Assembly: GCF_000423505.1 (NCBI RefSeq) | Contig: NZ_AUIC01000004.1 | Span: forward strand, 310,001-374,000 | Reading direction: 5' to 3' | Source of the DNA: Pseudoclavibacter soli DSM 23366 | Lineage (GTDB): Bacteria > Actinomycetota > Actinomycetes > Actinomycetales > Microbacteriaceae | DNA: 64,000 bases | Part shown: positions 1 to 64,000 of the stretch, in pieces | How the letters are laid out: every line of letters begins with the position of its first letter | How positions within the stretch are numbered: position 1 is the stretch's first letter | The notes under the pieces: generated by a model | What the model was told of the DNA's origin: nothing | The model's input: the letters and a program-made list of their open reading frames with translations, nothing else | Database searches by the model: none | Translations under genes and position numbers: made by a program

Positions 1-328
1 TACCCTGATTCAGGTCGACCACCTCGCCGAACCAGGCGGGAGCATCATGCAGCCCGATCTCGATGTGCTGGGTGGGAGCCTTGCCTCGGATGCGCAGAGC
101 TGCCGCGCGCTCCTTGCGTCGACGCTGCCGCGGCAGATGGTTCGAACCAATCAGCAGAAAGAGCAGAAAGCCGAAGATCGGAATGATGGTGGCTGTCAAC
201 AGCCAGGCGGTACCCGACGCTGGGGTGCGGTTACGTGGAATCACGAGCAGGGCAACCACACGGAGCACGAGATCGAAAGCGATCACCGCCCCCGAGAGAA
301 TGATCGCCAACGACGAGAGGTCGTTCAT
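1..328 (-). CDS. Cardiolipin synthase-like protein, N-terminal part (runs off window)
   Basis: Reading from the ATG at 328 gives 109 residues before the window edge. Two hydrophobic segments (about residues 5-30 and 42-63) enclose the phospholipase D N-terminal (PLDc_N) pattern: RVVALLVIPRNR, then SGTAWLL, then PIFGFLLFLLIGSNHLPR. This is the membrane anchor of bacterial cardiolipin synthases, which join two phosphatidylglycerols. The HKD catalytic motifs would lie outside the window, so PLD activity is inferred. Its frame continues from the chorismate mutase stop at 350, only 21 bases upstream, so the two are probably cotranscribed. No other in-frame start exists after that stop. Confidence 0.75.
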   Translation of the reverse strand, partial: MNDLSSLAIILSGAVIAFDLVLRVVALLVIPRNRTPASGTAWLLTATIIPIFGFLLFLLIGSNHLPRQRRRKERAAALRIRGKAPTQHIEIGLHDAPAWFGEVVDLNQG

Positions 329-349
329 CGCCGCACGCTCAGCACGCCG

Positions 350-655
350 TCATCGGTTGCGCTGGGCCGAGGCCTCGACATGATGGTGAATGACCTCGGC
401 GATGATGAAGTTCAAGAACTTCTCGGCGAATTCAGGGTCGAGGTTCGACTCGACTGCCAGAGCCTTGAGCCTGGCGATCTGGTCGCGTTCTCGATTCGGG
501 TCGGTGGCCGGCAGCCCGAGATCAGCTTTAAGGATGCCCACTTCTTTGGTGCACTTGAACCGCTCGGCCAGGATATGCACGAGCGCAGCGTCGAAATTGT
601 CGATGCTTTCACGAAGGTCGTGGAGACGTTCTGGGATCTCGGTCGGTGCAGCCAT
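350..655 (-). CDS. Chorismate mutase, AroQ type
   Basis: A 101-residue all-helical protein that converts chorismate to prephenate for phenylalanine and tyrosine. The N-terminus has the AroQ pattern LRESIDNFDAALVHILAERF, followed by a lysine (TKEVGILKADLG) and the arginine-rich stretch DPNRERDQIARL. The length fits a free-standing monofunctional mutase. The ATG at 655 is chosen because a TAGACT -10 box (663-668) lies 7 bases upstream, as for a leaderless transcript. A longer start at 703 would add 16 residues unlike the family. It is followed 21 bases later by the cardiolipin synthase-like gene. Confidence 0.85.
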   Translation of the reverse strand: MAAPTEIPERLHDLRESIDNFDAALVHILAERFKCTKEVGILKADLGLPATDPNRERDQIARLKALAVESNLDPEFAEKFLNFIIAEVIHHHVEASAQRNR

Positions 656-766
656 GCGCCCCAGTCTAAGCGACACGCATGCGAAGCTGTGGCTTTCAGG
701 CACTTTCGTTCACTTCGGCTTGCTAGCATCAGCACAGACCGACACATCTCGAGAGGGAGAGCACAG

Positions 767-1234
767 ATGGGCAAGCAGAACAAAGCGGAGAAAGCAGCTG
801 CTGCAGCATTGGAGAAGGCCGAAAAGGCCATCGCCGAGGCCAAGAAGCTCGCTGCAAAAGCCGATAAAGATGCACGCAAGCACGCTCGTCGCCTGCAAAC
901 CACGCTCGAGAAGCTGGCACAGCGCGCCCAAGAGCGACTGGCAGAGCGCAACACCGTGACGACCCCGCCAGTCAAGACGCCGAAGGCGCCGGCTGCTGCA
1001 GGCAAGGCGAAGAAGGCCCAGTCGACGACCAAATCTGAGACCAAGCCGAAGGCTGCGGCCAAGCCAGCCACCGCATCCGAGCCGAAGAAGGCTGCAAAGC
1101 CTGCCGCCCAACAACCGGCCGGCGACGACCTCAGCGCGCTGACGGTGCCTGCTCTGCGTGCTCGTGCCAAGGCGGCCGGCCTCACCGGCTACTCACGACT
1201 CACCAAGCAGCAGCTGATCGACGCGCTGCGCTAG
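767..1234 (+). CDS. Lysine/alanine-rich protein with C-terminal Rho-N/SAP-like domain
   Basis: A 155-residue basic protein. Residues 1-65 form a charged Ala/Lys/Glu helix, probably a coiled coil. Residues 66-118 are a low-complexity Lys/Ala/Pro linker resembling histone-H1-like tails. The last 35 residues (LSALTVPALRARAKAAGL, then YSRLTKQQLIDAL) match the helix-extended-helix of the Rho N-terminal/SAP/LEM-like fold, which binds nucleic acid. The ATG at 767 has a strong GAGAGGGAG ribosome site; the frame stays open far upstream, but that part opposes the chorismate mutase and cardiolipin synthase genes. Function is unknown; a DNA- or RNA-binding architectural role is inferred. Confidence 0.7.
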   Translation: MGKQNKAEKAAAAALEKAEKAIAEAKKLAAKADKDARKHARRLQTTLEKLAQRAQERLAERNTVTTPPVKTPKAPAAAGKAKKAQSTTKSETKPKAAAKPATASEPKKAAKPAAQQPAGDDLSALTVPALRARAKAAGLTGYSRLTKQQLIDALR

Positions 1235-1250
1235 CGGCTGCGGGCCTCTC

Positions 1251-1916
1251 TCAGCGCCGCAGCCGACGCCGTGAGAGGCCGTTGCCGAGCCCCTGCACCA
1301 CCTGCACGATCACCACGATGACCAACACTGTCGTCCAGGTAATCACCCAGTTGAACTGGCGGTAGCCATACTGAATGGCGTAGTCGCCGAGCCCGCCCGC
1401 ACCGAGCACGCCGGCAATTGCCGACATGTCTATGATCGCCACAAAGGCGAAGGTGTAGCCGAGAATCAGTGACCCCAAGGCCTCGGGAATCAACACTGAC
1501 CAGATGATGCGCGGCAGACTCGCGCCCATGGCTCGTGCTGCCTCGATCACGCCGGGGTTGACTGACAGCAGGTTCTGTTCGACCAGTCGTGCGATACCAA
1601 ACGAGGCTGCGATGACCATCGCGAAGGTCGCCGCTTTGATGCCGATGCCGATGCCGACCACCGCACGAGCCAGCGGCTGCACTGCCGCGATGAAGATCAC
1701 GAACGGAATAGGTCGGAAGAAGTTCACCACCACATTGATGATCTCGAAGACGACGCGATTCTGCAGCAGATTGCCTCGTCTGGTCAGATACAGCGCCATA
1801 CCGAGGATGAACCCGAACACCCCACCGAGCGCCAGCGCGATGGTGACCATGTAAAAGGTCTCGCCAGTTGCCTCAATCAGCTGTGGAACCACCCGGCTCC
1901 AATCGACGTCCTGCAT
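1251..1916 (-). CDS. metI: Methionine ABC transporter permease MetI
   Basis: Membrane subunit of the MetNIQ importer for D/L-methionine. The 221 residues hold about five hydrophobic helices and the inner-membrane EAA loop at residues 125-146 (EAARAMGASLPRIIWSVLIP), which docks on the ATPase. MetI-type landmarks include FFRPIPFVIFI and AGVLGAGGLGDYAIQYGYR. The ATG overlaps the metN stop as ATGA, indicating translational coupling. The 3' end faces the Rho-N-type gene with only 16 bases between stops. Confidence 0.93.
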   Translation of the reverse strand: MQDVDWSRVVPQLIEATGETFYMVTIALALGGVFGFILGMALYLTRRGNLLQNRVVFEIINVVVNFFRPIPFVIFIAAVQPLARAVVGIGIGIKAATFAMVIAASFGIARLVEQNLLSVNPGVIEAARAMGASLPRIIWSVLIPEALGSLILGYTFAFVAIIDMSAIAGVLGAGGLGDYAIQYGYRQFNWVITWTTVLVIVVIVQVVQGLGNGLSRRRLRR

Positions 1917-2950
1917 CAGCGCACCTCGTCAATGTCGTCGCCCACCAATTCGGCGAACACCTGATCGACCGCTTGGTCTGGGCCAGTGACTTCATAGAGC
2001 AGGTAGCCGAAACCTCTGCCCCGAACCGTTGAGACACCGCCATAGACCAGCTCGATGATCGCATCGGGTCTGCGTGCGACCGCCTGCTCGATACGAGATT
2101 GCACATCGTTGGTTTCGAGCACGCGTGCGCTCAGCAGACGGCCGGGGTGCCGCGAGCGCAGCTCATCGAACTCGCCATCGCCGGGTACTTGCCGCACCAG
2201 CGTGTGCAAGAACCGCTTGGTGACCTCGGACTGCGGGTTCGAGAAGGTCTCGTAGACCGGTCCCTGCTCGACGATGACACCGTTCTCCATCACGACCACG
2301 TGATCGGCGAGCGCACGCACCACGTCCATCTCGTGGGTGATGATGAGGATGGTGACCCCGAGGTCGCGATTGACTCGCCGCAACACGGCAAGCACTTCTT
2401 CGGTCGTCTCAGGGTCAAGTGCGCTGGTTGCCTCGTCGGCGAGCAGTATGCGTGGCGAGGTCGCCAGAGCCCGTGCAATGCCGACCCGCTGCTTCTGGCC
2501 GCCCGAGAGCTGCTCGGGGTAGTTCTTTGCCCGATCGGAGAGGCCGACGAACTCCAGCAGCTCGGTGACCCGCCGCACTCGTTCAGCCTTCGGCACACCG
2601 GCTATGCGCAGGGGAAACTCCACATTTTTGAACACGGTTTTTGACTCGAGCAGATTGAACTGCTGAAAAATCATGCCGATGTCACGACGAGCGGCACGCA
2701 GTTGCCGCTCTCGCAGTGCAGTGATCTCTCGACCGTCGACCACGATGCGACCACTGGTCGCCGGCTCAAGCGCATTGACCAGTCGCACCAGCGTGCTCTT
2801 GCCCGCGCCAGAGTACCCGATGATGGCCGTCACGCTACCTTCGGCGATCTCAAGTGAAGCATCGTCGACAGCCACGACGGTTCTTCCCCGCTGGCCGCGA
2901 CCAGGTACAGGGTAGGTCTTCGTGACTCCGTCAAGTGTGATCAGCGCCAT
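1916..2950 (-). CDS. metN: Methionine ABC transporter ATP-binding protein MetN
   Basis: Cytoplasmic ATPase of the methionine importer, 344 residues. Walker A GYSGAGKST is near residues 45-53, the LSGGQ signature near 148-152 and Walker B ILLADE near 168-173. The C-terminal ~80 residues form the NIL domain, which in characterised MetN proteins binds methionine and inhibits transport when internal methionine is high. The ATG at 2950 (MALITLDGV) is preferred over an upstream start at 2995 because the family begins at this strand. An intergenic hairpin separates it from metQ. Confidence 0.95.
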   Translation of the reverse strand: MALITLDGVTKTYPVPGRGQRGRTVVAVDDASLEIAEGSVTAIIGYSGAGKSTLVRLVNALEPATSGRIVVDGREITALRERQLRAARRDIGMIFQQFNLLESKTVFKNVEFPLRIAGVPKAERVRRVTELLEFVGLSDRAKNYPEQLSGGQKQRVGIARALATSPRILLADEATSALDPETTEEVLAVLRRVNRDLGVTILIITHEMDVVRALADHVVVMENGVIVEQGPVYETFSNPQSEVTKRFLHTLVRQVPGDGEFDELRSRHPGRLLSARVLETNDVQSRIEQAVARRPDAIIELVYGGVSTVRGRGFGYLLYEVTGPDQAVDQVFAELVGDDIDEVR

Positions 2951-2997
2951 GTTCGTCCGTTCGTCATCGTGTGCGCCTTCGGTGGTCGGCACCACAG

Positions 2998-3040
2998 CGA
3001 AGGGCCCGGCTGGGAGGCCTGCTCCCCACCGAGCCCTTCG
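2998..3040 (-). terminator. Intergenic hairpin between metQ and metN
   Basis: Outer arms CGAAGGGC (2998-3005) and GCCCTTCG (3033-3040) pair perfectly over 8 bp. A second short pairing (GGGAG with CTCCC, 3012-3026) sits inside. No U-tract follows on the minus strand, so full termination is unlikely. It is better read as a stabilising or attenuating element that lets the binding protein gene be expressed above metN and metI. Confidence 0.5.
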
Positions 3041-3065
3041 TGCATGGTACCGCGTTGTCTTCAGA

Positions 3066-3965
3066 TCAAGCCGAGGCTTTGAGCGCCTCGGTCGTGGTCT
3101 TCAGCAGATCTTGCAGATCGCTGGCCGACTCCACAACTGGAATCGCGGTATTGCCTGAGGACTCCTGCAGCCCCTGCTGCACCTCAGCGTTGTCTTGGAA
3201 GATCTTGACGAGCTTCAGATAGGTCTCGTTGTCTTTGTCTTCGGCGCGCGAGACGAAGATGTTGATGTAGGGCTGAGCCGTGGCAGCGCTCGGGTCGTCT
3301 TTGGCGATGGGGTCGCCGCCGTCAGGGAACGCATTCTTGACATAGTCGTTGTTGATCACAGAACCAGCGACGTCATCGAGACCGTTGGCCGTCTGATCAG
3401 CCGAGACCTCGGTGACCTTCACCTTCGAGGCGCCTTCGTCGATGTCATCGAGCGTAGAAGTGGGCGTGCCGCCATCAGTCAGCGTGATCAGCCCAGCGCT
3501 CTGCAGCACGCCGAGCGCACGCGCACGGTTGGTGTCATCGTTGGGCACGAGGATGGTCGAGCCCTCTGGAATATCGTCGACGCTCGAGTGCTTCTTCGAG
3601 TACAGGCCCAGCGGGTAAATGGCCGTCGAGCCGATCGGGGTCAAGTCACCGTTGGCGCTCTCGTTGTACTTCGCCAGGTAGATGACGTGTTGAAACTCGT
3701 TCAGATCGAGTTCGCCCTCGGCCAGCGCCGGGTTCGGCTGCGTGTAATCGGTGAAGCCGACGATGTCGACGTAGATGCCTTCGGCCTTGGCCGCATCTTC
3801 AAAGGCGATCCACTGCGCGTCAGACTCGCCGACGACACCGATCTTCACGGGGTTGCCTTCGCTGCCCTTCGCCGAGTCTGTCGCGGTCGTGCAGCCGCCG
3901 AGCAGTGCACCGACAAGTGGTACGGCCACAGCCAGGCCAAGGATTTTCTTACTGGTGATTCTCAT
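3066..3965 (-). CDS. metQ: Methionine-binding lipoprotein MetQ
   Basis: Substrate-binding lipoprotein of the methionine importer, 299 residues. It has a basic start (MRITSKK), a hydrophobic segment and the lipobox LLGGC, so it is exported and lipid-anchored. The mature part has the NlpA/MetQ pattern: IGVVGESDAQW, DLNEFQHVIYLAKYN, GSTAIYPLGLYSKK and PNDDTNRARALGVLQSAGLI. The ATG at 3965 follows an AAAGG-like ribosome site; a start at 4040 would add 25 non-signal residues. First gene of metQNI. Confidence 0.93.
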   Translation of the reverse strand: MRITSKKILGLAVAVPLVGALLGGCTTATDSAKGSEGNPVKIGVVGESDAQWIAFEDAAKAEGIYVDIVGFTDYTQPNPALAEGELDLNEFQHVIYLAKYNESANGDLTPIGSTAIYPLGLYSKKHSSVDDIPEGSTILVPNDDTNRARALGVLQSAGLITLTDGGTPTSTLDDIDEGASKVKVTEVSADQTANGLDDVAGSVINNDYVKNAFPDGGDPIAKDDPSAATAQPYINIFVSRAEDKDNETYLKLVKIFQDNAEVQQGLQESSGNTAIPVVESASDLQDLLKTTTEALKASA

Positions 3966-4117
3966 TGGGGGCAACGCCTTTCGTTGTGCATGTTCAGCAT
4001 GCAAGTGCAGGATCCAGTGTCGAACACGCGTGTACCCCAAGACAAATCTTTCGTAACACAGATGACATATCGGGCATCATCCCCCACCTCCACCTGCGTG
4101 GGTCGACTGTCCCAATT

Positions 4118-4137
4118 CGCCAGTTGGCGCCTATCCT
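4118..4137 (+). promoter_or_regulatory. Palindrome plus -10 element before sufS
   Basis: CGCCA-GT-TGGCG (4118-4129) is a perfect inverted repeat directly upstream of TATCCT (4132-4137), a plausible -10 box about 28 bases before the sufS ATG. A protein bound here would occlude RNA polymerase. The binding regulator is unknown. Confidence 0.35.
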
Positions 4138-4165
4138 TGGGAGAGTTCACCGACGAAGGAAGCAC

Positions 4166-5455
4166 ATGACGCAGCAAGCCGTTCTGACCGCCGTGGAGAT
4201 CGCGCAGATCCGCAACGACTTCCCCATTCTCGAGCAGCAGGTCAACGGCCACGAGCTCGTCTATCTCGACTCAGGCGCCACCAGTCAGAAGCCCATCAGT
4301 GTGCTCGACGCTGTGCAGGAGTACAACGAGATGCGCAACGCCGCCGTGCATCGCGGAGCCCACACACTCGCTGCCGGCGCCACCGAGCTGTTTGAGCAGG
4401 CGCGTCAGAAAGTCGCCGCCTTCGTGGGCGCCGATGACAGTGAGATCGCCTGGACCAAAAACGCTACTGAAGCGATCAACGCCGTTGCGTACGGGTTCAT
4501 TAACGCGAGCGCCGGTCGAGGCGGCGAGGCCGCTCGCCAATTTGCTCTGCAACCTGGCGATGAGATCGTGACCACCGAGATGGAACATCACGCGAATCTC
4601 GTGCCGTGGCAAGAGGTTGCCGCACACACCGGCGCGACGCTGCGGCACATCCCGCTGACCGATGAGGGCACGCTCGATCTTGAGGCAGCACAAGCGATCA
4701 TCGGCGAACGCACCCGTGTAGTGGCCTTCACACACGTGTCAAACGTGCTGGGCACGATCAACCCGGTCGACGAGCTGGTTGCTCTGGCCCGCGGCGTCGG
4801 CGCGTACACCGTGCTCGATGCCTGCCAGTCGGCACCTCATCTCCCCCTTGACCTGCATGCGCTCGATGTCGACTTCGCAGCCTTCAGCGGGCACAAGATG
4901 CTGGCACCCACCGGCATCGGGGCGCTCTATGGCCGAGCCGAGCTGCTCGACGCACTGCCGCCATTCATTACCGGCGGCTCGATGATCACCACGGTAACGC
5001 TCGACCACACCGAGTTCATGCCTGCCCCCACCAAGTTCGAGGCGGGCACTCAGCCGGTCGCTCAGGTGGTGGGCTTCGGTGCGGCAGTCGATTACCTCTC
5101 GCATATCGGCCTGGATCGCGTGGCCGCCTGGGAGCATGAGCTCGGCCAGAGGCTGGCGGCCGGCGTTGCTGACATCGCCGGCGTTCGACTGTTGGGGCCG
5201 GCACCGGGCACTGCGCGAGCCGGCATGGTGTCATTCGATGTGGCTGGTGTGCACGCCCACGATGTCGGCCAGGTGCTCGATGACCGTGGCATCGCGGTGC
5301 GCGTGGGTCATCACTGCGCCCAACCACTGCATCGCCGCTACGGAGTGACAGCATCCACCCGCGCGAGCAGCTACCTGTATACGACCGCTGAAGAAGTCGA
5401 TGAGTTCCTCGATGCGCTCTCTGGCGTGCGGGCATACTTCGGGGTGGGCCGATGA
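4166..5455 (+). CDS. sufS: Cysteine desulfurase SufS
   Basis: PLP-dependent enzyme that takes sulfur from cysteine as a persulfide for Fe-S cluster assembly. In 429 residues, the PLP lysine is K244 (SGHKMLAPTG), the PLP-phosphate histidine region is TEMEHHAN (137-144), and the catalytic cysteine is C384 in the type II loop VRVGHHCAQPLHRRYG. The ATG at 4166 has a GAAGGAAGC ribosome site. It overlaps sufU by 4 bases (ATGA), giving the Gram-positive SufS-SufU pair. No sufB, sufC or sufD is present in this window. The divergent neighbour is the methionine importer. Confidence 0.92.
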   Translation: MTQQAVLTAVEIAQIRNDFPILEQQVNGHELVYLDSGATSQKPISVLDAVQEYNEMRNAAVHRGAHTLAAGATELFEQARQKVAAFVGADDSEIAWTKNATEAINAVAYGFINASAGRGGEAARQFALQPGDEIVTTEMEHHANLVPWQEVAAHTGATLRHIPLTDEGTLDLEAAQAIIGERTRVVAFTHVSNVLGTINPVDELVALARGVGAYTVLDACQSAPHLPLDLHALDVDFAAFSGHKMLAPTGIGALYGRAELLDALPPFITGGSMITTVTLDHTEFMPAPTKFEAGTQPVAQVVGFGAAVDYLSHIGLDRVAAWEHELGQRLAAGVADIAGVRLLGPAPGTARAGMVSFDVAGVHAHDVGQVLDDRGIAVRVGHHCAQPLHRRYGVTASTRASSYLYTTAEEVDEFLDALSGVRAYFGVGR

Positions 5456-5904
5456 GCGCCCTCCACCAGCTGTATCAAACCGTCATCATCGAACAGGCGC
5501 GTGAGCGTCAGGGCGGTGGTGAATATGCCGGTCATACATGGAACGGGCACTCGCACCAGGTGAATCCCACCTGCGGCGACGAGATCACGCTTGGCGTCGA
5601 GCTCGATGACTCCGGGCGCATTGCGCGAGTGGGCTGGGAAGGCGACGGTTGCTCGATTTCCATGGCCAGTGCATCCCTGCTCACTGAGCTGGCCCAAGGC
5701 CTGACTGTCGACGAGGCCCTCGAACGGGTGGCTGAGTTTCGTGAGGTGATGCATTCACGCGGTCGCCTCGAACCCGACGAGGAGCGTTTCGGTGACGCCG
5801 TTGCGCTAGGCGGCGTCAGCCGCTACGTCATGCGCGTCAAATGCGCCATGCTCAGCTGGGTGGCGCTTGAAGACTCGCTGCGTCGTAGTGCCGCCGACCG
5901 TTGA
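5452..5904 (+). CDS. sufU: SufU zinc-dependent sulfurtransferase
   Basis: A 150-residue IscU-like protein. C41, D43, C67 and C131 match the SufU zinc site (NPTCGDEITL, GDGCSISMASAS, RVKCAMLSW). The insertion between the second and third ligands, typical of SufU and absent in IscU, is present (EVMHSRGRLEPDEERFGD). In characterised systems SufU receives the persulfide from SufS and passes it on. Translation is coupled to sufS by an ATGA overlap. Confidence 0.92.
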   Translation: MSALHQLYQTVIIEQARERQGGGEYAGHTWNGHSHQVNPTCGDEITLGVELDDSGRIARVGWEGDGCSISMASASLLTELAQGLTVDEALERVAEFREVMHSRGRLEPDEERFGDAVALGGVSRYVMRVKCAMLSWVALEDSLRRSAADR

Positions 5905-5950
5905 CCTGCCCCGTGCACGCTTCCCCCAGAGACTCTGAGGAGAGACTTCA

Positions 5951-6604
5951 ATGACCGCTGACGAGATCATCAACATCGTCTATCTCGTGGGCATCAGCTC
6001 ATTCGCGGTGAGCGGCGTGATCGCCGCAGCCCGTGCCGAGCTCGACTTCTTCGGTGCGCTGTTGGTTGGGCTGCTGTGCGCTGTCGGGGGCGGCACGCTG
6101 CGCGAGACGCTGCTGGGCAACACCCCGGTCTACTGGATGCACAATCGCGTGATCCTGCCTACGGTGCTGACGGTCGCGGTGATCGCCTTCATACTCGTTC
6201 GCTACCTGGTGATTCCGCGGTGGCTGCTCGAACTCACCGACATCGCCGGTTTGGCGATCGTCACTGTGATTGGGGCGAAGGCGGCCATCGCCGCGCAAGC
6301 CACTGCCCCCGCGGTGTGGGTGCTCGCAGTGCTCACCGGTGTCACCGGTGAGATCATTCGCGATCTGCTGGTGAACCAGTCGCCGCCGACTTTGCTGGTG
6401 CGCGAAATCTATGCTGCTGCCTCGTTCGTGGGTGCCGTTGTGTACTGGGGCCATCATCGGCTCGGGGGCGACGACCTCTCAGGCACGATCATTGCGGTGA
6501 CGGTGATCGCCGTGATCCGTGTGCTGGCGATCTGGCGCGGCTGGCACCTGCCGAAGGCTCGACTGCGTCTGCAACCGCACTCGAGCCTCGCAGACGAGCT
6601 CTGA
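5951..6604 (+). CDS. TRIC-type (UPF0126) membrane protein
   Basis: A 217-residue protein with about seven hydrophobic helices in two pseudo-repeats, each carrying a glycine-rich motif followed by acidic and arginine residues: GGGTLRETLLG near 49-59 and GVTGEIIRDLLV near 129-140. This is the pattern of prokaryotic TRIC cation channels. Monovalent cation flux is the family property; the physiological role is not known. The ATG at 5951 follows a GAGGAGAG ribosome site. The gene ends in a bidirectional terminator shared with the FKBP gene. Confidence 0.8.
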   Translation: MTADEIINIVYLVGISSFAVSGVIAAARAELDFFGALLVGLLCAVGGGTLRETLLGNTPVYWMHNRVILPTVLTVAVIAFILVRYLVIPRWLLELTDIAGLAIVTVIGAKAAIAAQATAPAVWVLAVLTGVTGEIIRDLLVNQSPPTLLVREIYAAASFVGAVVYWGHHRLGGDDLSGTIIAVTVIAVIRVLAIWRGWHLPKARLRLQPHSSLADEL

Positions 6605-6617
6605 GCGCCGCCAGACG

Positions 6618-6655
6618 ACGATGGGCCCGACCTTAACAGTCGAGCCCATCGTTTC
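6618..6655. terminator. Bidirectional terminator between TRIC and FKBP genes
   Basis: CGATGGGC (6619-6626) pairs with GCCCATCG (6644-6651). After one mismatch a further 4 bp pair, leaving a 7-base loop. The plus strand continues TTTCT. It lies between convergent stops at 6604 and 6672, so it can serve both genes. Confidence 0.65.
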
Positions 6656-6671
6656 TGCAGGTTTTCTCGAA

Positions 6672-7040
6672 TCAGCTCACACCGAGCAGGTCGATCACGA
6701 AGATCAGGGTCTGGCCGCTCAGAGGATGCCCGGTGCCGGCTGGCCCGTAGGCCAGATGTGGCGGCACGGTCAGCTTGCGTCGACCGCCGACCTTCATGCC
6801 GGGAATACCCACCTGCCAGCCCTTGATCAGGTTCTTCAGCGGGAAGTTGATCGACTCGCCGCGGCTCCAAGATGAGTCGAACTCTTCGCCCGACTCGAAG
6901 CCGACGCCCAAGTAGTGCACGTCAACGGTGGAGTTCGCGGTCGCCTCGGCGCCGTCACCGATGACGATGTCTTCAATCTCGAGGCTCTCCGGAGCTGGAC
7001 CGGTCGGGAATTCGATCTCTGGTTTGGTCAGTTCAGTCAT
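6672..7040 (-). CDS. FKBP-type peptidyl-prolyl cis-trans isomerase
   Basis: A 122-residue cytoplasmic isomerase without a signal peptide. FKBP landmarks in order are VDVHYLGVGFESGEEFDSSW, then GESINFPL, GWQVGIPGMKVGGRRKLTVP and LAYGPAG, with VIDLL near the end. It catalyses prolyl isomerisation in protein folding. TAGGCT (7048-7053) lies 7 bases before the ATG, so the transcript is probably leaderless and the gene monocistronic. Confidence 0.92.
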   Translation of the reverse strand: MTELTKPEIEFPTGPAPESLEIEDIVIGDGAEATANSTVDVHYLGVGFESGEEFDSSWSRGESINFPLKNLIKGWQVGIPGMKVGGRRKLTVPPHLAYGPAGTGHPLSGQTLIFVIDLLGVS

Positions 7041-7070
7041 GGCAGCGAGCCTATCTCACACTGGTCATGC

Positions 7071-7970
7071 TCAGTGGGCAGGCTCGCCCGGCAGCGATCG
7101 ACGAGTCGCGGAAATGCCCAGCAACACCAATGCCACGGCGATGAGACCGTAGACAGCGATGTCGGCCGGAGTCGGGCGCTCACCAAGAAGCAGTGCGGCC
7201 ACGAAGAGCAGCATCGGCTCCAGATAGCTCAGCAGTCCAAACACGGTGAGCGACAGCTGCGTGCTGGCGAGGATGTATGCCATCATCGCCACCCCGCTCA
7301 GCACACCCAGAACGAGCAGACTCCACCAGACGCCGCTGCCGACCTGCGACAGTACAGCGCCGACTTGTGGAGTGATCAGCACGAACACGGCGAGAGGTGA
7401 GGCCACAATCATTTCAAGCCAGAACATGGTGACATCATCGAGCCGCCAAGCTCGACGCATGGCGAAATAGACGGGGTAGACAAAGCCGATCATGGCCGTC
7501 ACCCACGAAATTCCTCCGCTGAACACCACCTGCAGCCCGACCGCGACGAAGGCACAGACCACTGCGCCGAGCTGCCAGATATTTATCTGGTCGTGAAAGA
7601 TCACTCGCCCCACCAACACCATCATCAGCGGCATCAGAAAGTAGCCCAGAGAGACGTCAAGGGCATGACCATGCATGGCACCCCAAATGAACACCCACAG
7701 CTGGGACGTCACTATGCCCGAGCAGAACAGCAGCACGAGCAGCCCAGCGACGGGATGCGCCCTGAAGCGACGCAGTAACGCAACCAGGTCATCCCACCGC
7801 CGGGTAAAGGTAAAAAACACCGCCATCAGCACGATGATGCAGACGATGCGCCATGAAGTGACCTGTTCGGCGGTGAGCGGAGCCAGAGCAGCAGTGAGAA
7901 GTGTCGTGAGCCCGAACATGACCGAGGCCGAGACTGAGGCGATGACCCCGACTCTCGCATTTCGGCGCAT
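7071..7970 (-). CDS. EamA/DMT-family permease (RarD-like)
   Basis: A 299-residue membrane protein with about ten hydrophobic helices and the two EamA half-repeats. RarD-like features are GVIASVSASVMFG at the start, the conserved E-x-x-WR region (AEQVTSWRIVC), SLGYFLMPLMMVLVGR and SYLEPMLLFVAALLLGERP. Substrate cannot be told; relatives export amino acids or metabolites, and RarD is linked to chloramphenicol resistance. The ATG at 7970 has an AAGGAG ribosome site. Located between the FKBP gene and tRNA-Glu. Confidence 0.82.
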   Translation of the reverse strand: MRRNARVGVIASVSASVMFGLTTLLTAALAPLTAEQVTSWRIVCIIVLMAVFFTFTRRWDDLVALLRRFRAHPVAGLLVLLFCSGIVTSQLWVFIWGAMHGHALDVSLGYFLMPLMMVLVGRVIFHDQINIWQLGAVVCAFVAVGLQVVFSGGISWVTAMIGFVYPVYFAMRRAWRLDDVTMFWLEMIVASPLAVFVLITPQVGAVLSQVGSGVWWSLLVLGVLSGVAMMAYILASTQLSLTVFGLLSYLEPMLLFVAALLLGERPTPADIAVYGLIAVALVLLGISATRRSLPGEPAH

Positions 7971-8015
7971 CAGGGCTCCTTCTGCGGCATAAGGAACTGT
8001 GCAGGCAGATATGCG

Positions 8016-8042
8016 AAAACCCCCGAAACAACCGAGGGTTTT
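8016..8042 (-). terminator. Rho-independent terminator of tRNA-Glu
   Basis: On the minus strand AAAACCCTCG pairs with CGGGGGTTTT (10 bp with one G-U) around a 7-base loop, ending in a T-run. It begins 9 bases downstream of the tRNA 3' end and directly precedes the permease gene. Confidence 0.85.
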
Positions 8043-8050
8043 CAGTGTTG

Positions 8051-8123
8051 TGACCCCAGCGGGATTTGAACCCGCGTTACCGCCGTGAGAGGGCGATGTC
8101 CTAGGCCGCTAGACGATGGGGCC
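8051..8123 (-). tRNA. tRNA-Glu (anticodon CTC)
   Basis: The reverse complement folds as a 73-nt cloverleaf: acceptor GGCCCCA pairs with TGGGGTC plus discriminator A, the anticodon loop is CCCTCTCAC with CTC, and the T-loop is GTTCAAATC. No 3' CCA is encoded. A strong terminator follows. Confidence 0.95.
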
Positions 8124-8197
8124 GAAAAGCAACCAGATAAGTATTACACAACCTCGGGGCACAAGGCCAATCGAGCCAGACCGGCGTGTCGTTCGTT

Positions 8198-8482
8198 CTA
8201 TTCTGCGCGCCCTTTCAGGCCATACAAGTGCACCAGCTCTTCGATGGCACGCTCGCGCTCGTCACCGCCTGCGGCGAGTTGATGTGGCACATGGGTGCGC
8301 AGATGGTTTTCAACGAGCAGACCATTGAGCGACGCAAGCGAGCGCTGCACCGCCAGCGACTGCGTGATGATGTCGACGCAGTACTCCTCTTGCTCGATCT
8401 GGCGCTCGATGCCGCGCAGCTGCCCCTCGAGGATGCGCACACGATGCAGTGCCCGCTTTTTAATGTCGTCGATCATGCTCAC
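8198..8482 (-). CDS. CsoR/RcnR-family metal- or thiol-sensing repressor
   Basis: A small all-helical DNA-binding repressor of 94 residues (GTG at 8482) or 92 (ATG at 8476). The family core ALHRVRILEGQLRGIERQIE is followed by C35 (EEYCVDII), H60 and H64 (ENHLRTHV). Copper sensors of the CsoR group usually have Cys-His-Cys; here the third ligand is His, as in Ni/Co-sensing RcnR, but RcnR's His3 is missing. The effector is therefore uncertain. No copper ATPase or chaperone gene is adjacent. A CsoR-type inverted repeat lies just upstream, implying autoregulation. Confidence 0.85.
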   Translation of the reverse strand: MSMIDDIKKRALHRVRILEGQLRGIERQIEQEEYCVDIITQSLAVQRSLASLNGLLVENHLRTHVPHQLAAGGDERERAIEELVHLYGLKGRAE

Positions 8483-8486
8483 ATGA

Positions 8487-8502
8487 TACCCCCGTGGGGT
8501 GT
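8487..8502. promoter_or_regulatory. Probable CsoR-type operator before csoR
   Basis: ACCCC (8488-8492) and GGGGT (8496-8500) form an inverted repeat flanked by T/A and G/T, close to the G-C-tract operators known for CsoR-family repressors. It starts 5 bases upstream of the GTG start. Confidence 0.6.
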
Positions 8503-8535
8503 GTACGCAGCAGAATCAGTAGACGCCTGATGTCT

Positions 8536-9405
8536 TCAGTGGCGAGGCATCACCGGCACACGCGGCAGATCGTAGTGCTGGGGCTTGGCTCGGAGATTGC
8601 GGATCTGTCGCAGCCCGTGCAGCGACGGATAGATCAGGTAGAGCACCGTTGACGGAATACGGTCGAGGCGACGGTTGAGGCTGTGTGCCCGGTAGGTGCG
8701 ACGGAACCGCTTGACGTAGTCGTTGTAATCGCTGAAGGCAGTGTCCATGCGTCGAGCTGAGATGCCGCAGATCATGTCAGGCGCGTACCCAACAAACAGG
8801 TCATGCTCGGCAAGATGAATCGACAAATCGATGTCTTCGTGCATGCGGTCGTTTTCGTCTTGGCAGACTTCGCCCGCAATCTCATGCCAAGCCTCAGCAC
8901 GCAAGGCCATATTGCTGCCAAACACGAAGCGATACTCTTTATTGGCTCGCATCAGCAGCTTGCGCAGCTTGTCGTCGATGCGCAGACCGAAGCGCCGAAA
9001 TGGCATGTCGTAATACATGACTGGCCCGGTCAACGCCATGATGTGCTGGTCACGGAAAGCAGTGGCCACGTGGCGAGTCCAGTCAGGCGTGAGCATAGAG
9101 TCGGCGTCGATGCGCCCAATCACATCACCAGTAGCTGCATTGAACCCGGCGTCGCGCGTGGGAATCAGGCCCTGCCGGGCATTCTGCTCGATCAGGCGCA
9201 GATGTGCGTCAGGGTGCTCAGCCTGAATTTGATGCACGATGGCAACGGTGTCATCGGTGCTCTTGTTGTTGACGACGATGATCTCGTGTAGTGCAACGCT
9301 CTGATTGAGCGCAGACTCAACGCAAGCTCGAATGCGCTCTGATTCGTTGTAGGCGGGAATGACAAGAGAGACGCTGGGGAGCACGCCGGTAACCGGTTCG
9401 GTCAC
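8536..9405 (-). CDS. Family 2 glycosyltransferase
   Basis: A 289-residue GT-A enzyme, probably acting at the inner membrane face on cell-wall or capsule glycans. Visible motifs are VSLVIPAYNESERI at the N-terminus, VNNKSTDDT, the metal-binding DxD in GRIDADS near residue 98, and the acceptor-site acidic motif HEDIDLS near 189. No transmembrane helices are obvious. The GTG start at 9405 overlaps the stop of a 7-codon upstream ORF. Sugar specificity cannot be inferred. Confidence 0.85.
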   Translation of the reverse strand: MTEPVTGVLPSVSLVIPAYNESERIRACVESALNQSVALHEIIVVNNKSTDDTVAIVHQIQAEHPDAHLRLIEQNARQGLIPTRDAGFNAATGDVIGRIDADSMLTPDWTRHVATAFRDQHIMALTGPVMYYDMPFRRFGLRIDDKLRKLLMRANKEYRFVFGSNMALRAEAWHEIAGEVCQDENDRMHEDIDLSIHLAEHDLFVGYAPDMICGISARRMDTAFSDYNDYVKRFRRTYRAHSLNRRLDRIPSTVLYLIYPSLHGLRQIRNLRAKPQHYDLPRVPVMPRH

Positions 9406-9425
9406 TGCAGGATCCTTTCGTTCAT
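9402..9425 (-). CDS. Seven-codon leaderless upstream ORF (MNERILQ)
   Basis: ATG at 9425, seven codons, then TGA at 9404-9402, which shares two bases with the GTG start of the glycosyltransferase. A TAGTGT -10 box (9433-9438) lies 7 bases before the ATG, placing the predicted transcript start on or next to it. The glycosyltransferase would then be reached by termination-reinitiation. AAGG inside the uORF may act as its ribosome site. Too short for coding statistics. Confidence 0.35.
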   Translation of the reverse strand: MNERILQ

Positions 9426-9443
9426 GACTCCCACACTAGCGCT

Positions 9444-9472
9444 CTGTGCACGGTGCACAAGTATGTGCACAG
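9444..9472. repeat. GTGCAC inverted repeats between glycosyltransferase and VIT genes
   Basis: CTGTGCAC (9444-9451) and GTGCACAG (9465-9472) are perfect inverted arms, with a third GTGCAC at 9453-9458 between them. The site lies in the 203-base divergent spacer, just upstream of the glycosyltransferase -10 box, so it may bind a regulator. Confidence 0.35.
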
Positions 9473-9596
9473 CGTGGCGACCTGCGTGAACGGCGTGCCG
9501 ATACTCGGCCAACGGGCTCGCGCGTCCTTGCAATACGCCGCTCCGCACTGGGCTTTTCGGCTATACGAAGAGATGCGAAGCCCCGCGGACACACAC

Positions 9597-9602
9597 TAGC
9601 GT
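9597..9602 (+). promoter_or_regulatory. -10 element of the VIT gene, leaderless
   Basis: TAGCGT ends 6 bases before the GTG at 9609, and no Shine-Dalgarno sequence is present, which supports a leaderless transcript beginning at the start codon. Confidence 0.45.
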
Positions 9603-9608
9603 GGTCGA

Positions 9609-10346
9609 GTGAGCGCTCCCCAAGACCCCGAAGACATCGCCCGAATCGACCCGCACGAGTACGATCACACGCACTCGAACGTCAGCGGCGGCTGGCTGCG
9701 CGCTTCGGTCTTCGGCGCAATGGATGGCCTGGTCTCGAACATCGGTCTGGTCACCGGTATCGGCGCAGCGGGCGCATCTTCTCGAGTCGTACTGCTCACC
9801 GGCGTGTCGGGCCTGCTGGCTGGCGCATTCTCGATGGCACTCGGCGAATTCACCTCTGTGCGCAGCCAGAACGAACAGCTCGACAAAGAGGTCGCCACGG
9901 AGCAGCAGGCACAACAGCGCAATCCCATCGGAGAGCAAGCCGAGCTGGCTCGCGAATTCGAGGCCATGGGCATGACCACAACCACGGCACGCACCGCGGC
10001 CGCCGAAATCCACAGCAACTCGACGCGCACCGTGCATATTCACCTCATGCAAGAGCTCGGCATCGACCCAGACGAACGCCCTTCACCGATCGCCGCGGCA
10101 CTGCTCTCGTTCCTCTTCTTCTCGATGGGCGCGATTGTGCCGATCATCCCGTATCTGCTGGGCGTGGGCTCTCTGCTCACCGGCTTGGCGGCCGGTTGCG
10201 TTGGGCTGCTGCTGGCAGGTGGCCTCGCCGCCAAGGTGTCGGGTCGCATCTGGTGGCGCGGCGCGCTGCGGCAGCTGCTGCTCGGGCTGATTGCGGTCGG
10301 CGTGACCTATATCGTCGGTGCAGCCATCGGGGTCGAAGCTTCTTGA
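9609..10346 (+). CDS. VIT1/CCC1-family Fe2+/Mn2+ transporter
   Basis: A 245-residue membrane protein. The N-terminal helices carry the VIT signature GAMDGLVSNIGLVTG (about 36-50) and AGAFSMALGEFTSVRSQNE (about 71-89). A cytosolic acidic helical region follows (residues 85-150), rich in Glu and His as in the metal-binding domain. Three hydrophobic helices close the protein. Relatives move Fe(II) or Mn(II) out of the cytosol. Its position beside an iron-boxed siderophore operon supports a role in iron balance. GTG start, apparently leaderless. Confidence 0.87.
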   Translation: MSAPQDPEDIARIDPHEYDHTHSNVSGGWLRASVFGAMDGLVSNIGLVTGIGAAGASSRVVLLTGVSGLLAGAFSMALGEFTSVRSQNEQLDKEVATEQQAQQRNPIGEQAELAREFEAMGMTTTTARTAAAEIHSNSTRTVHIHLMQELGIDPDERPSPIAAALLSFLFFSMGAIVPIIPYLLGVGSLLTGLAAGCVGLLLAGGLAAKVSGRIWWRGALRQLLLGLIAVGVTYIVGAAIGVEAS

Positions 10347-10371
10347 CGACACTCTGTATCCTCTTGCATTG

Positions 10372-10390
10372 ATTGGTGAGGCATACCAAA
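10372..10390. promoter_or_regulatory. DtxR/IdeR-like iron box before the siderophore operon
   Basis: The 19-base site ATTGGTGAGGCATACCAAA matches 13 of 19 positions of the classic TTAGGTTAGGCTAACCTAA iron box and keeps the central AGGC and the flanking GGT/ACC dyad. It lies 39 bases before the lipoprotein ATG, where an Fe(II)-bound DtxR-type repressor would block transcription. Confidence 0.6.
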
Positions 10391-10428
10391 CTAACGGTTG
10401 TCCTTTTTTCACCATCAGGAGTCTCTTT

Positions 10429-11487
10429 ATGACAACCACTCTGACCCGCCGACTGCGCCGCGGAGCACTCAGCCTCGCCGCGCTCACTGCCACCATCGCT
10501 CTTACCGCCTGCAGCAGCACCTCGTCGACGACCAACGCCTCAGGATCAGCCGAAGGCGTCACCGACACCTTCCCGATCACCATCGAGCATGCCTACGGCA
10601 GCACCACCATTGAGTCGGCTCCCACCCGCGTGGCCACCACCGGCTGGACCAACGAAGACGTCGTACTTGCCCTCGGCGTCGTGCCGGTCGGCATGCCCAA
10701 GATCGTTGACGGCGACACCGACGGTGACGGCCTGCAGCCGTGGGTCAAGGCCAAACTCGAAGAGCTGGGCGCCACCGGAGACAACGCGCCGGCTCTCTAC
10801 GACGAGACCGACGGCATCGACGCCGAGGCCATCGCCAACACCGAGCCTGAACTGATCATCGGCGCACAGTCTGGGCTCACCGAAGAGGATTACACCACGC
10901 TGAGCAAGATCGCCCCGACGGTGCCCTACACCAACCTGGCCTGGGGAGCCCAGTGGCGTGATCTGACCACCACGATCGCCAAGTCGCTCGGCCGCAGCGC
11001 GCAGGGCGAACAGCTGATCACAGACACCGAGGCACGTATTGCCGAGGCCTCTGCAGCCCATCCCGAACTCGCCGGCAAGTCAGCCGCATTCGTCTGGGTT
11101 GACCCGACCAATCTGTCGACGGTGAGCGTCTACACCTCCATCGACTCGCGCCCGGCCTATCTGCAAGATCTCGGTCTCAGCGAAGCGCAGTCGGTCGCTG
11201 ACCTCAGCGCCGGCACCGAGTCGTTTTACGTCGACCTCTCGTCAGAGCAGATCGACAAACTCGCCGATGTCGATGTGCTGGTGACCTATGGCGATGACGG
11301 CACCATTGCTGCACTGCAGGCAGACCCTCTGCTCTCGAAGCTGCCGGCCGTTGCCAATGGTGCCATTGCGGTGATTCCGATGGACAGCCTGCTCTACTCG
11401 GCTGCCTCACCCTCGGTACTCTCGATCGACGCCCAGGTCGACAACTACGCTCAGCTGCTCGGTGACGCCGCCGCAAAAGTGAAGTGA
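10429..11487 (+). CDS. Iron-siderophore ABC transporter substrate-binding lipoprotein
   Basis: A 352-residue exported lipoprotein. After a basic start (TRRLRRG) and a hydrophobic segment, the lipobox is LTAC. The mature protein has the FecB/FhuD type III binding-protein form: an initial HAYGSTTIESAPTRVATTGW strand, EPELIIG, YTNLAW and a long linking helix. It should capture a ferric siderophore; which one cannot be told. The ATG has an AGGAG site 8 bases upstream. First gene of a five-gene operon, coupled to the next by a GTGA overlap. Confidence 0.9.
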   Translation: MTTTLTRRLRRGALSLAALTATIALTACSSTSSTTNASGSAEGVTDTFPITIEHAYGSTTIESAPTRVATTGWTNEDVVLALGVVPVGMPKIVDGDTDGDGLQPWVKAKLEELGATGDNAPALYDETDGIDAEAIANTEPELIIGAQSGLTEEDYTTLSKIAPTVPYTNLAWGAQWRDLTTTIAKSLGRSAQGEQLITDTEARIAEASAAHPELAGKSAAFVWVDPTNLSTVSVYTSIDSRPAYLQDLGLSEAQSVADLSAGTESFYVDLSSEQIDKLADVDVLVTYGDDGTIAALQADPLLSKLPAVANGAIAVIPMDSLLYSAASPSVLSIDAQVDNYAQLLGDAAAKVK

Positions 11488-12494
11488 AGCCTTCGCTGAG
11501 AGCGCTGGCGCTCGTCGGCGCCATTGCTGCGCTGCTCGCCGTCTGCATACTCTCCGTGGCCGTCGGGTCACGAGAGGTGCCACTCGGCGATGTGGTGCAG
11601 GCGCTGCTCGACCCCGACCGGCATGACCTGGCCAGTGAGGCGGTGCGCCTGCGCGTACCGCGCACTGTGCTCGGCCTGCTGGTCGGGGCCGCGCTGGCAC
11701 TCTCCGGCGTGCTGATGCAGGGGCTGACCCGCAATCCACTGGCCGACCCGGGGCTGCTCGGCATCAGCTCCGGGGCAGCCTTCGCCATCGTGCTCGGCAT
11801 GGTGATTCTCACCATCGACTCACCGGCACAGTTCATCTGGTTCGCGCTCGTCGGCTCGGTCGCCACTGGTGTGATCGTGTGGCTGATCGGCACCCGAAAT
11901 GGTCGCATCGGCGATCCACTGCGCCTGGCTCTGGCCGGTGCGATCATCGCCTCCCTACTGTCTTCTGCCATTCAGGGGCTGCTGCTGCCTCGAGCGCAGA
12001 CGCTCTCACAGTTTCGCTATTGGATGGCCGGCGGCCTCGATGGCGCTCGCTTCGAGCAGATGCTACCGGTGCTGCCGTTCTTCGCCGTAGGCATGATCAT
12101 CGCACTGAGCAGCGGACGCACGTTGAACATGCTGGCGCTCGGCGACGATCTGGCTGCAGGTCTCGGGGGCAGCGTCAACCGCTCGCGCGCGATCGTGGCG
12201 ACCGGTGCGCTGGTGCTGGCTGCCGCATCCACCGCACTGGCCGGCCCGATTGGTTTCGTCGGCCTCGTGGTGCCACACGCGGTGCGAGCTGTGGTCGGGG
12301 TCAACCACAACCGGGTGCTCAGCTGGTCGCTGGTGGCAGGCCCCCTGCTGCTCGTCGGTTCTGATGTGCTCGGCCGCGTGATCACTCGCCCGGCCGACGT
12401 GCAGGTCGGCATCGTCACCGCAGTGATCGGCGCACCCGTGTTTATCGCCCTCGTGCTGCGCCAACGTCGCGCTGGAGGTCGTCATGACCACTGA
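11484..12494 (+). CDS. FecCD-family ferric siderophore permease (first subunit)
   Basis: 336 residues with about nine to ten hydrophobic helices. FecCD motifs are LRVPRTVLGLLVGAALALSG, MQGLTRNPLADPGLLGISSG, and the coupling segment ALGDDLAAGLGGSVNRSR, followed by GPIGFVGLVVPHAVR. It forms half of the membrane channel, pairing with the next gene. The GTG start at 11484 overlaps the stop of the lipoprotein gene, and its end overlaps the second permease by 11 bases. Confidence 0.92.
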   Translation: MKPSLRALALVGAIAALLAVCILSVAVGSREVPLGDVVQALLDPDRHDLASEAVRLRVPRTVLGLLVGAALALSGVLMQGLTRNPLADPGLLGISSGAAFAIVLGMVILTIDSPAQFIWFALVGSVATGVIVWLIGTRNGRIGDPLRLALAGAIIASLLSSAIQGLLLPRAQTLSQFRYWMAGGLDGARFEQMLPVLPFFAVGMIIALSSGRTLNMLALGDDLAAGLGGSVNRSRAIVATGALVLAAASTALAGPIGFVGLVVPHAVRAVVGVNHNRVLSWSLVAGPLLLVGSDVLGRVITRPADVQVGIVTAVIGAPVFIALVLRQRRAGGRHDH

Positions 12495-13521
12495 ACCACT
12501 GCATCTCGAAATCACTCACCGCGCGCTTGCACGGCGCCGCCGGGTGACCTGGACGATCATCGTGCTCGCGCTCGCTTTGGTGGCCCTCTATGTCGTGTCA
12601 TTGTGCGTGGGTGACCGAACCTACAGCATCGGTCAAGTGCTGCAGGTGATCGCCGGCCAGCAGGTGCCTGGGGCGAGCTTCACCGTCGGCGAGCTGCGTC
12701 TGCCGCGGGCGACTACTGCGGTGCTCACCGGGTTCGCCTTTGGCGTGGCCGGGGTGTGCTTTCAGACCCTGCTGCGCAACCAGCTGGCCAGCCCTGACAT
12801 CATCGGCATCACCGCCGGTGCCAACACGTCGGCTGTGGCAGGCATCATCGTCTTCGGTCTGAGCGGTCAGGTACTTTCGGCATTCTCGGTCGCGGGAGGC
12901 TTGATCACCGCCCTGCTCATCGCTGCGTTGGCCTGGGGTCGCGGCGGCGCCTCGGGCAGACTCATTCTGATCGGTATCGCCGTCAGCGCGATGTTCGACG
13001 CCGTCACCATGTGGCTGTTGGTCAACGCCAACCAGTGGGAGGTGCAGAACGCCTCGCGGTGGATGACCGGCAGTCTGAACAACGCCTCGTGGGAGACGCT
13101 TACTCCTCTGGCAATCGCTCTGCTGGTCACCGCGCCGACACTGGCCGTGCTCGCTTCGCGGCTGCAGACCCTGCGGTTGGGCGATGAGACTGCTGCCGCT
13201 CTCGGCATACATGTGATGCGCACTCGCATCAGCGTCATGGTGGTTGCGGTGCTGCTGCTCGCGCTGGCCACTGCTACCACCGGGCCGATCGCTTTCGTGT
13301 CGTTTCTGGCCGGCCCCATTGCCATGTGGATGCTCGGCCCCTCGCACTCACCGGTGTTCGCCTCGGGCTTGGTCGGTGCGGTGCTCGTGCTCGCGTCAGA
13401 CTTCATCGCAACGCATCTGCTGCCCCACACCTATCCCGTCGGAGTGGTGACCGGCGCACTCGGCGGCGTGCTGCTGATCGTGCTGCTGATCCGCTCGAAT
13501 CGCAAGGAGACTCACGAATGA
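12484..13521 (+). CDS. FecCD-family ferric siderophore permease (second subunit)
   Basis: 345 residues, the second BtuC-fold subunit. Motifs are LRLPRATTAVLTGFAFGVAG, LLRNQLASPDIIGITAG, the coupling helix RLGDETAAALGIHVMRTR and TGPIAFVSFLAGPIA. The starting ATG lies inside the end of the first permease gene, so the two are made in step. The gene ends with an ATGA overlap with the ATPase gene. Confidence 0.92.
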   Translation: MTTEPLHLEITHRALARRRRVTWTIIVLALALVALYVVSLCVGDRTYSIGQVLQVIAGQQVPGASFTVGELRLPRATTAVLTGFAFGVAGVCFQTLLRNQLASPDIIGITAGANTSAVAGIIVFGLSGQVLSAFSVAGGLITALLIAALAWGRGGASGRLILIGIAVSAMFDAVTMWLLVNANQWEVQNASRWMTGSLNNASWETLTPLAIALLVTAPTLAVLASRLQTLRLGDETAAALGIHVMRTRISVMVVAVLLLALATATTGPIAFVSFLAGPIAMWMLGPSHSPVFASGLVGAVLVLASDFIATHLLPHTYPVGVVTGALGGVLLIVLLIRSNRKETHE

Positions 13522-14321
13522 CCGGCTCTGATCACCAGCTCTCGGCTCAGCGGCTCGGGGTGAGCTATGGCGACCACCAAGTGATCTCCGAGCTCGACCT
13601 CGTAGTGCCTGATCATCAGGTGGGTGCGATCATCGGCCCCAACGGCTGCGGCAAGTCCACGCTACTGCGCACGCTGGCCCGCCTGGTTCGCCCGAGTGCC
13701 GGCCAGGTGGTACTCGACGGTCAGGCCATCCACCAGATGCCCACCAGAGAGGTCGCCCGCACATTGGGGCTGCTCCCCCAGTCTCCACTGGCACCCGAGG
13801 GCATCCTGGTCGAAGATCTGGTGAGCCGCGGGCGCGCACCACACCGTTCGGCGTTCACACCGTGGCGCACCGAAGATCATGCGGCCGTGGCCGAGGCTCT
13901 GGAGCTGACGCACACGGCAGAACTCGCCGAACGTGCCGTTGATCAGCTCTCGGGCGGTCAGCGGCAGCGCGTCTGGATTGCCATGGCTCTGGCACAGAAT
14001 ACCGATCTGCTGCTGCTGGACGAGCCGACGACGTATCTCGACCTGCATCACCAAATCGAGGTGCTCGACCTGCTGACCGACCTGAATCGCACGCGCGGCA
14101 CCACCATCGTGATGGTGCTGCACGACATCAACTTGGCCAGCCGCTACGCCGACTGGCTGGCTGCGATGAACGACGGCGCGCTGATCGCCCAGGGCACCCC
14201 CGGCGACGTGGTGAGCGAACAGCTCATGCACGACGTGTTCGACCTGCCTGCCCAAGTGATCAGCGACCCGGTGAGCGAGACCCCGCTGGTCGTGCCGATC
14301 GGCAGGCACCTGCGCCGCTGA
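13518..14321 (+). CDS. Ferric siderophore ABC transporter ATP-binding protein
   Basis: 267-residue cytoplasmic ATPase of the FepC/FhuC type. Walker A GPNGCGKST is near residues 40-48, the signature LSGGQRQRVWIAMALAQ near 142-158, Walker B LLLLDEPTTYLD follows, and the switch histidine is in VLHDINLASRYAD. The ATG at 13518 overlaps the permease stop and has AAGGAG upstream. It powers uptake by the preceding three subunits. Confidence 0.93.
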   Translation: MTGSDHQLSAQRLGVSYGDHQVISELDLVVPDHQVGAIIGPNGCGKSTLLRTLARLVRPSAGQVVLDGQAIHQMPTREVARTLGLLPQSPLAPEGILVEDLVSRGRAPHRSAFTPWRTEDHAAVAEALELTHTAELAERAVDQLSGGQRQRVWIAMALAQNTDLLLLDEPTTYLDLHHQIEVLDLLTDLNRTRGTTIVMVLHDINLASRYADWLAAMNDGALIAQGTPGDVVSEQLMHDVFDLPAQVISDPVSETPLVVPIGRHLRR

Positions 14322-14354
14322 CGCGCAGAGTCCACCCCAACAAATGAGGACATT

Positions 14355-15341
14355 ATGAGCACCCCCGACACCACTGCCCTGCCCGATGACTCTGCGATTG
14401 CGATCGGTATCGGCGGTTTTCGACCGTACCGCCTCACGGTGGCTCGCAACGAGCGTCTGACACCTCACTTCACCCGGCTCACCTTGACCGGCCCTGACTT
14501 GGTCGTGTTCGGCACCGATCGACTCGACCAGCGCATCAAGCTCGTTCTGCAGCTACCTGACGGCCGCTGGCACGATCTGGGGCTCGACGATCCCGAGGCC
14601 ATTCACACCGGCGCCTGGTACGAACGCTGGCGGGCCCTTGAGCCCGACCAGCAGCACCCGATTCGCACCTATACCGTGCGCAGCATCTACCCAGCGGCCA
14701 GAGAGCTCGTGGTCGATGTGGTCCTGCACGAGCCGGCCGGTCCGGCCGGACGTTTCGGCGCTGAAGCGCAGCCGGGTGACGAGATCATTGTGGTGGGCCC
14801 TGACGCCCGCTCAGAGCATTCCGCCATCGGCATAGACTTTCACCGTGGCACGGCTCGCGACCTACTGCTGGCTGGCGATGAGACCGCAGCCCCGGCGATC
14901 TGCGCCATCCTCGAACAGCTCGCCGAGATCGGCGGCCAATGGCGCATCCATGCCTTCGTCGAGGTGCCGACCAGCGCTGATGCCCTCACCGTTGACGCCC
15001 CAGCCGGCACCGCGCTGCACTGGCTCCCCCGCGGCGACCGCGCCCACGGCGAAGCGCTCATCGAGGCGGTGACCGCCTTCACTGCGGCCGACTCGGAGTT
15101 TGTGGCACTCGGTGCACTGCCAGCAGAGCGCGAGCCGCAGCAGCTTGAAGACGTCGACATCGACCACGACCTGTTGTGGGAGGCGCCTGAGCAGGTCGTC
15201 GGCGGAGCGTTCTACGCCTGGATCGCCGGCGAGTCGGGTGTGGTCAAGCAGTTGCGTAGACACCTCGTGCGCGACCACGGGGTCGATCGCGGTCGCGTCG
15301 CCTTCATGGGGTACTGGCGGCAGGGTCGCGCCGAGAACTGA
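14355..15341 (+). CDS. Siderophore-interacting protein (ferric-siderophore reductase, SIP/ViuB type)
   Basis: A 328-residue flavoprotein expected to reduce imported ferric siderophore and release Fe(II). The FAD-binding motif RTYTVR lies near residue 100 (after HPI), the NAD(P)H-binding segment LLAGDETAAPAICAILEQL near 175-193, and the C-terminal WIAGESGVVKQLRRHL and the MGYWRQGRAEN ending are typical of the family. A 33-base gap from the ATPase gene suggests the same operon. Its last 38 bases overlap the convergent gene. Confidence 0.9.
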   Translation: MSTPDTTALPDDSAIAIGIGGFRPYRLTVARNERLTPHFTRLTLTGPDLVVFGTDRLDQRIKLVLQLPDGRWHDLGLDDPEAIHTGAWYERWRALEPDQQHPIRTYTVRSIYPAARELVVDVVLHEPAGPAGRFGAEAQPGDEIIVVGPDARSEHSAIGIDFHRGTARDLLLAGDETAAPAICAILEQLAEIGGQWRIHAFVEVPTSADALTVDAPAGTALHWLPRGDRAHGEALIEAVTAFTAADSEFVALGALPAEREPQQLEDVDIDHDLLWEAPEQVVGGAFYAWIAGESGVVKQLRRHLVRDHGVDRGRVAFMGYWRQGRAEN

Positions 15342-16245
15342 GCCGCGCCACCTCGATCGTCTGCAGCAACCGGCGCCGCAGCACATCGGCTCGCGCGGCG
15401 AACTCGCGCTGCCGACTGGCAAACTCGTGACGCCCGGCCGCCGTCTCGATGGGCACCGCCGGCAGGCCGAAATCACTCACGTCATATGGCGACGCCTGCA
15501 TATCGAGGGTGCGAATCTCACGCGCAAGCTCGAAGGTGTCGAGCAGCAGTTCGCCGGGCACCAGCGGCCCGAGCTTGACCGCCCACTTGTACAGATCCAT
15601 GTTCGCGTGCAGACACCCCGACTGCTCGAGATCGACCTGCGTGGCACGCTCCGGCTGCAGAGTATTCAGCGGTCTGGCTTCTGGGGTGAAGAATCGAAAC
15701 GCGTCAAAATGCGAGCAGATGATGGTGCCCTGTTCAACGACTTCGTTGGTGCCGCGCTGGCCCAATCGCAGGGGCAGCTGGGTATGCCGCTGCTCACCTT
15801 CGTGCATGTCATAGACCATAGCCCATTCGTGCAGGCAGTTGCAGCCGATCCGCGCCGGCCGCTCAAGCGTGCGGCGAAGCAGCGTCTCGATGAATCCCAC
15901 CGCTGAGGCACGGGCGTCGAGAAACGCCGCAGCATCGACGCGCACATCGGTGGATGCCCGGTCTGGGCCTGCGGCCCAACCCGCGTACCAGCGCCAGGCG
16001 GCGCGGGGCTCGGCCGCGGCATCCTGAAGAATCACGCCCGCACCCGGATGCCAGCGTCGCAGCAGGCTCGGACGATACGAGTAATACGTGAACAGAAAGT
16101 CTTCGATCTCATCAGACTCGCCTGTGGCGCGGCGAGCGCGCCACCCTGCGGTCAGAGCATCGGCCCGTTGCTGATGAGCCGCCTCGCGCGCCTGCCACTG
16201 CTGTCGTGCGAGCACAATGGGCTGAGGTTGCTGGTCGAGGGGCAT
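15304..16245 (-). CDS. Conserved actinobacterial protein, often annotated as 3-methyladenine DNA glycosylase
   Basis: A 313-residue soluble protein. Conserved-looking blocks are DFLFTYYSYRPSLLRRWHPG (about 48-67), NCLHEWAMVYDM (about 136-147) and HANMDLYKWAVKLGPLVPGE (about 212-231). I recall this family from actinobacteria, where it is annotated as a 3-methyladenine DNA glycosylase, but I see no helix-hairpin-helix or other glycosylase motif, so the activity is unproven. The ATG at 16245 is chosen for a TACAGT -10 box 7 bases upstream and a GGAGG site. The 3' end overlaps the siderophore reductase gene. Confidence 0.6.
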   Translation of the reverse strand: MPLDQQPQPIVLARQQWQAREAAHQQRADALTAGWRARRATGESDEIEDFLFTYYSYRPSLLRRWHPGAGVILQDAAAEPRAAWRWYAGWAAGPDRASTDVRVDAAAFLDARASAVGFIETLLRRTLERPARIGCNCLHEWAMVYDMHEGEQRHTQLPLRLGQRGTNEVVEQGTIICSHFDAFRFFTPEARPLNTLQPERATQVDLEQSGCLHANMDLYKWAVKLGPLVPGELLLDTFELAREIRTLDMQASPYDVSDFGLPAVPIETAAGRHEFASRQREFAARADVLRRRLLQTIEVARLSSRRDPAASTP

Positions 16246-16679
16246 GCCCTCCACTGTAACGAGATCAGGCATGCGCACGCGACACGCACAGTTTGAGGTT
16301 TGCGCCCGAATGTCCTAAAGTGAGATGTCGGTTCGAGGCACAGCCTCGGATCGAAACCCTTGGGGTATGGTGTAATTGGCAACACAACGGTTTCTGGTAC
16401 CGTCATTCTTGGTTCGAGTCCAGGTACCCCAGCACTAGCAGGCGACTTCTCTTCATTTCGAAGACTCCTACTCATTCAAATCTCGTCGCTTCAGCAGATC
16501 TTGCCTGACCAACTGCCTTGAGCACACAGATGTCGTGAGGTGTCGTTCTCCGTCTCGCTGAACCGCATTTGGTGACACTTCGTGCACCTTCTCCATTCAC
16601 AAGGTGCCCGCAGGATGCCCCGATTAGACTTGCAGCATCGCGTCATGTCCTGATCGTGAAGGGTTGGGTCTGAGAGGAG
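16246..16679. other. 434-base stretch without protein gene; holds tRNA-Gln
   Basis: Apart from tRNA-Gln (16361-16432) and the TACAGT -10 box of the minus-strand neighbour at 16253-16258, I see only a GAGAGGAG ribosome site at 16672-16679 before the TPM pseudogene. No strong terminator follows the tRNA. Confidence 0.5.
16361..16432 (+). tRNA. tRNA-Gln (anticodon CTG)
   Basis: 72-nt cloverleaf: acceptor TGGGGTA pairs with TACCCCA plus discriminator G, the D-arm is GTGT/ACAC, the anticodon arm ACGGT-TTCTGGT-ACCGT has CTG, and the T-arm is CTTGG-TTCGAGT-CCAGG. No CCA is encoded. Confidence 0.95.
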
Positions 16680-17488
16680 ATGTCTGTGCGCTCGCCCCAT
16701 CTCACCGTGTCTTGGTCGCTGCGAATCGGGCGGGTGATGGCCATTCTTGCCACAGTTGCGGTATTACTCGGTGCACTGCCCCATGTCGGCGGCACACTCC
16801 CGAACAGCCGCCGACGTTCGGCAGCTCGAACGTGGCCGATTCCGCTGATGTACTGAGCGAGGCTGAGACGCAAGAAGTCCAGCAAACTCTGACCGGGCTG
16901 GCTCAACAGCACGGCATCCATCTGCTCGTCGCATACGTGAGCACGTTCGAGTCACCCTCTGACCGCACTGCCTGGACAAAAAAGACCGCCACTCTCAACC
17001 AGCTCGGTGACAACGACGGCGTGCTCGGCATCGCCGTCGATCAGCGCCTCTACGACCTGAATGTGGCCGATGACTTCCCAGTTTCCGCCAGTGACCTGAC
17101 GAAGATTGAGCAGCAGGTCACCTCGAAGCTCGCCGGTGACGATTGGGCTGGGGCTGCGCTCGCTCTCGCCGACGGGGTGTCTGCCGAGGCCGAGCCGAAC
17201 ATCGCCGCTCAGACCAAGGTCGTCGAGAAGCTCAAGAGCGGGCTCGAGGGCATGAAAGAGAAGCTCGTGCAGCTCAAGTCGAAGCGCGACGAACTGGTTG
17301 CCCGACAGAAGTCTGCGGCTGCACAGTCACAGGTGCACGACGCGCTCAAGGCCAAGAACTCACTGTTGCTGATCTCTCGGTGCGCGTCGCTTGTGGCACG
17401 AGACCCACTTCTGGCGCTCACCGAGAGTTTTCAGTCTGCGCGTCGGGTCTCGGATCTCGATACACCGAGCGCATCAGGTATCGACTGA
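16680..17488 (+). pseudogene. TPM-domain protein, frameshifted and truncated
   Basis: The ATG at 16680 has a GAGAGGAG ribosome site and encodes a signal-peptide-like start (MAILATVAVLLGALP), but this frame stops near 16855. The TPM domain continues in another frame from about 16800 (PPTFGSSNVADSADVLS, then HGIHLLVAYVSTFE and NDGVLGIAVDQRLYDLNVAD). After the domain, a coiled coil breaks off near 17350 and ends at 17488 inside the 3' end of the HPP gene. Intact relatives continue through a long helical region to a membrane anchor and glycine-rich tail. One frameshift near 16800 and loss of the 3' half make it nonfunctional, unless the shift is a sequencing error. Confidence 0.75.
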
Positions 17489-17954
17489 GCGCACCACTCG
17501 CGACGATAATCAGTGTTCCGAGCGCAATCTGCCCCATCAAGGGCAGCCACCCCGCGTCAGAGAGCAGAATCGCGATCGGGTCGCCGCCAGCCGGCGGGTG
17601 AGTTACTCGCAATATCGCCATCACTGCCAGTGAAAGCGCCACAGCCAACCCCAGACTCCACCATGTCGTGGGCATGACCGCACGCACCGCCACGCCGATC
17701 AGGGCCGACAGCAGGTGTCCACCGATGACGTTGATCGGTTGCGAAACGGGTGCCTGCGGCATCAGAAACACCAGAATGCACGACGATCCAAAGGCAGCCT
17801 CAAGCGCGGGCATCCCGCTGACCTGGTTCAGCAGAGCAAGCAGCCCAATGGTCACACCGGCGCCGAGCGCCGCGTAGACGACCGTGCGCCACGGCAGTCT
17901 GCCCTGCTCGCGATGCGTCAGGCGACGCCACCATGACCACTTACTGTTGCCCAC
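17418..17954 (-). CDS. HPP-family membrane protein
   Basis: 178 residues with four hydrophobic helices and the family signature RVTHPPAGGDPIA in the C-terminal half, plus GSSCILVFLMPQAPVSQPINV. Some HPP proteins act as nitrite transporters; here the substrate is unknown and no nitrogen genes are adjacent. The C-terminal coding end overlaps the broken TPM gene by 71 bases, which may mark a deletion junction. Confidence 0.8.
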   Translation of the reverse strand: MGNSKWSWWRRLTHREQGRLPWRTVVYAALGAGVTIGLLALLNQVSGMPALEAAFGSSCILVFLMPQAPVSQPINVIGGHLLSALIGVAVRAVMPTTWWSLGLAVALSLAVMAILRVTHPPAGGDPIAILLSDAGWLPLMGQIALGTLIIVASGALSRYLMRSVYRDPRPDAQTENSR

Positions 17955-18098
17955 GCACTCTCCTCTGCCGCCGAGGGCATTATGCCGGGCAGCAGTGTGC
18001 TCAGCCGCGAAAGTTCACGACCCTCACTCTGAACGATAGTCTGCGCTGGCTGCGCCGCACGCTCACTCGACTCGCTGCAGCCAGTCGTACGGGGTCGC

Positions 18099-18530
18099 CT
18101 AGTACATGCCGAGATCAAGCCAGTTGGCGAACAACAGCTGCGAATGCGCTCGCCAGGTGATCTCGACGTCGCTCACATCGGTGCCGGTATAGCGCGAGTG
18201 CGGCGCGCGAAAGTGGTCATCGAACCCGCGCACCAAGGGGTTCGAACGATCGTCGATGGTGCGGTAAAACCGGTCGAGGTTGTCTTTCGACACATTGCGA
18301 GACCCGTGCGACGCCGTCTGCAGAAACTCGACGTCGAGCTGCAACGGAGTGTTGCCCAGCAGCCGAAGCAAATGCACCTCGGTCGCGTGTTTGAGAGGCA
18401 TGAGGTTCAGCATCAGCAGGCGCAGCGCACGAATGTCCTGCCGAAGCGCACGATCGCGACCGATCACAAAGATGTTCTCGGCAGACAGTTCATCAATCGC
18501 GGGCAGCCCCGCCGGCACGCGGATCGGCAT
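18099..18530 (-). pseudogene. metA: Homoserine O-succinyl/acetyltransferase MetA remnant with two in-frame deletions
   Basis: The 143-residue frame is less than half the usual ~300. It starts as MetA (ENIFVIGRDRALRQDIR, LNLMPLKHATEVHLLRLLGN) up to LDRFYRT, jumps to a later block (NPLVRGFDDHFRAPHSRY), then to the C-terminus (TWRAHSQLLFANWL). By family alignment from memory, the first gap removes roughly residues 97-177 with the catalytic cysteine, and the second removes roughly 207-274 with the catalytic His/Glu. The reading frame, ATG and GAGGAGGAAG ribosome site are intact, but first-step methionine synthesis activity is not expected. Confidence 0.85.
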
Positions 18531-18553
18531 ATGTCTTCCTCCTCAGACCGTGA

Positions 18554-18588
18554 GACCCCGCCACAACCGAGTAGGCCGCGGCGGGGTC
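18554..18588 (-). terminator. Hairpin between metY and metA remnants
   Basis: GACCCCGCC (18554-18562) pairs perfectly with GGCGGGGTC (18580-18588) around a 17-base loop. No T-run follows on the minus strand; the metA ribosome site starts about 8 bases after it. It is probably an intergenic or processing hairpin of the former metYA operon. Confidence 0.4.
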
Positions 18589-18603
18589 AGTCGATCGCAC
18601 GTC

Positions 18604-18885
18604 TCAGTCAGTCACAGCACGGTCGAGCGCCTGCGCCAAGTCGGCGATCAGGTCGTCGGGATCTTCGATGCCAACCGAGAGACGAATTGTCTCGGGGCCG
18701 AAGCCGGCCGTCCGCTGCTCGTCTGCGGTGTGCTGCTGGTGTGTGGTGGAGGCGGGGTGAATGACCAGCGATTTCGCGTCGGCCACATTCGCCAACAGCG
18801 AGAAGATCTCGAGGCTCTGCAAGAACAACCAGGCATTGAACGGCGAGAGGGATGCACCAGTGTCGCGCAACAGCCCCGCGCGCGG
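18604..18885 (-). pseudogene. metY: O-acetylhomoserine sulfhydrylase MetY remnant, C-terminal, internally deleted
   Basis: Only the C-terminal region remains: [20 protein letters not shown] runs straight into [19 protein letters not shown], skipping about 85 residues that lie between these blocks in complete enzymes, then [17 protein letters not shown] and [16 protein letters not shown] to the stop. The N-terminal two thirds, including the PLP lysine, is gone; the upstream boundary is set against the next gene's stop at 18896. It cannot make homocysteine. Confidence 0.85.
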
Positions 18886-18895
18886 GATGCCATGC

Positions 18896-19930
18896 TCACC
18901 CCGCGACGGCCAGCCCTGCCGACTCGGGTGCCTGTAGCGCCTGCAGCACGAGACGGCGACAGCGGTCGAACACCTGTGCGTTGCGATCGGCGATCTGACC
19001 GACATAATGGCGAGCGGCGAGCTTCAGGTTGAGCGCCTGGCGACGAGTGACCCAGCGACTCTGGATGCGCTGCACCGGCAGCGTACGCAGATAGTGTGCG
19101 CCAACGAGGCCCGGCCACGACACCGTGCGCCGTGCCGAGCGACGCGGGTCGGTGCGCATGGCTCTGGAGTTCTGCAGGTCTTCAATGCCATCGAGCATCA
19201 CGATGCGGCGGCGGTCATACCGTTCCACACTCTGCCAGGCATGCGAGGCCTTGATCTGCACGCCGATCGCCTGACGTGCGGCGGTGTCGATCACCAGCAT
19301 GTCGGCATTGGCCTCACCCGCGAACCGCTCGAACTGGGGCGGTGCCGGCAGCACCAACACATGGGCGTCACTGCGCGTGGCCTCTAACAAAGCGATGCAC
19401 GCGTCGATCTCGGTGAGCATGCCGGTGTGCCAGGCCCGAAAGCGATGCTGCTCCTCGTCTTCTCCGGCGATATCGCCCAGCGTCATCTCACGCACCTGGG
19501 CAAACAGCATGACGTCGGTGGAGAGCTCGAATCGCGCCTGATCGACCAGCGCACGCAGAGCCGCCTGATCGAGGTCGCCATAGAAGAGCTGGCGCCACAG
19601 CCCCAGGCTGCGCGTGTTCAGTCGATGAAAGCTGAACGCGGTCAGATCGTGCAGCATCGCGTCATCAGCCTCGTCATCACCATGCGCGTCAGACGCAGCG
19701 AGCAGCTCGGCAGACACCCGTTGATACCACTGCAGATACGTGACGCAGTGAGTGGCGAATTCTTCGGGTTGTGGGGCGATGCCGTCGCGCATCCAATCGT
19801 GCAGCAGCCTGCCCCACACCATGCCCTGCTGTTCGGCCTCAGCAGCCAGTGCACTGGTGAATCCGGTACTGAGGCGCTCGTGCTCGGGGCAGTCGCGCTG
19901 ATACCTCGCGACGTAACGGCTGATCTCCAT
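18896..19930 (-). CDS. Unrecognised protein with possible PD-(D/E)xK-like nuclease motif
   Basis: A 344-residue protein I do not recognise. It starts at an ATG with a strong GAGGAGG ribosome site. Residues 1-185 are mostly helical and rich in Glu, Asp and Trp. Residues 190-230 alternate hydrophobic strands with acidic residues: HVLVLPAP, then [18 protein letters not shown], then AIGVQIKAS. The order E201/E206, D210, D215, Q225-x-K227 resembles the core of restriction-endonuclease-like folds with a QxK variant. The last 110 residues are basic (many Arg). No defence partner genes flank it. It is divergent from a small operon, across a spacer with a dyad operator, and directly abuts the metY remnant. 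Confidence 0.5.
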
Positions 19931-19986
19931 GCTGCCTCCTCATGCCTTGCCGACACTCGTAGTCTGGCACCGCGCAGCTGTAGAGA

Positions 19987-20001
19987 GGTTGTGAGACAAC
20001 C
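19987..20001. promoter_or_regulatory. Inverted repeat in the divergent 18.9/20.1 kb promoter region
   Basis: GGTTGT-GAG-ACAACC is a perfect dyad between the start at 19930 (minus) and the start at 20108 (plus). A plus-strand promoter with TTGTCG (20021-20026) and TAGACT (20046-20051, 19-base spacing) lies downstream, so a bound repressor could control both directions. Confidence 0.4.
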
Positions 20002-20107
20002 GTGCGTTGGATGCACACTTTTGTCGTCTCGTCAGACCGCCTTGGTAGACTCCCTGCACTGCTGCGCCGGATCCCCCGTCACAGTCTCGAACGCAGAAGG
20101 AGCTGAC

Positions 20108-20410
20108 ATGGCCCGCATCGTGATCAACGGACACGCCACCAACACCACATGGGAGATCGCCTCCACGCTCTACGTGGCAGTGCGGCAGGCGATCCGCAAG
20201 GGCCGCACCGAGAGCCTCGTGCTCGAAGGTGCCACCGACAGCGGCGAACTCATCGTGACTTCGCAGATCATCACCGCCAACACCGATGTCTACGTCGAGT
20301 TCTCCAAAGACGAGCTGCCTGCCGAGCAGGCTGAGAGCTACACCACCAACATCGAGGAGTTCGTGGCACGCAACCTGCCCGAAGACCTGCCCACCGGAGA
20401 GGCGGAGTGA
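20108..20410 (+). CDS. Small acidic protein of unknown function
   Basis: A 100-residue protein with a clean ATG and AAGGAG ribosome site. The N-terminal half alternates strands and one helix (MARIVINGHATNTTWEIAS, VAVRQAIRKGRTESLVLEG); the C-terminus is very acidic (EFVARNLPEDLPTGEAE). No family is recognised. Its stop overlaps the GTG start of the zincin gene, so the two proteins are made together and may act together. Confidence 0.65.
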   Translation: MARIVINGHATNTTWEIASTLYVAVRQAIRKGRTESLVLEGATDSGELIVTSQIITANTDVYVEFSKDELPAEQAESYTTNIEEFVARNLPEDLPTGEAE

Positions 20411-20760
20411 GCGTCGAACTTGACGCTCAGGCGTTCGCCGAACTCGTCGACGATGTCTTCGACACCATTCCTCAGCACGTGCTTGACGAGCTTGACAACG
20501 TGGTCTTCGTCATCGAAGACCGGTGCGCCGACGGTTCGACCGATCTGCTCGGCGAATACGACGGCCTGGCACTGACCGAGCGCACCGACTACGGTCTCGG
20601 TGACCTGCCTGACCGCATCGTGCTGTATCGCATCGCACTGCTCGAGCACTGTGCCGACCTCGACGAGCTGCGCCACGAGGTGCATGTGACCCTGCTGCAC
20701 GAGATCGGGCATTATTTCGGGCTCGAAGAGCACCGCTTACACGAACTCGGCTGGGGCTGA
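20407..20760 (+). CDS. Zincin-like metallopeptidase family protein (DUF1025 type)
   Basis: 117 residues ending in HEVHVTLLHEIGHYFGLEEH, a minimal metzincin-like HExxHxxxGxxxxH zinc site. The family (Zincin_1, formerly DUF1025) is widespread in actinobacteria, with no established substrate. The N-terminal acidic part (LDAQAFAELVDDVFDTIPQH) matches the family's start. It begins at a GTG sharing bases with the stop of the upstream small gene. Confidence 0.85.
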   Translation: MSVELDAQAFAELVDDVFDTIPQHVLDELDNVVFVIEDRCADGSTDLLGEYDGLALTERTDYGLGDLPDRIVLYRIALLEHCADLDELRHEVHVTLLHEIGHYFGLEEHRLHELGWG

Positions 20761-20841
20761 GCGGGGCGCTGCCAATAATTCGGCAGGATGCCCCCACTGC
20801 AGACCCAGCCGAGTGCTGGTTGAGCGCGGGTGCGCGTCGAG

Positions 20842-21717
20842 TTACTTCTTGGTCGGGTAGGTGTAGAAGCCCTCGCCCGTGGCAACACCGAGTTTGCCCT
20901 GGTCGATGTAGTTGGTCTTCAGGAACTCAGCAGCGCGAGCGTGCTGCTCACTGCCGGCGTCACCCGCAGCCTTGCTGATGTTGTAGGCAGTGGTCAGCCC
21001 GACAATGTCGAAGATGCGGAACGGCCCGGCAGGTGCGCCCGTGCCAATGGTCCAGGTTTTGTCGACAGTCTCGGGGTCGGTGTAGCCGTCGACCACCAAG
21101 AACAGCGCGGCGTCGAGCAGCGGCACCAGCAGCGAGTTCAGCACATAGCCGGCCTTCTCTTTCTTGAGCACGATCGGCACTTGGCCGATCTGCTCGGCGA
21201 ATTCGATGACCTGCTGAGTGATCTCAGGGCTGGTGGCCGGGGTGCCCTGAATCTCTGCGGTGTTGTGAATCCAGATTTCATTGGCGAAGTGCAGCGAGAG
21301 GAAGCGGTCGGGGCGGCCGGTGTAGTCAACCAAGGCGCTCGGCAGCAGCGTTGAGGAGTTGGTGGCGAAGATGGTCTTCTCGGGAGCCAGTTTGGCCAGC
21401 TGCTCGTAAGTGCTCTGCTTGATGTCGAGGCGCTCGGGCACGGCCTCGATCACGATGTCGGCGTCGGCCACGGCAGCGGCCAGATCTGAGCTGGTGGTGA
21501 TGTTGGCCAGAGCGGCCTGCACCTTTGCGTCGTCAGCGCCGGGCAGCTGGGCTTTGTAGACCTCGGCGAGGTGCGCAAAGCGCTCTTTCGCCTTCTCGAG
21601 GATCTCGTCGCTGATGTCGTAGGCGGTCACTGAAAAGCCGTGATAGGCGGTCTGGAAGATGATCTGCGAACCGAGCACACCGGTGCCGAGGACGGTCACG
21701 TTCTTGAGAGTGGTCAT
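20842..21717 (-). CDS. 3-hydroxyacyl-CoA dehydrogenase
   Basis: 291-residue NAD-dependent enzyme oxidising 3-hydroxyacyl/3-hydroxybutyryl-CoA in fatty acid or butyrate metabolism. The Rossmann motif is GTGVLGSQI near residues 11-19, VIEAVPERLDIK lies near 90-101, and the catalytic region SLHFANEIW carries H143. In the family this histidine is usually followed by Phe/Asn; here it is HFAN, as expected. The C-terminal domain has GYVLNSLLVPLLDAA and GPFRIFDIVGL. Monocistronic, with a dyad overlapping its -10 box. Confidence 0.88.
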   Translation of the reverse strand: MTTLKNVTVLGTGVLGSQIIFQTAYHGFSVTAYDISDEILEKAKERFAHLAEVYKAQLPGADDAKVQAALANITTSSDLAAAVADADIVIEAVPERLDIKQSTYEQLAKLAPEKTIFATNSSTLLPSALVDYTGRPDRFLSLHFANEIWIHNTAEIQGTPATSPEITQQVIEFAEQIGQVPIVLKKEKAGYVLNSLLVPLLDAALFLVVDGYTDPETVDKTWTIGTGAPAGPFRIFDIVGLTTAYNISKAAGDAGSEQHARAAEFLKTNYIDQGKLGVATGEGFYTYPTKK

Positions 21718-21745
21718 GAAGTTGGTCTCCTGTCTTTCTTATGAA

Positions 21746-21763
21746 TGAGACACTCTCAGTCTA
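21746..21763 (-). promoter_or_regulatory. Promoter and overlapping operator-like dyad of the hydroxyacyl-CoA dehydrogenase gene
   Basis: TGAGA-CAC-TCTCA (21746-21758) is a perfect dyad; the minus-strand -10 box TAGACT (21758-21763) abuts it. A repressor bound here would overlap the transcription start. The ribosome site AGGAG follows before the ATG at 21717. Confidence 0.45.
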
Positions 21764-21835
21764 TGGTCTTCAGGCTGTGTCAAAGCCGTGATTGCGCTCT
21801 CTGTGAACTGCCATTTCGCAATGTGTCTCAGCGTG

Positions 21836-22288
21836 TCACACCGGCAGTGGCCGATCGCTCACCACGTTGCGCATCACCAGCGTCGAGCGCAGGCGTTCGA
21901 CCCCCGGAATGCCGGTCAGACGTTCGTCGAATAGCCGCTGATAGTCCTCCAGCGATCGAGTCACCACCTTGACCAGATAGTCAGGTTCGCCGAACAGCCG
22001 CTGCGCCTGCACCACCTCGGGAATGTCTGCCAGTTGCTGCTCGACCGTGGCGAACGTGCTGCTGTCGCTGCGCGAGATGGTCACGAACAGCAGCGCCTCG
22101 AAGCCGAGCCCGGCCTTCTTCGCATTGATCACCGCATGGTAGCCCTCGATCACCCCGCTGGCCTCCAACGCGCGCACCCTGCGGTGACACGGCGACAGGC
22201 TCAATTGCACTCGTTCGGCCAGCTCGGTGATGGATTGTCGACCATCTCGCTGTAGCTCAGCAAGAATCTTCTTATCAATGGCATCCAT
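21836..22288 (-). CDS. Lrp/AsnC-family transcriptional regulator
   Basis: 150 residues. The N-terminal helix-turn-helix (MDAIDKKILAELQRDGRQSI, TELAERVQLSLSPCHRRVRA) is followed by the RAM ligand-binding domain (ALLFVTISRSD, then VQAQRLFGEPDYLVKVVT). It probably senses an amino acid and controls the divergent LysE-family exporter 122 bases away, a common arrangement. The ATG at 22288 is chosen over one at 22318 because the family starts with this segment. Confidence 0.9.
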   Translation of the reverse strand: MDAIDKKILAELQRDGRQSITELAERVQLSLSPCHRRVRALEASGVIEGYHAVINAKKAGLGFEALLFVTISRSDSSTFATVEQQLADIPEVVQAQRLFGEPDYLVKVVTRSLEDYQRLFDERLTGIPGVERLRSTLVMRNVVSDRPLPV

Positions 22289-22410
22289 AGCGAGAAATCT
22301 ACCAAACAAGCCCAGCATTCAGCAGGTTTTTAGCAACACTGCTGGAGCATCCGTCAATACCATTGCTCGCAGAGCGCCACACACCTGGCGCTGCTCGTCG
22401 AGAGGACCGA

Positions 22411-23088
22411 ATGGATACCGCTGCACTGCCCGCGTTCTTCGCGGTGAGCCTCGTGGTGGTGATCACCCCGGGCGCCGACTGGGCCTACATTCTGTCGCAC
22501 GCCACATCGCTGCGCGAGGCCCTGGCAGCCATCGGTGGGTTGCTCGTGGGCTACCTCGGCCATACTCTGCTGGCAGCGGCAGGACTGACGTTGGCGGTGG
22601 CGATGATCCCGGGGATGCTCAGCGCGCTCACCGTCGTCGGGGCCGGCTACCTGTGTTGGCTGGGCGTGCAGACTCTGCGACATCCGGCAACCGCACATCT
22701 TGCTGCCCGGGCGGCCGGCGCCGGGCTGGCCACGGTGACTGCCCCCATCGATCTGCGGTCGATCAGGCCTGCCCCGGCCCGCGCGATCATGTTGCGCGGC
22801 GCAGGAGTCAGCGGACTGAACCCCAAAGTGGTGCTGCTGTTTCTGGCGCTCATGCCCCAATTCGTCAGTGCTGACGCCACGTGGCCGTTGAGCGCACAGA
22901 TTGCCGCCTTAGGAGCCATGCACGTGCTGGCCACCGTGACGTTCTACTGCGCGCTGGCAGTGATTGCCGTGCGCGTTCTGGGAGCACGCCCGCAACTGTT
23001 TCACACCGTGTCGCTGGTGTCAGGCGTGCTCATGCTGCTGCTCGGCAGCGGCCTGCTGGTCGAACAGGTGGTCAGCGCACTGGGCTGA
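22411..23088 (+). CDS. LysE/RhtB-family amino-acid exporter
   Basis: 225-residue membrane protein with about six helices. It starts with the family pattern FFAVSLVVVITPGADWAYIL (ITPG motif) and contains GLLVGYLGHTLLAAAGL and SGLNPKVVLLFLALMPQF. It exports amino acids or analogues; the divergent Lrp-type gene suggests induction by the substrate. The ATG at 22411 has GAGGA upstream. Confidence 0.88.
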   Translation: MDTAALPAFFAVSLVVVITPGADWAYILSHATSLREALAAIGGLLVGYLGHTLLAAAGLTLAVAMIPGMLSALTVVGAGYLCWLGVQTLRHPATAHLAARAAGAGLATVTAPIDLRSIRPAPARAIMLRGAGVSGLNPKVVLLFLALMPQFVSADATWPLSAQIAALGAMHVLATVTFYCALAVIAVRVLGARPQLFHTVSLVSGVLMLLLGSGLLVEQVVSALG

Positions 23089-23116
23089 ATCGCCACGCTG
23101 ACCACCTGCCGAGGGA

Positions 23117-23749
23117 TCAGTCGTCTTCGGGGTCGCCCAGCCGAATCACGCCGTAGTTCCAGCCTTTGCGGCGGTAGACCACACTGGCCTTGCCGGTCTC
23201 GACATCTTCAAAGAGGTAGAAGTCGTGACCAACCAGCTCCATCTGGTCGACCGCTTCTTCGGCAGTGATTCGCTCGGCCGGCACCTCTTTGTGGCGAACC
23301 ACTACAGGCGAGATCACTTCACCATGTTCGGCCTGATCGGCGGCCAGCTGCGCCGGCGTGGGAGTGCCGGCCAGTTCGGCCTCATCGGCCACCGGCAGGT
23401 CTGCGGTAGCCGCAGCGATGTCAGCCAGGGATGGCGCCGGACGCCCCTTCGCCGGCTTACGACGGTCTTTGGAACGTCGCAGGCGCTCGGTGAGTTTGCC
23501 CAAGGCGAGGTCGAAGGCGCTGAAGCGGTCACCGCCCTCAGACTCGGCACGCACCACAGGGCCGGGCGCCACAACGGTCAGCTCGACGCGCTCGCCCAAG
23601 CTGGGCTTCTTGTCGCTGACGTTCGTAACTTTGACTTCGAAGGTCTGTGCGCGATCAGAGAGTTGGGCGATCTTGTCGGCTTTCTGCTCGACATACGTCT
23701 CGAATCGGTCTGAGCGCTTGAGTCCGCGTGCCTGAATGCTGATCTGCAT
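23117..23749 (-). CDS. hpf: Ribosome hibernation promoting factor, long form
   Basis: 210 residues: the N-terminal S30AE/HPF domain (QISIQARGLKRSDRFETYVE to about residue 105), a basic linker (RRSKDRRKPAKGRP), an Ala/Pro spacer and the C-terminal dimerisation domain (ELVGHDFYLFEDVETGKASV, then YRRKGWNYGVIRL). Long HPF joins 70S ribosomes into inactive 100S dimers in stationary phase. The ATG at 23749 follows GGAGG; an upstream ATG at 23791 would add non-conserved residues. Confidence 0.93.
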   Translation of the reverse strand: MQISIQARGLKRSDRFETYVEQKADKIAQLSDRAQTFEVKVTNVSDKKPSLGERVELTVVAPGPVVRAESEGGDRFSAFDLALGKLTERLRRSKDRRKPAKGRPAPSLADIAAATADLPVADEAELAGTPTPAQLAADQAEHGEVISPVVVRHKEVPAERITAEEAVDQMELVGHDFYLFEDVETGKASVVYRRKGWNYGVIRLGDPEDD

Positions 23750-23844
23750 GGCAGCCCTCCTTCGTGTCGTCGGTCGAGCCGAGACCGGCACGACCGGTGG
23801 TAAGTGACTTCATCCTACGCGACCACGCGGCACCCGTGCGTCGA

Positions 23845-24759
23845 TCAGAATCTGGCGAAGATGAGATCGTTATTCAGACCGATGGCCGCACGCGACCCTT
23901 CGCCTGCCGCAATGATCAGCTGTGACGGCGTGATGCCGCGGATGTCACCGGCAGCGTAAACGCCTGGCACGCTGGAGCGTCCGTATTCGTCGGTCTTCAC
24001 TCCACCGAGATCGCCGGCCGTCGGCACCAAGTCGAGCACCACCTGCGGCAGGCTCCACTCGGGCTGCACGAACCCGCCAGTGGCTTCGATGACGGTGCCG
24101 TCGCTCAACTCGACTGCACTCAACCGCCCCTGTTCGCCGTGCAGGTGGGCGATCGGTGTGTCGATCACTTCGATATCACGCTTGGCCAGCGAGGCCCGAG
24201 CCCCGCCGTCGGCCACGCCCGAACCGTTCGTGAGCACCACTTCGCGTTCAGCCCACTGGGAGGCACGTTTGGCAGTATTGATCAGCTCGGGGTTCTCGCC
24301 GATGACCACCAGCGACTGCTCGCGTCGCTCCCAGCCGTCGCAGTGCACGCAGCTGAACACTGTCGAGCCATAGTAGGTCAGCAGATCGGGCACTTCGGGC
24401 AGACGCTCGAGCACACCGGTCGCCAGCAACACCTTTCGTGCCCGCACCTGGCCGCTCGGCCCACCGCGAACACCGCGAACAGTCGCCACAAAGTCGCCGT
24501 CTTCACCGGTGATCGCGTCGACCTCACCCCAACGGAACTCGACGTCTGGGTACTGCTCGAGATCTTGGCGACCGAGTTCGCGCAGCTGCATTGGCGGCGT
24601 GCCGTCGCGGGTGATGAACCCATGCGACATGTAGGTGGCACGGTTGCGCGGACGGTTGCCGTCAACGATGACGACTCGGCGCCTGGCTCTGGCGAGCACG
24701 AGTGCGGCGCTCAGCCCCGCTGGCCCACCTCCGACGATGATGCAGTCGACCTCGGTCAC
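23845..24759 (-). CDS. Thioredoxin reductase-like FAD/NAD(P) oxidoreductase
   Basis: A 304-residue flavoprotein. FAD-binding GGGPAGLSAALVLARA lies near the N-terminus, the redox motif CVHCDGWE near 135-142, the NAD(P)-binding region follows (LVVIGENPE, lacking the usual GGGxSA), and the C-terminal FAD motif is GVYAAGDIRG. The CVHC centre and the altered nucleotide motif suggest a thioredoxin-reductase relative of uncertain partner. The GTG at 24759 is chosen for its GAGAGGG site; a GTG at 24819 that overlaps the gltX stop would add 20 residues and is also possible. Confidence 0.8.
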   Translation of the reverse strand: MTEVDCIIVGGGPAGLSAALVLARARRRVVIVDGNRPRNRATYMSHGFITRDGTPPMQLRELGRQDLEQYPDVEFRWGEVDAITGEDGDFVATVRGVRGGPSGQVRARKVLLATGVLERLPEVPDLLTYYGSTVFSCVHCDGWERREQSLVVIGENPELINTAKRASQWAEREVVLTNGSGVADGGARASLAKRDIEVIDTPIAHLHGEQGRLSAVELSDGTVIEATGGFVQPEWSLPQVVLDLVPTAGDLGGVKTDEYGRSSVPGVYAAGDIRGITPSQLIIAAGEGSRAAIGLNNDLIFARF

Positions 24760-24815
24760 GTGCCCGCCCTCTCTTTCGCGCTCAGTGGTCAGCGTCGTTG
24801 CTGAACCCGGTTGAC

Positions 24816-26351
24816 TCACGCCTCGGCAGTCTCGGCCAAGTGCGCAGCCAGCACTGGTTCGAATCGGTCGAACCGGCTGAGTGTCTCGGCCCTGCCGAGC
24901 AGTTCGAGCGACTCGAACAGCGGCGGCGACACTCGCCGGCCAGACACCAGGGTGCGAATGGGGCCGAAGGCCAGGCGTGGCTTGACGCCGAGCTCGTCGA
25001 CCAGAGCCGTCTGCAGCGCCTGGTGGATGTCGTCAGTGGTCCAGTGGGCCTCATCGAGCGCCTCAAGGGCAGCACGAGCCGCACCGACCACCGACGCGGG
25101 GTCACCCTTGAGCTGTTTGAGCGCATCCTCGTCGTAGCTGAGTTGATCAGCGGTGACGAAGAAGAAGCGCAGCATGTCGACCGACTCGCCGAGCAGATTG
25201 ATGCGCGGCTGCACCAGCGGCACTGCGGCATGCAGGATGTGCTGCTCGCGATCGGTCAGCGGGTCGCCGACCAGCCCGGCCTGCTGCACGAACGCGGTCA
25301 GCCGGCGCTCATAGTCATCGGCATCGAGCGCGCGCAGGTGATCGGCGTTGATGGCTGTGGCTTTTTTGACGTCGAAGCGAGCCGGGTTCGGGTTCACGTC
25401 GGCGACGTCGAAGTGTTCGACCAGTTCAGCCGGTGAGAACACGTCACGATCGGGGCCGATCGACCAGCCGAGCAGTGCCAGATAGTTGACCAGGCCTTCG
25501 GGAATGAACCCGTGCTCACGATGCAGAAAGAGATTCGACTCGGGGTCGCGCTTTGACAGCTTCTTGTTGCCTTCGCCCATCACGAAGGGCAGGTGCCCGA
25601 AGTGCGGGATGAAGTCGGTGACGCCGATCTTGATCAGTGCATGGTAGAGCGCGATCTGGCGCGGGGTCGACGAGAGCAGATCTTCACCGCGCAGCACGTG
25701 AGTGATGCCCATCAGCGCATCGTCGACCGGGTTGACCAAGGTGTAGAGCGGGTCGCCATTGGGGCGCACCACCACGAAGTCGGTGAACGACCCCGCCGGA
25801 AAACTGATCTCGCCGCGCACGAGGTCGACGAACGACAGATCAGTGTCGGGCACACGCAGACGCAGTGCCGGCTTGCGACCTTCGGCGCGGAAGGCTGCGC
25901 GCTGTTCGTCGGTCAAGTCGCGCTCGAAGTTGTCGTAGCCCTGCTTGGGGTTGCGGCCGGCGGCGACGTTGCGCGCCTCCATTTCGTCGGGTGTGACGAA
26001 GCTCTCGTAGACATAGCCGGCAGCCTTGAGCCGCTCAATCACATCGAGATAGATATCGCGACGCTGTGACTGTCGGTACGGCCCATTTGGGCCACCGACG
26101 TCGATGCCCTCATCCCAGTCGAGGTGCAGCCAGCGCAACGCCTCAACGATCTGCGCGTAGCTCTCTTCGCTGTCTCGCTCGGCATCGGTGTCTTCGATGC
26201 GGAACACGAACGTGCCGCCGACATGGCGGGCATACGCCCAGTTGAACAGTGCCGTGCGAGCCATACCAACGTGCGGAGTGCCCGTTGGAGAGGGACAGAA
26301 GCGCACTTTGATGTCAGAGCCGGTCGCGGTGGTGAAGAGATCAGCGGTCAT
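24816..26351 (-). CDS. gltX: Glutamyl-tRNA synthetase
   Basis: 511-residue class I synthetase. The HIGH-type motif is [20 protein letters not shown] near 21-40, then [11 protein letters not shown], and the KMSKS-type motif is KLSKRD near 268. The C-terminal anticodon-binding part ends [19 protein letters not shown]. It charges tRNA-Glu, one copy of which lies at 8.1 kb. The ATG at 26351 lies 8 bases after a TAGGAT -10 box, consistent with a leaderless or very short leader. Confidence 0.95.
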
Positions 26352-26480
26352 GATGCATCATCCTACCCCGGGCAGGCGACAGCAGCGGGAGGCCCGCGCG
26401 GCTCGTTCATCGACATCTCACAGCTGCGTCAGAGGGTCGAGGATACAATAGAGGCCAAACCTACGTGACCCGAGGCCCTC

Positions 26481-28262
26481 ATGAACAATCTCGTGCTCTT
26501 CAGCCTGCTCACGCTCGCTGTGCTCATCACCGCTCTCGCCCGCCGGCGAGGTTGGTCGGCCCCCTTGGTCGTCGTCGTGATCAGCTCGATCGCATCGTTC
26601 CTGCCGTTCGTGCCACAATTCGACATCGATGCCGAGCTCGTGCTCACCCTGGTGCTGCCTCCGCTGCTGTATTCATCAGCGCTGAACATCTCGGTGATCA
26701 GCTTCCGACGCAATCTGCGAGACATCAGCCTGTTGGGCATCGTGTTGGTGCTGGTGACCGCAGCGGTGGTCGGCTTTGTCGCCTTCCACACCATTCCCGA
26801 CATGACTTGGGCTGCGGCGCTGCTCCTCGGAGCGATCATCGCCCCGCCAGATGCAGTATCGGCGACTTCAGTGGGGCGTCAGCTCAAGTTACCCAGACGG
26901 CTCATGACCGTGATGCTCGGCGAAAGCCTGATCAACGATGCCACCTCGCTGACGCTGATGAAGGTGGCACTGACCATTGCCGGAGGCGTCACGCTCACTG
27001 TGGGCGACGATCTGTTCATCTTCGTCAAGGCTGTGGGCATCGGTGTAGGGCTTGGTTTGGTCATCGGCGTGTTCTACAACTGGGGTCGGCGCTGGCTCAA
27101 CGACCCGGTCATCGAATCGCTGCTCGGACTGCTGCTGCCGTTCTTCGCATACGTGGGCGCCGAGCACTTCGGCGGCTCCGGTGTGCTCGCGGTGGTCACT
27201 GCTGGCCTGTTCATCGGCTACCACTCCCCGACCGCCAGCTATCGCACCCGCCTGCAAGACGAGCCACTCTGGCGTGCCCTCGACGTGCTGCTCGAGAGCT
27301 TGGTGTTTGCGCTGATCGGTCTACAGCTGCACGCCACCATCGAGAATCTCACCGCGAGCTCACGAGGCATCGTGCCCAGTCTGGTCGCGGCCGGGCTCAT
27401 TCTTCTCACGACCATACTGGTACGCCCGGCCTTCATCTTCGCGGTCTACGGCAGTGAGGCATTGCTGGCTCGCGGCCGTCGACGCCGCGAAGAAGCGCGT
27501 GAGGTGGCGGCAGCACAAGAAGAGACCGTGGTGTCGTCAGACGCAAAGCCTGGCTTGCTCACCCGTTCGATTCAGGTGATCACCCCAGAGAACAGCGCCA
27601 GTCGCCGCCTTGCAGTGCACGCCAAGAGCACGGTGCGTGCGTTCGGCCCGCCAAAAACCCCACTCAACTGGCGCGAGCTCACTGTGCTCTCTTGGTCGGG
27701 CATGCGCGGCGTGGTCACCTTGGCCGCATCTCTGAGTGTGCCGGCCACTTTGGTCGACGGTGATGCCTTCCCAGCGCACGACATGGTGCTGCTGGTGGCC
27801 TTTGTGGTGACAGTCGGTACGCTGCTCATTCAGGGCCTTACCCTGCCCGCGCTCATCCGCACCCTGAAGGTCGAAGACCCCACGCAAGACCGCCGAGATC
27901 GTCTGGCTCGCCAGCGGCTGCTGCGCAGCAGCCTGACCGAGGCCACCTCGTTCGTCAAACGCCGCGAGGGCACTTGGCGCAAGAAATACGGAGACGAAAC
28001 CGTCGATCGCGCAGTGAGCAGCATCGAGTCACGCCTCAACCGCATTGAGCGCCAACTCGACTCGGCCGAGCACCAAGAGGTCAATTCACTGACCACCAAG
28101 CACATCACCGAGCTGCGTCGCCAGGTGCTCGCCACCAGGCGCCAGATCCTGTTGCGCGAACGCAACCAGGGCACCATCGACGAAGAGGTGATGCGCGAGG
28201 TGATGCGCGGCCTCGACGCTGAAGAGCTCGCGCTCGATCAGTCGATCGTGGGCGCCCGTTGA
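26481..28262 (+). CDS. CPA1-family Na+/H+ antiporter
   Basis: 593 residues. About twelve hydrophobic helices precede a long cytosolic tail. Antiporter landmarks are LVLPPLLYSSALN, GAIIAPPDAVSATSV (the family's acidic centre, here PPDAVS) and LGESLINDATSLTL with the essential Asp, then SGMRGVVTLAASLSVP. The hydrophilic C-terminal ~130 residues (RRDRLARQRLLRSSLTEAT onward) are helical and charged, likely regulatory. It uses the proton gradient to expel Na+ or K+ and control pH. The stop overlaps the PemK-like TTG start. Confidence 0.9.
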   Translation: MNNLVLFSLLTLAVLITALARRRGWSAPLVVVVISSIASFLPFVPQFDIDAELVLTLVLPPLLYSSALNISVISFRRNLRDISLLGIVLVLVTAAVVGFVAFHTIPDMTWAAALLLGAIIAPPDAVSATSVGRQLKLPRRLMTVMLGESLINDATSLTLMKVALTIAGGVTLTVGDDLFIFVKAVGIGVGLGLVIGVFYNWGRRWLNDPVIESLLGLLLPFFAYVGAEHFGGSGVLAVVTAGLFIGYHSPTASYRTRLQDEPLWRALDVLLESLVFALIGLQLHATIENLTASSRGIVPSLVAAGLILLTTILVRPAFIFAVYGSEALLARGRRRREEAREVAAAQEETVVSSDAKPGLLTRSIQVITPENSASRRLAVHAKSTVRAFGPPKTPLNWRELTVLSWSGMRGVVTLAASLSVPATLVDGDAFPAHDMVLLVAFVVTVGTLLIQGLTLPALIRTLKVEDPTQDRRDRLARQRLLRSSLTEATSFVKRREGTWRKKYGDETVDRAVSSIESRLNRIERQLDSAEHQEVNSLTTKHITELRRQVLATRRQILLRERNQGTIDEEVMREVMRGLDAEELALDQSIVGAR

Positions 28263-28666
28263 CCGAGCGCGGCTGCGTCGCCGTCTCGTTCAACGAGCTG
28301 AGACACTGCGACGATGCTGACGGCATCCATGCGGTGACGGGGTTTGCTCCCGGCGACGTCATCTGGAGCTGGGTGCCCTTCGATGGCGCCGGCGGCAAAG
28401 ACCGCCCTTGCGTGGTGCTGGCCAGCGACGGCGAGCGCGATGCGCTGATCGTGGCGTATCTCACCAGCAGCGACCACTCTGACGACGGCGACCATGTCTT
28501 TTTGGGCTACGGAGCCTGGGCCTCGGACAGTCGCGCCAGCTGGGCACGTGCCAGCCGAGTGTTTCGCGTGCGCACCATCGACATTCGCGACAGCGGAGTG
28601 TCGCTCGATCGTGCGCAGCTGAAGGCGCTGCGCTGGGCAGTCGGCCTGCACCAGCGCAGCCGCTGA
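28259..28666 (+). CDS. PemK/MazF-like protein without cognate antitoxin
   Basis: 135 residues. The central region GDVIWSWVPFDGAGGKDRPCVVL matches the PemK/MazF beta-barrel start, with the GKxRP motif and a following strand pair (ALIVAYLTSS), and ends DRAQLKALRWAVG. PemK/MazF toxins cleave RNA; isolated actinobacterial relatives may not be toxic. The start is a TTG overlapping the antiporter stop (TTGA), so it depends on translation of the antiporter. No antitoxin-like gene is next to it. Confidence 0.72.
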   Translation: MTERGCVAVSFNELRHCDDADGIHAVTGFAPGDVIWSWVPFDGAGGKDRPCVVLASDGERDALIVAYLTSSDHSDDGDHVFLGYGAWASDSRASWARASRVFRVRTIDIRDSGVSLDRAQLKALRWAVGLHQRSR

Positions 28667-29680
28667 TCAACTGGGGCGCTGCTGCGGGGCGTTCTCGAGC
28701 GTCTTTGCCGGGTCGGTCTCGGCGAAGGGCAGAATCACCTCGTCGATGGCCTGCAGCACATCAGCCGACAGCTTGACGCCGAAGGCCTTGGTGTTCTGCG
28801 TCACCTGCTCGGGGCGCGAGGCACCAATGATCGCCCCGGCGATGTTGTCGTTGTTGAGCACCCAGGCCAGCGACAGCTGTGCAATGGTCAGGCCGTGGTC
28901 GTCAGCGATCGGCTGCAGCCGTTGCACCGCCTCGAGCAGATCGTCGCGCAGGTATTTCTCGATCGTGCGCGCTCCCCCGTGTTCGTCGGTGGCTCGGCTG
29001 CCCGCGGGCACCGGCTGCCCCGGCAGATACTTGCCAGTGAGCACGCCCTGTGCCAGTGGCGACCAGACGATCTGCGAGATGCCGAGGTCTTCGGAGGCGG
29101 GAATGACCTCACCTTCGATGACCCGCCACAGCAGGGAGTACTGCGGCTGGTTCGAAATGATGCGGAAGCCCGCCTGCAGAGCGAGCTCCTGCCCCGCGCG
29201 CAGCTGGTCGGCGCTCCACTCGGAGACACCGATGTACAGGGCCTTGCCTGCGCTCACCACGTCGGCGAAAGCCTGAATCGTCTCTTCGAGCGGGGTCTCG
29301 GTGTCATACCGGTGCGCTTGGTACAGGTCGACGTAGTCTGTGTCGAGGCGGCTCAGCGAACCATCGATCGATTCAAGAATGTGCTTGCGGCTGAGTCCGG
29401 AGTCGTTGTGCCCCTTGGGACCGGTGGGCCAGTACACCTTGGTGAAGATCTCGAGCGACTCGCGGCGCTGGCCGCGCAGTGCCTCACCGAGCACGGCTTC
29501 GGCCTTGGTGTTGGCATAGACATCTGCCGTATCGAACGACGAGATGCCGGCGTCGAGTGCAGCATGCACGGATGCGATGGCCGCGTCGTTCTCAATCTGC
29601 GAGCCGTGAGTGAGCCAGTTGCCGAAGATCAGCTCGGAGATCTTGAGGCCAGAGTTGCCGAGGTAGCGGAATTCAGTCAT
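28667..29680 (-). CDS. Aldo/keto reductase
   Basis: 337-residue TIM-barrel NADPH oxidoreductase of the YghZ/potassium-channel-beta group. FDTADVYANTKAEAVLG carries the catalytic Asp/Tyr, IFTKVYWPTG the lysine, and YQAHRYD the histidine. Cofactor-binding residues sit in AGAIIGASRPEQV. Substrate unknown, probably carbonyl detoxification. The ATG at 29680 lies 7 bases after TATCGT (29688-29693), a leaderless pattern. Its stop directly abuts the convergent PemK-like gene. Confidence 0.87.
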   Translation of the reverse strand: MTEFRYLGNSGLKISELIFGNWLTHGSQIENDAAIASVHAALDAGISSFDTADVYANTKAEAVLGEALRGQRRESLEIFTKVYWPTGPKGHNDSGLSRKHILESIDGSLSRLDTDYVDLYQAHRYDTETPLEETIQAFADVVSAGKALYIGVSEWSADQLRAGQELALQAGFRIISNQPQYSLLWRVIEGEVIPASEDLGISQIVWSPLAQGVLTGKYLPGQPVPAGSRATDEHGGARTIEKYLRDDLLEAVQRLQPIADDHGLTIAQLSLAWVLNNDNIAGAIIGASRPEQVTQNTKAFGVKLSADVLQAIDEVILPFAETDPAKTLENAPQQRPS

Positions 29681-29747
29681 GCGCGCCACGATAGCGCAAG
29701 TGTCGTGCTGATGACAGAGTGTTTCGCTGACGGTCGCGGGCAAGCGC

Positions 29748-30626
29748 TCAGTCGATCTCGATCGTGCCGCTGAACGACAGTTCAGCAGGGCCAGCCAACC
29801 CCACATGCTCGCCGTCTTCGGCCGCGAACATTCGCACGGTCAATACTCCGCCCGGCACTCGCACGCGCCAGATGTCGGGCGCCTCCTGCCCCGTCCAATG
29901 GCGCGTGGCCAGGGCCGCAGCGACAGTGCCTGTACCGCAGGAGAGGGTCTCGCCCACACCGCGCTCAAACACTCGCATGCTGATGTGGCCAACACCGTCG
30001 ACAATGAAGGGATCGTCTGGCACTACGAACTCGACGTTGGCTCCTGCTGCCGGTGGCGGATCGAGCACCGGAGGTCGAGCCAACACCAGCTCGTCAAGCT
30101 GCTCGCGATCTGGCAGCAGCACCACGACATGCGGATTGCCAACATCAATGCCCAAGCCGGGACGAGGTGCGCCTCCCTGTTCGTCTGCCACGGTGATCTC
30201 GCCGGGCACCAGCCTCCATCGGCCGATGTCGACCTGAAAACCGGTGCCGTTGGCCTGCACATCTTTGATGCCTGCTCGTGTGGCGACTGGCAGCGTCGAA
30301 CCTGCGGGAATCTCGGCGAGCCCGCGCTCGGTGAGATACCGGCTGAACACACGCACGCCGTTGCCGCACATCTCGGCAAGACTGCCGTCGCCGTTGCGAT
30401 AGTCCATGAACCACTCGGCATCGGGTTCTTCAGTCAGCAACGCCTCAGCCTCGGCCACCGCACGGGTGCGCACTACCCGGATCAGGCCGTCGGCGCCGAC
30501 CCCGAAATGGCGATCACAGAGCTTGGCCACTTGCGCTTCAGAGAGGTCGAGACGCCCGTCTGGGTCTTCGACGAGCACGAAGTCGTTCCCGGTGCCCTGC
30601 GCCTTAGTGAAGGTGATCTCGGTCAT
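29748..30626 (-). CDS. dapF: Diaminopimelate epimerase
   Basis: 292-residue PLP-independent racemase converting LL- to meso-diaminopimelate for lysine and peptidoglycan. The two catalytic cysteines are in MCGNGVR (near residue 87) and [11 protein letters not shown] (near 230). Substrate-binding blocks are [20 protein letters not shown] and ERGVGET. The ATG shares bases with the miaA stop, placing it last in the recA-recX-miaB-miaA-dapF group. Confidence 0.95.
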
Positions 30627-31573
30627 GCCTGCCTCGAACTCTCATGAGCGGATATGGTGCTGCTCTCAACGATAGCGTTGACCACCCGGCTCACGTTGTG
30701 CGGATCGCTACTGGTCAGCATGGTCGCATCGCCATGATGACGAAACCAGGTGCGCTGCTTCTTGGTGAGTCGAACTGTCGCCTGCACCGTGGCGTCGATG
30801 GCCTGTTGCTCGGTCAGCTCTCCATCGATCTGCGCGATCGCCTGCGGGTAGCCAGTAGCCCGGAGTGCGGTCGGGGCCTGCCGAAGACCTACGGTCAGCA
30901 GAGCACGCACCTCGTCGACAAACCCGGCCTGCCACATAGCCCTCGTGCGTTGGGCAATGCGCTCGTCAAGCTCTGGCTTCGGACACTCTAAAAGAAACAG
31001 GTGATGATCACGCCAGAGCGAGCGTTGTGTGCGAAACGAACTAAACGGTAGCCCGGTGAGCTCACACACCTCAAGGGCACGCACCACTCGCCGCACATTG
31101 CGTCGGTCGATGCGTGCGGCAGCGGCTGGATCGAGCTGCTGCAGCCGCAGGTACACCGATTCGACGCCATGTGCTTCGACCTGTTGTTCGATGGCGGCCC
31201 GTATCTGTGGGTCGGTGCCCGGCATCACCTGATCAGTCAGCAGTGCGTCGAGATAGAAGCCGGATCCGCCGACGACAATGACGTCAGCACCCCGGTGCAA
31301 CAGGTCGTCGATCAGCGGACGCGCCGCCGCGCGGTAGCCTGCAACCGTTGACTCCTGCGTGATGTCGAGCACGTCAAGCAGATGATGCGGCACACCGCGC
31401 CGCTCAGCGAACGTGATCTTGGCGGTGCCAATGTTCATGCCGCGATAAAGCTGCATCGCGTCGGCATTGACGATGTGGGCCTCACGGCCGCTCTCGATCA
31501 CAGCACAGGCAACATCGACGGCCAGATCACTCTTGCCCGTCGCAGTCGCCCCGGCAATGACGGTCAGGCTCAT
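30623..31573 (-). CDS. miaA: tRNA dimethylallyltransferase MiaA
   Basis: 316 residues. The P-loop is [16 protein letters not shown], substrate-site [15 protein letters not shown] follows, then HHLLDVLD and [11 protein letters not shown]. It adds a dimethylallyl group to A37 of tRNAs reading UNN codons. The product is the substrate of MiaB, encoded just upstream with a 4-base overlap, as is dapF downstream. Confidence 0.95.
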
Positions 31574-33093
31574 CGGGCCTGTGGCGGTCGACCGATGGGA
31601 GGCATACCGAGTGAGACTTTGGGCGCACCCGTCTCGCAGGCTTCGGCCTGTGCACTCTGCCAGACATCGCCAGAGGCGGTGCGCTCGACGACATAGCCGA
31701 TGGGTGAGTCGGCGATCAGGTGATAGGGCGCCGCATCGGTCACCGTGACCGTCACAAGGTCGCCCGGTCGAGGCGTATCGAACGTGGTGTCGGCTGGCAT
31801 GCTGAAGTGCACCAGCCTGTTGTCGCGCGCCCGGCCGGTCAGTCTGTGAGTCGACTCGTCTTTGCGCCCCTCGCTCGGCGCTACCAGCACCTCGACCGAG
31901 CGCCCCACGATGCGTTGGTTCTCTTCGAGCGCAATCTGGTTCTGCAGCTCAAGCAGACGTTCGTAGCGCTGCTGCACCACGGCCTTGGGCACTTGGTCGT
32001 CGTATTCTGCCGCAGGAGTGCCTGGCCGCGGTGAGTATTGAAAGGTGAAGGCATTCGCGAAACGCGCCTGTCGCACTACCTCGAGGGTCTGCTCGAAGTC
32101 TTCTTCGGTTTCGCCGGGAAACCCGACAATGATGTCGGTGCTAATCGCGGCGTCGGGCATGCGTTCGCGCACGCTGTCAAGGATGCGCAAGAACTTCGCG
32201 CTGCGATACGAGCGTCGCATGGCGCGCAGCACCCGGTCTGAGCCGGATTGCAGTGGCATGTGCAACTGCGGCATCACCGTCGGGGTGTCGGCCATCGCCG
32301 CGATGACATCGTCGGTGAACATCGCCGGATGCGGACTGGTGAAACGCAACCGCCGCAGACCTTCGATCTCACCGGCCGTACGAACCAGCTTGCCGAAGGC
32401 TTGGCGGTCGCCAAAACCCACCCCGTAAGAGTTGACGTTCTGACCGAGCAGTGTGACCTCGATGACGCCCTGGGCCACCAGCGCCTGTACCTCGGCGAGC
32501 ACATCGCCAGGGCGCCGATCTTCTTCGCGGCCTCGCAGCGAAGGCACAATGCAGAACGTACACGTGTTGTTGCAGCCGACCGAAATCGAGACCCAACCCG
32601 ACGAATGTGATTCGCGCTTCGACGGCAGCGTCGACGGAAAGACCTCAAGCGAGTCGAGGATTTCGACTTCAGCCTGATGATTGTGTCTTGCGCGTTCGAG
32701 CAGCACGGGCAGCGCGCCCATGTTGTGCGTGCCGAACACCACGTCGACCCACGGGGCCCGCTCGATGATGGTGCCCTGGTCTTTTTGCGCTAAGCAGCCG
32801 CCCACTGCGATCTGCATACCCTCATGGCGCTTTTTGACGGTCGCAAGGTGCCCGAGGTTGCCGTAGAGACGGTTGTCGGCGTTTTCACGCACTGCGCAGG
32901 TATTCAGTACCACGACATCGGGTTCGACGCCGTCAGCTTCGACGTACCCGGCAGCCTCGAGCGATCCGCGGAGATGCTCAGAATCGTGCACGTTCATTTG
33001 ACAGCCGAAGGTGCGCACTTCGTAGGTGCGGGGATGCCCGTCAGCGCCTAGCGGGGCGGGTACTGCGGCAGCGGGGGTCTCAATGGCACTCAT
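31570..33093 (-). CDS. miaB: tRNA-2-methylthio-N6-dimethylallyladenosine synthase MiaB
   Basis: 507-residue radical-SAM methylthiotransferase. The N-terminal cluster cysteines are in [21 protein letters not shown] and VGGCLAQKD; the radical SAM CxxxCxxC motif is [17 protein letters not shown]; a TRAM domain follows ([17 protein letters not shown]). It thiomethylates the tRNA base made by MiaA. The ATG at 33093 is preferred over 33105 because a TAGAAT box (33103-33108) would place transcription start between them, and relatives start with this short Ala/Pro leader. Confidence 0.93.
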
Positions 33094-33139
33094 GATGTCG
33101 CCCATTCTATCGAGAGTGCCCCAACACAACCGACCAGCA

Positions 33140-33718
33140 CTAGCCCAACCGGGGTTCGCTGTGCAACACCCTGCGCAACGTCTGTTCGATGGTTGCGGAG
33201 TCGAAGCCTTTGCGTTGCAGCGTGGCGCTGATGCGCTGACGCTGCACCAATGGAGACTGAGTGCCCAGACTGCGCAGCCGCTTGCGTGCCAGAGCTTCGG
33301 CTTGGGCTACCTGCGCGGCACCAGCCGATGGGTCTGCCAGCACGTGTTCGATGGTGTCACGATCGATACCGCGCGACTCAAGCTCACGACGGATCGCCAC
33401 AGCACCCTGAGATTTTCGCTTGAGCTGTGTGGCCACCAGCTGCTGCGCGAGAGACTGATCATCGATATCGCCTGAGGCAACCGCCTCACCGATGACCTGA
33501 TCGATGATCGCTTCGTCGATCTCGTGCGCACGCAGCGCACCGCGGAGCTCATGTTCGGTGCGATCACGTCGACTCAGCAGCTTCTGCAACTGTGCTTGAG
33601 CTTCGAGAAGACCCGAGTCTGTTTCGAGCTCACGCTGCAGATCAGCAGCGTCAGGGCGAGACTTCTCGCCCTGACGCCCTGCGCGAAAAGCGGCGAAGTC
33701 AACTACCTCGGAAGTCAT
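33140..33718 (-). CDS. recX: RecA regulator RecX
   Basis: 192 residues. The C-terminal ~150 hold the three-helix RecX repeats: [20 protein letters not shown], then [20 protein letters not shown] and [20 protein letters not shown]. The acidic N-terminal extension ([20 protein letters not shown]) is common in actinobacteria. RecX limits RecA filament growth. The ATG overlaps the recA stop as ATGA, coupling both genes under the same SOS control. Confidence 0.92.
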
Positions 33719-34776
33719 CAGGCTTCTTTCGCGAGACGCTTCTGATCGAGAGAGGCGACCTGGTCTTCGTCACCGTCAGCAGACACGCCGATGCCCAGCG
33801 CCTTCTTGATGCGCGACTCGATATCGGTGGCGATGTCGGCGTGGTCTTTGAGGAATTGGCGGGCGTTCTCTTTGCCCTGCCCCAGCTGCTCGCCTTCGTA
33901 CGTGTACCACGCGCCGGACTTGCGCACGATCTCGTGTTCGACGCCGAAGTCGAGCAGAGACCCTTCACGAGAGATGCCCTCGCCATAGAGAATGTCGAAC
34001 TCGGCCTGCTTGAATGGCGGAGCCATCTTGTTTTTGACAACTTTGACACGAGTACGGTTGCCCACAGCATTGCCACTGTCTTTGAGGGTCTCGATGCGCC
34101 GGATGTCGAGTCGCACAGAGGCGTAGAACTTCAGCGCTTTGCCACCAGAGGTGGTCTCCGGGCTGCCGAAGAACACCCCGACCTTCTCGCGCAGCTGATT
34201 GATGAAGATCGCAGTGGTCTTGGATTGAGCCAAAGCGCCGGTGAGCTTACGCAACGCCTGGCTCATCAGACGAGCCTGAAGCCCAACGTGCGAATCGCCC
34301 ATGTCGCCTTCGAGTTCTGCGCGCGGTACCAAGGCTGCGACCGAGTCGATGACGATCACGTCGATGGAGCCGGAGCGGATCAGCATGTCGGCGATCTCGA
34401 GTGCCTGCTCACCGGTGTCAGGCTGAGCGACCAGCAGCTGATCGATATCGACACCCAGCTTGCGTGCATACTCAGGGTCGAGTGCGTGCTCGGCATCGAC
34501 GAATGCGGCGATGCCGCCAGCCTTCTGCGCATTGGCCAGAGCATGCAGCGCAACGGTGGTCTTGCCTGATGACTCGGGGCCGTAGATCTCGACGATGCGC
34601 CCTCGCGGGAGACCTCCGATGCCCAATGCTGCATCGAGTGCGATCGAACCAGTCGGGATCACCTCGACAGGCGCGCGCTCATCACTGCCCAGTCGCATGA
34701 CTGAGCCTTTGCCGAACTGGCGGTCGATCTGCGCCAGCGCCGTCTCGAGGGATTTCTCACGGTCGTTCACTGCCAT
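33718..34776 (-). CDS. recA: Recombinase A
   Basis: 352 residues, the usual length, and no intein. Walker A is GPESSGKT near 67-74, Walker [11 protein letters not shown] near 137-146, then [10 protein letters not shown] and the L2 DNA loop region ([20 protein letters not shown]). It drives strand exchange and LexA self-cleavage. A GAGGAAG ribosome site precedes the ATG, and a perfect LexA box lies upstream. Confidence 0.98.
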
Positions 34777-34911
34777 TGCTCTTCCTCACCGTAGATGGAA
34801 CATGTGTTGCTCATCACGCTAGAGCCAACCACCGACACACACCTGAGATTCGTGCTGCCTGTGGAGAAATTTGCGTCTCTTCTCGGCTCTGTAGAAACAG
34901 TAGCAGAGCAT

Positions 34912-34927
34912 TCGAACATTTGTTCGA
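34912..34927. promoter_or_regulatory. LexA (SOS) box of recA
   Basis: TCGAACATTTGTTCGA is a perfect match to the actinobacterial LexA consensus (TCGAAC-N4-GTTCGA), 136 bases before the recA ATG and immediately downstream of the DUF3046 stop codon. Confidence 0.92.
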
Positions 34928-35155
34928 TCAGTGACGGGTGTGTTTGATCTGCGGCTTGCCGTTCCAACGCTCTCGCGGAACCTCGACCGCCTCGCAGATC
35001 GCCAGCCACACCTCTCGCGGATCGTCACCGCGGCGCAGAGCCTCTGAACCTGTAACGTCGCCTCGGGCAGTGAGTACAAGGTCATCGACCAACACTCGCC
35101 CATAGGCGTCGCCAAACTCATCAGCCACAAACTGCCAAAACTGGCTCAGGCGCAC
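34928..35155 (-). CDS. DUF3046 family protein
   Basis: A 75-residue protein starting VRLSQFWQFVADEFGDAYGR at a GTG (35155), with the family's second block DPREVWLAICEAVEVPRERW. DUF3046 genes sit between clgR and recA in many actinobacteria, and the function is unknown. An open frame continues to 35242, but that part overlaps the clgR gene and does not resemble the family. Confidence 0.82.
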   Translation of the reverse strand: MRLSQFWQFVADEFGDAYGRVLVDDLVLTARGDVTGSEALRRGDDPREVWLAICEAVEVPRERWNGKPQIKHTRH

Positions 35156-35162
35156 AAATGCC

Positions 35163-35498
35163 TCAGCGTACGGTGCGAGACAGCGGAGCGACGGTCTTGA
35201 GCAGATCATCGGGAATGGTGTCGGGAATGCCGGAGACCTCATCGAACGGCGTCTCGGCCATACCCTCGAGTGTGGCCATACGATCGCTCACCTGGCGCAT
35301 GATGCGCGAGACCGGCACATCGAGCGCCTCAGCGACTGACGCGAGAATTTCGCTCGATGCCTCTTTCTGCCCGCGCTCAACCTCTGAGAGATACCCCAAG
35401 GCAACACTGGCGCGACCGGCAACCTGACGGAGCGTGTGACCGCGCTGCTGACGGAGATCACGAAGCACGTCGCCAAGCTCCTGACGAAGCAACACCAT
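35163..35498 (-). CDS. clgR: XRE-family regulator ClgR
   Basis: 111 residues. The helix-turn-helix (LGDVLRDLRQQRGHTLRQVA, then VALGYLSEVERGQKEASSEI) matches ClgR, which in actinobacteria activates Clp protease and stress genes. The C-terminal tail is acidic and ends VAPLSRTVR rather than the usual degron-like Ala-Ala. The ATG has a GAGGAG site. It precedes DUF3046 and recA as expected. Confidence 0.88.
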   Translation of the reverse strand: MVLLRQELGDVLRDLRQQRGHTLRQVAGRASVALGYLSEVERGQKEASSEILASVAEALDVPVSRIMRQVSDRMATLEGMAETPFDEVSGIPDTIPDDLLKTVAPLSRTVR

Positions 35499-35599
35499 TC
35501 AGATCTCCTCTCTGGCCGGATACCCGACCTGAACGACACTCCCCACACGAGAGCGCTGCTCTCAGCGTAGTCGAAGACGCCTGTGCGAAGACTGTGCCG

Positions 35600-35639
35600 C
35601 TCTTGTGGCGTCACATCTGCCCATCGCGTCTCACAAGAG
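35600..35639 (-). terminator. Hairpin downstream of the AhpD-like gene
   Basis: CTCTTGTG (35600-35607) and CACAAGAG (35632-35639) are perfect 8-bp arms around a 24-base loop, starting 36 bases after the stop at 35676. No T-run follows, so it could equally be an operator for clgR. Confidence 0.35.
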
Positions 35640-35675
35640 TGCAACGACCGATACCGTGACGCTATTCCCGAAGCG

Positions 35676-36008
35676 TCAGTGACGGTGTTCGGCTGCAGTC
35701 TGGAAAGCGATGCGCCCGTGTGCGAACGCGCCTCCAGCTCGCAGCGCCGCCGCAATCCATGCAGTCTCAGCAAGCTCCTGATCGCTTGCACCCGCATCAA
35801 CAGCCAGTGCCGTGTGCCCTTCGATGCAGAACTGGCACTGCGTGGTCAGCCCCACCGCCAAAGCGATCAGCTCTTGATATTTGCGCGGAATCTCACGATC
35901 TTTCGAGAACACCGCATCGTTGAAGGCACCGAACGCCTTGAGTACGTCGGCGGTCTGCTCACGGTAGACCTTGCCATAGGCCTTGCTGGGATGCTGTTCT
36001 GCCATCAT
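35676..36008 (-). CDS. Carboxymuconolactone decarboxylase/AhpD-like protein
   Basis: 110 residues. The helical core ELIALAVGLTTQCQFCIEGH carries a CxxC pair followed by a histidine three residues on, as in AhpD-type disulfide reductases, and ends AETAWIAAALRAGGAFAHG. Such proteins reduce peroxiredoxin systems or act as small thiol-dependent peroxidases. Starts are adjacent ATG codons (36008, 36005). It interrupts the usual cinA-clgR order together with the sulfurtransferase. Confidence 0.83.
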   Translation of the reverse strand: MMAEQHPSKAYGKVYREQTADVLKAFGAFNDAVFSKDREIPRKYQELIALAVGLTTQCQFCIEGHTALAVDAGASDQELAETAWIAAALRAGGAFAHGRIAFQTAAEHRH

Positions 36009-36086
36009 CTGCCTCTCTGATCGAATTCGTCTCAGTGTAGACAGAATCAGAGATTCAGATGAGGGTACAACCTTTGGCGCCGAGTC

Positions 36087-36923
36087 TCAGGGCCGATCAC
36101 CGGTGGCTACTGGCAGCTCTCGGTGATTCGACCACTGGCTCCACGAGCCGGGGAACAACGTTGGCGAGAAGCCCGCCTGTGTCAGGGCGAAGACGGTGTG
36201 CGTGGCTGTCACCCCGGACCCGCAGTATGCCGCAACCGGAGCATCCGGCGCAGCCCCGAGCGCTTCGAACCGCGCACGAAGCTCGGCAGGCGAGCGAAAG
36301 AGCCCCTGCTCATCGAGGTTCGCACCCGTTGGCGCACTCACCGCACCGGGCACATGCCCTGCTCGCGGGTCAACTGGTTCATGCTCGCCGCGATAGCGGT
36401 CGGGTGTGCGGATGTCGAACAGCGTGTGATCTCGCGCAAACGATGCGACCTCTTCAAGGGAAAGCCTGGGAAGATGCCCGAATTCCACGGCGAAGTCGCC
36501 ATCGCCTGGCGCCGCTGTCTCACCTGTCTCAAGCGCACCGCCGGCCCGCTGCCAAGCCGCAATACCGCCGTCGAGCAGACGCACGTCTTCGAAGCCGGCA
36601 TCGCGCAGCAGCCACCACGCTCGCGTGGCGACCACTCCCCCGACCCCGTCGTAGACCACGACGGTGTCGCCCTGGTGCAAACCCCAGCGACGCACCGCGG
36701 CGCCAAAGAGCTCAGCTGAGGGCAGCGGATGCCGACCGAGCGCAGGGGCGGGCAGATCGGCCAACTCAGCGTCGAGGTCGACAAAGATCGCGCCTGGCAG
36801 ATGACCGCTGAGATAGTCGTCATGGGTGTGGTCATTCCCCAGCTCCCACCGCACGTCAAGCAGCCGAAGCCCGGGCTCGTCGCTGCGTGCGGCCAGCTCT
36901 GCCGCACTGATCAGATCACTCAT
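36087..36923 (-). CDS. Sulfurtransferase (thiosulfate/3-mercaptopyruvate type)
   Basis: 278 residues with two rhodanese domains. The N-terminal inactive domain has RLLDVRWELG and SGHLPGAIFVDLDAEL; the C-terminal domain has LFDIRTPDRYRGE and the active-site loop YCGSGVTATH with the catalytic cysteine near residue 234. The CGSGVTA loop is typical of this enzyme group, although the preferred donor cannot be fixed. It moves sulfane sulfur to cyanide or thiols. Confidence 0.88.
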   Translation of the reverse strand: MSDLISAAELAARSDEPGLRLLDVRWELGNDHTHDDYLSGHLPGAIFVDLDAELADLPAPALGRHPLPSAELFGAAVRRWGLHQGDTVVVYDGVGGVVATRAWWLLRDAGFEDVRLLDGGIAAWQRAGGALETGETAAPGDGDFAVEFGHLPRLSLEEVASFARDHTLFDIRTPDRYRGEHEPVDPRAGHVPGAVSAPTGANLDEQGLFRSPAELRARFEALGAAPDAPVAAYCGSGVTATHTVFALTQAGFSPTLFPGSWSQWSNHRELPVATGDRP

Positions 36924-36970
36924 CTGCTCTCTGCTCTCTGCTCATCACCGGTCAATGGATGCCCGCGCCG

Positions 36971-37483
36971 TCAGCGCAGGTGCAGATCGACGTGTTCCCA
37001 CAGGTGCTCGAGCGCCGCTGCGACCGTGGCCTCTCTGATGGCCTGACGCCCGCCACCGAAGTGGTGCGCGAAGTGCGTCACCCCCGACTGCGAGGCGAGC
37101 CCGATGAACACGGTGCCCGGCGGCTGATCGTCTTGCCAGTCGGGGCCTGCAACACCGGTCGTCGATATGCCGACCGTCGACACCAACGGGCCTTGAGCCA
37201 GACGCTCGCGAACGCCCAATGCCATCTCTTCAGCCACCTGCCCGTCGACCGCGCCGCGTTCTTCGAGCAGCGCCTTGCTCACGCCGAGCAGCCGGTGCTT
37301 CAGCGGCGTCTGGTAGGCCACAATGCCGCCCGCCAGCACTTTGGAGGCACCCGGAACATCGGCGATGGCCGCGGTGACGAGCCCTGCAGTGAGCGACTCG
37401 GCCACGGCGATGCTCAGCCCAGACCGCGCATACCGGTCGACGATGATGCTCTGCCGGGTGACCCGGGGTTCTTCTGCCATCAT
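36971..37483 (-). CDS. CinA C-terminal domain nicotinamide-nucleotide amidohydrolase
   Basis: 170 residues, only the amidase domain (PncC type): SIAVAESLTAGLVTAAIADV, then VLAGGIVAYQTPLKHRLLGV, TVGISTTGVAGPDWQDDQPP and GTVFIGLA. It deamidates NMN to NaMN for NAD recycling. The N-terminal MoCF-like domain of full CinA is absent, as is usual in actinobacteria. It overlaps pgsA by 4 bases (ATGA). Confidence 0.9.
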   Translation of the reverse strand: MMAEEPRVTRQSIIVDRYARSGLSIAVAESLTAGLVTAAIADVPGASKVLAGGIVAYQTPLKHRLLGVSKALLEERGAVDGQVAEEMALGVRERLAQGPLVSTVGISTTGVAGPDWQDDQPPGTVFIGLASQSGVTHFAHHFGGGRQAIREATVAAALEHLWEHVDLHLR

Positions 37484-38070
37484 GAGTGGCTCCCTTCAGT
37501 GAGCGTACGGGCGCGGTGCTCTCGCACGCCGTCGACGACATACGCCGCCCCGCTGTAGACCGTCAGCACCAGTGCCAGCCCGATCAGCACCCACGTGGTC
37601 ACGGCGAACCAGTGCAGCTGCAACACCAATGGCGCCAGCGCACAGGCGATGGCCACAGACTGCACCACCGTTTTGATTTTGCCGGCACGGCCGGCTGGCA
37701 GCACGAGGTGATGCCGCAACGCCACGAATCGATAAACGGTGATACCAACTTCGCGCAGCAGAATCAGTGCGGTGACCCACCACCAGATTTCACCCAGCAG
37801 ACTCAGGCCGATGAGTGCGAGGCCAGTCATGCCTTTATCGGCGATGGGATCGGCCAGCTTACCGAAGTCGGTGATCTGCCCCCAGGCTCGAGCCAGGTGC
37901 CCGTCGATGCCGTCGGAGGCCATTGCAACAATGAACAGCACCGTGGCCCACCAGCGTGCGGCTCCGCCCTGCGAGGCGTCGGCCAGCAGCAGCCACAGCA
38001 CAGCAGGTGCGAAAAGTATGCGCACTACGGTGATTGCGTTGGGCAGGTTCCAAGGTGAGGGCTCGTTCAT
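37480..38070 (-). CDS. pgsA: CDP-diacylglycerol-glycerol-3-phosphate 3-phosphatidyltransferase
   Basis: 196 residues with about six membrane helices. The CDP-alcohol phosphotransferase motif spans [20 protein letters not shown] and LADPIADK, matching DG(x)2AR(x)8G(x)3D(x)3D. The N-terminus is [16 protein letters not shown]. It makes phosphatidylglycerol phosphate, the precursor of the cardiolipin made by the type of enzyme at 1-328. The ATG at 38070 overlaps the ftsK stop. Confidence 0.92.
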
Positions 38071-40718
38071 CGGCCGGTCAGCTGCCATGCGTCCTCTCCG
38101 CTCTCGCCACGGCCGTCGTCGAGATCGTCGAGGTCGTTGGGGATCACCGGCGTGCGCGGGTCGACCCCGCGCTCGTCGGAGGAGTCATGCCCGATGACGG
38201 GCTCATGGAACCCCGACGTGGCCGGCACCGACTGATCGTCGGAGGCCGACGTTGCTGGGGCATCCTCAGTGTCATCGTAGATGCCCGCGCGTTCACCGCG
38301 CAGGAAGGCCAGCACATTGGGCAGTTGATCGGCTGGCACCAGCACGTCACGGGCTTTGGCACCCTCAGATGGCCCCACAATGTCGCGCGACTCGAGCAGG
38401 TCCATGAGTCGACCGGCTTTGGCAAACCCCACTCGCAGCTTGCGCTGCAGCATCGAGGTGGAGCCGAATTGATTCGACACCACAAGCTCAGCTGCCGCGA
38501 GCAGGTCTTCGAGATCGTTGCCGATATCGGCATCTATCTGCTTCTTCTCGGGTGCAGCGGTGACGTCTTCGCGATACTGCGGATTGGCCTGCTGGCGCAC
38601 GTGCTCGACGATCGCATGAATCTCGCTTTCTTCGACCCACGCGCCCTGCACACGTGCGGGCTTATTCGAGCCCATCGGCGAGAAGAGCGCATCGCCCTGA
38701 CCGATGAGCTTGTCGGCACCAGCCTGGTCGAGAATGACTCGCGAGTCGGTGACGCTGGTCACCGCGAAGGCCAGGCGCGAGGGCACGTTCGCCTTGATGA
38801 GACCGGTGACCACGTCGACGCTCGGGCGCTGCGTGGCCAGTACCAGATGGATGCCGCTAGCACGAGCCAGCTGCGTGATGCGCACGATCGAGTCTTCGAC
38901 GTCTTTGGGCGCAACCATCATCAGATCGGCGAGCTCATCGACCACCACGAGCAGATACGGGTAGGGGCGCAGCACCCGTTTTGAGCCAGCCGGAGGCTGC
39001 ACCTCACCGGCGACGACCGCGCGGTTGAAGTCATCGATGTGCTTGTACCCGAAGCCGGCCAGGTCGTCGTAGCGCTGGTCCATTTCTTTGACCACCCATT
39101 GCAGCGCGTCGGCGGCTCGCTTGGGGTTGGTGATGATGGGAGTGATCAGATGCGGCACACCGGCATAGTTGGAAAGCTCAACGCGTTTGGGGTCGACCAG
39201 CACCAGACGCACCTGCTCGGGCGTGGCCCGTAACAGAATCGAGGTGATCATCGAGTTGACGAAGCTCGATTTACCCGAGCCGGTAGAACCGGCCACCAGC
39301 AGGTGCGGCATCTTGGCCAGGTTCGCCAGCACAAACCCGCCCTCGACGTCTTTGCCCACCCCGATCGTCAGTGGGTGGTGACTCTTCTGAGCGGCGGGCG
39401 AGCGCAGAATGTCGCCCAGATGCACGGTCTCGCGATCCCGGTTGGGAATCTCGACGCCGATGGCTGACTTTCCGGGAATGGGTGAGAGGATGCGCACGTC
39501 GGCACTGGCCACCTGATAGGCGATGTTCTTGCTCAGCGCCGTGAACCGCTCGACCTTGACCCCCGGCCCGAGCTCGATCTCGTAACGAGTGACCGTTGGG
39601 CCGCGGCTGAAGCCGGTGACCTTGCCATCAACACCGAACTGCTGCATCACGTCGGTCAGCTGCGCGATGACCTCGTCGTTGACCGGTGTGCGCGCCTGCG
39701 CGGGGGCACCGTGGCTCAACAGCTCTGGGCTCGGCAGCACATACGGGTGCTCAGGGTCATGCGCCGCCTGCGGCTGAGGCACGAAGTCGTCGGGCTCGTC
39801 CGGGTCGGCGGCCACCTCGGTCACGCCTTCGCTGAGCACCTCAGTGTGCGAGGCATCGGCTGCGTGCACCGTGGCCGCGGGTTCGTCAGGAATATCGAAC
39901 AGTGCAGCCACGTCGGCAGCAGTGCTCTGCTCGTCATCGCGTGCACGGCGGGATGCTCGGGCTGGTTTGGCAGCCTTCGTCTTCGGCTGGCGTTCAGCGC
40001 GCGTGGTCGGCACCACACGAGTCTGCCCATCGTGCTCGCCGGTGGGTTCGACCCCGAACATATACCCGTAAAAGCCCCGCAGCCGTTCAAGGATCTTGGT
40101 CGGCGGAGTCTTGGTCATAATCAACAGAGCCAAGCCGACCAGTGCAATGAGCACCGGTACAGCAAACCATGCCGTGAGCAGCATGGGCAGATACGCCATG
40201 GTGTAGCCGATGACCCCACCGGCCGACGCGAGCGCCTGCAGCCCGTCTTGTGCCGGGCTCGGGTTGCCACCGAATACCTGCCAGACACCGGCCAGTGCGG
40301 CCATGAGCAGCGCGAGACCGATGCCGATGCGCCCCGAGTCGCTTCCGCGAGCGGGGTGGTGAAAGAGCCAGAGGCTCAACAGGCCAAAGATGATCGGCAG
40401 CACAACGGCGCTGCCGCCGAAAGCTGCACCAAAGGTGAAAGTGTGCAGCCTCTGCCCCACCGTATTCGTGGGCAGAAACCACTCGACGACGATACCTGCG
40501 ATGGCCAGCACGAACAGCGCGAACGGAAACCCATCGCGACGATCTTCTGCGGCCACCTTATCGGGTGCGAACGCTCGCGCGGCCGCACCGACCCCATGCG
40601 CACACGCGGTGAGCAGCCGAACCATTCCCGGGCCGAACCCTTGGGCAGTGTCGTCGACTCGCTTCGGCGTCGTTTTCGACGACGTGCCTTTGGGCGTGCT
40701 GGAGGACTGACGAGCCAT
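38067..40718 (-). CDS. ftsK: DNA translocase FtsK/SpoIIIE
   Basis: 883 residues. Four or so N-terminal membrane helices (about 60-205) are followed by an acidic linker and the RecA-like motor: [20 protein letters not shown], Walker [14 protein letters not shown] near 472-484, Walker [13 protein letters not shown], and the C-terminal gamma DNA-reading domain ([19 protein letters not shown]). It pumps chromosome ends through the septum. The ATG at 40718 lies 7 bases after TAGCGT (40726-40731), a leaderless pattern. First gene of the ftsK-pgsA-cinA run. Confidence 0.95.
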
Positions 40719-40788
40719 GCAGTCCACGCTACCGGCGGCAGCCGCTCAGCGCACGCGCACACACGGAGGTGACGATTATTGCTCGCGG

Positions 40789-42510
40789 TCAGTCGCTCTC
40801 GATGGCGCGTTCGACGTCATCAACGGTTTCTGCCGGCAGCACGATGGGCACGATCATCGGCTTGCGACGCAGACGCTGACTGACCCAACGCCCAAGTGTG
40901 CGGCGCACGATCTGCTGCAGGGTATGAGTGTTGCGCTCTCCGTCGGCATAGGCATCGGCGATAGCACGCTCAATCTTCGGCACCACGTCGTCGAACACGT
41001 TGTCGTCTTCAGCCAGACCGCGAGCTTGCAGCTCCGGACCAACCACGAGCTTGCCGTTGGCCAGGTCAATGCCGACGATCGCCGTAATGAACCCTTCGTT
41101 GCTCAGCGTGCGGCGGTCGCGCAGATCGTCTTCGGTGATCTCTCCAACAGACTGTCCGTCGACGAAGATGTGGTCGTTGCGGTACTGCCCGGTGACTTTG
41201 ACCCCGTTCTTCGACAGATCGACGACGGTGCCGCATTTGGCCACCACGACTTCGGCCGGGTCGACGCCGGTGTCGATGGCCAACTGCGCGTTGGCACTCA
41301 AGTGACGGAACTCGCCGTGCACCGGCATGGCGCGCTCGGGCAACACCACGTTGTAGAACTGCAGCAGCTCGCCAGAGTTGCCGTGGCCGCTGACGTGCAC
41401 GTGGGCGTTGCCCTTGTGCACCACATGCGCGCCTTTCTCAGAGAGGCGGTTGATCAGCTGGAAGACCGAGGCCTCATTGCCTGGAATCAGCGAGGAGGCC
41501 AACAGCACGGTATCTCCCTCACCCACCTCGATCTGCGGGTGGGCACCGTTGGCGATGCGCGACAACGCGGCCAGTGACTCGCCCTGCGAGCCGGTGCAGA
41601 CGTAGAGCACGCGATCACGCGGCAGCGAGCCGGCTTTCTTGAGGTCGACGAGGGTGTTGCGCGGAATGTGCAGATAGCCGAGCTCTTCGGCAATGCCCAA
41701 GTTGCGCACCATTGAGCGCCCCACGAACACCACCTTGCGCTTGGCTTTGACCGCCGCGTTGACAATCTGCTGCACACGATGCACGTGTGACGAGAAGGTC
41801 GAGACGATGACCTGACCGGTGGCGGCGAGCACTGTCTGCTCGATGGCCGGACCGACGCTGCGCTCTGACTCGGAGTGCCCGGGCACGTCGGCATTGGTCG
41901 AATCCATCAGCAGCAGGTCGACGCCTTCGGCACCGAGTCGACCCAACCCTTGGAAGTCGGTGACCCGACCGTCGATCGGTGTCTGGTCGACCTTGATATC
42001 ACCGGTGTGCAATACCGTGCCGGCCGGGGTATGGATGGCCACAGCCAGGCAGTCGGGAATCGAATGCGTCACGGTGAAGAATTCGAGTACGAACTCACCG
42101 ACAGTGAGGCGGTCACGAGCCTCCACCACGATTGACTCCGGTTTGATGCGGTGTTCTTTGAGCTTGGCCTCGGTGAGCCCCAACGTCAGGCGTGAGCCGA
42201 TCAACGGAATATCGTCGCGCAACTTCAGCAGGTAGGGCACGGCACCAATGTGGTCTTCGTGACCATGGGTGAGCACGAGCGCCTCGACATCGTCGAGTCG
42301 ATCGGCGATAGCTGAGAAATCGGGCAGGATCAGATCGACACCGGGCTGCGAGTCTTCGGGAAAGAGCACGCCACAGTCGACGATGAGGATGCGGCCGTTG
42401 AGCTCGAACGCCGTCATATTGCGCCCCACCTCGCCCAGCCCGCCCAGCGGGATGATGCGCAGTGTGTCTTTGGCGAGTTTGGGTGGCTGCTGAATCACAA
42501 TTGCAGACAT
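40789..42510 (-). CDS. rnj: Ribonuclease J
   Basis: 573-residue metallo-beta-lactamase/beta-CASP nuclease. The zinc site is THGHEDHIGAVPYL (residues 81-94). Other landmarks are GGLGEVGRNM near the N-terminus, DSTNADVPGHS, and the beta-CASP motifs GRSMVRNLG and SGHGNSGEL. It is both a 5' exonuclease and an endonuclease in mRNA decay and rRNA maturation. The ATG has a GAAGGTGATC site. Dap genes lie upstream in the same direction. Confidence 0.95.
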   Translation of the reverse strand: MSAIVIQQPPKLAKDTLRIIPLGGLGEVGRNMTAFELNGRILIVDCGVLFPEDSQPGVDLILPDFSAIADRLDDVEALVLTHGHEDHIGAVPYLLKLRDDIPLIGSRLTLGLTEAKLKEHRIKPESIVVEARDRLTVGEFVLEFFTVTHSIPDCLAVAIHTPAGTVLHTGDIKVDQTPIDGRVTDFQGLGRLGAEGVDLLLMDSTNADVPGHSESERSVGPAIEQTVLAATGQVIVSTFSSHVHRVQQIVNAAVKAKRKVVFVGRSMVRNLGIAEELGYLHIPRNTLVDLKKAGSLPRDRVLYVCTGSQGESLAALSRIANGAHPQIEVGEGDTVLLASSLIPGNEASVFQLINRLSEKGAHVVHKGNAHVHVSGHGNSGELLQFYNVVLPERAMPVHGEFRHLSANAQLAIDTGVDPAEVVVAKCGTVVDLSKNGVKVTGQYRNDHIFVDGQSVGEITEDDLRDRRTLSNEGFITAIVGIDLANGKLVVGPELQARGLAEDDNVFDDVVPKIERAIADAYADGERNTHTLQQIVRRTLGRWVSQRLRRKPMIVPIVLPAETVDDVERAIESD

Positions 42511-42582
42511 AGATCACCTTCCATGAGGTCTCTTCACAGACCTCTGATTGCGCAGGCGCCCAGGCGCCCGCTTTCTTCTCTC

Positions 42583-42603
42583 GATCATCCGCCGGGGATG
42601 ATC
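42583..42603 (-). terminator. Hairpin between dapA and RNase J genes
   Basis: GATCATCC (42583-42590) pairs perfectly with GGATGATC (42596-42603) across a 5-base loop, 52 bases after the dapA stop. No T-run follows, so its strength as a terminator is uncertain; it may also lie in the RNase J leader. Confidence 0.45.
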
Positions 42604-42654
42604 TGTACAGCTGAGTCGCCTGTTGTGCGTCGGTGCGCGGTGCGCGCCCGGCGC

Positions 42655-43647
42655 TCAGGCGTTTCGTCGCGCAGCTCCGGGGATGCGCGGCAGCGCGCCG
42701 CCGGCCGCGGCGTTGCGGTCGGGGCGGAAGTCGCTGAAGTCAACACCTGGAATGGCAGTGACCGCGTCGATGTCGCGCTCGATCAGCGCAGCCTCGGCGT
42801 CTTCGGGGCCGACCAGCGGCAGACGCACCCGCGGACTGCCAATGCGACCGAGCCCATGCAAGATGTATTTGGTCGAGACGGTGCCCGGAATGTGCGTCAT
42901 GGTGGCCCGCACTAGCGGCTCGAGTGCTCGATGGACAGCAAGTGCTCGGGCGAAGTCGTTGTCATTGACTGCGTCGAACAGTTCGCGGTAGGCCGCCGCA
43001 GCGATATTCGCGGTCACACTCACCACACCGGTGGCACCGATGGCGGCATGCGCCAGCGCATGTGTGTCATCACCGGAGTAGTAGGCCAAATCGGTCTCGT
43101 TGAGCACGCGTGATGCCTGCGCGAAGTCGCCCTTGGCATCTTTGACTGCCACGACGTTAGGGTGCTTGGCTGCGCGCAGAATGGTCTCGTAGGCCAGCGG
43201 GATGCCCGCGCGGCCCGGGATGTCATAGAGCATGACTGGCAGGTCGGTTGCGTCGGCCACCAGACGAATGTGTGTCAGCACACCCGCCTGTGTCGGCTTG
43301 AGATAGTACGGAGTGACCAGCAGGATGCCGTCGGCTCCGGCTTGTGCCGAGAGCTGCGCCAGTTGGATCGCGTGCGCGGTCTCATTGCTCGGCCCGCCAG
43401 AGATGATCTTGGCACGACCGCCAGCGACCTGTTTGGCGACGCGCACCAGCTGGATTTTCTCGTCGTCGGTGAGCGTCGAGGTCTCGCCGGTGGTGCCGCT
43501 GACCACGATGCCGTCGGCGCCCTGACTCACGCAGTCGTCGATGAGTGATTCGACTCCAGCCCAGTCGACTTCGCCGTCGGCGCGCATAGGAGTGACCACG
43601 GCGACGAGCACCTGGCCCAAACGATCGATGATCTGAGTATCTGGCAT
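42655..43647 (-). CDS. dapA: 4-hydroxy-tetrahydrodipicolinate synthase
   Basis: 330 residues, about 30 longer than usual through a basic C-terminal tail (NAAAGGALPRIPGAARR). The Schiff-base lysine is in VVAVKDAKGD; other motifs are VSGTTGETSTLTDDEK, GGPSNETAHAIQLAQ and YDIPGRAGIPL. It condenses pyruvate with aspartate semialdehyde, the first step to diaminopimelate. A TAAGCT -10 box (43654-43659) lies 6 bases before the ATG, so dapA has its own leaderless promoter inside the dapB group. Confidence 0.94.
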   Translation of the reverse strand: MPDTQIIDRLGQVLVAVVTPMRADGEVDWAGVESLIDDCVSQGADGIVVSGTTGETSTLTDDEKIQLVRVAKQVAGGRAKIISGGPSNETAHAIQLAQLSAQAGADGILLVTPYYLKPTQAGVLTHIRLVADATDLPVMLYDIPGRAGIPLAYETILRAAKHPNVVAVKDAKGDFAQASRVLNETDLAYYSGDDTHALAHAAIGATGVVSVTANIAAAAYRELFDAVNDNDFARALAVHRALEPLVRATMTHIPGTVSTKYILHGLGRIGSPRVRLPLVGPEDAEAALIERDIDAVTAIPGVDFSDFRPDRNAAAGGALPRIPGAARRNA

Positions 43648-43661
43648 CGCCTTAGCTTACC

Positions 43662-44123
43662 TCAGCCCTGCTCGGCCCGGGCCATGCGAATCGCGCCAGT
43701 GATCGCCCGCCGCCCGTCAGAACGATGCCCGGCGGCGTCTTGCATGAGCCCCAGTCGCAGCAGCGACCGCCAGTTGGGGTCGGCCTCGGCTGCCTCGATC
43801 AGTCCAGGCACTCGCTGCTCGGCGACGTCTCGATCGGCTCGGCCGCTCGGGCGCACCGGGAGATCGTCGGTGGGCAGGCCTTCTTCGGCGGCCAGCTGCC
43901 CGATGAGCTTGTTCGCACCTCGCGCAAACGACACTTCCGCCCAGATCGTGTAGAGCCCCAGCAGCGGAAACAGCAGCAGCACGATGCCCATGACGCGGGC
44001 CACCCAGTCGTCGAGCGAGACCAGCACGATCGCATGCTGAAACAGGCTGAAAATGTAGACGAGCAGAAAGGCGATGATCACCAGCGCCCAGATCAGCGAC
44101 CGCCGCTGCAGCTTTGCATCCAT
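43662..44123 (-). CDS. Hypothetical membrane protein between dapB and dapA
   Basis: 153 residues. Two hydrophobic helices (about 10-30 and 41-62) precede a soluble helical C-terminus rich in Arg, Asp and Ala, possibly one or two TPR-like helices (VPGLIEAAEADPNWRSLLRL). The same kind of gene is found between dapB and dapA in other actinobacteria as I recall, but no function is known. It starts 3 bases after the dapB stop, so it is cotranscribed with dapB. Confidence 0.65.
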   Translation of the reverse strand: MDAKLQRRSLIWALVIIAFLLVYIFSLFQHAIVLVSLDDWVARVMGIVLLLFPLLGLYTIWAEVSFARGANKLIGQLAAEEGLPTDDLPVRPSGRADRDVAEQRVPGLIEAAEADPNWRSLLRLGLMQDAAGHRSDGRRAITGAIRMARAEQG

Positions 44124-44126
44124 GTT

Positions 44127-44837
44127 CTAGAGGCCGATCACGTCGGCTAACCCGACGGTCAGCCCGGTGTGCTCACGAGCGAAGAGCACCGAGCGCACGA
44201 TGCCATCGCGATAGGCGTCAATGCTGATGGTGTCGTGACGAATGGTGAGCGTCTCGGCGGTGCCACCGAAAATCACCGATTGCCAGGCGTCAAGCCCCTG
44301 CAGACGCAGCGCGTGCACCGGAATACCCTCGACCACTTGACCGCGGGCAGTCTGGTCGGTGTTGGGCTGATCGTACGGGCCGTGCGCCGCAGCGATCAGC
44401 TCGGCGGTGCGCACGGCAGTGCCCGATGGCGAGTCTTTTTTGCGCGCCGGATGCGCCTCGACCACCTCGACCGAGTCGAACAGCGGTGCGGCCAGCTCAG
44501 CGAGCTTGGTGCCGAGCGCCGACCCCACCGAGAAGTTGGGAATGATCACCAGTGCAGAACGGTCTGCCAGCGGCGCGACCTCAGCGATGCGCTCGGCGTT
44601 CCAGCCGGAGGTGCCCACCAACACGTCGATGCCTGCGGCGAGCGCATGACGAACGATGCGCGCACTGGGCTCATAGTGAGTGAAGTCAACAACGACGTCG
44701 GCACCGTCGAGATCGGTCAGTGGGCTGTGTGAGTCGAGTGCTGCGTGCAGCGCGAAACGCTCGTCGTTGTTGATGATGTCTTGCACCAGGCGGCCCATTC
44801 GGCCGGTGGCGCCGGTCACTGCGATCTTCACGGTCAT
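44127..44837 (-). CDS. dapB: 4-hydroxy-tetrahydrodipicolinate reductase
   Basis: 236 residues. The nucleotide motif is VTGATGRMGRLV near the start, VVVDFTHYEPS and LVGTSGWNAE follow, and the catalytic histidine/lysine region is EAHPARKKDSPSGTA (the family usually has His-His; here HP). It reduces the DapA product with NAD(P)H. TAGACT (44844-44849) ends 6 bases before the ATG, a leaderless pattern. Confidence 0.93.
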   Translation of the reverse strand: MTVKIAVTGATGRMGRLVQDIINNDERFALHAALDSHSPLTDLDGADVVVDFTHYEPSARIVRHALAAGIDVLVGTSGWNAERIAEVAPLADRSALVIIPNFSVGSALGTKLAELAAPLFDSVEVVEAHPARKKDSPSGTAVRTAELIAAAHGPYDQPNTDQTARGQVVEGIPVHALRLQGLDAWQSVIFGGTAETLTIRHDTISIDAYRDGIVRSVLFAREHTGLTVGLADVIGL

Positions 44838-44866
44838 GCAGTCAGTCTAGCGACGACCTCTGACAG

Positions 44867-45847
44867 CTAGCGCAGTGGGTCGACTCGAGCGATCACATCG
44901 TCGAGCAGACTCGATGCGCCGAAGCGCAGGTGGTCGGCATCTGCTCGCTGCGTCCCGTTGAGTGCTCTGGCCAAGTGCAGGTACTGCGCCGCCTGCGCCA
45001 CCGTGCGCACTCCTCCCGAGATTTTGACACCCACATCGAGCCCGGTTTCGTCTCGCCAGTGGGCCACAGCTTGCAGCAGGATGGCCGCAGCCGCCGGCGT
45101 CGCACCGTGGCGACCCTTGCCAGTCGAGGTCTTCAGCATGTCGGCACCGCCCAGCAGTGCGATGATCGCAGCACGAAACACCAGATCGTAGGAGGGCAGG
45201 TCGCCGCTCTCGAGAATCACTTTGAGACGTGCACGAGTGCCATCTGGGCGCTGAACAAGCCTGCGGGCCAGCGCCACCCAGTCGTAGACCTCAGCCCATC
45301 GCCCGGCGAGCAGCGCTCCCCGATCAATCACGATATCGACTTCGTCGGCACCGGCAGTCACCACATGAGACATCTCGGCGGCACGCACGGCGAGCGGCGA
45401 CCTGCCGTGCGGAAAGGCTCCGGCGACTGCAGCGAGAGCCACCTGCCCGGCGTCGGGCAGCGTCGCCAACTCGCCCTGTGCATCCAGCGCCTGACGCGCA
45501 GTCGACACGAGGTCGGCATGCACACACACCGCTGCCGTCGACGGCAGACCGTGCCCAGGGGCAACGGCTTTGGCGACAAGCGCCTGCACTGACTCTGGAG
45601 TGTCTTCGGGACTGAGCGAGGTGAGGTCGATGAGTGCGGCGATCACGGCAAGGTCTTGCGGGCAGAGATCGTCACTAACTTCGGCAATACGTGCGGCGAC
45701 CCACGGATCGAGCTCAGCCGCACGTACCTTCGGCAGGGTGTCGAGCAATGCCCCGATGTGGGCATCGTCTGCCGGGCCGTCGAGCAGCCGCAGCGCGATC
45801 GCGGCGGGGTCATGAGGGATGTCCGAGGCAGGCGCTTGGGTGAACAT
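44867..45847 (-). CDS. deoC: Deoxyribose-phosphate aldolase family protein
   Basis: 326 residues, longer than the ~220-residue core through an N-terminal helical extension. Class I aldolase residues are EVDIVIDRG (Asp), RLKVILESGDL (Lys of the Schiff base) and MLKTSTGKGRHGAT (second Lys). It should split 2-deoxyribose-5-phosphate into glyceraldehyde 3-phosphate and acetaldehyde. TAGACT (45854-45859) lies 6 bases before the ATG. The divergent neighbour is a GntR regulator only 40 bases away. Confidence 0.85.
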   Translation of the reverse strand: MFTQAPASDIPHDPAAIALRLLDGPADDAHIGALLDTLPKVRAAELDPWVAARIAEVSDDLCPQDLAVIAALIDLTSLSPEDTPESVQALVAKAVAPGHGLPSTAAVCVHADLVSTARQALDAQGELATLPDAGQVALAAVAGAFPHGRSPLAVRAAEMSHVVTAGADEVDIVIDRGALLAGRWAEVYDWVALARRLVQRPDGTRARLKVILESGDLPSYDLVFRAAIIALLGGADMLKTSTGKGRHGATPAAAAILLQAVAHWRDETGLDVGVKISGGVRTVAQAAQYLHLARALNGTQRADADHLRFGASSLLDDVIARVDPLR

Positions 45848-45853
45848 GCCGTC

Positions 45854-45880
45854 AGTCTATCGACCTCACCCCGGTACCAT
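45854..45880. promoter_or_regulatory. Divergent leaderless promoters of deoC and gntR
   Basis: Minus-strand TAGACT (45854-45859) and plus-strand TACCAT (45875-45880) lie 6 and 7 bases before the deoC and gntR start codons. Only 15 bases separate the two boxes, so either polymerase occludes the other, and a GntR-type operator here would act on both. Confidence 0.45.
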
Positions 45881-45887
45881 TGAGGGC

Positions 45888-46607
45888 ATGCCCAGCTCAT
45901 CAGTGCCGCTCAAGTACGAGCGCATCGCCCGCGCCCTGGCCGCTGACATCGCCAACGGCGTGTTTCCCATCGACGAACCGCTGCCCAGCGAGGCCGCGCT
46001 CGTGCAGCGTTTCTCGGCCAGCCGCAATACCGTCAGGCAAGCACTTGCGGCCCTGGCCGACCAAGGCCTGATCGTGACCAGACCCGGCGTAGGGTCGTTC
46101 GTCGCCTTTCAAGCTGTTGAAGTCGAAGACGAGCTCGGCTGGGCTCAGGCGATTCAGCAGCATGGTGTAGTCAACCGAGTGCGCCTGCTCGGCATCACCC
46201 AGGCGCCAATCGAGTCGCTCCCCGCTGAGATCCGTGCCACCACACGCACCGAGTCGTCACATCTGTGGCTGATCGAGCGGGTGCGCCAAGTCGTCGGTGA
46301 CCGAGTCATCTCCCTCGAACGGTCGCTGGTGCCCGCGGTGCCCACCCTCGGCGATCTGCCTTTGCGGGGCTTACGCGATGATTCCATCCTGCGCACGCTC
46401 GACGACGCTGGTCTCGCGGCCGCCGAGGGCGAGCAGTGGGTTGAAGTCGGGCAGCTTGCCGCCGCTGATGCCGAGGTGTTCGGCCAGCCCGCCGGCGATA
46501 CAGTGCTGGTGTCACGATGCGTGACGCACACCAGCGAGGGAACGCTCGCTGAATATGCCGTCTCGGTGATGGATCCAGGCTTCTTCAGGCTGCATCTGAC
46601 GTTCTGA
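45888..46607 (+). CDS. GntR-family regulator (HutC/UTRA type)
   Basis: 239 residues. The winged helix (PLKYERIARALAADIANGVF, LPSEAALVQRFSASRNTVRQ, ALAALADQGLIVTRPGVGSF) is followed by a UTRA effector domain (WLIERVRQVVGDRVISLERS, ending FFRLHLTF). It likely binds a sugar or nucleoside derivative. Target candidates are the divergent deoC and the convergent glycerate kinase gene. The ATG at 45888 follows TACCAT by 7 bases and a GAGGG stretch. Confidence 0.88.
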   Translation: MPSSSVPLKYERIARALAADIANGVFPIDEPLPSEAALVQRFSASRNTVRQALAALADQGLIVTRPGVGSFVAFQAVEVEDELGWAQAIQQHGVVNRVRLLGITQAPIESLPAEIRATTRTESSHLWLIERVRQVVGDRVISLERSLVPAVPTLGDLPLRGLRDDSILRTLDDAGLAAAEGEQWVEVGQLAAADAEVFGQPAGDTVLVSRCVTHTSEGTLAEYAVSVMDPGFFRLHLTF

Positions 46608-47754
46608 TCAGCGCCCCCCGCCCGGCACGCAGCAGCGCGGCTGCCTGCGCAGCGGTCTCGCGAAGCCTCTGCGCAGCGGTGTCGCGAAGCTGATCAAGCG
46701 TCGCTGGCCCGCCCGCGATTGACAGCGCCGCAGTCAACCCCGATCGTCGCACTGCCGCAGCGTCGAGCTCGACGCTGCCGGCCAACGCGATGACCGGGGT
46801 GCCGACGTCTACGGTGCGCGTCACATAGTCAATAACTTTGCCATCGAGCGACTGAGCGTCGAGACGGCCTTCACCGGTAAAGACGAGATCTGCTCGGGCG
46901 AGCGAACTGTCGAGACCAATGATCTGAGCCACCAGTTGCGCGCCGGGCTGCAGCTCGGCCGCACGCACGCTCACCAGAGCCAGTGGCAGCCCGCCGGCAG
47001 CGCCCAGTCCTGGACGCTCGCCGAAGGTGTCGTCAGCAGAGAGCAGTGCAGCTGCTCGGCGCAGCCCGGCATCAAGCTGCCGAATGTCTGACGCGTTAGC
47101 ACCTTTCTGCGGCCCGAAGACCGCGGCCGCGCCCTGTGGGCCGGCCAGGGGATTCGTCACATCGACGGCGGCCACCCATTCGGCGGCCAGCGCACGCTCG
47201 TCAAGCCCGGAAAGGTCGACCGTGGCGAGATGCTGCAGCGCGCCGCCGCCCTCAGGCAGCGTGTTGCCAGCTGCATCGAAGAATCGCGCGCCGAGCGCAC
47301 GCAGCAGCCCCACACCCCCATCGGTGGTTGCCGAGCCACCGAGGGTGAGCACGATGCGGTGCACACCGCGGGCCAGTGCATCCAACGCGAGCGTGCCCAC
47401 GCCGGCAGTGGTCGCCTCAAGCGGACGAAGAGCGACATCGCTGACTGCCGGCAGGCCGTTAGCCTGCGCCGCTTCGATAAGCGCAGTCTGGCCGTCGGCA
47501 CTGATGGCATATTGTGCCTCGCAGGGCCGCCCAATCGCGTCGGTGTTCTTGACCCGAATCGGCTCGACCTGCCACTGATCGAGCACCGCGTCGAGTGTGC
47601 CCTCACCGCCGTCGGCGAATGCGAACGAGTCGATCACGAGATCTGCGTCAGCCGCACCCCACCCGGCACGCACTCCGGCAGCAATGGCCTGCGCAGCCTC
47701 GCGGGCGCTCAGACTGCCCTTGAATGAGTCTGGTGCGATCACAATGCGTGTCAT
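46585..47754 (-). CDS. Glycerate kinase
   Basis: 389 residues of the GlxK/GckA family 1: MTRIVIAPDSFKGSLSAREA at the start, then SFAFADGGEGTLDAVL, LTLGGSATTDGGVGLLRALG and FTGEGRLDAQSLDGKV. It phosphorylates D-glycerate. Near the C-terminus a 24-base tandem duplication (46646-46693) encodes LRDTAAQR/LRETAAQA. The 3' end overlaps the convergent gntR by 23 bases. TAGGGT (47761-47766) lies 6 bases before the ATG. Confidence 0.9.
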   Translation of the reverse strand: MTRIVIAPDSFKGSLSAREAAQAIAAGVRAGWGAADADLVIDSFAFADGGEGTLDAVLDQWQVEPIRVKNTDAIGRPCEAQYAISADGQTALIEAAQANGLPAVSDVALRPLEATTAGVGTLALDALARGVHRIVLTLGGSATTDGGVGLLRALGARFFDAAGNTLPEGGGALQHLATVDLSGLDERALAAEWVAAVDVTNPLAGPQGAAAVFGPQKGANASDIRQLDAGLRRAAALLSADDTFGERPGLGAAGGLPLALVSVRAAELQPGAQLVAQIIGLDSSLARADLVFTGEGRLDAQSLDGKVIDYVTRTVDVGTPVIALAGSVELDAAAVRRSGLTAALSIAGGPATLDQLRDTAAQRLRETAAQAAALLRAGRGALIRTSDAA

Positions 47755-47844
47755 GCGGATACCCTACCTGCTTACCCTCGAACAGCCTGCGGCTGCTCGT
47801 CTGACACCAACCAACCCGCAACTTCACCACGTAGACTGCCAGAT

Positions 47845-48255
47845 ATGAGCACTCCATTCCCAGACCAGCCCCCGACCAACCCGCAGACGAACGGTTCCCC
47901 GTACTCCACCAGTCAGTCCGCCAGCGGCCCACAGTATGGCAATGGCAGCTATGGCAATGGCCAGTATCCGCCAAACGGGTATCCGCAGCAGCAGCCCTAC
48001 GGTGGCCCTGGTGCGACCGACCAGCGCAGCCGAGTCGCCGCAGGTGTGCTGGGCATCCTCCTCGGCTCGCTCGGCGTGCACAATTTCTACCTTGGCAAGA
48101 TCGGCATCGCCGTCGCGCAGTTGCTGATCACTGTGCTCTCGCTAGGAGTGCTCTCATTCGTGTCGGGCGTCTGGGGCCTGATCGAGGGCATCCTGATTCT
48201 CACCGGCTCGCCAAACTATCGCACTGATGGGCGGGGCATCCCGCTGCGCGACTGA
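47845..48255 (+). CDS. TM2-domain membrane protein
   Basis: 136 residues. The N-terminal ~60 are a Pro/Gln/Gly/Tyr-rich cytosolic repeat region (YGNGSYGNGQYPPNGYPQQQ). The TM2 domain follows: VAAGVLGILLGSLGVHNFYL, GKIGIAVAQLL and a second helix ending GLIEGILILTG. The domain's role is unclear. TAGACT (47832-47837) is placed 7 bases before the ATG, so it should be leaderless. Confidence 0.85.
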   Translation: MSTPFPDQPPTNPQTNGSPYSTSQSASGPQYGNGSYGNGQYPPNGYPQQQPYGGPGATDQRSRVAAGVLGILLGSLGVHNFYLGKIGIAVAQLLITVLSLGVLSFVSGVWGLIEGILILTGSPNYRTDGRGIPLRD

Positions 48256-48264
48256 GCCTGCGTC

Positions 48265-48474
48265 GTGGCGGCGCCTACACTGGAACAGTGTGAGGCGGGT
48301 CGACCGATCCGCAGCTGTGCGGGAACCGTTGAAGGCCTGCGTGCGTGCTGGGGTGAGCCGGGCTCATTCACCGCTGAGACGCTCACTTCGTCGAAGAACG
48401 CCACGGTGCAGCAGGTCAAAGTCGTCAAGGCGTACATTCCGGCCAGCCCCACCGACCCCGACGCCCAGCCCTGA
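48265..48474 (+). CDS. Small doubtful ORF, 69 residues
   Basis: A GTG-initiated frame just after the TM2 gene encodes a protein whose second half (PGSFTAETLTSSKNATVQQV, KVVKAYIPA) shows G/C-rich third codon positions, as in real genes here. There is no ribosome site, no family match, and no other in-frame start. A perfect 15-base dyad lies within its first codons. It may be a relic, or not translated. Confidence 0.25.
   Translation: MAAPTLEQCEAGRPIRSCAGTVEGLRACWGEPGSFTAETLTSSKNATVQQVKVVKAYIPASPTDPDAQP
48276..48291. promoter_or_regulatory. Palindrome ACACTGGAACAGTGT with -10-like TACACT
   Basis: ACACTG-GAA-CAGTGT (48277-48291) is a perfect dyad; TACACT (48276-48281) within it fits a plus-strand -10 box. 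No clear gene starts downstream, so this could be a promoter for a short transcript across 48290-48475. Confidence 0.35.
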
Positions 48475-48478
48475 GCCC

Positions 48479-48994
48479 TCAGGCCTGCAGCGCGGCAACC
48501 CGATCGATGGCTACCGCGTCGAGGCGCTGCGTGGTCCATTCACTCATCGGCTGTGCCCCCATCGCCCGGTAGAAGCGAATCGACGGCTCATTCCAGTCGA
48601 GCACCGTCCATTCCAGACGCCCATACCCATTGAGCTGGGCAACGCGTGCCAGCGACACCAGCAGAGCGCGCCCGTAGCCACTGCCTCGATGTTCAGGCAG
48701 CACGAAGAGGTCTTCGAGCCAGATGCCGGTCAGCCCCGTCCAAGTGGAATACGACCGAAACCAGAGCGCAATGCCGACCACCGCATCCTGCTGCTCGACC
48801 ACATGGCAGAACGCGACGCTGTCGTCGGCGAACAGCGCCTGTTCGAGCAGTTCGGGGGTGTTCTCGACGGCGTCGGGCTCGCGCTCGTAGTCAGCCAACG
48901 CCTGAATCAGCGCAAGGATGGCCGGGATGTCTTGGTCGGTCGCCGTGCGCACCAGCGCGCCGTCGGCCAGAGTCAGTGGCTCGAGTGTGTGCAT
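48479..48994 (-). CDS. GNAT-family N-acetyltransferase
   Basis: 171 residues with the GNAT order: an N-terminal strand-helix (VRTATDQDIPAILALIQALA), ALWFRSYSTWTG and IWLEDLFVLPEHRGSGYGRA (the acetyl-CoA binding motif A), then LEWTVLDWNEPSIRFYRAMG. The YSTWTG...IWLEDLFV form is like spermidine/thialysine acetyltransferases, but the acceptor is unproven. TACGCT (49001-49006) is 6 bases before the ATG. Confidence 0.88.
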   Translation of the reverse strand: MHTLEPLTLADGALVRTATDQDIPAILALIQALADYEREPDAVENTPELLEQALFADDSVAFCHVVEQQDAVVGIALWFRSYSTWTGLTGIWLEDLFVLPEHRGSGYGRALLVSLARVAQLNGYGRLEWTVLDWNEPSIRFYRAMGAQPMSEWTTQRLDAVAIDRVAALQA

Positions 48995-49031
48995 AGTGCG
49001 AGCGTAGCGACGTTGTCGCCTGCTGGCGAAC

Positions 49032-50510
49032 TCAAGACCGCAGCGTGCGGTTGACTGAGGCCTCGGTGCCCGGCTCGACCGTCACAAACTGCCCCATCAT
49101 GCCCTCGTCTTCGTGACGCAGCATGTGGCAGTGGTACATGTACGGATGCTCCGCGTCGGCCTCGTCGACCAGCTGCACGGCCAGGCGAACGCTCGTGCCC
49201 TGGGCGACCAAAACAGTGTCTTTAGGCCCCTGCTGCCAAGCCGGCGGCTGCTTGCCGTTGATCTCGAGCACACGAAACGAACAGCCGTGGGCATGAAAGT
49301 TGTGCGGCATCACCGTATTCGTCACCCGCCACTCTTCTACCGCACCGGCGGCCATCACCTCGTCGATACGCGACATGTCCATCATGACGCCGTTGATCGA
49401 CATATCGTTGCCGAATTGGAAATCACGCACTGTCGGCGGCGACGGCAGCACTGGGGCCGCCGACCCGGGCAGCGTCTGCGCCACCTCGGGCGAGGTGGCC
49501 AGCGATGATGCCGCGCGCAATCGCAGAATATTCATCTCTTGGTTGTCGAGCACATCGTTGGTGCCCTTGGCGCTGCGCAGCATGATCTGCTCGTCGGCGC
49601 TCATGCGCACCACGATCTCGATGCGCTCACCGTTGCTCAGAGTGACCGTGTTGGCGGTCACTGGCGCACTGAGCGCCCCGGTGTCGGTCGCAATCACTTG
49701 GAACTCGCGTTGATCGTCGAACTCAAGGTGCAGAATACGCGCGTTGCAGGCATTGAGCAGGCGCAGATGCACTGCCTCGGTGGTGACGTCGAGGGCCGCG
49801 AGCGCTCGGCCGTTGACCACCATGGTGTCGCCAAGGATGCCGTATGTCGCGTTGAGACCCGCCAGATCGAGATCGCCGCTGCCAGTGAGATTGCGGTCCT
49901 GCATGATCACCGGGATGTCGTCGACGCCATAGGTGGAGGGCACACCGGCTTCGGTCAGCGCGGCGTCGTCGATGAGGAAGAGGCCGCCCAGCCCTCGGTA
50001 GACCTGCTCAGCGGTCTGCCCCATCACGTGCGGGTGGTACCAGAGCGTGGCAGCGGGCTGCACAATCTCCCACTCCGGGTTCCAGGTGTTACCCGGCTCG
50101 ACCGTCTGGTGCGGGCCCCCGTCGTACTTCGCTGGCAGCAGCATGCCGTGCCAGTGCAGCGTGGTCACCTCGTCGAGTGCGTTGGTGAATTCGACGCGCA
50201 CTCGGTCACCCTGCCGGGCACGCAGGGTCGGCCCAAGATAGGCCCCGTTGTAGCCGAAGCCGTTGGCCGTTTGCCCGGGAATCAGCTCTGTGGTGCCGGC
50301 CTGAGCGCTCAGGGTGAATACCAGGGTGTCTCCGTCAACCCGAGGAGACAGCTCTGGGGGAATGGGCAGTGCATTGACGAAGCTGTCGGGGTCGGCTGGC
50401 TGCGTGGTGCAGCCGGCGAGCGCAAGACCGACACCACTCACCCCCACTGCGGTCAGCAGCGCCCGTCGTGAGATCTGCCTGGCGTGAAGAGGTTCGAGTG
50501 CTCCGCTCAC
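49032..50510 (-). CDS. Tat-exported multicopper oxidase
   Basis: 492 residues. The signal has a twin arginine (ISRRALLTAVG) and a lipobox-like LAGC, so it is probably a Tat-exported lipoprotein. Copper ligands occur in order: LHWHGM, WYHPHVM, MPHNFHAHGCSF and YHCHMLRHEDEGMM, the last two giving the type 1 site. It resembles CueO/bilirubin-oxidase types that oxidise Cu(I) or organic substrates. The GTG at 50510, one base after the yccF stop, is chosen for its GGAG site; an upstream ATG at 50528 would overlap yccF. Confidence 0.88.
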   Translation of the reverse strand: MSGALEPLHARQISRRALLTAVGVSGVGLALAGCTTQPADPDSFVNALPIPPELSPRVDGDTLVFTLSAQAGTTELIPGQTANGFGYNGAYLGPTLRARQGDRVRVEFTNALDEVTTLHWHGMLLPAKYDGGPHQTVEPGNTWNPEWEIVQPAATLWYHPHVMGQTAEQVYRGLGGLFLIDDAALTEAGVPSTYGVDDIPVIMQDRNLTGSGDLDLAGLNATYGILGDTMVVNGRALAALDVTTEAVHLRLLNACNARILHLEFDDQREFQVIATDTGALSAPVTANTVTLSNGERIEIVVRMSADEQIMLRSAKGTNDVLDNQEMNILRLRAASSLATSPEVAQTLPGSAAPVLPSPPTVRDFQFGNDMSINGVMMDMSRIDEVMAAGAVEEWRVTNTVMPHNFHAHGCSFRVLEINGKQPPAWQQGPKDTVLVAQGTSVRLAVQLVDEADAEHPYMYHCHMLRHEDEGMMGQFVTVEPGTEASVNRTLRS

Positions 50511-50511
50511 G

Positions 50512-50898
50512 TCAGCGCTCCAGATCATCGATGCGCACGATCTGCTTGCCGAGTGGTGCCAGCGAGACCGGCACCATTTTGAAATCGGCGATACCCATCG
50601 GAATGCCGATGATGGTGATGCACAGCGCCAGCCCGGAGACGACGTGCCCGATGGCCAGCCAGAGCCCGGCCAGCAAGAACCAGATCACGTTGCCCAGAAA
50701 CGAGCCGACGCCGGCCGTGGGTTTGGCGACCACGGTGTACCCGAACGGCCACAGCGCATAGCTCGCTATGCGGAAAGAGGCGATGCCCCAGGGAATACCG
50801 ATGATGGTCACAGACAGCAGCAGCCCGGCGATCATGTACCCCAGCCAGAGCCAGAGCCCGGCGAAGAACAACCAGATGATGTTCAGCAGTGTGCGCAT
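50512..50898 (-). CDS. YccF-domain inner membrane protein
   Basis: 128 residues with two copies of the YccF repeat: NIIWLFFAGLWLWLGYMIAG plus VTIIGIPWGIASFRIASYAL, then NVIWFLLAGLWLAIGHVVSG plus ITIIGIPMGIADFKM. Function unknown. The ATG at 50898 is chosen as the family start. It precedes the multicopper oxidase with one base between, so they probably form an operon. Confidence 0.85.
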   Translation of the reverse strand: MRTLLNIIWLFFAGLWLWLGYMIAGLLLSVTIIGIPWGIASFRIASYALWPFGYTVVAKPTAGVGSFLGNVIWFLLAGLWLAIGHVVSGLALCITIIGIPMGIADFKMVPVSLAPLGKQIVRIDDLER

Positions 50899-50937
50899 GC
50901 CTTCATTGTCTCGCACGTGCTCAGGCCGCGCAGCGCA

Positions 50938-52287
50938 TCAACCGTGAAGTGCCTCCTCGTCAACCGGCCCGACGGCAGCCACATGCTGGGGTGAGGTCGC
51001 GAACAGCTGTGCCAGCTGCTGCACGTCAGATGCGCTCACCTGCCGCAACCGGGCAATGCTGGCCGGCAGATCCCACAGCTCGCCCAGACCGATCTCAGAC
51101 TTGCCAAGACGTGTCATATGCTGCGACGAGTCTTCGAACCCCAAAGTGATCGCACCCGAAAGCTGGCCGTGGGCGCGGGCGAGCTCGGCATCCGTCGGCC
51201 CCTCGTCAGCGAACCTGGCAAGCACATCGCGCAGCAGGCCGGCAACTTGACCAGCCGTCTCGGGCCGGGTGCCCGCATACATGCCGAATGTGCCGGCATC
51301 GGCATATGTGCCACCGAATGAGTACACCGAATATGCCAAGCCGCGCTTCTCACGCACTTCTTGGAACAACCTGGAGCTCATGCCACCACCGAGAATGGCG
51401 TTGAGCACGCTGAGTGAGAATCGGCGATCGTCAGAGGCGGGAATTCCTCGCGTGCCGATAATCAGATTCACCTGCTCTGCGTCGCGGCTCACCACCTGCG
51501 CCGACTGCTGTGCCGGAGTGGGCAGCAACTCGTGTGAACGGCGAGCATGTAATGGGCCGTGGCTCGCCGCATCCCAGCCCTGTTGCGCGAACGCGTGGTG
51601 CAGCTGCTCGAGCAGGCGACTGTGATCAACCGCTCCGGCAACCGCAACCACGATGTCTTCGGGACGATAGTTGGCCCGGTAGTGCTCCCAGACCGCATCG
51701 CGCTGCACCGCACCGATCGACTCGCGGGTACCGCCGATGGGTCGGCCGAGCGCCTGACCGGCATATGCCAACGAGCCGAACAGCTCGTGCACCACGTCGG
51801 TGGGGTCGTCTTCGCTCATGGCCAGCTCTTCGAGGATCACCTGGCGCTCGCGGTCGAACTCCTCGGTATCGAGCAGCGAACCGACGACCATGTCGGTGAG
51901 CACCTCAGTTGCCATGGGAAGGTCGGCGTCGCGCACCTTGGCGTAGTAGCAGGTGTACTCTTTGCCGGTCAGCGCGTTCGATTCTCCGCCGACTTCGTCG
52001 AAAGCAATGGCGATGTCGAGTGCCGTACGTGCGGCCGTGCCTTTGAACAGCAGGTGTTCGAGAAAGTGCGTGGAGCCAAACTGACCCTCATGTTCGTCAC
52101 GCGAGCCCACCGGCACCCAGAACCCGATCGATGCCGAGTGGGCACCGGGAATGTGCTCGCTGATCACGCGCACACCGTTGGGCAGCACGGTGCGGTGAAC
52201 CTGCGCGCCTCCGTCGAGTTCGAGGGTGAGGTCATCGACCTCGAGCGGCAGCGGCAGCGGAGAGGTCGTGGGTGATGCAGTGCTCAT
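50938..52287 (-). CDS. M16-family zinc peptidase (mitochondrial processing peptidase-like)
   Basis: 449 residues. The inverted zinc motif is HFLEHLLFKGT near 75-85 with the distal glutamate in ELAMSEDDPTD; the second domain has AILGGGMSSRLFQEVREKRGLAYSVYSFGG. In actinobacteria this gene stands next to pnp, as it does here apart from one inserted convergent gene. TACAGT (52295-52300) lies 7 bases before the ATG at 52287, and the family begins there. Confidence 0.9.
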   Translation of the reverse strand: MSTASPTTSPLPLPLEVDDLTLELDGGAQVHRTVLPNGVRVISEHIPGAHSASIGFWVPVGSRDEHEGQFGSTHFLEHLLFKGTAARTALDIAIAFDEVGGESNALTGKEYTCYYAKVRDADLPMATEVLTDMVVGSLLDTEEFDRERQVILEELAMSEDDPTDVVHELFGSLAYAGQALGRPIGGTRESIGAVQRDAVWEHYRANYRPEDIVVAVAGAVDHSRLLEQLHHAFAQQGWDAASHGPLHARRSHELLPTPAQQSAQVVSRDAEQVNLIIGTRGIPASDDRRFSLSVLNAILGGGMSSRLFQEVREKRGLAYSVYSFGGTYADAGTFGMYAGTRPETAGQVAGLLRDVLARFADEGPTDAELARAHGQLSGAITLGFEDSSQHMTRLGKSEIGLGELWDLPASIARLRQVSASDVQQLAQLFATSPQHVAAVGPVDEEALHG

Positions 52288-52385
52288 TCGCTCAACTGTA
52301 GTGCACCTGCACACGGTGGCACGGTCGAGTTCGGCGACTCAGGCTGACGCGGAATAGCACTCTCAGCGCCCCCGTTGCATCAGGT

Positions 52386-53525
52386 GTGACTCAGAACACC
52401 TCAACGCTGCCCGGGCACGTTCCCGTGGCGGTCATCGGCGCCGGTCAGGCCGGTCTCGCCGTCGCCTATCACCTCAAGCATTCTGGGCTGCGCCCCGGTG
52501 TCGATTTCGTTGTGCTCGACCGCGATCCGGATGCCGGTGGCGCCTGGCAGCATCGCTGGCACTCACTGCGGCTCGATGACGCCCATCGCGTAAGTGATCT
52601 GCCCGGCATGCGTCGCGACCTCGGCATCAGCTTCGAGACAGCGCCCGGCGATCAGCCCGCCGGCGAGGTGGTGAGCGACTACTACCGTCGCTATGAGCGC
52701 TTTCACAACCTGCAGGTGCACCATCGACATGCCGTCACCGCAGTCTCTCGAGTTGAGGCTGCCGACACCGCCGAAGGCAGGTACCGGCTCGATGCGCAGA
52801 CTCCGGGTGGTGCAAAGACGCTGTTCGCCGACGTGGTGATCAATGCGTCCGGCACGTGGGGTGCGCCCAATGTCCCTTATCTGCCGGGCATCGAGCGCTT
52901 CGCCGGTCGCCAGTTGCATACCCAGCAGTATGTGCGAGCCGATGAGTTCGCCGGGCAGCGAGTCGCGATCGTCGGCGGCGGCACCTCGGCGATCGGCTTC
53001 GTCGTCGAGCTGCACGACGTGGCGCGCAGCGTGCACTGGTTCACCCGGCGACCGGTGCACTTCATCGATCAGCCTTCGCTGGGCTTCGAGGGCGGTCGAG
53101 CCTCCGTTGCCGCACAAGACGCCGCCGCTCGGGCAGGGCTGCCCCTGCCCAGCATTGTGAGCACAACGGATGTTCCAGTCACGAACAACATGCGCGCCCT
53201 GTACCAGCGTGGTGAGCTGGTGCGCCAGCCGATGTTTTCGCGCATCGACACGTCGGGCGTGGTGCTCGCCGATGGCTCGCACCTCGACCTCGACGCCATC
53301 ATCTGGGCCACCGGCTTTCGCCCAGACGTCGCACATCTGCAGCCGTTGGGCCTGCGCGAACCAGCCGGGGGCATTGCCGTCGTCGACGGGGTCGCCCAAC
53401 GCGACCCGCACATCCTGCTGGCCGGCTATGGGCCCCAGGCGAGCACCATCAGCTCAGCCCGTGGTGCTCGCTTGGTCGCGCGACACGCGATTGACGCGCT
53501 GGCGCGGCACACATCGGCCAGTTAA
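52386..53525 (+). CDS. Flavin-dependent monooxygenase-like oxidoreductase
   Basis: 379 residues with two nucleotide-binding motifs: FAD-type VAVIGAGQAGLAVAYHLKHS at the start and NADPH-type VAIVGGGTSAIGFVVEL near 195. Between them is DRDPDAGGAWQHRWHSLRL, like the flavin-containing monooxygenase/Baeyer-Villiger group, and later IIWATGFRPDVAHL. Its substrate is unknown. GTG start at 52386, only a weak AGG before it. It sits between the M16 gene and pnp on the opposite strand. Confidence 0.85.
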   Translation: MTQNTSTLPGHVPVAVIGAGQAGLAVAYHLKHSGLRPGVDFVVLDRDPDAGGAWQHRWHSLRLDDAHRVSDLPGMRRDLGISFETAPGDQPAGEVVSDYYRRYERFHNLQVHHRHAVTAVSRVEAADTAEGRYRLDAQTPGGAKTLFADVVINASGTWGAPNVPYLPGIERFAGRQLHTQQYVRADEFAGQRVAIVGGGTSAIGFVVELHDVARSVHWFTRRPVHFIDQPSLGFEGGRASVAAQDAAARAGLPLPSIVSTTDVPVTNNMRALYQRGELVRQPMFSRIDTSGVVLADGSHLDLDAIIWATGFRPDVAHLQPLGLREPAGGIAVVDGVAQRDPHILLAGYGPQASTISSARGARLVARHAIDALARHTSAS

Positions 53526-53531
53526 CTGCGA

Positions 53532-53570
53532 AAGCGGGGAGCCCAAGACACTGTCTCGGACTCCCCGCTT
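53532..53570. terminator. Bidirectional terminator between monooxygenase and pnp
   Basis: AAGCGGGGAG (53532-53541) pairs perfectly with CTCCCCGCTT (53561-53570), with further pairing inside (CCAAGACA with TGTCTCGG). It lies between convergent stops at 53525 and 53588 and should serve both. Confidence 0.8.
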
Positions 53571-53587
53571 GTGCTGGAGCTGAATGA

Positions 53588-55822
53588 CTACTCGGCAGAC
53601 TCGCCTTCAGCGGCCGCAGCCTCGTCTTCTTCGATGACCGGCACCAGCGACAGCTTGCCGCGGTCATCGACCTTCGAGATCTCGACCTGGATCTTCTGAC
53701 CCACGCTCACGACCTCGCTGACTTCGCTGACGCGCTTGCCACCGTTGAGCTTGCGCAGCTCAGAGATGTGCAGCAGGCCATCGCGACCGGGCACCAGCGA
53801 GACGAAGGCGCCGAAGTCGGCCAGCTTCACCACGGTGCCGAGGTAGCGCTCGCCCACCTCGGGCACGGTCGGGTTGGCGATGGCGTTGACCGCCGCACGA
53901 GCTGCCTCAGCCGAAGGACCATCGGCGCTGGCGATGTAGACGGTGCCATCGTCTTCGATCGAGATGTCGGCACCGGTCTCTTCTTGGATCTGGTTGATGA
54001 TCTTGCCCTTGGGGCCGATGACCTCACCGATCTTCGACACCGGCACCTGCACCGTGATGATGCGCGGGGCGGTGTCTGCCAGCGGGTCGGGGCCCGAGAT
54101 GGCCTGGTTGAGCACGCCCAGAATCGTGAGGCGCGCCTCTTTGGCCTGTGTCAGTGCGCCGGCCAGCACCGAAGCAGGAATGCCATCGAGCTTGGTGTCG
54201 AGCTGAATCGCGGTGATGAACTCGGCAGTGCCGGCCACCTTGAAGTCCATGTCGCCGAGCGCATCTTCAGCACCCAGGATGTCGGTGAGCACGGCGTACT
54301 CAGTGCGATCGCCCTCTTTGTGGCTGATCAGGCCCGAGGCGATGCCAGCGACCGGAGCGCGCAGCGGCACACCGGCGTTCTGCAACGCCAGGGTCGAGGC
54401 GCAGACCGAACCCATTGACGTTGAACCGTTCGAGCCCAGTGCCTCAGAGACCTCGCGAATTGCGTAGGGGAACTCTTCGACGCTCGGCAGCACCGGCACC
54501 AGAGCGCGCTCGGCGAGTGCACCATGACCGATCTCACGACGCTTCGGGCTACCCACGCGGCCGGTCTCACCAGTCGAGTAGGGCGGGAAGTTGTAGTGGT
54601 GGATGTAGCGCTTGCTCTTGACCGGCGACAGCGAGTCGATCTGCTGCTCCATCTTGAGCGTGTTCAGCGTGGTCACACCCAGAATCTGAGTCTCACCGCG
54701 CTGGAACAGTGCCGAGCCATGCACGCGCGGCAGCACGCCCACCTCGGCGTCGAGGGCACGGATCTCGCGCGGGCCACGGCCGTCGATGCGGATGCCCTCG
54801 GAGATGATGCGACCACGGACGATCTTCTTGGTGACCGACTTGTAGGCGGCACCGATCTGGTTGTACTCGTCTTCGGTGAGCACCGCAGCCAGCGACTCCT
54901 TCACGCGTGCCTTCAGCGCATCGTCAGCGTCTTGACGCTCAAGCTTGTCGGCGATCTGGTAGACCGACTTGAGCTCTTCTTCGGCCAGCTCGGCAACCTT
55001 GTCGTACACGTTTGCGGTGTAGGGCGGGAAGAGCGTGAACTCGGCAACCGGCTTGGCCGACTGGCGAGCCAGCTCTTCTTGAGCCTCGATCAGCTGACGG
55101 ATGAACGGCTTCGCCGCTTCGAGGCCGCCAGCGACAACCTCTTCGTCGGGCTTGATGGCGCCAGCATGGATCAGATCCCAGCTGTTCTCGCCAGCCTCAG
55201 CCTCGACCATCATGATCGCGATGTCGGGCTCGCCAGCCTCGTTGATGACCTTGCGGCCGGCCACGGCGATGTCGAAGACCGCCTTCTCGAGCTGGCTCTG
55301 CGTGGGGAATGCCACCCACTGGCCGTCGATGAGCGCGATGCGCACGCCGCCGATAGGCCCCGAGAACGGCAGGCCGCCGATCTGGGTGGATGCGCTGGCT
55401 GCGTTGATCGCGACGGTGTCGTAGCGCACATCGGGAGCGATGGTCAGCACGGTGATGACCACCTGCACCTCGTTACGCAGGCCCTCGGCGAACGACGGGC
55501 GCAGCGGGCGGTCGATCAGACGCGCGGTGAGGATGGCGTCAGTTGAGGGGCGCCCCTCACGACGGAAGAACGAGCCGGGGATGCGGCCCGCGGCGTACAT
55601 GCGCTCTTCGACGTCAACAGTCAGTGGGAAGAAGTCGAAGTCTTCCTTCGGCTTCTTCGACACGGCAGTGGTCGACAGCAGCGTGGTCTCGTCATCGAGC
55701 GTGACGAGCACTGCGCCGGCGGCCTGCTGGGCGAGGCGGCCGGTCTCGAAGCGGATCTTGCGCGTGCCGAAAGCACCGTTGTCGAGAACGGTCTCGGCGT
55801 ATTTGATCTCTGGACCCTCCAA
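53588..55822 (-). CDS. pnp: Polyribonucleotide nucleotidyltransferase (PNPase)
   Basis: 744-residue phosphorolytic 3' exoribonuclease. Two RNase PH domains ([30 protein letters not shown], and later [17 protein letters not shown]) flank a helical domain; KH ([20 protein letters not shown]) and S1 ([20 protein letters not shown]) follow, with an acidic tail. The start is taken at TTG 55822 (protein [11 protein letters not shown]) because AAGGAG lies 7 bases upstream and relatives start there; an ATG at 55876 would include that ribosome site in the coding region. Confidence 0.96.
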
Positions 55823-55991
55823 GGGGTTCTCCTTTACCTGATTCGTGCAGGCAGGCAGAGCGGGCATGAGCAACATATGGAGCTGATCAACAGTAGAAAA
55901 CCTCGGACCTCACGCAAACACGCGGCTTCCGAAACTCACCACCGAAGATCAGCGCCTGAACGGCTCACCTGCACGGTTTTCATTTGTGAGT

Positions 55992-56006
55992 GGTTCATGA
56001 TGAACC
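55992..56006. promoter_or_regulatory. Palindrome in the pnp upstream region
   Basis: GGTTCAT-G-ATGAACC, 7-base arms with a one-base centre, 170 bases before the pnp start. Operator-like, regulator unknown. Confidence 0.3.
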
Positions 56007-56073
56007 GTTCCACAGTCTAGCAGAGGGCAACCCTGTCGCCTCAGAGACTCGGCCCTGCTGAGCGGCGTGCAGC

Positions 56074-56103
56074 AGCAGGTCACGACGAGAGTCGTGGCCT
56101 GCT
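56074..56103 (-). ncRNA. 13-bp hairpin in the pnp leader region (processing site or terminator)
   Basis: AGCAGGTCACGAC (56074-56086) pairs with GTCGTGGCCTGCT (56091-56103) with one G-U and a 4-base loop (TCTC on the minus strand). It lies 63 bases after the stop at 56166 and about 250 bases before pnp. The lack of a T-run argues against a simple terminator. In Escherichia coli a leader hairpin cut by RNase III mediates pnp autocontrol; a similar role here is inferred only from position. Confidence 0.45.
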
Positions 56104-56165
56104 CCCGATCTGGCAGGCCCGGACCGTATGTGGGAATCACCACCGTGGTGCGCATGCGGGTCGCC

Positions 56166-56651
56166 CTAGTCGCGCAGTGGCAACAGCACGTCAGAGATGC
56201 CGGGAACCTCTTCGCGTAGCACTCTGAGCGCCACAGCGATGGCGAACTCGTTCAGCGGCTCGGTCTGAGTCTCATCGATGGCATACCCGGGTTCAACAGC
56301 CCCCTGGGGGTCTGCGCTACACACGCGGCTGGCGAAGCTGACGCCCTCGCCATCGTCATAGAGCAGCACGTTCACCAAACGCTCTTGCGCCGTCGCCGAC
56401 ACAGACTCGTCGAGGTCATGCTCCGCACCAGGGAGCGGCTTGATGCGTGCTTCGATGAAGAGGTCGCCCTCTTCGACGACGCCAGCATCGTGCAGAGCAT
56501 CGGATGCAGGCTCATCGCCGGGGCGCAGGATCGTCACTTCGCTCAGTGATTCACGTCGTGCTGCGGCGACGAAGAGGTCTTGCGGGGCCTGCCCCACGAC
56601 AATGCCCGCGAGGTATTGCAGGAGGACTGATCTTGGTGGTGATGTCTTCAT
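56166..56651 (-). CDS. Hypothetical protein between rpsO and pnp
   Basis: A 161-residue acidic protein with no recognised domain. Regions of note are SVLLQYLAGIVVGQAPQDLF, the strand VTILRPGDEP, EEGDLFIEARIKPLPGAEHD, and a C-terminal helix EFAIAVALRVLREEVPGISD. The ATG at 56651 is chosen because upstream residues look non-coding. The rpsO terminator lies upstream, so it needs its own promoter. Codon use is a little less biased than in pnp. Confidence 0.5.
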   Translation of the reverse strand: MKTSPPRSVLLQYLAGIVVGQAPQDLFVAAARRESLSEVTILRPGDEPASDALHDAGVVEEGDLFIEARIKPLPGAEHDLDESVSATAQERLVNVLLYDDGEGVSFASRVCSADPQGAVEPGYAIDETQTEPLNEFAIAVALRVLREEVPGISDVLLPLRD

Positions 56652-56960
56652 GCTCTTCACTCTGCCGCACCGTTCGACGGTGCACCGAGCCATCGCAGCG
56701 AAAATCGATTTCTGTGGATAACTCGTCCCGTAGCGGGTTCGCGGCAGCAGCATCGCTGCGAGATTCCGGGGCTATAGGCCAGATTCTGCGTCGAAAACGG
56801 TGCCAAATCTCAACGATGCCTACCGATACGACGCTCAAACGCCACAAATGCCACGGTAAAAGACGGGCACCCACAAAAACCACCGTACAGGCAACGCCGC
56901 GCCGCGCCCAGACAGCAAAAAGCCCCGCCGAAGCGGGGCTTTTCAGCACAGTGGTCGAGA
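56652..56960. other. 309-base intergenic stretch with the rpsO terminator
   Basis: Apart from the strong rpsO terminator (56917-56943) I see no gene. The part from 56652 to 56916 is less GC-rich than its surroundings (for example TTTCTGTGGATAACTCG) and must hold the promoter of the hypothetical gene. Confidence 0.5.
56917..56943 (-). terminator. Rho-independent terminator of rpsO
   Basis: Perfect 11-bp stem AAAAGCCCCGC/GCGGGGCTTTT with a stable TTCG loop on the minus strand and five T's at the end, 18 bases after the rpsO stop. Confidence 0.95.
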
Positions 56961-57230
56961 TTATCGGCGCAGGCCGAGGCGCTCAATGAGCTTGCGGTAG
57001 CGCTCAATATCAACATCTTGCAGGTAGCCGAGCAGGCGACGACGCTGGCCGACGAGCAGCAGCAGGCCACGACGTGAGTGGTGATCGTGCTTGTGCTCTT
57101 TCAGGTGCTCGGTGAGATCGGCGATGCGGCGGCTGAGCAGCGCGACCTGCACCTCGGGTGAGCCGGTGTCGCCCTCGTGGGTGGCGTATTCGTTGATAAT
57201 CTGCTGCTTGACGTCGGTGGGCAGTGCCAT
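56961..57230 (-). CDS. rpsO: 30S ribosomal protein S15
   Basis: 89 residues, the usual length. It begins [20 protein letters not shown] and carries the rRNA-binding region [20 protein letters not shown] with [13 protein letters not shown]15 organises the central domain of 16S rRNA. The ATG at 57230 has GAGAGGAAC upstream; an earlier ATG at 57266 is not conserved. Confidence 0.97.
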
Positions 57231-57319
57231 GGGCGTGTTCCTCTCACTCATTGCGCGGTGCTGCACTCCTGGTGAATACAGCGCTCTGGATCCGCGGCCG
57301 ATCGAACGGCGAACGATCT

Positions 57320-57349
57320 ATAGTAGCACGCACGCGCTGCCCACCGTCA
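57320..57349 (-). promoter_or_regulatory. Putative rpsO promoter
   Basis: Minus-strand TGACGG (57344-57349) and TACTAT (57320-57325) are spaced by 18 bases, about 90 bases upstream of the rpsO start and overlapping the peroxiredoxin gene's downstream edge. Confidence 0.45.
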
Positions 57350-57356
57350 CCTCAGC

Positions 57357-58124
57357 TCAGTAGCCGAGCACCTCAGTTGGGTTGGTGCGAATGCTCTGCT
57401 CGATCTCATCAGCCGAGAGCTCTTTAGTGCAGTAGAACCAGTCGACGCACTCAACTCCCTCGACCTCGCCGTCCATGCGCTCTTTGGCAACGCCGCAGGA
57501 GCCAGCGGTGGGCACGATCACGCGCTCACCAGGCACCCAGTCGGCGGGCGTCGCCACATTGAACTGGTCGGCGGTTTGCAGCGCCTTGAGAATGCGCAGA
57601 ATCTCCTGCATGTTGCGCCCGGTGCTCATGGGGTAATACATGATCGTGCGAAGAATGCCCTTGGGGTCGACGATGAACACCGCGCGCACCGCCTGGGTGT
57701 CGCCTTCGCCGGGCTGCACCATGCCGTACTTGTGTGCGATCTCCATCTTGATGTCTTCGATCAACGGGAACTTGACCTCGACATCCTTCCATCCCCGGAA
57801 CTCCATGCGGTCTTTGATCAGACGCAGCCACGCGATGTGGCCATACAAGCTGTCGATCGACAGGCCGAGCAGCTTGGTGTTGTACTCGGCGAACTCCTTC
57901 TCCATATGCGCGAAGGTCATGAATTCGCTGGTGCACACAGGCGTGAAATCGGCCGGATGGCTGAAGAACACAACCCAATGCCCCGCGAAGTCAGCCGGGA
58001 AGTTCACCTCGCCCTGAGTGGTGACGGCAGTGAACGCGGGCGCGGGCTCATTCAGGCGCGGCAATGATGTGACCTCCTTCGGCGACTGCTCTGTGGTAAC
58101 GACATCGACGTTCTGTGCGGCCAT
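57357..58124 (-). CDS. Prx6-type peroxiredoxin
   Basis: 255 residues. The peroxidatic cysteine C64 lies in SHPADFTPVCTSEFMTFAHM, and the arginine/strand VDPKGILRTIMYYPMSTGRN follows. The C-terminal arm is long and cysteine-rich (C210, C226, C232), as in archaeal-type Prx6 enzymes that can form intramolecular disulfides. It reduces peroxides with a thiol donor. The ATG has a GAAGGGAAG site. A CsoR-type box lies 30 bases upstream of the ATG, within the promoter. Confidence 0.9.
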   Translation of the reverse strand: MAAQNVDVVTTEQSPKEVTSLPRLNEPAPAFTAVTTQGEVNFPADFAGHWVVFFSHPADFTPVCTSEFMTFAHMEKEFAEYNTKLLGLSIDSLYGHIAWLRLIKDRMEFRGWKDVEVKFPLIEDIKMEIAHKYGMVQPGEGDTQAVRAVFIVDPKGILRTIMYYPMSTGRNMQEILRILKALQTADQFNVATPADWVPGERVIVPTAGSCGVAKERMDGEVEGVECVDWFYCTKELSADEIEQSIRTNPTEVLGY

Positions 58125-58152
58125 GACTGTGCTTCCCTTCTGATGCGATTAT

Positions 58153-58166
58153 TACCCTTGGGGGTA
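58153..58166. promoter_or_regulatory. CsoR/CstR-like operator before the peroxiredoxin gene
   Basis: TACCC-TTGG-GGGTA (58153-58166) is an inverted repeat like those of CsoR/CstR repressors. On the minus strand it sits between a TGATTC-like -35 and a TAATAAT -10 candidate. It resembles the box before csoR (ACCCC...GGGGT). Confidence 0.5.
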
Positions 58167-58229
58167 TATAAGAATCACACTAGTCTTGATCCATTCAAAT
58201 TGCCAGTGTCTGCGCTGCCGGGGCGCGAA

Positions 58230-59270
58230 TCAGCGCCGGGGTGCTGACGGCGAAGCAGCATCGTGCTGCAGCGCCTCACGAGCGTCATCGACATCTTGAC
58301 GCATCTGTTCAATGAGCGGCTCGAGCCCGGTATAGGCCACCATGCCGCGCAGGCGTTGCACGAACACGACCCGCGCCCAGTGCCCGTACAGGTCAAAATG
58401 CGTGACATCATCATCGTCACGATCGATCACATGTGCCTCGACCGTGCGCGGTACACCGTCAAATGTGGGGTTGGTGCCCACTGAGATCGCGGCAGGATGC
58501 CGTCGCACAGCCCCAGCCTCAACCCCCGTTGCATCACCCGCATACACATCGAGCCAGCCGGCGTACACGCCGTCTGCCGGTACGAACCCCTCCACCTCGC
58601 GGTGCTCACCAGTGACCGGGTCGTCGCCCGGGCCCAGGTTCGCCGTGGGAAACCCCAGCTCGCGGCCACGCTTGGCGCCGTGCACCACGAACCCGCTGAC
58701 ATCGTGGTGGCGCCCGAGCACCGCCTCGACGGTGTCGAGATCACCGCGGGCAAGCGCGTCACGCACCGTCGATGATGAGAACTTCGGGGCGTTGTCGTCT
58801 GGTCGCAGGGTCGGTGCCACAACCACCTCGATCCCTGTTTTGGCTCCGAGCTCGCGCAGCGTGTCGATGGTGCCCGCACCCCGGTGTCCAAAAGTGAAGT
58901 CTTCTCCCACGAGCACCAGTTTGGCCTGCAGCTGCCCGACAAGCACGTCTGTGACAAACTCCTGCGGTGTCAGGGAGGCGAAGTCTCGCGTAAAGGCCAG
59001 CACGGCAACGGCATCGACACCGGTCGCCTCAAACAGCTCGGTCTGACGCCGCGGGCTGACCAAAGGCTGCGGGCAGTGGGCCGGAGCGAGCACCGACAGC
59101 GGGTGTCGGTCGAACGTCGCCACCACCGACACCAGCCCGCGTTGGTCGGCCAGCTCGCGCAGACGTTCGATCACCCCTTGGTGCCCGAGATGCAGCCCGC
59201 CGAACTTGCCGATGGCCACCGCTGACGGGCCCAAGTCATAGTGCTCGTGTTCGAGCCGAAACACCCGCAT
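58230..59270 (-). CDS. ribF: Bifunctional riboflavin kinase/FMN adenylyltransferase RibF
   Basis: 346 residues. The N-terminal adenylyltransferase has GKFGGLHLGHQ (residues 21-31) and LVGEDFTFGHRGAGT; the usual motif is G-x-FDG-x-H, so Asp is replaced by Gly at residue 24. The C-terminal kinase has KRGRELGFPTANLGPG. It makes FMN and FAD. The ATG at 59270 shares bases with the stop of the upstream membrane-protein gene. Confidence 0.92.
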   Translation of the reverse strand: MRVFRLEHEHYDLGPSAVAIGKFGGLHLGHQGVIERLRELADQRGLVSVVATFDRHPLSVLAPAHCPQPLVSPRRQTELFEATGVDAVAVLAFTRDFASLTPQEFVTDVLVGQLQAKLVLVGEDFTFGHRGAGTIDTLRELGAKTGIEVVVAPTLRPDDNAPKFSSSTVRDALARGDLDTVEAVLGRHHDVSGFVVHGAKRGRELGFPTANLGPGDDPVTGEHREVEGFVPADGVYAGWLDVYAGDATGVEAGAVRRHPAAISVGTNPTFDGVPRTVEAHVIDRDDDDVTHFDLYGHWARVVFVQRLRGMVAYTGLEPLIEQMRQDVDDAREALQHDAASPSAPRR

Positions 59271-59788
59271 CAGCGCGCCTCGCCGCTCGCCGCGGTCTCC
59301 ACTGCCTGTGTTCCCGGGCGATGCTTGGCCAGCCACCACAGACCGAGCAGCGGCAGCACGAGCGGCACAAAGCCGTAGTCGCGACCGAACAGCGCCCACA
59401 CCGTGCTCTCGGGGCGGCCACCAGGCGTGTCGGCCGAGACGAACAGCTCGGGCGCGAACAGGGTCAGCGCCCCGACGACGAGCACGCCGACCAATTCGAA
59501 GCCGATGGCCCACACCGCGACCCGGTGCCATCCTTTGTGATGGTGCCGCACCAGCGCGACCGTCGCCAGGATGTACACCACAGCGGCGAGCGCACTGAGG
59601 CCGTATGCGAGGGGGGCATGCGAGAACTTCATGCCGATCTGAAAGACTGATCGGCCGGTCGCGGCGAGCGCGAGAATGGCGTAGACCACGACCAACAGGC
59701 GGCCCGGACCGCTCAGGCGCGGCGATTCGTCATCGCTGGCCTGCGCATCGTGCGTGCTCAGCGGAGTCTTGGGTGCGAACGAGTTCAT
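59270..59788 (-). CDS. Hypothetical four-helix membrane protein upstream of ribF
   Basis: 172 residues. About four hydrophobic helices follow a polar N-terminus: LLVVVYAILALAATGRSVFQ, APLAYGLSALAAVVYILATV, VAVWAIGFELVGVLVVGAL and GFVPLVLPLLGLWWL. Conserved in several actinobacteria next to truB/ribF as I recall; function unknown. It overlaps ribF with ATGA and starts 30 bases after another small membrane-protein gene. Confidence 0.65.
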   Translation of the reverse strand: MNSFAPKTPLSTHDAQASDDESPRLSGPGRLLVVVYAILALAATGRSVFQIGMKFSHAPLAYGLSALAAVVYILATVALVRHHHKGWHRVAVWAIGFELVGVLVVGALTLFAPELFVSADTPGGRPESTVWALFGRDYGFVPLVLPLLGLWWLAKHRPGTQAVETAASGEAR

Positions 59789-59818
59789 GACGCAATAATC
59801 CTAGTTGGCGCAGGCGTG

Positions 59819-60184
59819 TCAAGCGGTCAGAAACCAGATCTGATCCATGCGCCAGATCAGCACCGCATTGGTGAGTGCCGCAGCGCCCAGAATGATCGTC
59901 GACCACTTGCTGCGTTCGAGCAGCCCCCAAAGCCCCGCTGCCGGCGGCACGATCAGAGCGGTGAACAGGTAGCCCGCGAATTCGAGCCCGTCACCCCGCG
60001 AGCCATGGCCAGACACTGCCAGCACGATGCTCACGACCAGCTGCACCACCAGCAGCGCCTCGACCACGATGAGCGAGCCCACCGACAGATCATCGGGCGC
60101 CCGCCCGATTGCTGCAAGCACGAAGCAGAACAGCGCCGCTCCGAGGCTCATGGTGATCTGGGTCCAGGTCAGCCAGTCGAGCAT
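59819..60184 (-). CDS. Hypothetical membrane protein between truB and ribF
   Basis: 121 residues with four hydrophobic helices (for example TWTQITMSLGAALFCFVLAA, then VVEALLVVQLVVSIVLAVSG). No family recognised. The ATG at 60184 follows the truB stop by one base, so it is cotranscribed with truB and probably translated by coupling. Confidence 0.65.
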   Translation of the reverse strand: MLDWLTWTQITMSLGAALFCFVLAAIGRAPDDLSVGSLIVVEALLVVQLVVSIVLAVSGHGSRGDGLEFAGYLFTALIVPPAAGLWGLLERSKWSTIILGAAALTNAVLIWRMDQIWFLTA

Positions 60185-60185
60185 C

Positions 60186-61154
60186 TCAGCCCTCTCTTTT
60201 GTTGCCGCGCGGAGCGTCATCGATGGGCAGCACCAGCACAGACCGCGCCTGGCCGGCACGGTTCGTCAGGATGCCACGCAGGCGACCAGCCGCATCTACC
60301 GCAGCGGTGAGCCCCGGTTGTGCACTCGCGCGAAGTCGTTTGCCGTGACCGAGATCAATCACCTCTTGATCGTCGAGCGCACGCACCGGAAAGACCCGAC
60401 CGGCCGCGTCGGCGAGTGTCAGCGTAGGGGGTGCCACGATCTGGTCGACGGGCACCTCACGACCCGGCAGCGTGCCAGCCTCGTCAACCGAGAACGGCCC
60501 CACCGAGATGCGGCGCAGTGCGGTCAGATGTCCGCCGACGCCGGCAAGCTGCCCAAGATCGCGTGCCAGCGCACGAATGTAGGTGCCAGAGCTGCAGTGC
60601 ACCCGAGCCTCGACGTCGAGAAACCCCGCTGGGGTGCGTCGCACCGCCGTAATCTCGAACGTGTAAATCGTGATTGCGCGGGCCTTCAGCTCGACCTGCT
60701 GCCCCGAACGCACTCGAGCGTAAGAGCGCACCCCATCGACCTTGATCGCGCTGACCGCGGAGGGCACCTGATCGATCTCACCGGTCAGATGTGCGTCGAC
60801 CAGCTCGCGGACACGCTGCTCGTCGAGCGCTGCAAGTGCCTCAGCCGAAGCTGTCTCAGTCACCTCGCCCTCGGCGTCATCAGTGATCGTGGTTTGCCCG
60901 AGGCGAATAGTCGCGCTATACACCTTGTCGAGACCGACCAAGTGTGTGAGCAGCTTGGTGCCCCGCTCAATGCCCAGAATAAGCAGCCCTGTGGCCATCG
61001 GGTCGAGGGTGCCGGCATGTCCGACTCGGCGGGTGCCGAAGACCCGCCGGGCGCGGGCGACCACGTCGTGACTCGTCCAGTGGGCGGGCTTGTCGACAAG
61101 CACGATCGCGTCGTCGGGCACGCTGCGACCGGCGGCGTTCGTGGGTTCGGGCAT
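60186..61154 (-). CDS. truB: tRNA pseudouridine-55 synthase TruB
   Basis: 322 residues. The catalytic Asp is in VGHAGTLDPMATGLLILG; other motifs are IVLVDKPAHWTSHDVVARAR, VPSAVSAIKVDGVRSYARVR and CSSGTYIRALARDLG. It modifies U55 in the T-loop of tRNAs. The ATG at 61154 is favoured by GGAG five bases upstream; ATG codons at 61163 and 61178 are alternatives. Confidence 0.93.
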   Translation of the reverse strand: MPEPTNAAGRSVPDDAIVLVDKPAHWTSHDVVARARRVFGTRRVGHAGTLDPMATGLLILGIERGTKLLTHLVGLDKVYSATIRLGQTTITDDAEGEVTETASAEALAALDEQRVRELVDAHLTGEIDQVPSAVSAIKVDGVRSYARVRSGQQVELKARAITIYTFEITAVRRTPAGFLDVEARVHCSSGTYIRALARDLGQLAGVGGHLTALRRISVGPFSVDEAGTLPGREVPVDQIVAPPTLTLADAAGRVFPVRALDDQEVIDLGHGKRLRASAQPGLTAAVDAAGRLRGILTNRAGQARSVLVLPIDDAPRGNKREG

Positions 61155-61177
61155 GGGCTCCATTCTGCCACAGCGCA

Positions 61178-61183
61178 TAGAAT
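61178..61183 (+). promoter_or_regulatory. -10 element of panE, leaderless
   Basis: TAGAAT ends 6 bases before the ATG at 61190; no ribosome site is present. Confidence 0.45.
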
Positions 61184-61189
61184 CTCAGC

Positions 61190-62287
61190 ATGCACGACGA
61201 CGTCACTGAAGACTCCTCCCCCGCCTTGAACTCGGCCGCTCGCCTCGAGTCTGACCCCATCGACATCGCGGTCATCGGCGCAGGAGCCATCGGCGGCTCA
61301 ATCGCAGCTCGACTCGACGCCGTGGGCCACCATGTGACCATCACCGCACGTGGGGCGCATCTCGAGGCGATTCGGGCATCCGGTCTGCGCCTGACTGGTG
61401 CGCTCGGCGAACATACCGCACGGGTGACTGCCGAGCTCACGCTGCATCGGCGCCCCACGCTGGCGATCGTCACGACAAAGGCGCAGGATGCCCCGGCCGC
61501 GATCGCGGCAAACGAACGTTGGCTGCGTGACACCACGGTACTCGTGGTGCAGAACGGCTTGAATGGCGCTCGTGACGCGCAGGTCGCGCTGCCGCACGCA
61601 CATGTGCTCAGCGGCACCACCTCGATCGGGGCGAATGTGCCTGAGCCCGGGCACATTGAGGTGACCACTCCCGGCGCCACCTTGGTGGGTGCACTCAACG
61701 GCGCCGAGCAGAGCACGGCAGCAGCGCTGGTATCTCTGCTGCAGCCGGCTGTGCCGGCCGAGCTCTGCCCTGATACACAGGGCGTACTGTGGAGCAAACT
61801 GATGGTCAACCAAGTCAATGCGCTGCCGGCGATCACGGGGCTGCCCATCCAGGCGACCATCGCCGATCCGCGGCTGCGCCGGGTGCTCACCCTGTCGCTG
61901 CGCGAGGGCGTGCAGGTAGCTCGCGCACACGGGGTGCATTTCGCCGCAGTGCAGGCGCTCAACGATGCGCTGCTGAGTGTGCTCGCCGAGGCGTCGCTGG
62001 CCACGGCAGAGTTCGTACCGCTGCTAATGGCACACAATATGGGTGACACTCCGAACACAGGGTCGACGCTACAGTCGGTGCGCACCGGGCGGCCGACCGA
62101 AATCGACTACCTCAATGGGGCAGTTGTTCAGGCCGCTGAAGAAGTTGGGCTGCAGGCACCGGTCAACGCAGCGCTCGTGCAGATGGTGCATGAGGTGGAG
62201 CGTTCAGCTGAAACGTCGGCGCCAGCGTTTCAGAGCCCAGAGGCAGTGGTCAGCGATGCAAGGCTGGCCCCTTACGTGCAGCTCTAG
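61190..62287 (+). CDS. panE: Ketopantoate reductase (2-dehydropantoate 2-reductase)
   Basis: 365 residues. The NADPH motif is IAVIGAGAIGGSIAARLDA near 26-44, VVQNGLNG and SGTTSIGANVPEPGHIEV follow, the catalytic lysine is in LWSKLMVNQVNALPAI, and the Asn-Ser acid cluster is near PTEIDYLNGAVV. It reduces ketopantoate to pantoate on the way to coenzyme A. An N-terminal extension of about 23 residues precedes the Rossmann fold. The plus-strand gene interrupts the minus-strand infB-rbfA-truB run. Confidence 0.85.
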   Translation: MHDDVTEDSSPALNSAARLESDPIDIAVIGAGAIGGSIAARLDAVGHHVTITARGAHLEAIRASGLRLTGALGEHTARVTAELTLHRRPTLAIVTTKAQDAPAAIAANERWLRDTTVLVVQNGLNGARDAQVALPHAHVLSGTTSIGANVPEPGHIEVTTPGATLVGALNGAEQSTAAALVSLLQPAVPAELCPDTQGVLWSKLMVNQVNALPAITGLPIQATIADPRLRRVLTLSLREGVQVARAHGVHFAAVQALNDALLSVLAEASLATAEFVPLLMAHNMGDTPNTGSTLQSVRTGRPTEIDYLNGAVVQAAEEVGLQAPVNAALVQMVHEVERSAETSAPAFQSPEAVVSDARLAPYVQL

Positions 62288-62329
62288 CGCACAGTTTGCG
62301 GGCACTCGCCAAGATGCGCGAAACCGAAC

Positions 62330-62800
62330 TCAGTCTTGTGGCGCCTCGCCAATGGCTTCGTCAGCGTCTTCATCTTCGTCTTCGGCACGGCGGTACGGGT
62401 CGGCGTCGCCGGCGAAGGTTGCTGACTCGGCTGCCTTCTGCGCCTCTTTGTCACGCCGCCGAGCTGTAGCCAACAGGTCTTCGATATGCGCTGCGTTCTC
62501 GGGAATCGCATCGAGAATGAACTCGAGCGACGGGGTCAGACGTGCCGAGATATTGCGACCGACCTCGGTGCGCAGCAGCCCCGTGGCGCTCTTCAGCGCA
62601 GCGGCGGTGTCTGCCCGCTCTTCGTCGGCGCCCAACACCGTATAGAAGATGCTGGCGTGCTGCAGGTCACCCGTCACCTTGACGTCGGTGATGGTGACGA
62701 AACCGAGGCGGGGGTCGCGCAGCCCGCGTTCGAGCCGCTTGGCCACAATGACCTTGATGCGGTCGGCCAGTCGGGCCGCGCGTCCTCCGTTGTCAGCCAT
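62330..62800 (-). CDS. rbfA: Ribosome-binding factor A
   Basis: 156 residues. The KH-like core runs from RAARLADRIKVIVAKRLERG through LGFVTITDVKVTGDLQHASI to RLTPSLEFILDAIPENAAHI, followed by an acidic C-terminal tail (AEDEDEDADEAIGEAPQD). It assists 30S maturation near the 16S 5' end. The ATG at 62800 matches the family start; ATG 62836 would add 12 residues. It follows infB by 45 bases. Confidence 0.93.
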   Translation of the reverse strand: MADNGGRAARLADRIKVIVAKRLERGLRDPRLGFVTITDVKVTGDLQHASIFYTVLGADEERADTAAALKSATGLLRTEVGRNISARLTPSLEFILDAIPENAAHIEDLLATARRRDKEAQKAAESATFAGDADPYRRAEDEDEDADEAIGEAPQD

Positions 62801-62845
62801 AGCTGATGCCTCGTCTTTCGTCAGTGCCTGTGGCACATGCCGGCG

Positions 62846-64000
62846 CTAGTCGCGCGGCTTCTCTCGGATCTCGTAGGTCTCGATCTCGTCGCCGACCTGG
62901 ATGTCGTTGTACGAGCCCAGACCGATACCACATTCGTAGCCCTGCTTGACCTCGGTGACGTCGTCTTTGAAGCGACGCAGCGACTCGATCGAGAGATTGT
63001 CGCCGTGCACCACGCCGTTGCGCAGCACGCGAGCCTTCGAGTTACGGGTCACACCGCCCGACTTGACCAGTGCACCGGCGATGTTGCCGAACTTCGAGGA
63101 GCGGAACACCTCGCGCACCTCGGCGGTGCCAGTGTGCACCTCTTCGTACTCGGGCTTGAGCAGACCCTTGAGCGCGTTCTCGATGTCGTCGATCGCGTCG
63201 TAGATCACCGAATAGAACCGGATATCGATGCCCTCGCGCTGTGCCGCCTCACGAGCCTTGCCGTCGGGGCGCACGTTGAAGCCGATCACGATGGCGTTGT
63301 CGACCGTAGCCAGGTTCACGTCAGACTCGGTGATGGCGCCCACACCACGGTGAATGATGCGCAGCTGCACCGAATCGTCGATCTCGATCTTGAGCAGGGA
63401 CTCTTCGAGAGCCTCGACGGCACCAGACACATCGCCCTTGATAACCAAGTTGAGCGTTTCGACCTTGCCCTCTTCGAGTGCCTTGGTGAAGTCTTCGAGG
63501 CTGATGCGCTTGCGGCTCTTGGCCAGCAAGGCGTTGCGCTGTGCAGCCTCGCGCTTCTCAGCGATCTGACGCGCAGTGCGATCGTCTTCGGTGACCAAGA
63601 TGTTATCGCCAGCGCGAGGCACCGACGTCAGACCGAGCACCTGCACCGGACGCGACGGACCAGCCGCCTCCACGTTCTCGCCGTTCTCGTCGAACATAGC
63701 GCGAACACGACCGTACGCGGTGCCCGCCACGATGGCGTCGCCGACGTGCAGGGTGCCGTTCTGCACCAGCACAGTGGCAACCGCACCACGACCCTTATCG
63801 AGGTTGGCTTCGATGGCCACACCGCGAGCGTCGCGATCAGGGTTCGCCACCAGCTCGAGCCCGGCATCTGCCGTCAGCAGAATCGCCTCGAGCAGCTTGT
63901 CGATGCCGATGTTGTTCTTCGCCGACACGTCGACGAACATCGTGTCGCCGCCATACTCTTCGGCGACCAGGCCGAACTCGGTCAGCTGCTGACGGATCTT
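62846..64000 (-). CDS. infB: Translation initiation factor IF-2, C-terminal part (5' end outside window)
   Basis: 384 residues are visible in one open frame reaching the window edge. The end of the G domain ([17 protein letters not shown]) is followed by domain II ([20 protein letters not shown]), domain III and domain IV, which binds fMet-tRNA ([59 protein letters not shown]). The GTP-binding motifs lie beyond the window. It precedes rbfA. Confidence 0.96.

Follow-up and report, generated by a model that had tools for sequence, protein, structure and literature searches.

What survives between a membrane protein gene and an intact open reading frame in Pseudoclavibacter soli DSM 23366 is very probably an ordinary metY-metA operon that died fairly recently and that was spare beside an intact MetX. 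In the intact pathway, MetA would acylate homoserine and MetY would add sulfide, giving homocysteine, and the relic is most likely what remains of a spare pathway displaced by MetX. Coordinates refer to the window, the whole stretch of 64,000 nucleotides of this genome (G000) that was analysed. Its congeners are G001, G002 and G003, making four genus genomes, and comparisons across species used one genome per species.

The metA relic is a frame of 143 amino acids (18099-18530, minus strand) that matches PF04204 with an E value of 3.6e-39 in the profile search. Its homology to MetA is above chance, as block 1 alone scores 100.9 bits and reaches 140.3 bits together with the neighbouring blocks. 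Like MetA (PF04204; NF047918 MetA_acetyl and TIGR01001 MetA_succinyl), the relic has three family blocks in the right order and, as the initial annotation had proposed, they were joined from separate parts of the protein: in the genome profile search they cover positions 1-93, 173-201 and 271-298 of the 298 in PF04204, so the relic falls short of the complete domain by which a working MetA was recognised. Measured against the G002 gene, the two gaps are 243 nt and about 210 nt long (213 nt for the second when its breakpoint is placed differently); both are multiples of three, in agreement with the earlier description of two in-frame deletions. Unlike the family, the relic is without half the protein and without the conserved Cys, His and Glu, and it carries a nonsense codon near its end. 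Alignment with 33 MetA sequences shows that 21 near-invariant columns (at least 97%) are missing, including C142, H235 and E237, all of which fall inside the gaps. We take Cys142, His235 and Glu237 to be the catalytic residues of MetA; on that assumption, this alignment to full MetA sequences bears out the expectation that the regions of the catalytic Cys and the His/Glu pair were dropped.

The frame was also said to keep its ribosome site, start and stop. The AGGAGG site and the ATG are indeed in place, but the stop is not the native one. The TAG that ends the frame occupies the position of the Gln in ..VYQ.TP., a residue shared by nearly all MetA, and the frame past it reads ATPYDWLQRVE followed by TGA (18063-18065), resembling the C-terminus of G002 MetA. 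Since the sequence past the TAG aligns with the end of intact MetA, the TAG is a nonsense codon within the C-terminus. With its clear homology, the loss of essential parts and the premature stop, the metA relic is very probably a pseudogene. It is also the only MetA match in a profile search of the whole genome, which found no intact metA elsewhere; of the two genes whose search had been advised, only metX is present intact. The features of the site are collected in Table 1.

Table 1. Features of the decayed metY-metA operon and its upstream neighbour (window positions).
Feature	Position	Strand	Basis or remark
Remnant of the original MetA C-terminus (ATPYDWLQRVE), with TGA at its native position	18063-18098	-	Alignment with G002
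TAG nonsense codon replacing a near-invariant Gln	18099-18101	-	Alignment with MetA
metA relic block 3: MetA from about residue 274, ending just before the nonsense codon	18102-18158	-	
metA relic block 2: G002 MetA residues about 175-203	18159-18251	-	Profile match, alignment
metA relic first junction, upstream end of block 2	18246-18251	-	Alignment with G002
metA relic block 1: initiation codon plus MetA residues 1-93	18252-18530	-	Profile match, alignment
metA relic start codon ATG	18528-18530	-	Read in sequence
AGGAGG ribosome site of metA relic	18538-18543	-	Read in sequence
metY relic: residues 265-286 fused to 361-430 of MetY, with its native stop	18604-18882	-	Profile match, alignment
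metY scrap, 15 bases, EHGIP codons (residues 178-182)	18883-18897	-	14/15 bases as in G002
Intact ORF, 344 aa, without Pfam match	18896-19930	-	Stop codon overlaps metY scrap

Adjoining the metA relic upstream is a metY relic (18604-18897) that was absent from the initial annotation, and whose C-terminal pieces match MetY, the O-acetylhomoserine sulfhydrylase (PF01053, TIGR01326). Unlike the family, and in the residue numbering of G002 MetY, it has lost its start together with residues 1-177, and 183-264 and about 287-360 are also missing; the stretch 183-264 should presumably contain the PLP-binding lysine. In G002, metY and metA are intact, open and adjacent, 101 bases apart. With metY wrecked beside it, what remains of metA forms the downstream part of a metY-metA operon in decay. 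The intact ORF that follows upstream has relatives in all three congeners.

For the competing route, this genome has intact metX, metB and metE genes. MetX (422 aa) is full-length and scores above the cut-offs of NF047917 (490.9 vs 475) and NF001209 (451.3 vs 331); under TIGR01392 it obtains 409 bits for a cut-off of 500, which none of the 14 control genomes reaches either. MetB, a cystathionine gamma-synthase, exceeds the cut-off of NF005871 (598.4 vs 513), and MetE, with a PF01717 match at E 3.7e-141, is encoded within about 5 kb of metX. Within the genus, a strong MetX match is found in G000, G001 and G003 and an intact metA in G002; profile searches gave no MetX match in G002 and no MetA match in G001 or G003. 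The genes that flank metX in the three genomes adjoin each other in G002, with metX missing between them, and a lax tblastn search of a 19-kb stretch found no metX remains at the corresponding place (best E 0.32). The site between these flanking genes lies at about 15235-15393 of G002:C1:436000-455000. The best NCBIfam model for G002 MetA is MetA_acetyl (NF047918), with a score below cut-off, and the protein has Glu at position 111, which we assume to mark acetyl transfer; together these features fit a MetY partner that uses O-acetylhomoserine.

In the family as a whole, MetX is usual and MetA is rare. Of 150 genomes, 144 gave a MetX match and 142 of these exceeded the cut-off; MetA was matched in four of 398, namely G000 (the relic), G002, G091 and G269; the smaller set is inferred to lie within the larger. 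No MetX match was found in the family genomes with intact MetA, G002, G091 (83% complete) and G269 (91% complete), nor any above cut-off in G045, G050 and G055, which belong to other families and have intact MetA, G050 giving three weak partial matches. The absence is less certain for G091 and G269 in view of their completeness. All the intact-MetA genomes tested, at least five with three of them in the family, are without MetX above cut-off. Among the 150 genomes, intact MetA occurs in two of the six without a MetX match vs none of the 144 that have a match (p 0.0013 by Fisher's test, without correction for kinship).

These observations suggest the following course. An intact metY-metA pair, as in G002, would have acylated homoserine through MetA and made homocysteine with sulfide through MetY, in a genome that would also have had the family-usual MetX (homoserine O-acetyltransferase), MetB and the methionine synthase MetE. 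Redundancy with MetX probably let the second route be lost. Decay would have involved large deletions in both metY and metA, loss of the metY start and a nonsense codon in metA; some of the deletions may have arisen between short repeats, and the metA frame probably stayed open by chance, perhaps aided by a bias of such repeats in codon phase.

The surviving blocks bear few marks of decay by substitution. Their pN/pS against G002 is 0.23 for metA and 0.12 for metY, and 0.22-0.40 for the four control genes that the codon comparison covered (metE, metF, SDR and cysK, with neither metB nor the upstream neighbour among them). The terminal branch of the relic in the MetA tree is longer (0.38 vs 0.067), and the relic has the larger number of private changes with each of the eight outgroups, a difference that is significant with one of them. 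Of the 38 near-invariant columns, three are altered in the relic (the TAG accounts for one of them) and none in G002; two rows among the 33 intact MetA sequences likewise deviate at three. Since pN/pS is not raised and the relative-rate counts are mostly non-significant, decay by substitution is barely visible, and the pattern in the blocks implies that most of the divergence predates the death of the gene, which would be recent relative to the split from G002. Values like those of inherited genes are as expected for a recent death. The suggestion that the deletions may be recent is thus upheld, as they appear fairly recent from the G002 comparison and from pN/pS.

How the operon came to be here is a separate question, and a different history for the same pseudogene is plausible, though somewhat less likely than not: metY-metA may have arrived separately from the G002 copy and died before replacing metX, rather than being ancestral to the genus. 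The chromosomal place differs, since in G002 the relative of the upstream neighbour is on contig 4 and metY-metA on contig 10. The relic blocks also differ from G002 at 105 of 187 synonymous sites, vs 589 of 1313 in the four control genes (p 0.005 by Fisher's test if sites are treated as independent), and in four of five proteins G000 is nearer, by small margins, to G001 and G003, both without a MetA match, than to G002. However, the relic and G002 MetA, its nearest relative, are sisters in the tree with support 100/99; amino-acid identities to G002 (0.79 for metA and 0.88 for metY) are near the 0.70-0.86 of the control genes; and relocation, together with loss in G001 and G003, fits equally well. 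A search for metY-metA remains near the relative of the upstream neighbour in G001, G002 and G003 gave one match only (E 0.39). When window ORFs of at least 120 aa between 9 and 27 kb were compared with these stretches for shared synteny, only the upstream neighbour and ORFs overlapping it had matches there at E 1e-15, and therefore the congener stretches offer no clean empty site.

Whichever way the operon arrived, all four internal gaps, two in metA and two in metY, keep the codon phase (for the first metY gap this depends on the 15-base scrap), which by blind chance would occur once in 81, and there is no frameshift within the surviving blocks of either gene. In-phase deletions, together with a good ribosome site, an open frame and a metA block pN/pS like that of working genes, are what would be seen if selection had retained a shortened MetA as a small protein in a new function, such as a binding or regulatory N-terminal piece. 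The initial annotation had raised such selection, regarding two in-frame deletions as unusual for a simple pseudogene. That expectation is weakened for GC-rich genes such as those examined here, where repeats have a bias in codon phase. In the six genes tested (metA and metY of G002; metE, metX, metF and metB of G000; GC3 0.77-0.96), repeats 150-350 nt apart, with overlapping words counted separately, fall in the same codon phase in 5559/9996 cases for 4-base words, 706/1035 for 6-base words, 265/359 for 7-base words and 95/117 for 8-base words. Under these measured odds, the probability that four of four gaps are in phase rises to 0.10 to 0.43. At the junctions themselves, matches between breakpoints were scored in the G002 sequence over 10 bases. 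The second metY gap has 8/10 matching bases (0.9% of all position pairs, and 2.1% of those in phase, match at least as well), and the first metA gap 7/10 (3.9% of all pairs, 8% of in-phase pairs); the second metA gap (5/10) and the first metY gap (3/10) are ordinary. Deletion between repeats is thereby suggested at one or two of the four junctions, and a role of the codon-phase bias in keeping this frame open is plausible.

Other observations speak against a retained short product. As metY is without its start, its own in-phase gaps are hard to ascribe to selection for a product, unless the start was lost last. The nonsense codon with leftover C-terminus beyond it, the dead partner gene and the intact MetX make a kept short product unlikely, and there is no second shortened MetA among the 398 family genomes, in which the other three matches cover 1-298. 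On this evidence we consider selection for a short MetA highly improbable. Even less credible is an assembly artefact hiding an intact metY-metA in the cell, as the four gaps, the nonsense codon and the 5' loss of metY would all need to be artefacts, the site is inside a 456-kb contig, and the breakpoint matches in the G002 sequence amount to at most 8/10 bases, too short to collapse an assembly.

The recent death of a redundant operon thus agrees best with the data, and it can be set beside two known situations. That MetX and MetA can replace each other, although they are not homologous, was reportedly described by Bastard et al. 2017. The common point is that either enzyme activates homoserine; here the losing route is still a visible fossil in a genome with intact metX, and G002, with metA kept and metX absent, is the opposite outcome. 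The site most likely preserves a legible trace of one homoserine-activating enzyme giving way to another that is not homologous to it; no paper on this replacement in the present family was among the matches listed. With bacterial pseudogenes that have large internal deletions the operon shares a redundant gene, deletions, a nonsense codon and a dead operon partner; unlike the others, it has all four internal gaps in phase. It might be, and we offer this tentatively, that GC-rich codon composition, by placing repeats in phase, makes gene decay routinely leave clean short frames that mimic selected mini-proteins, of which this operon would be a clear example. The matches listed included no paper on whether deletions in GC-rich pseudogenes are biased in codon phase. 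Because repeats in GC-rich genes favour in-phase spacing, in-frame deletions within an open frame of a GC-rich genome do little to show that a short protein is under selection, and this caution is checkable across many genomes.

The surroundings of the site contain several further elements. In the window and in the G002 operon stretch, the Rfam matches above gathering scores were all tRNAs, with no riboswitch; one of them, a tRNA-Gln (CTG; 16361-16433, plus strand), lies about 1.6 kb from the relic. Downstream of the relic is an HPP-family membrane protein (PF04982; 17418-17954, minus strand), found only in G000 among the four genus genomes, and a TPM-domain protein (PF04536; 16664-17488, plus strand) shows a weak, below-cut-off PspA/IM30 match in its C-terminal part. 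Near the metX loci, two ORFs between metE and a metX-flanking gene in G002 (G002:C1:436000-455000, 12220-13673) resemble, on inspection by eye, type I-E Cas5 and Cas6 proteins, and an ORF upstream of metE in G000 (G000:C1:345000-364000, 1831-2985) likewise resembles an IS30-type transposase.
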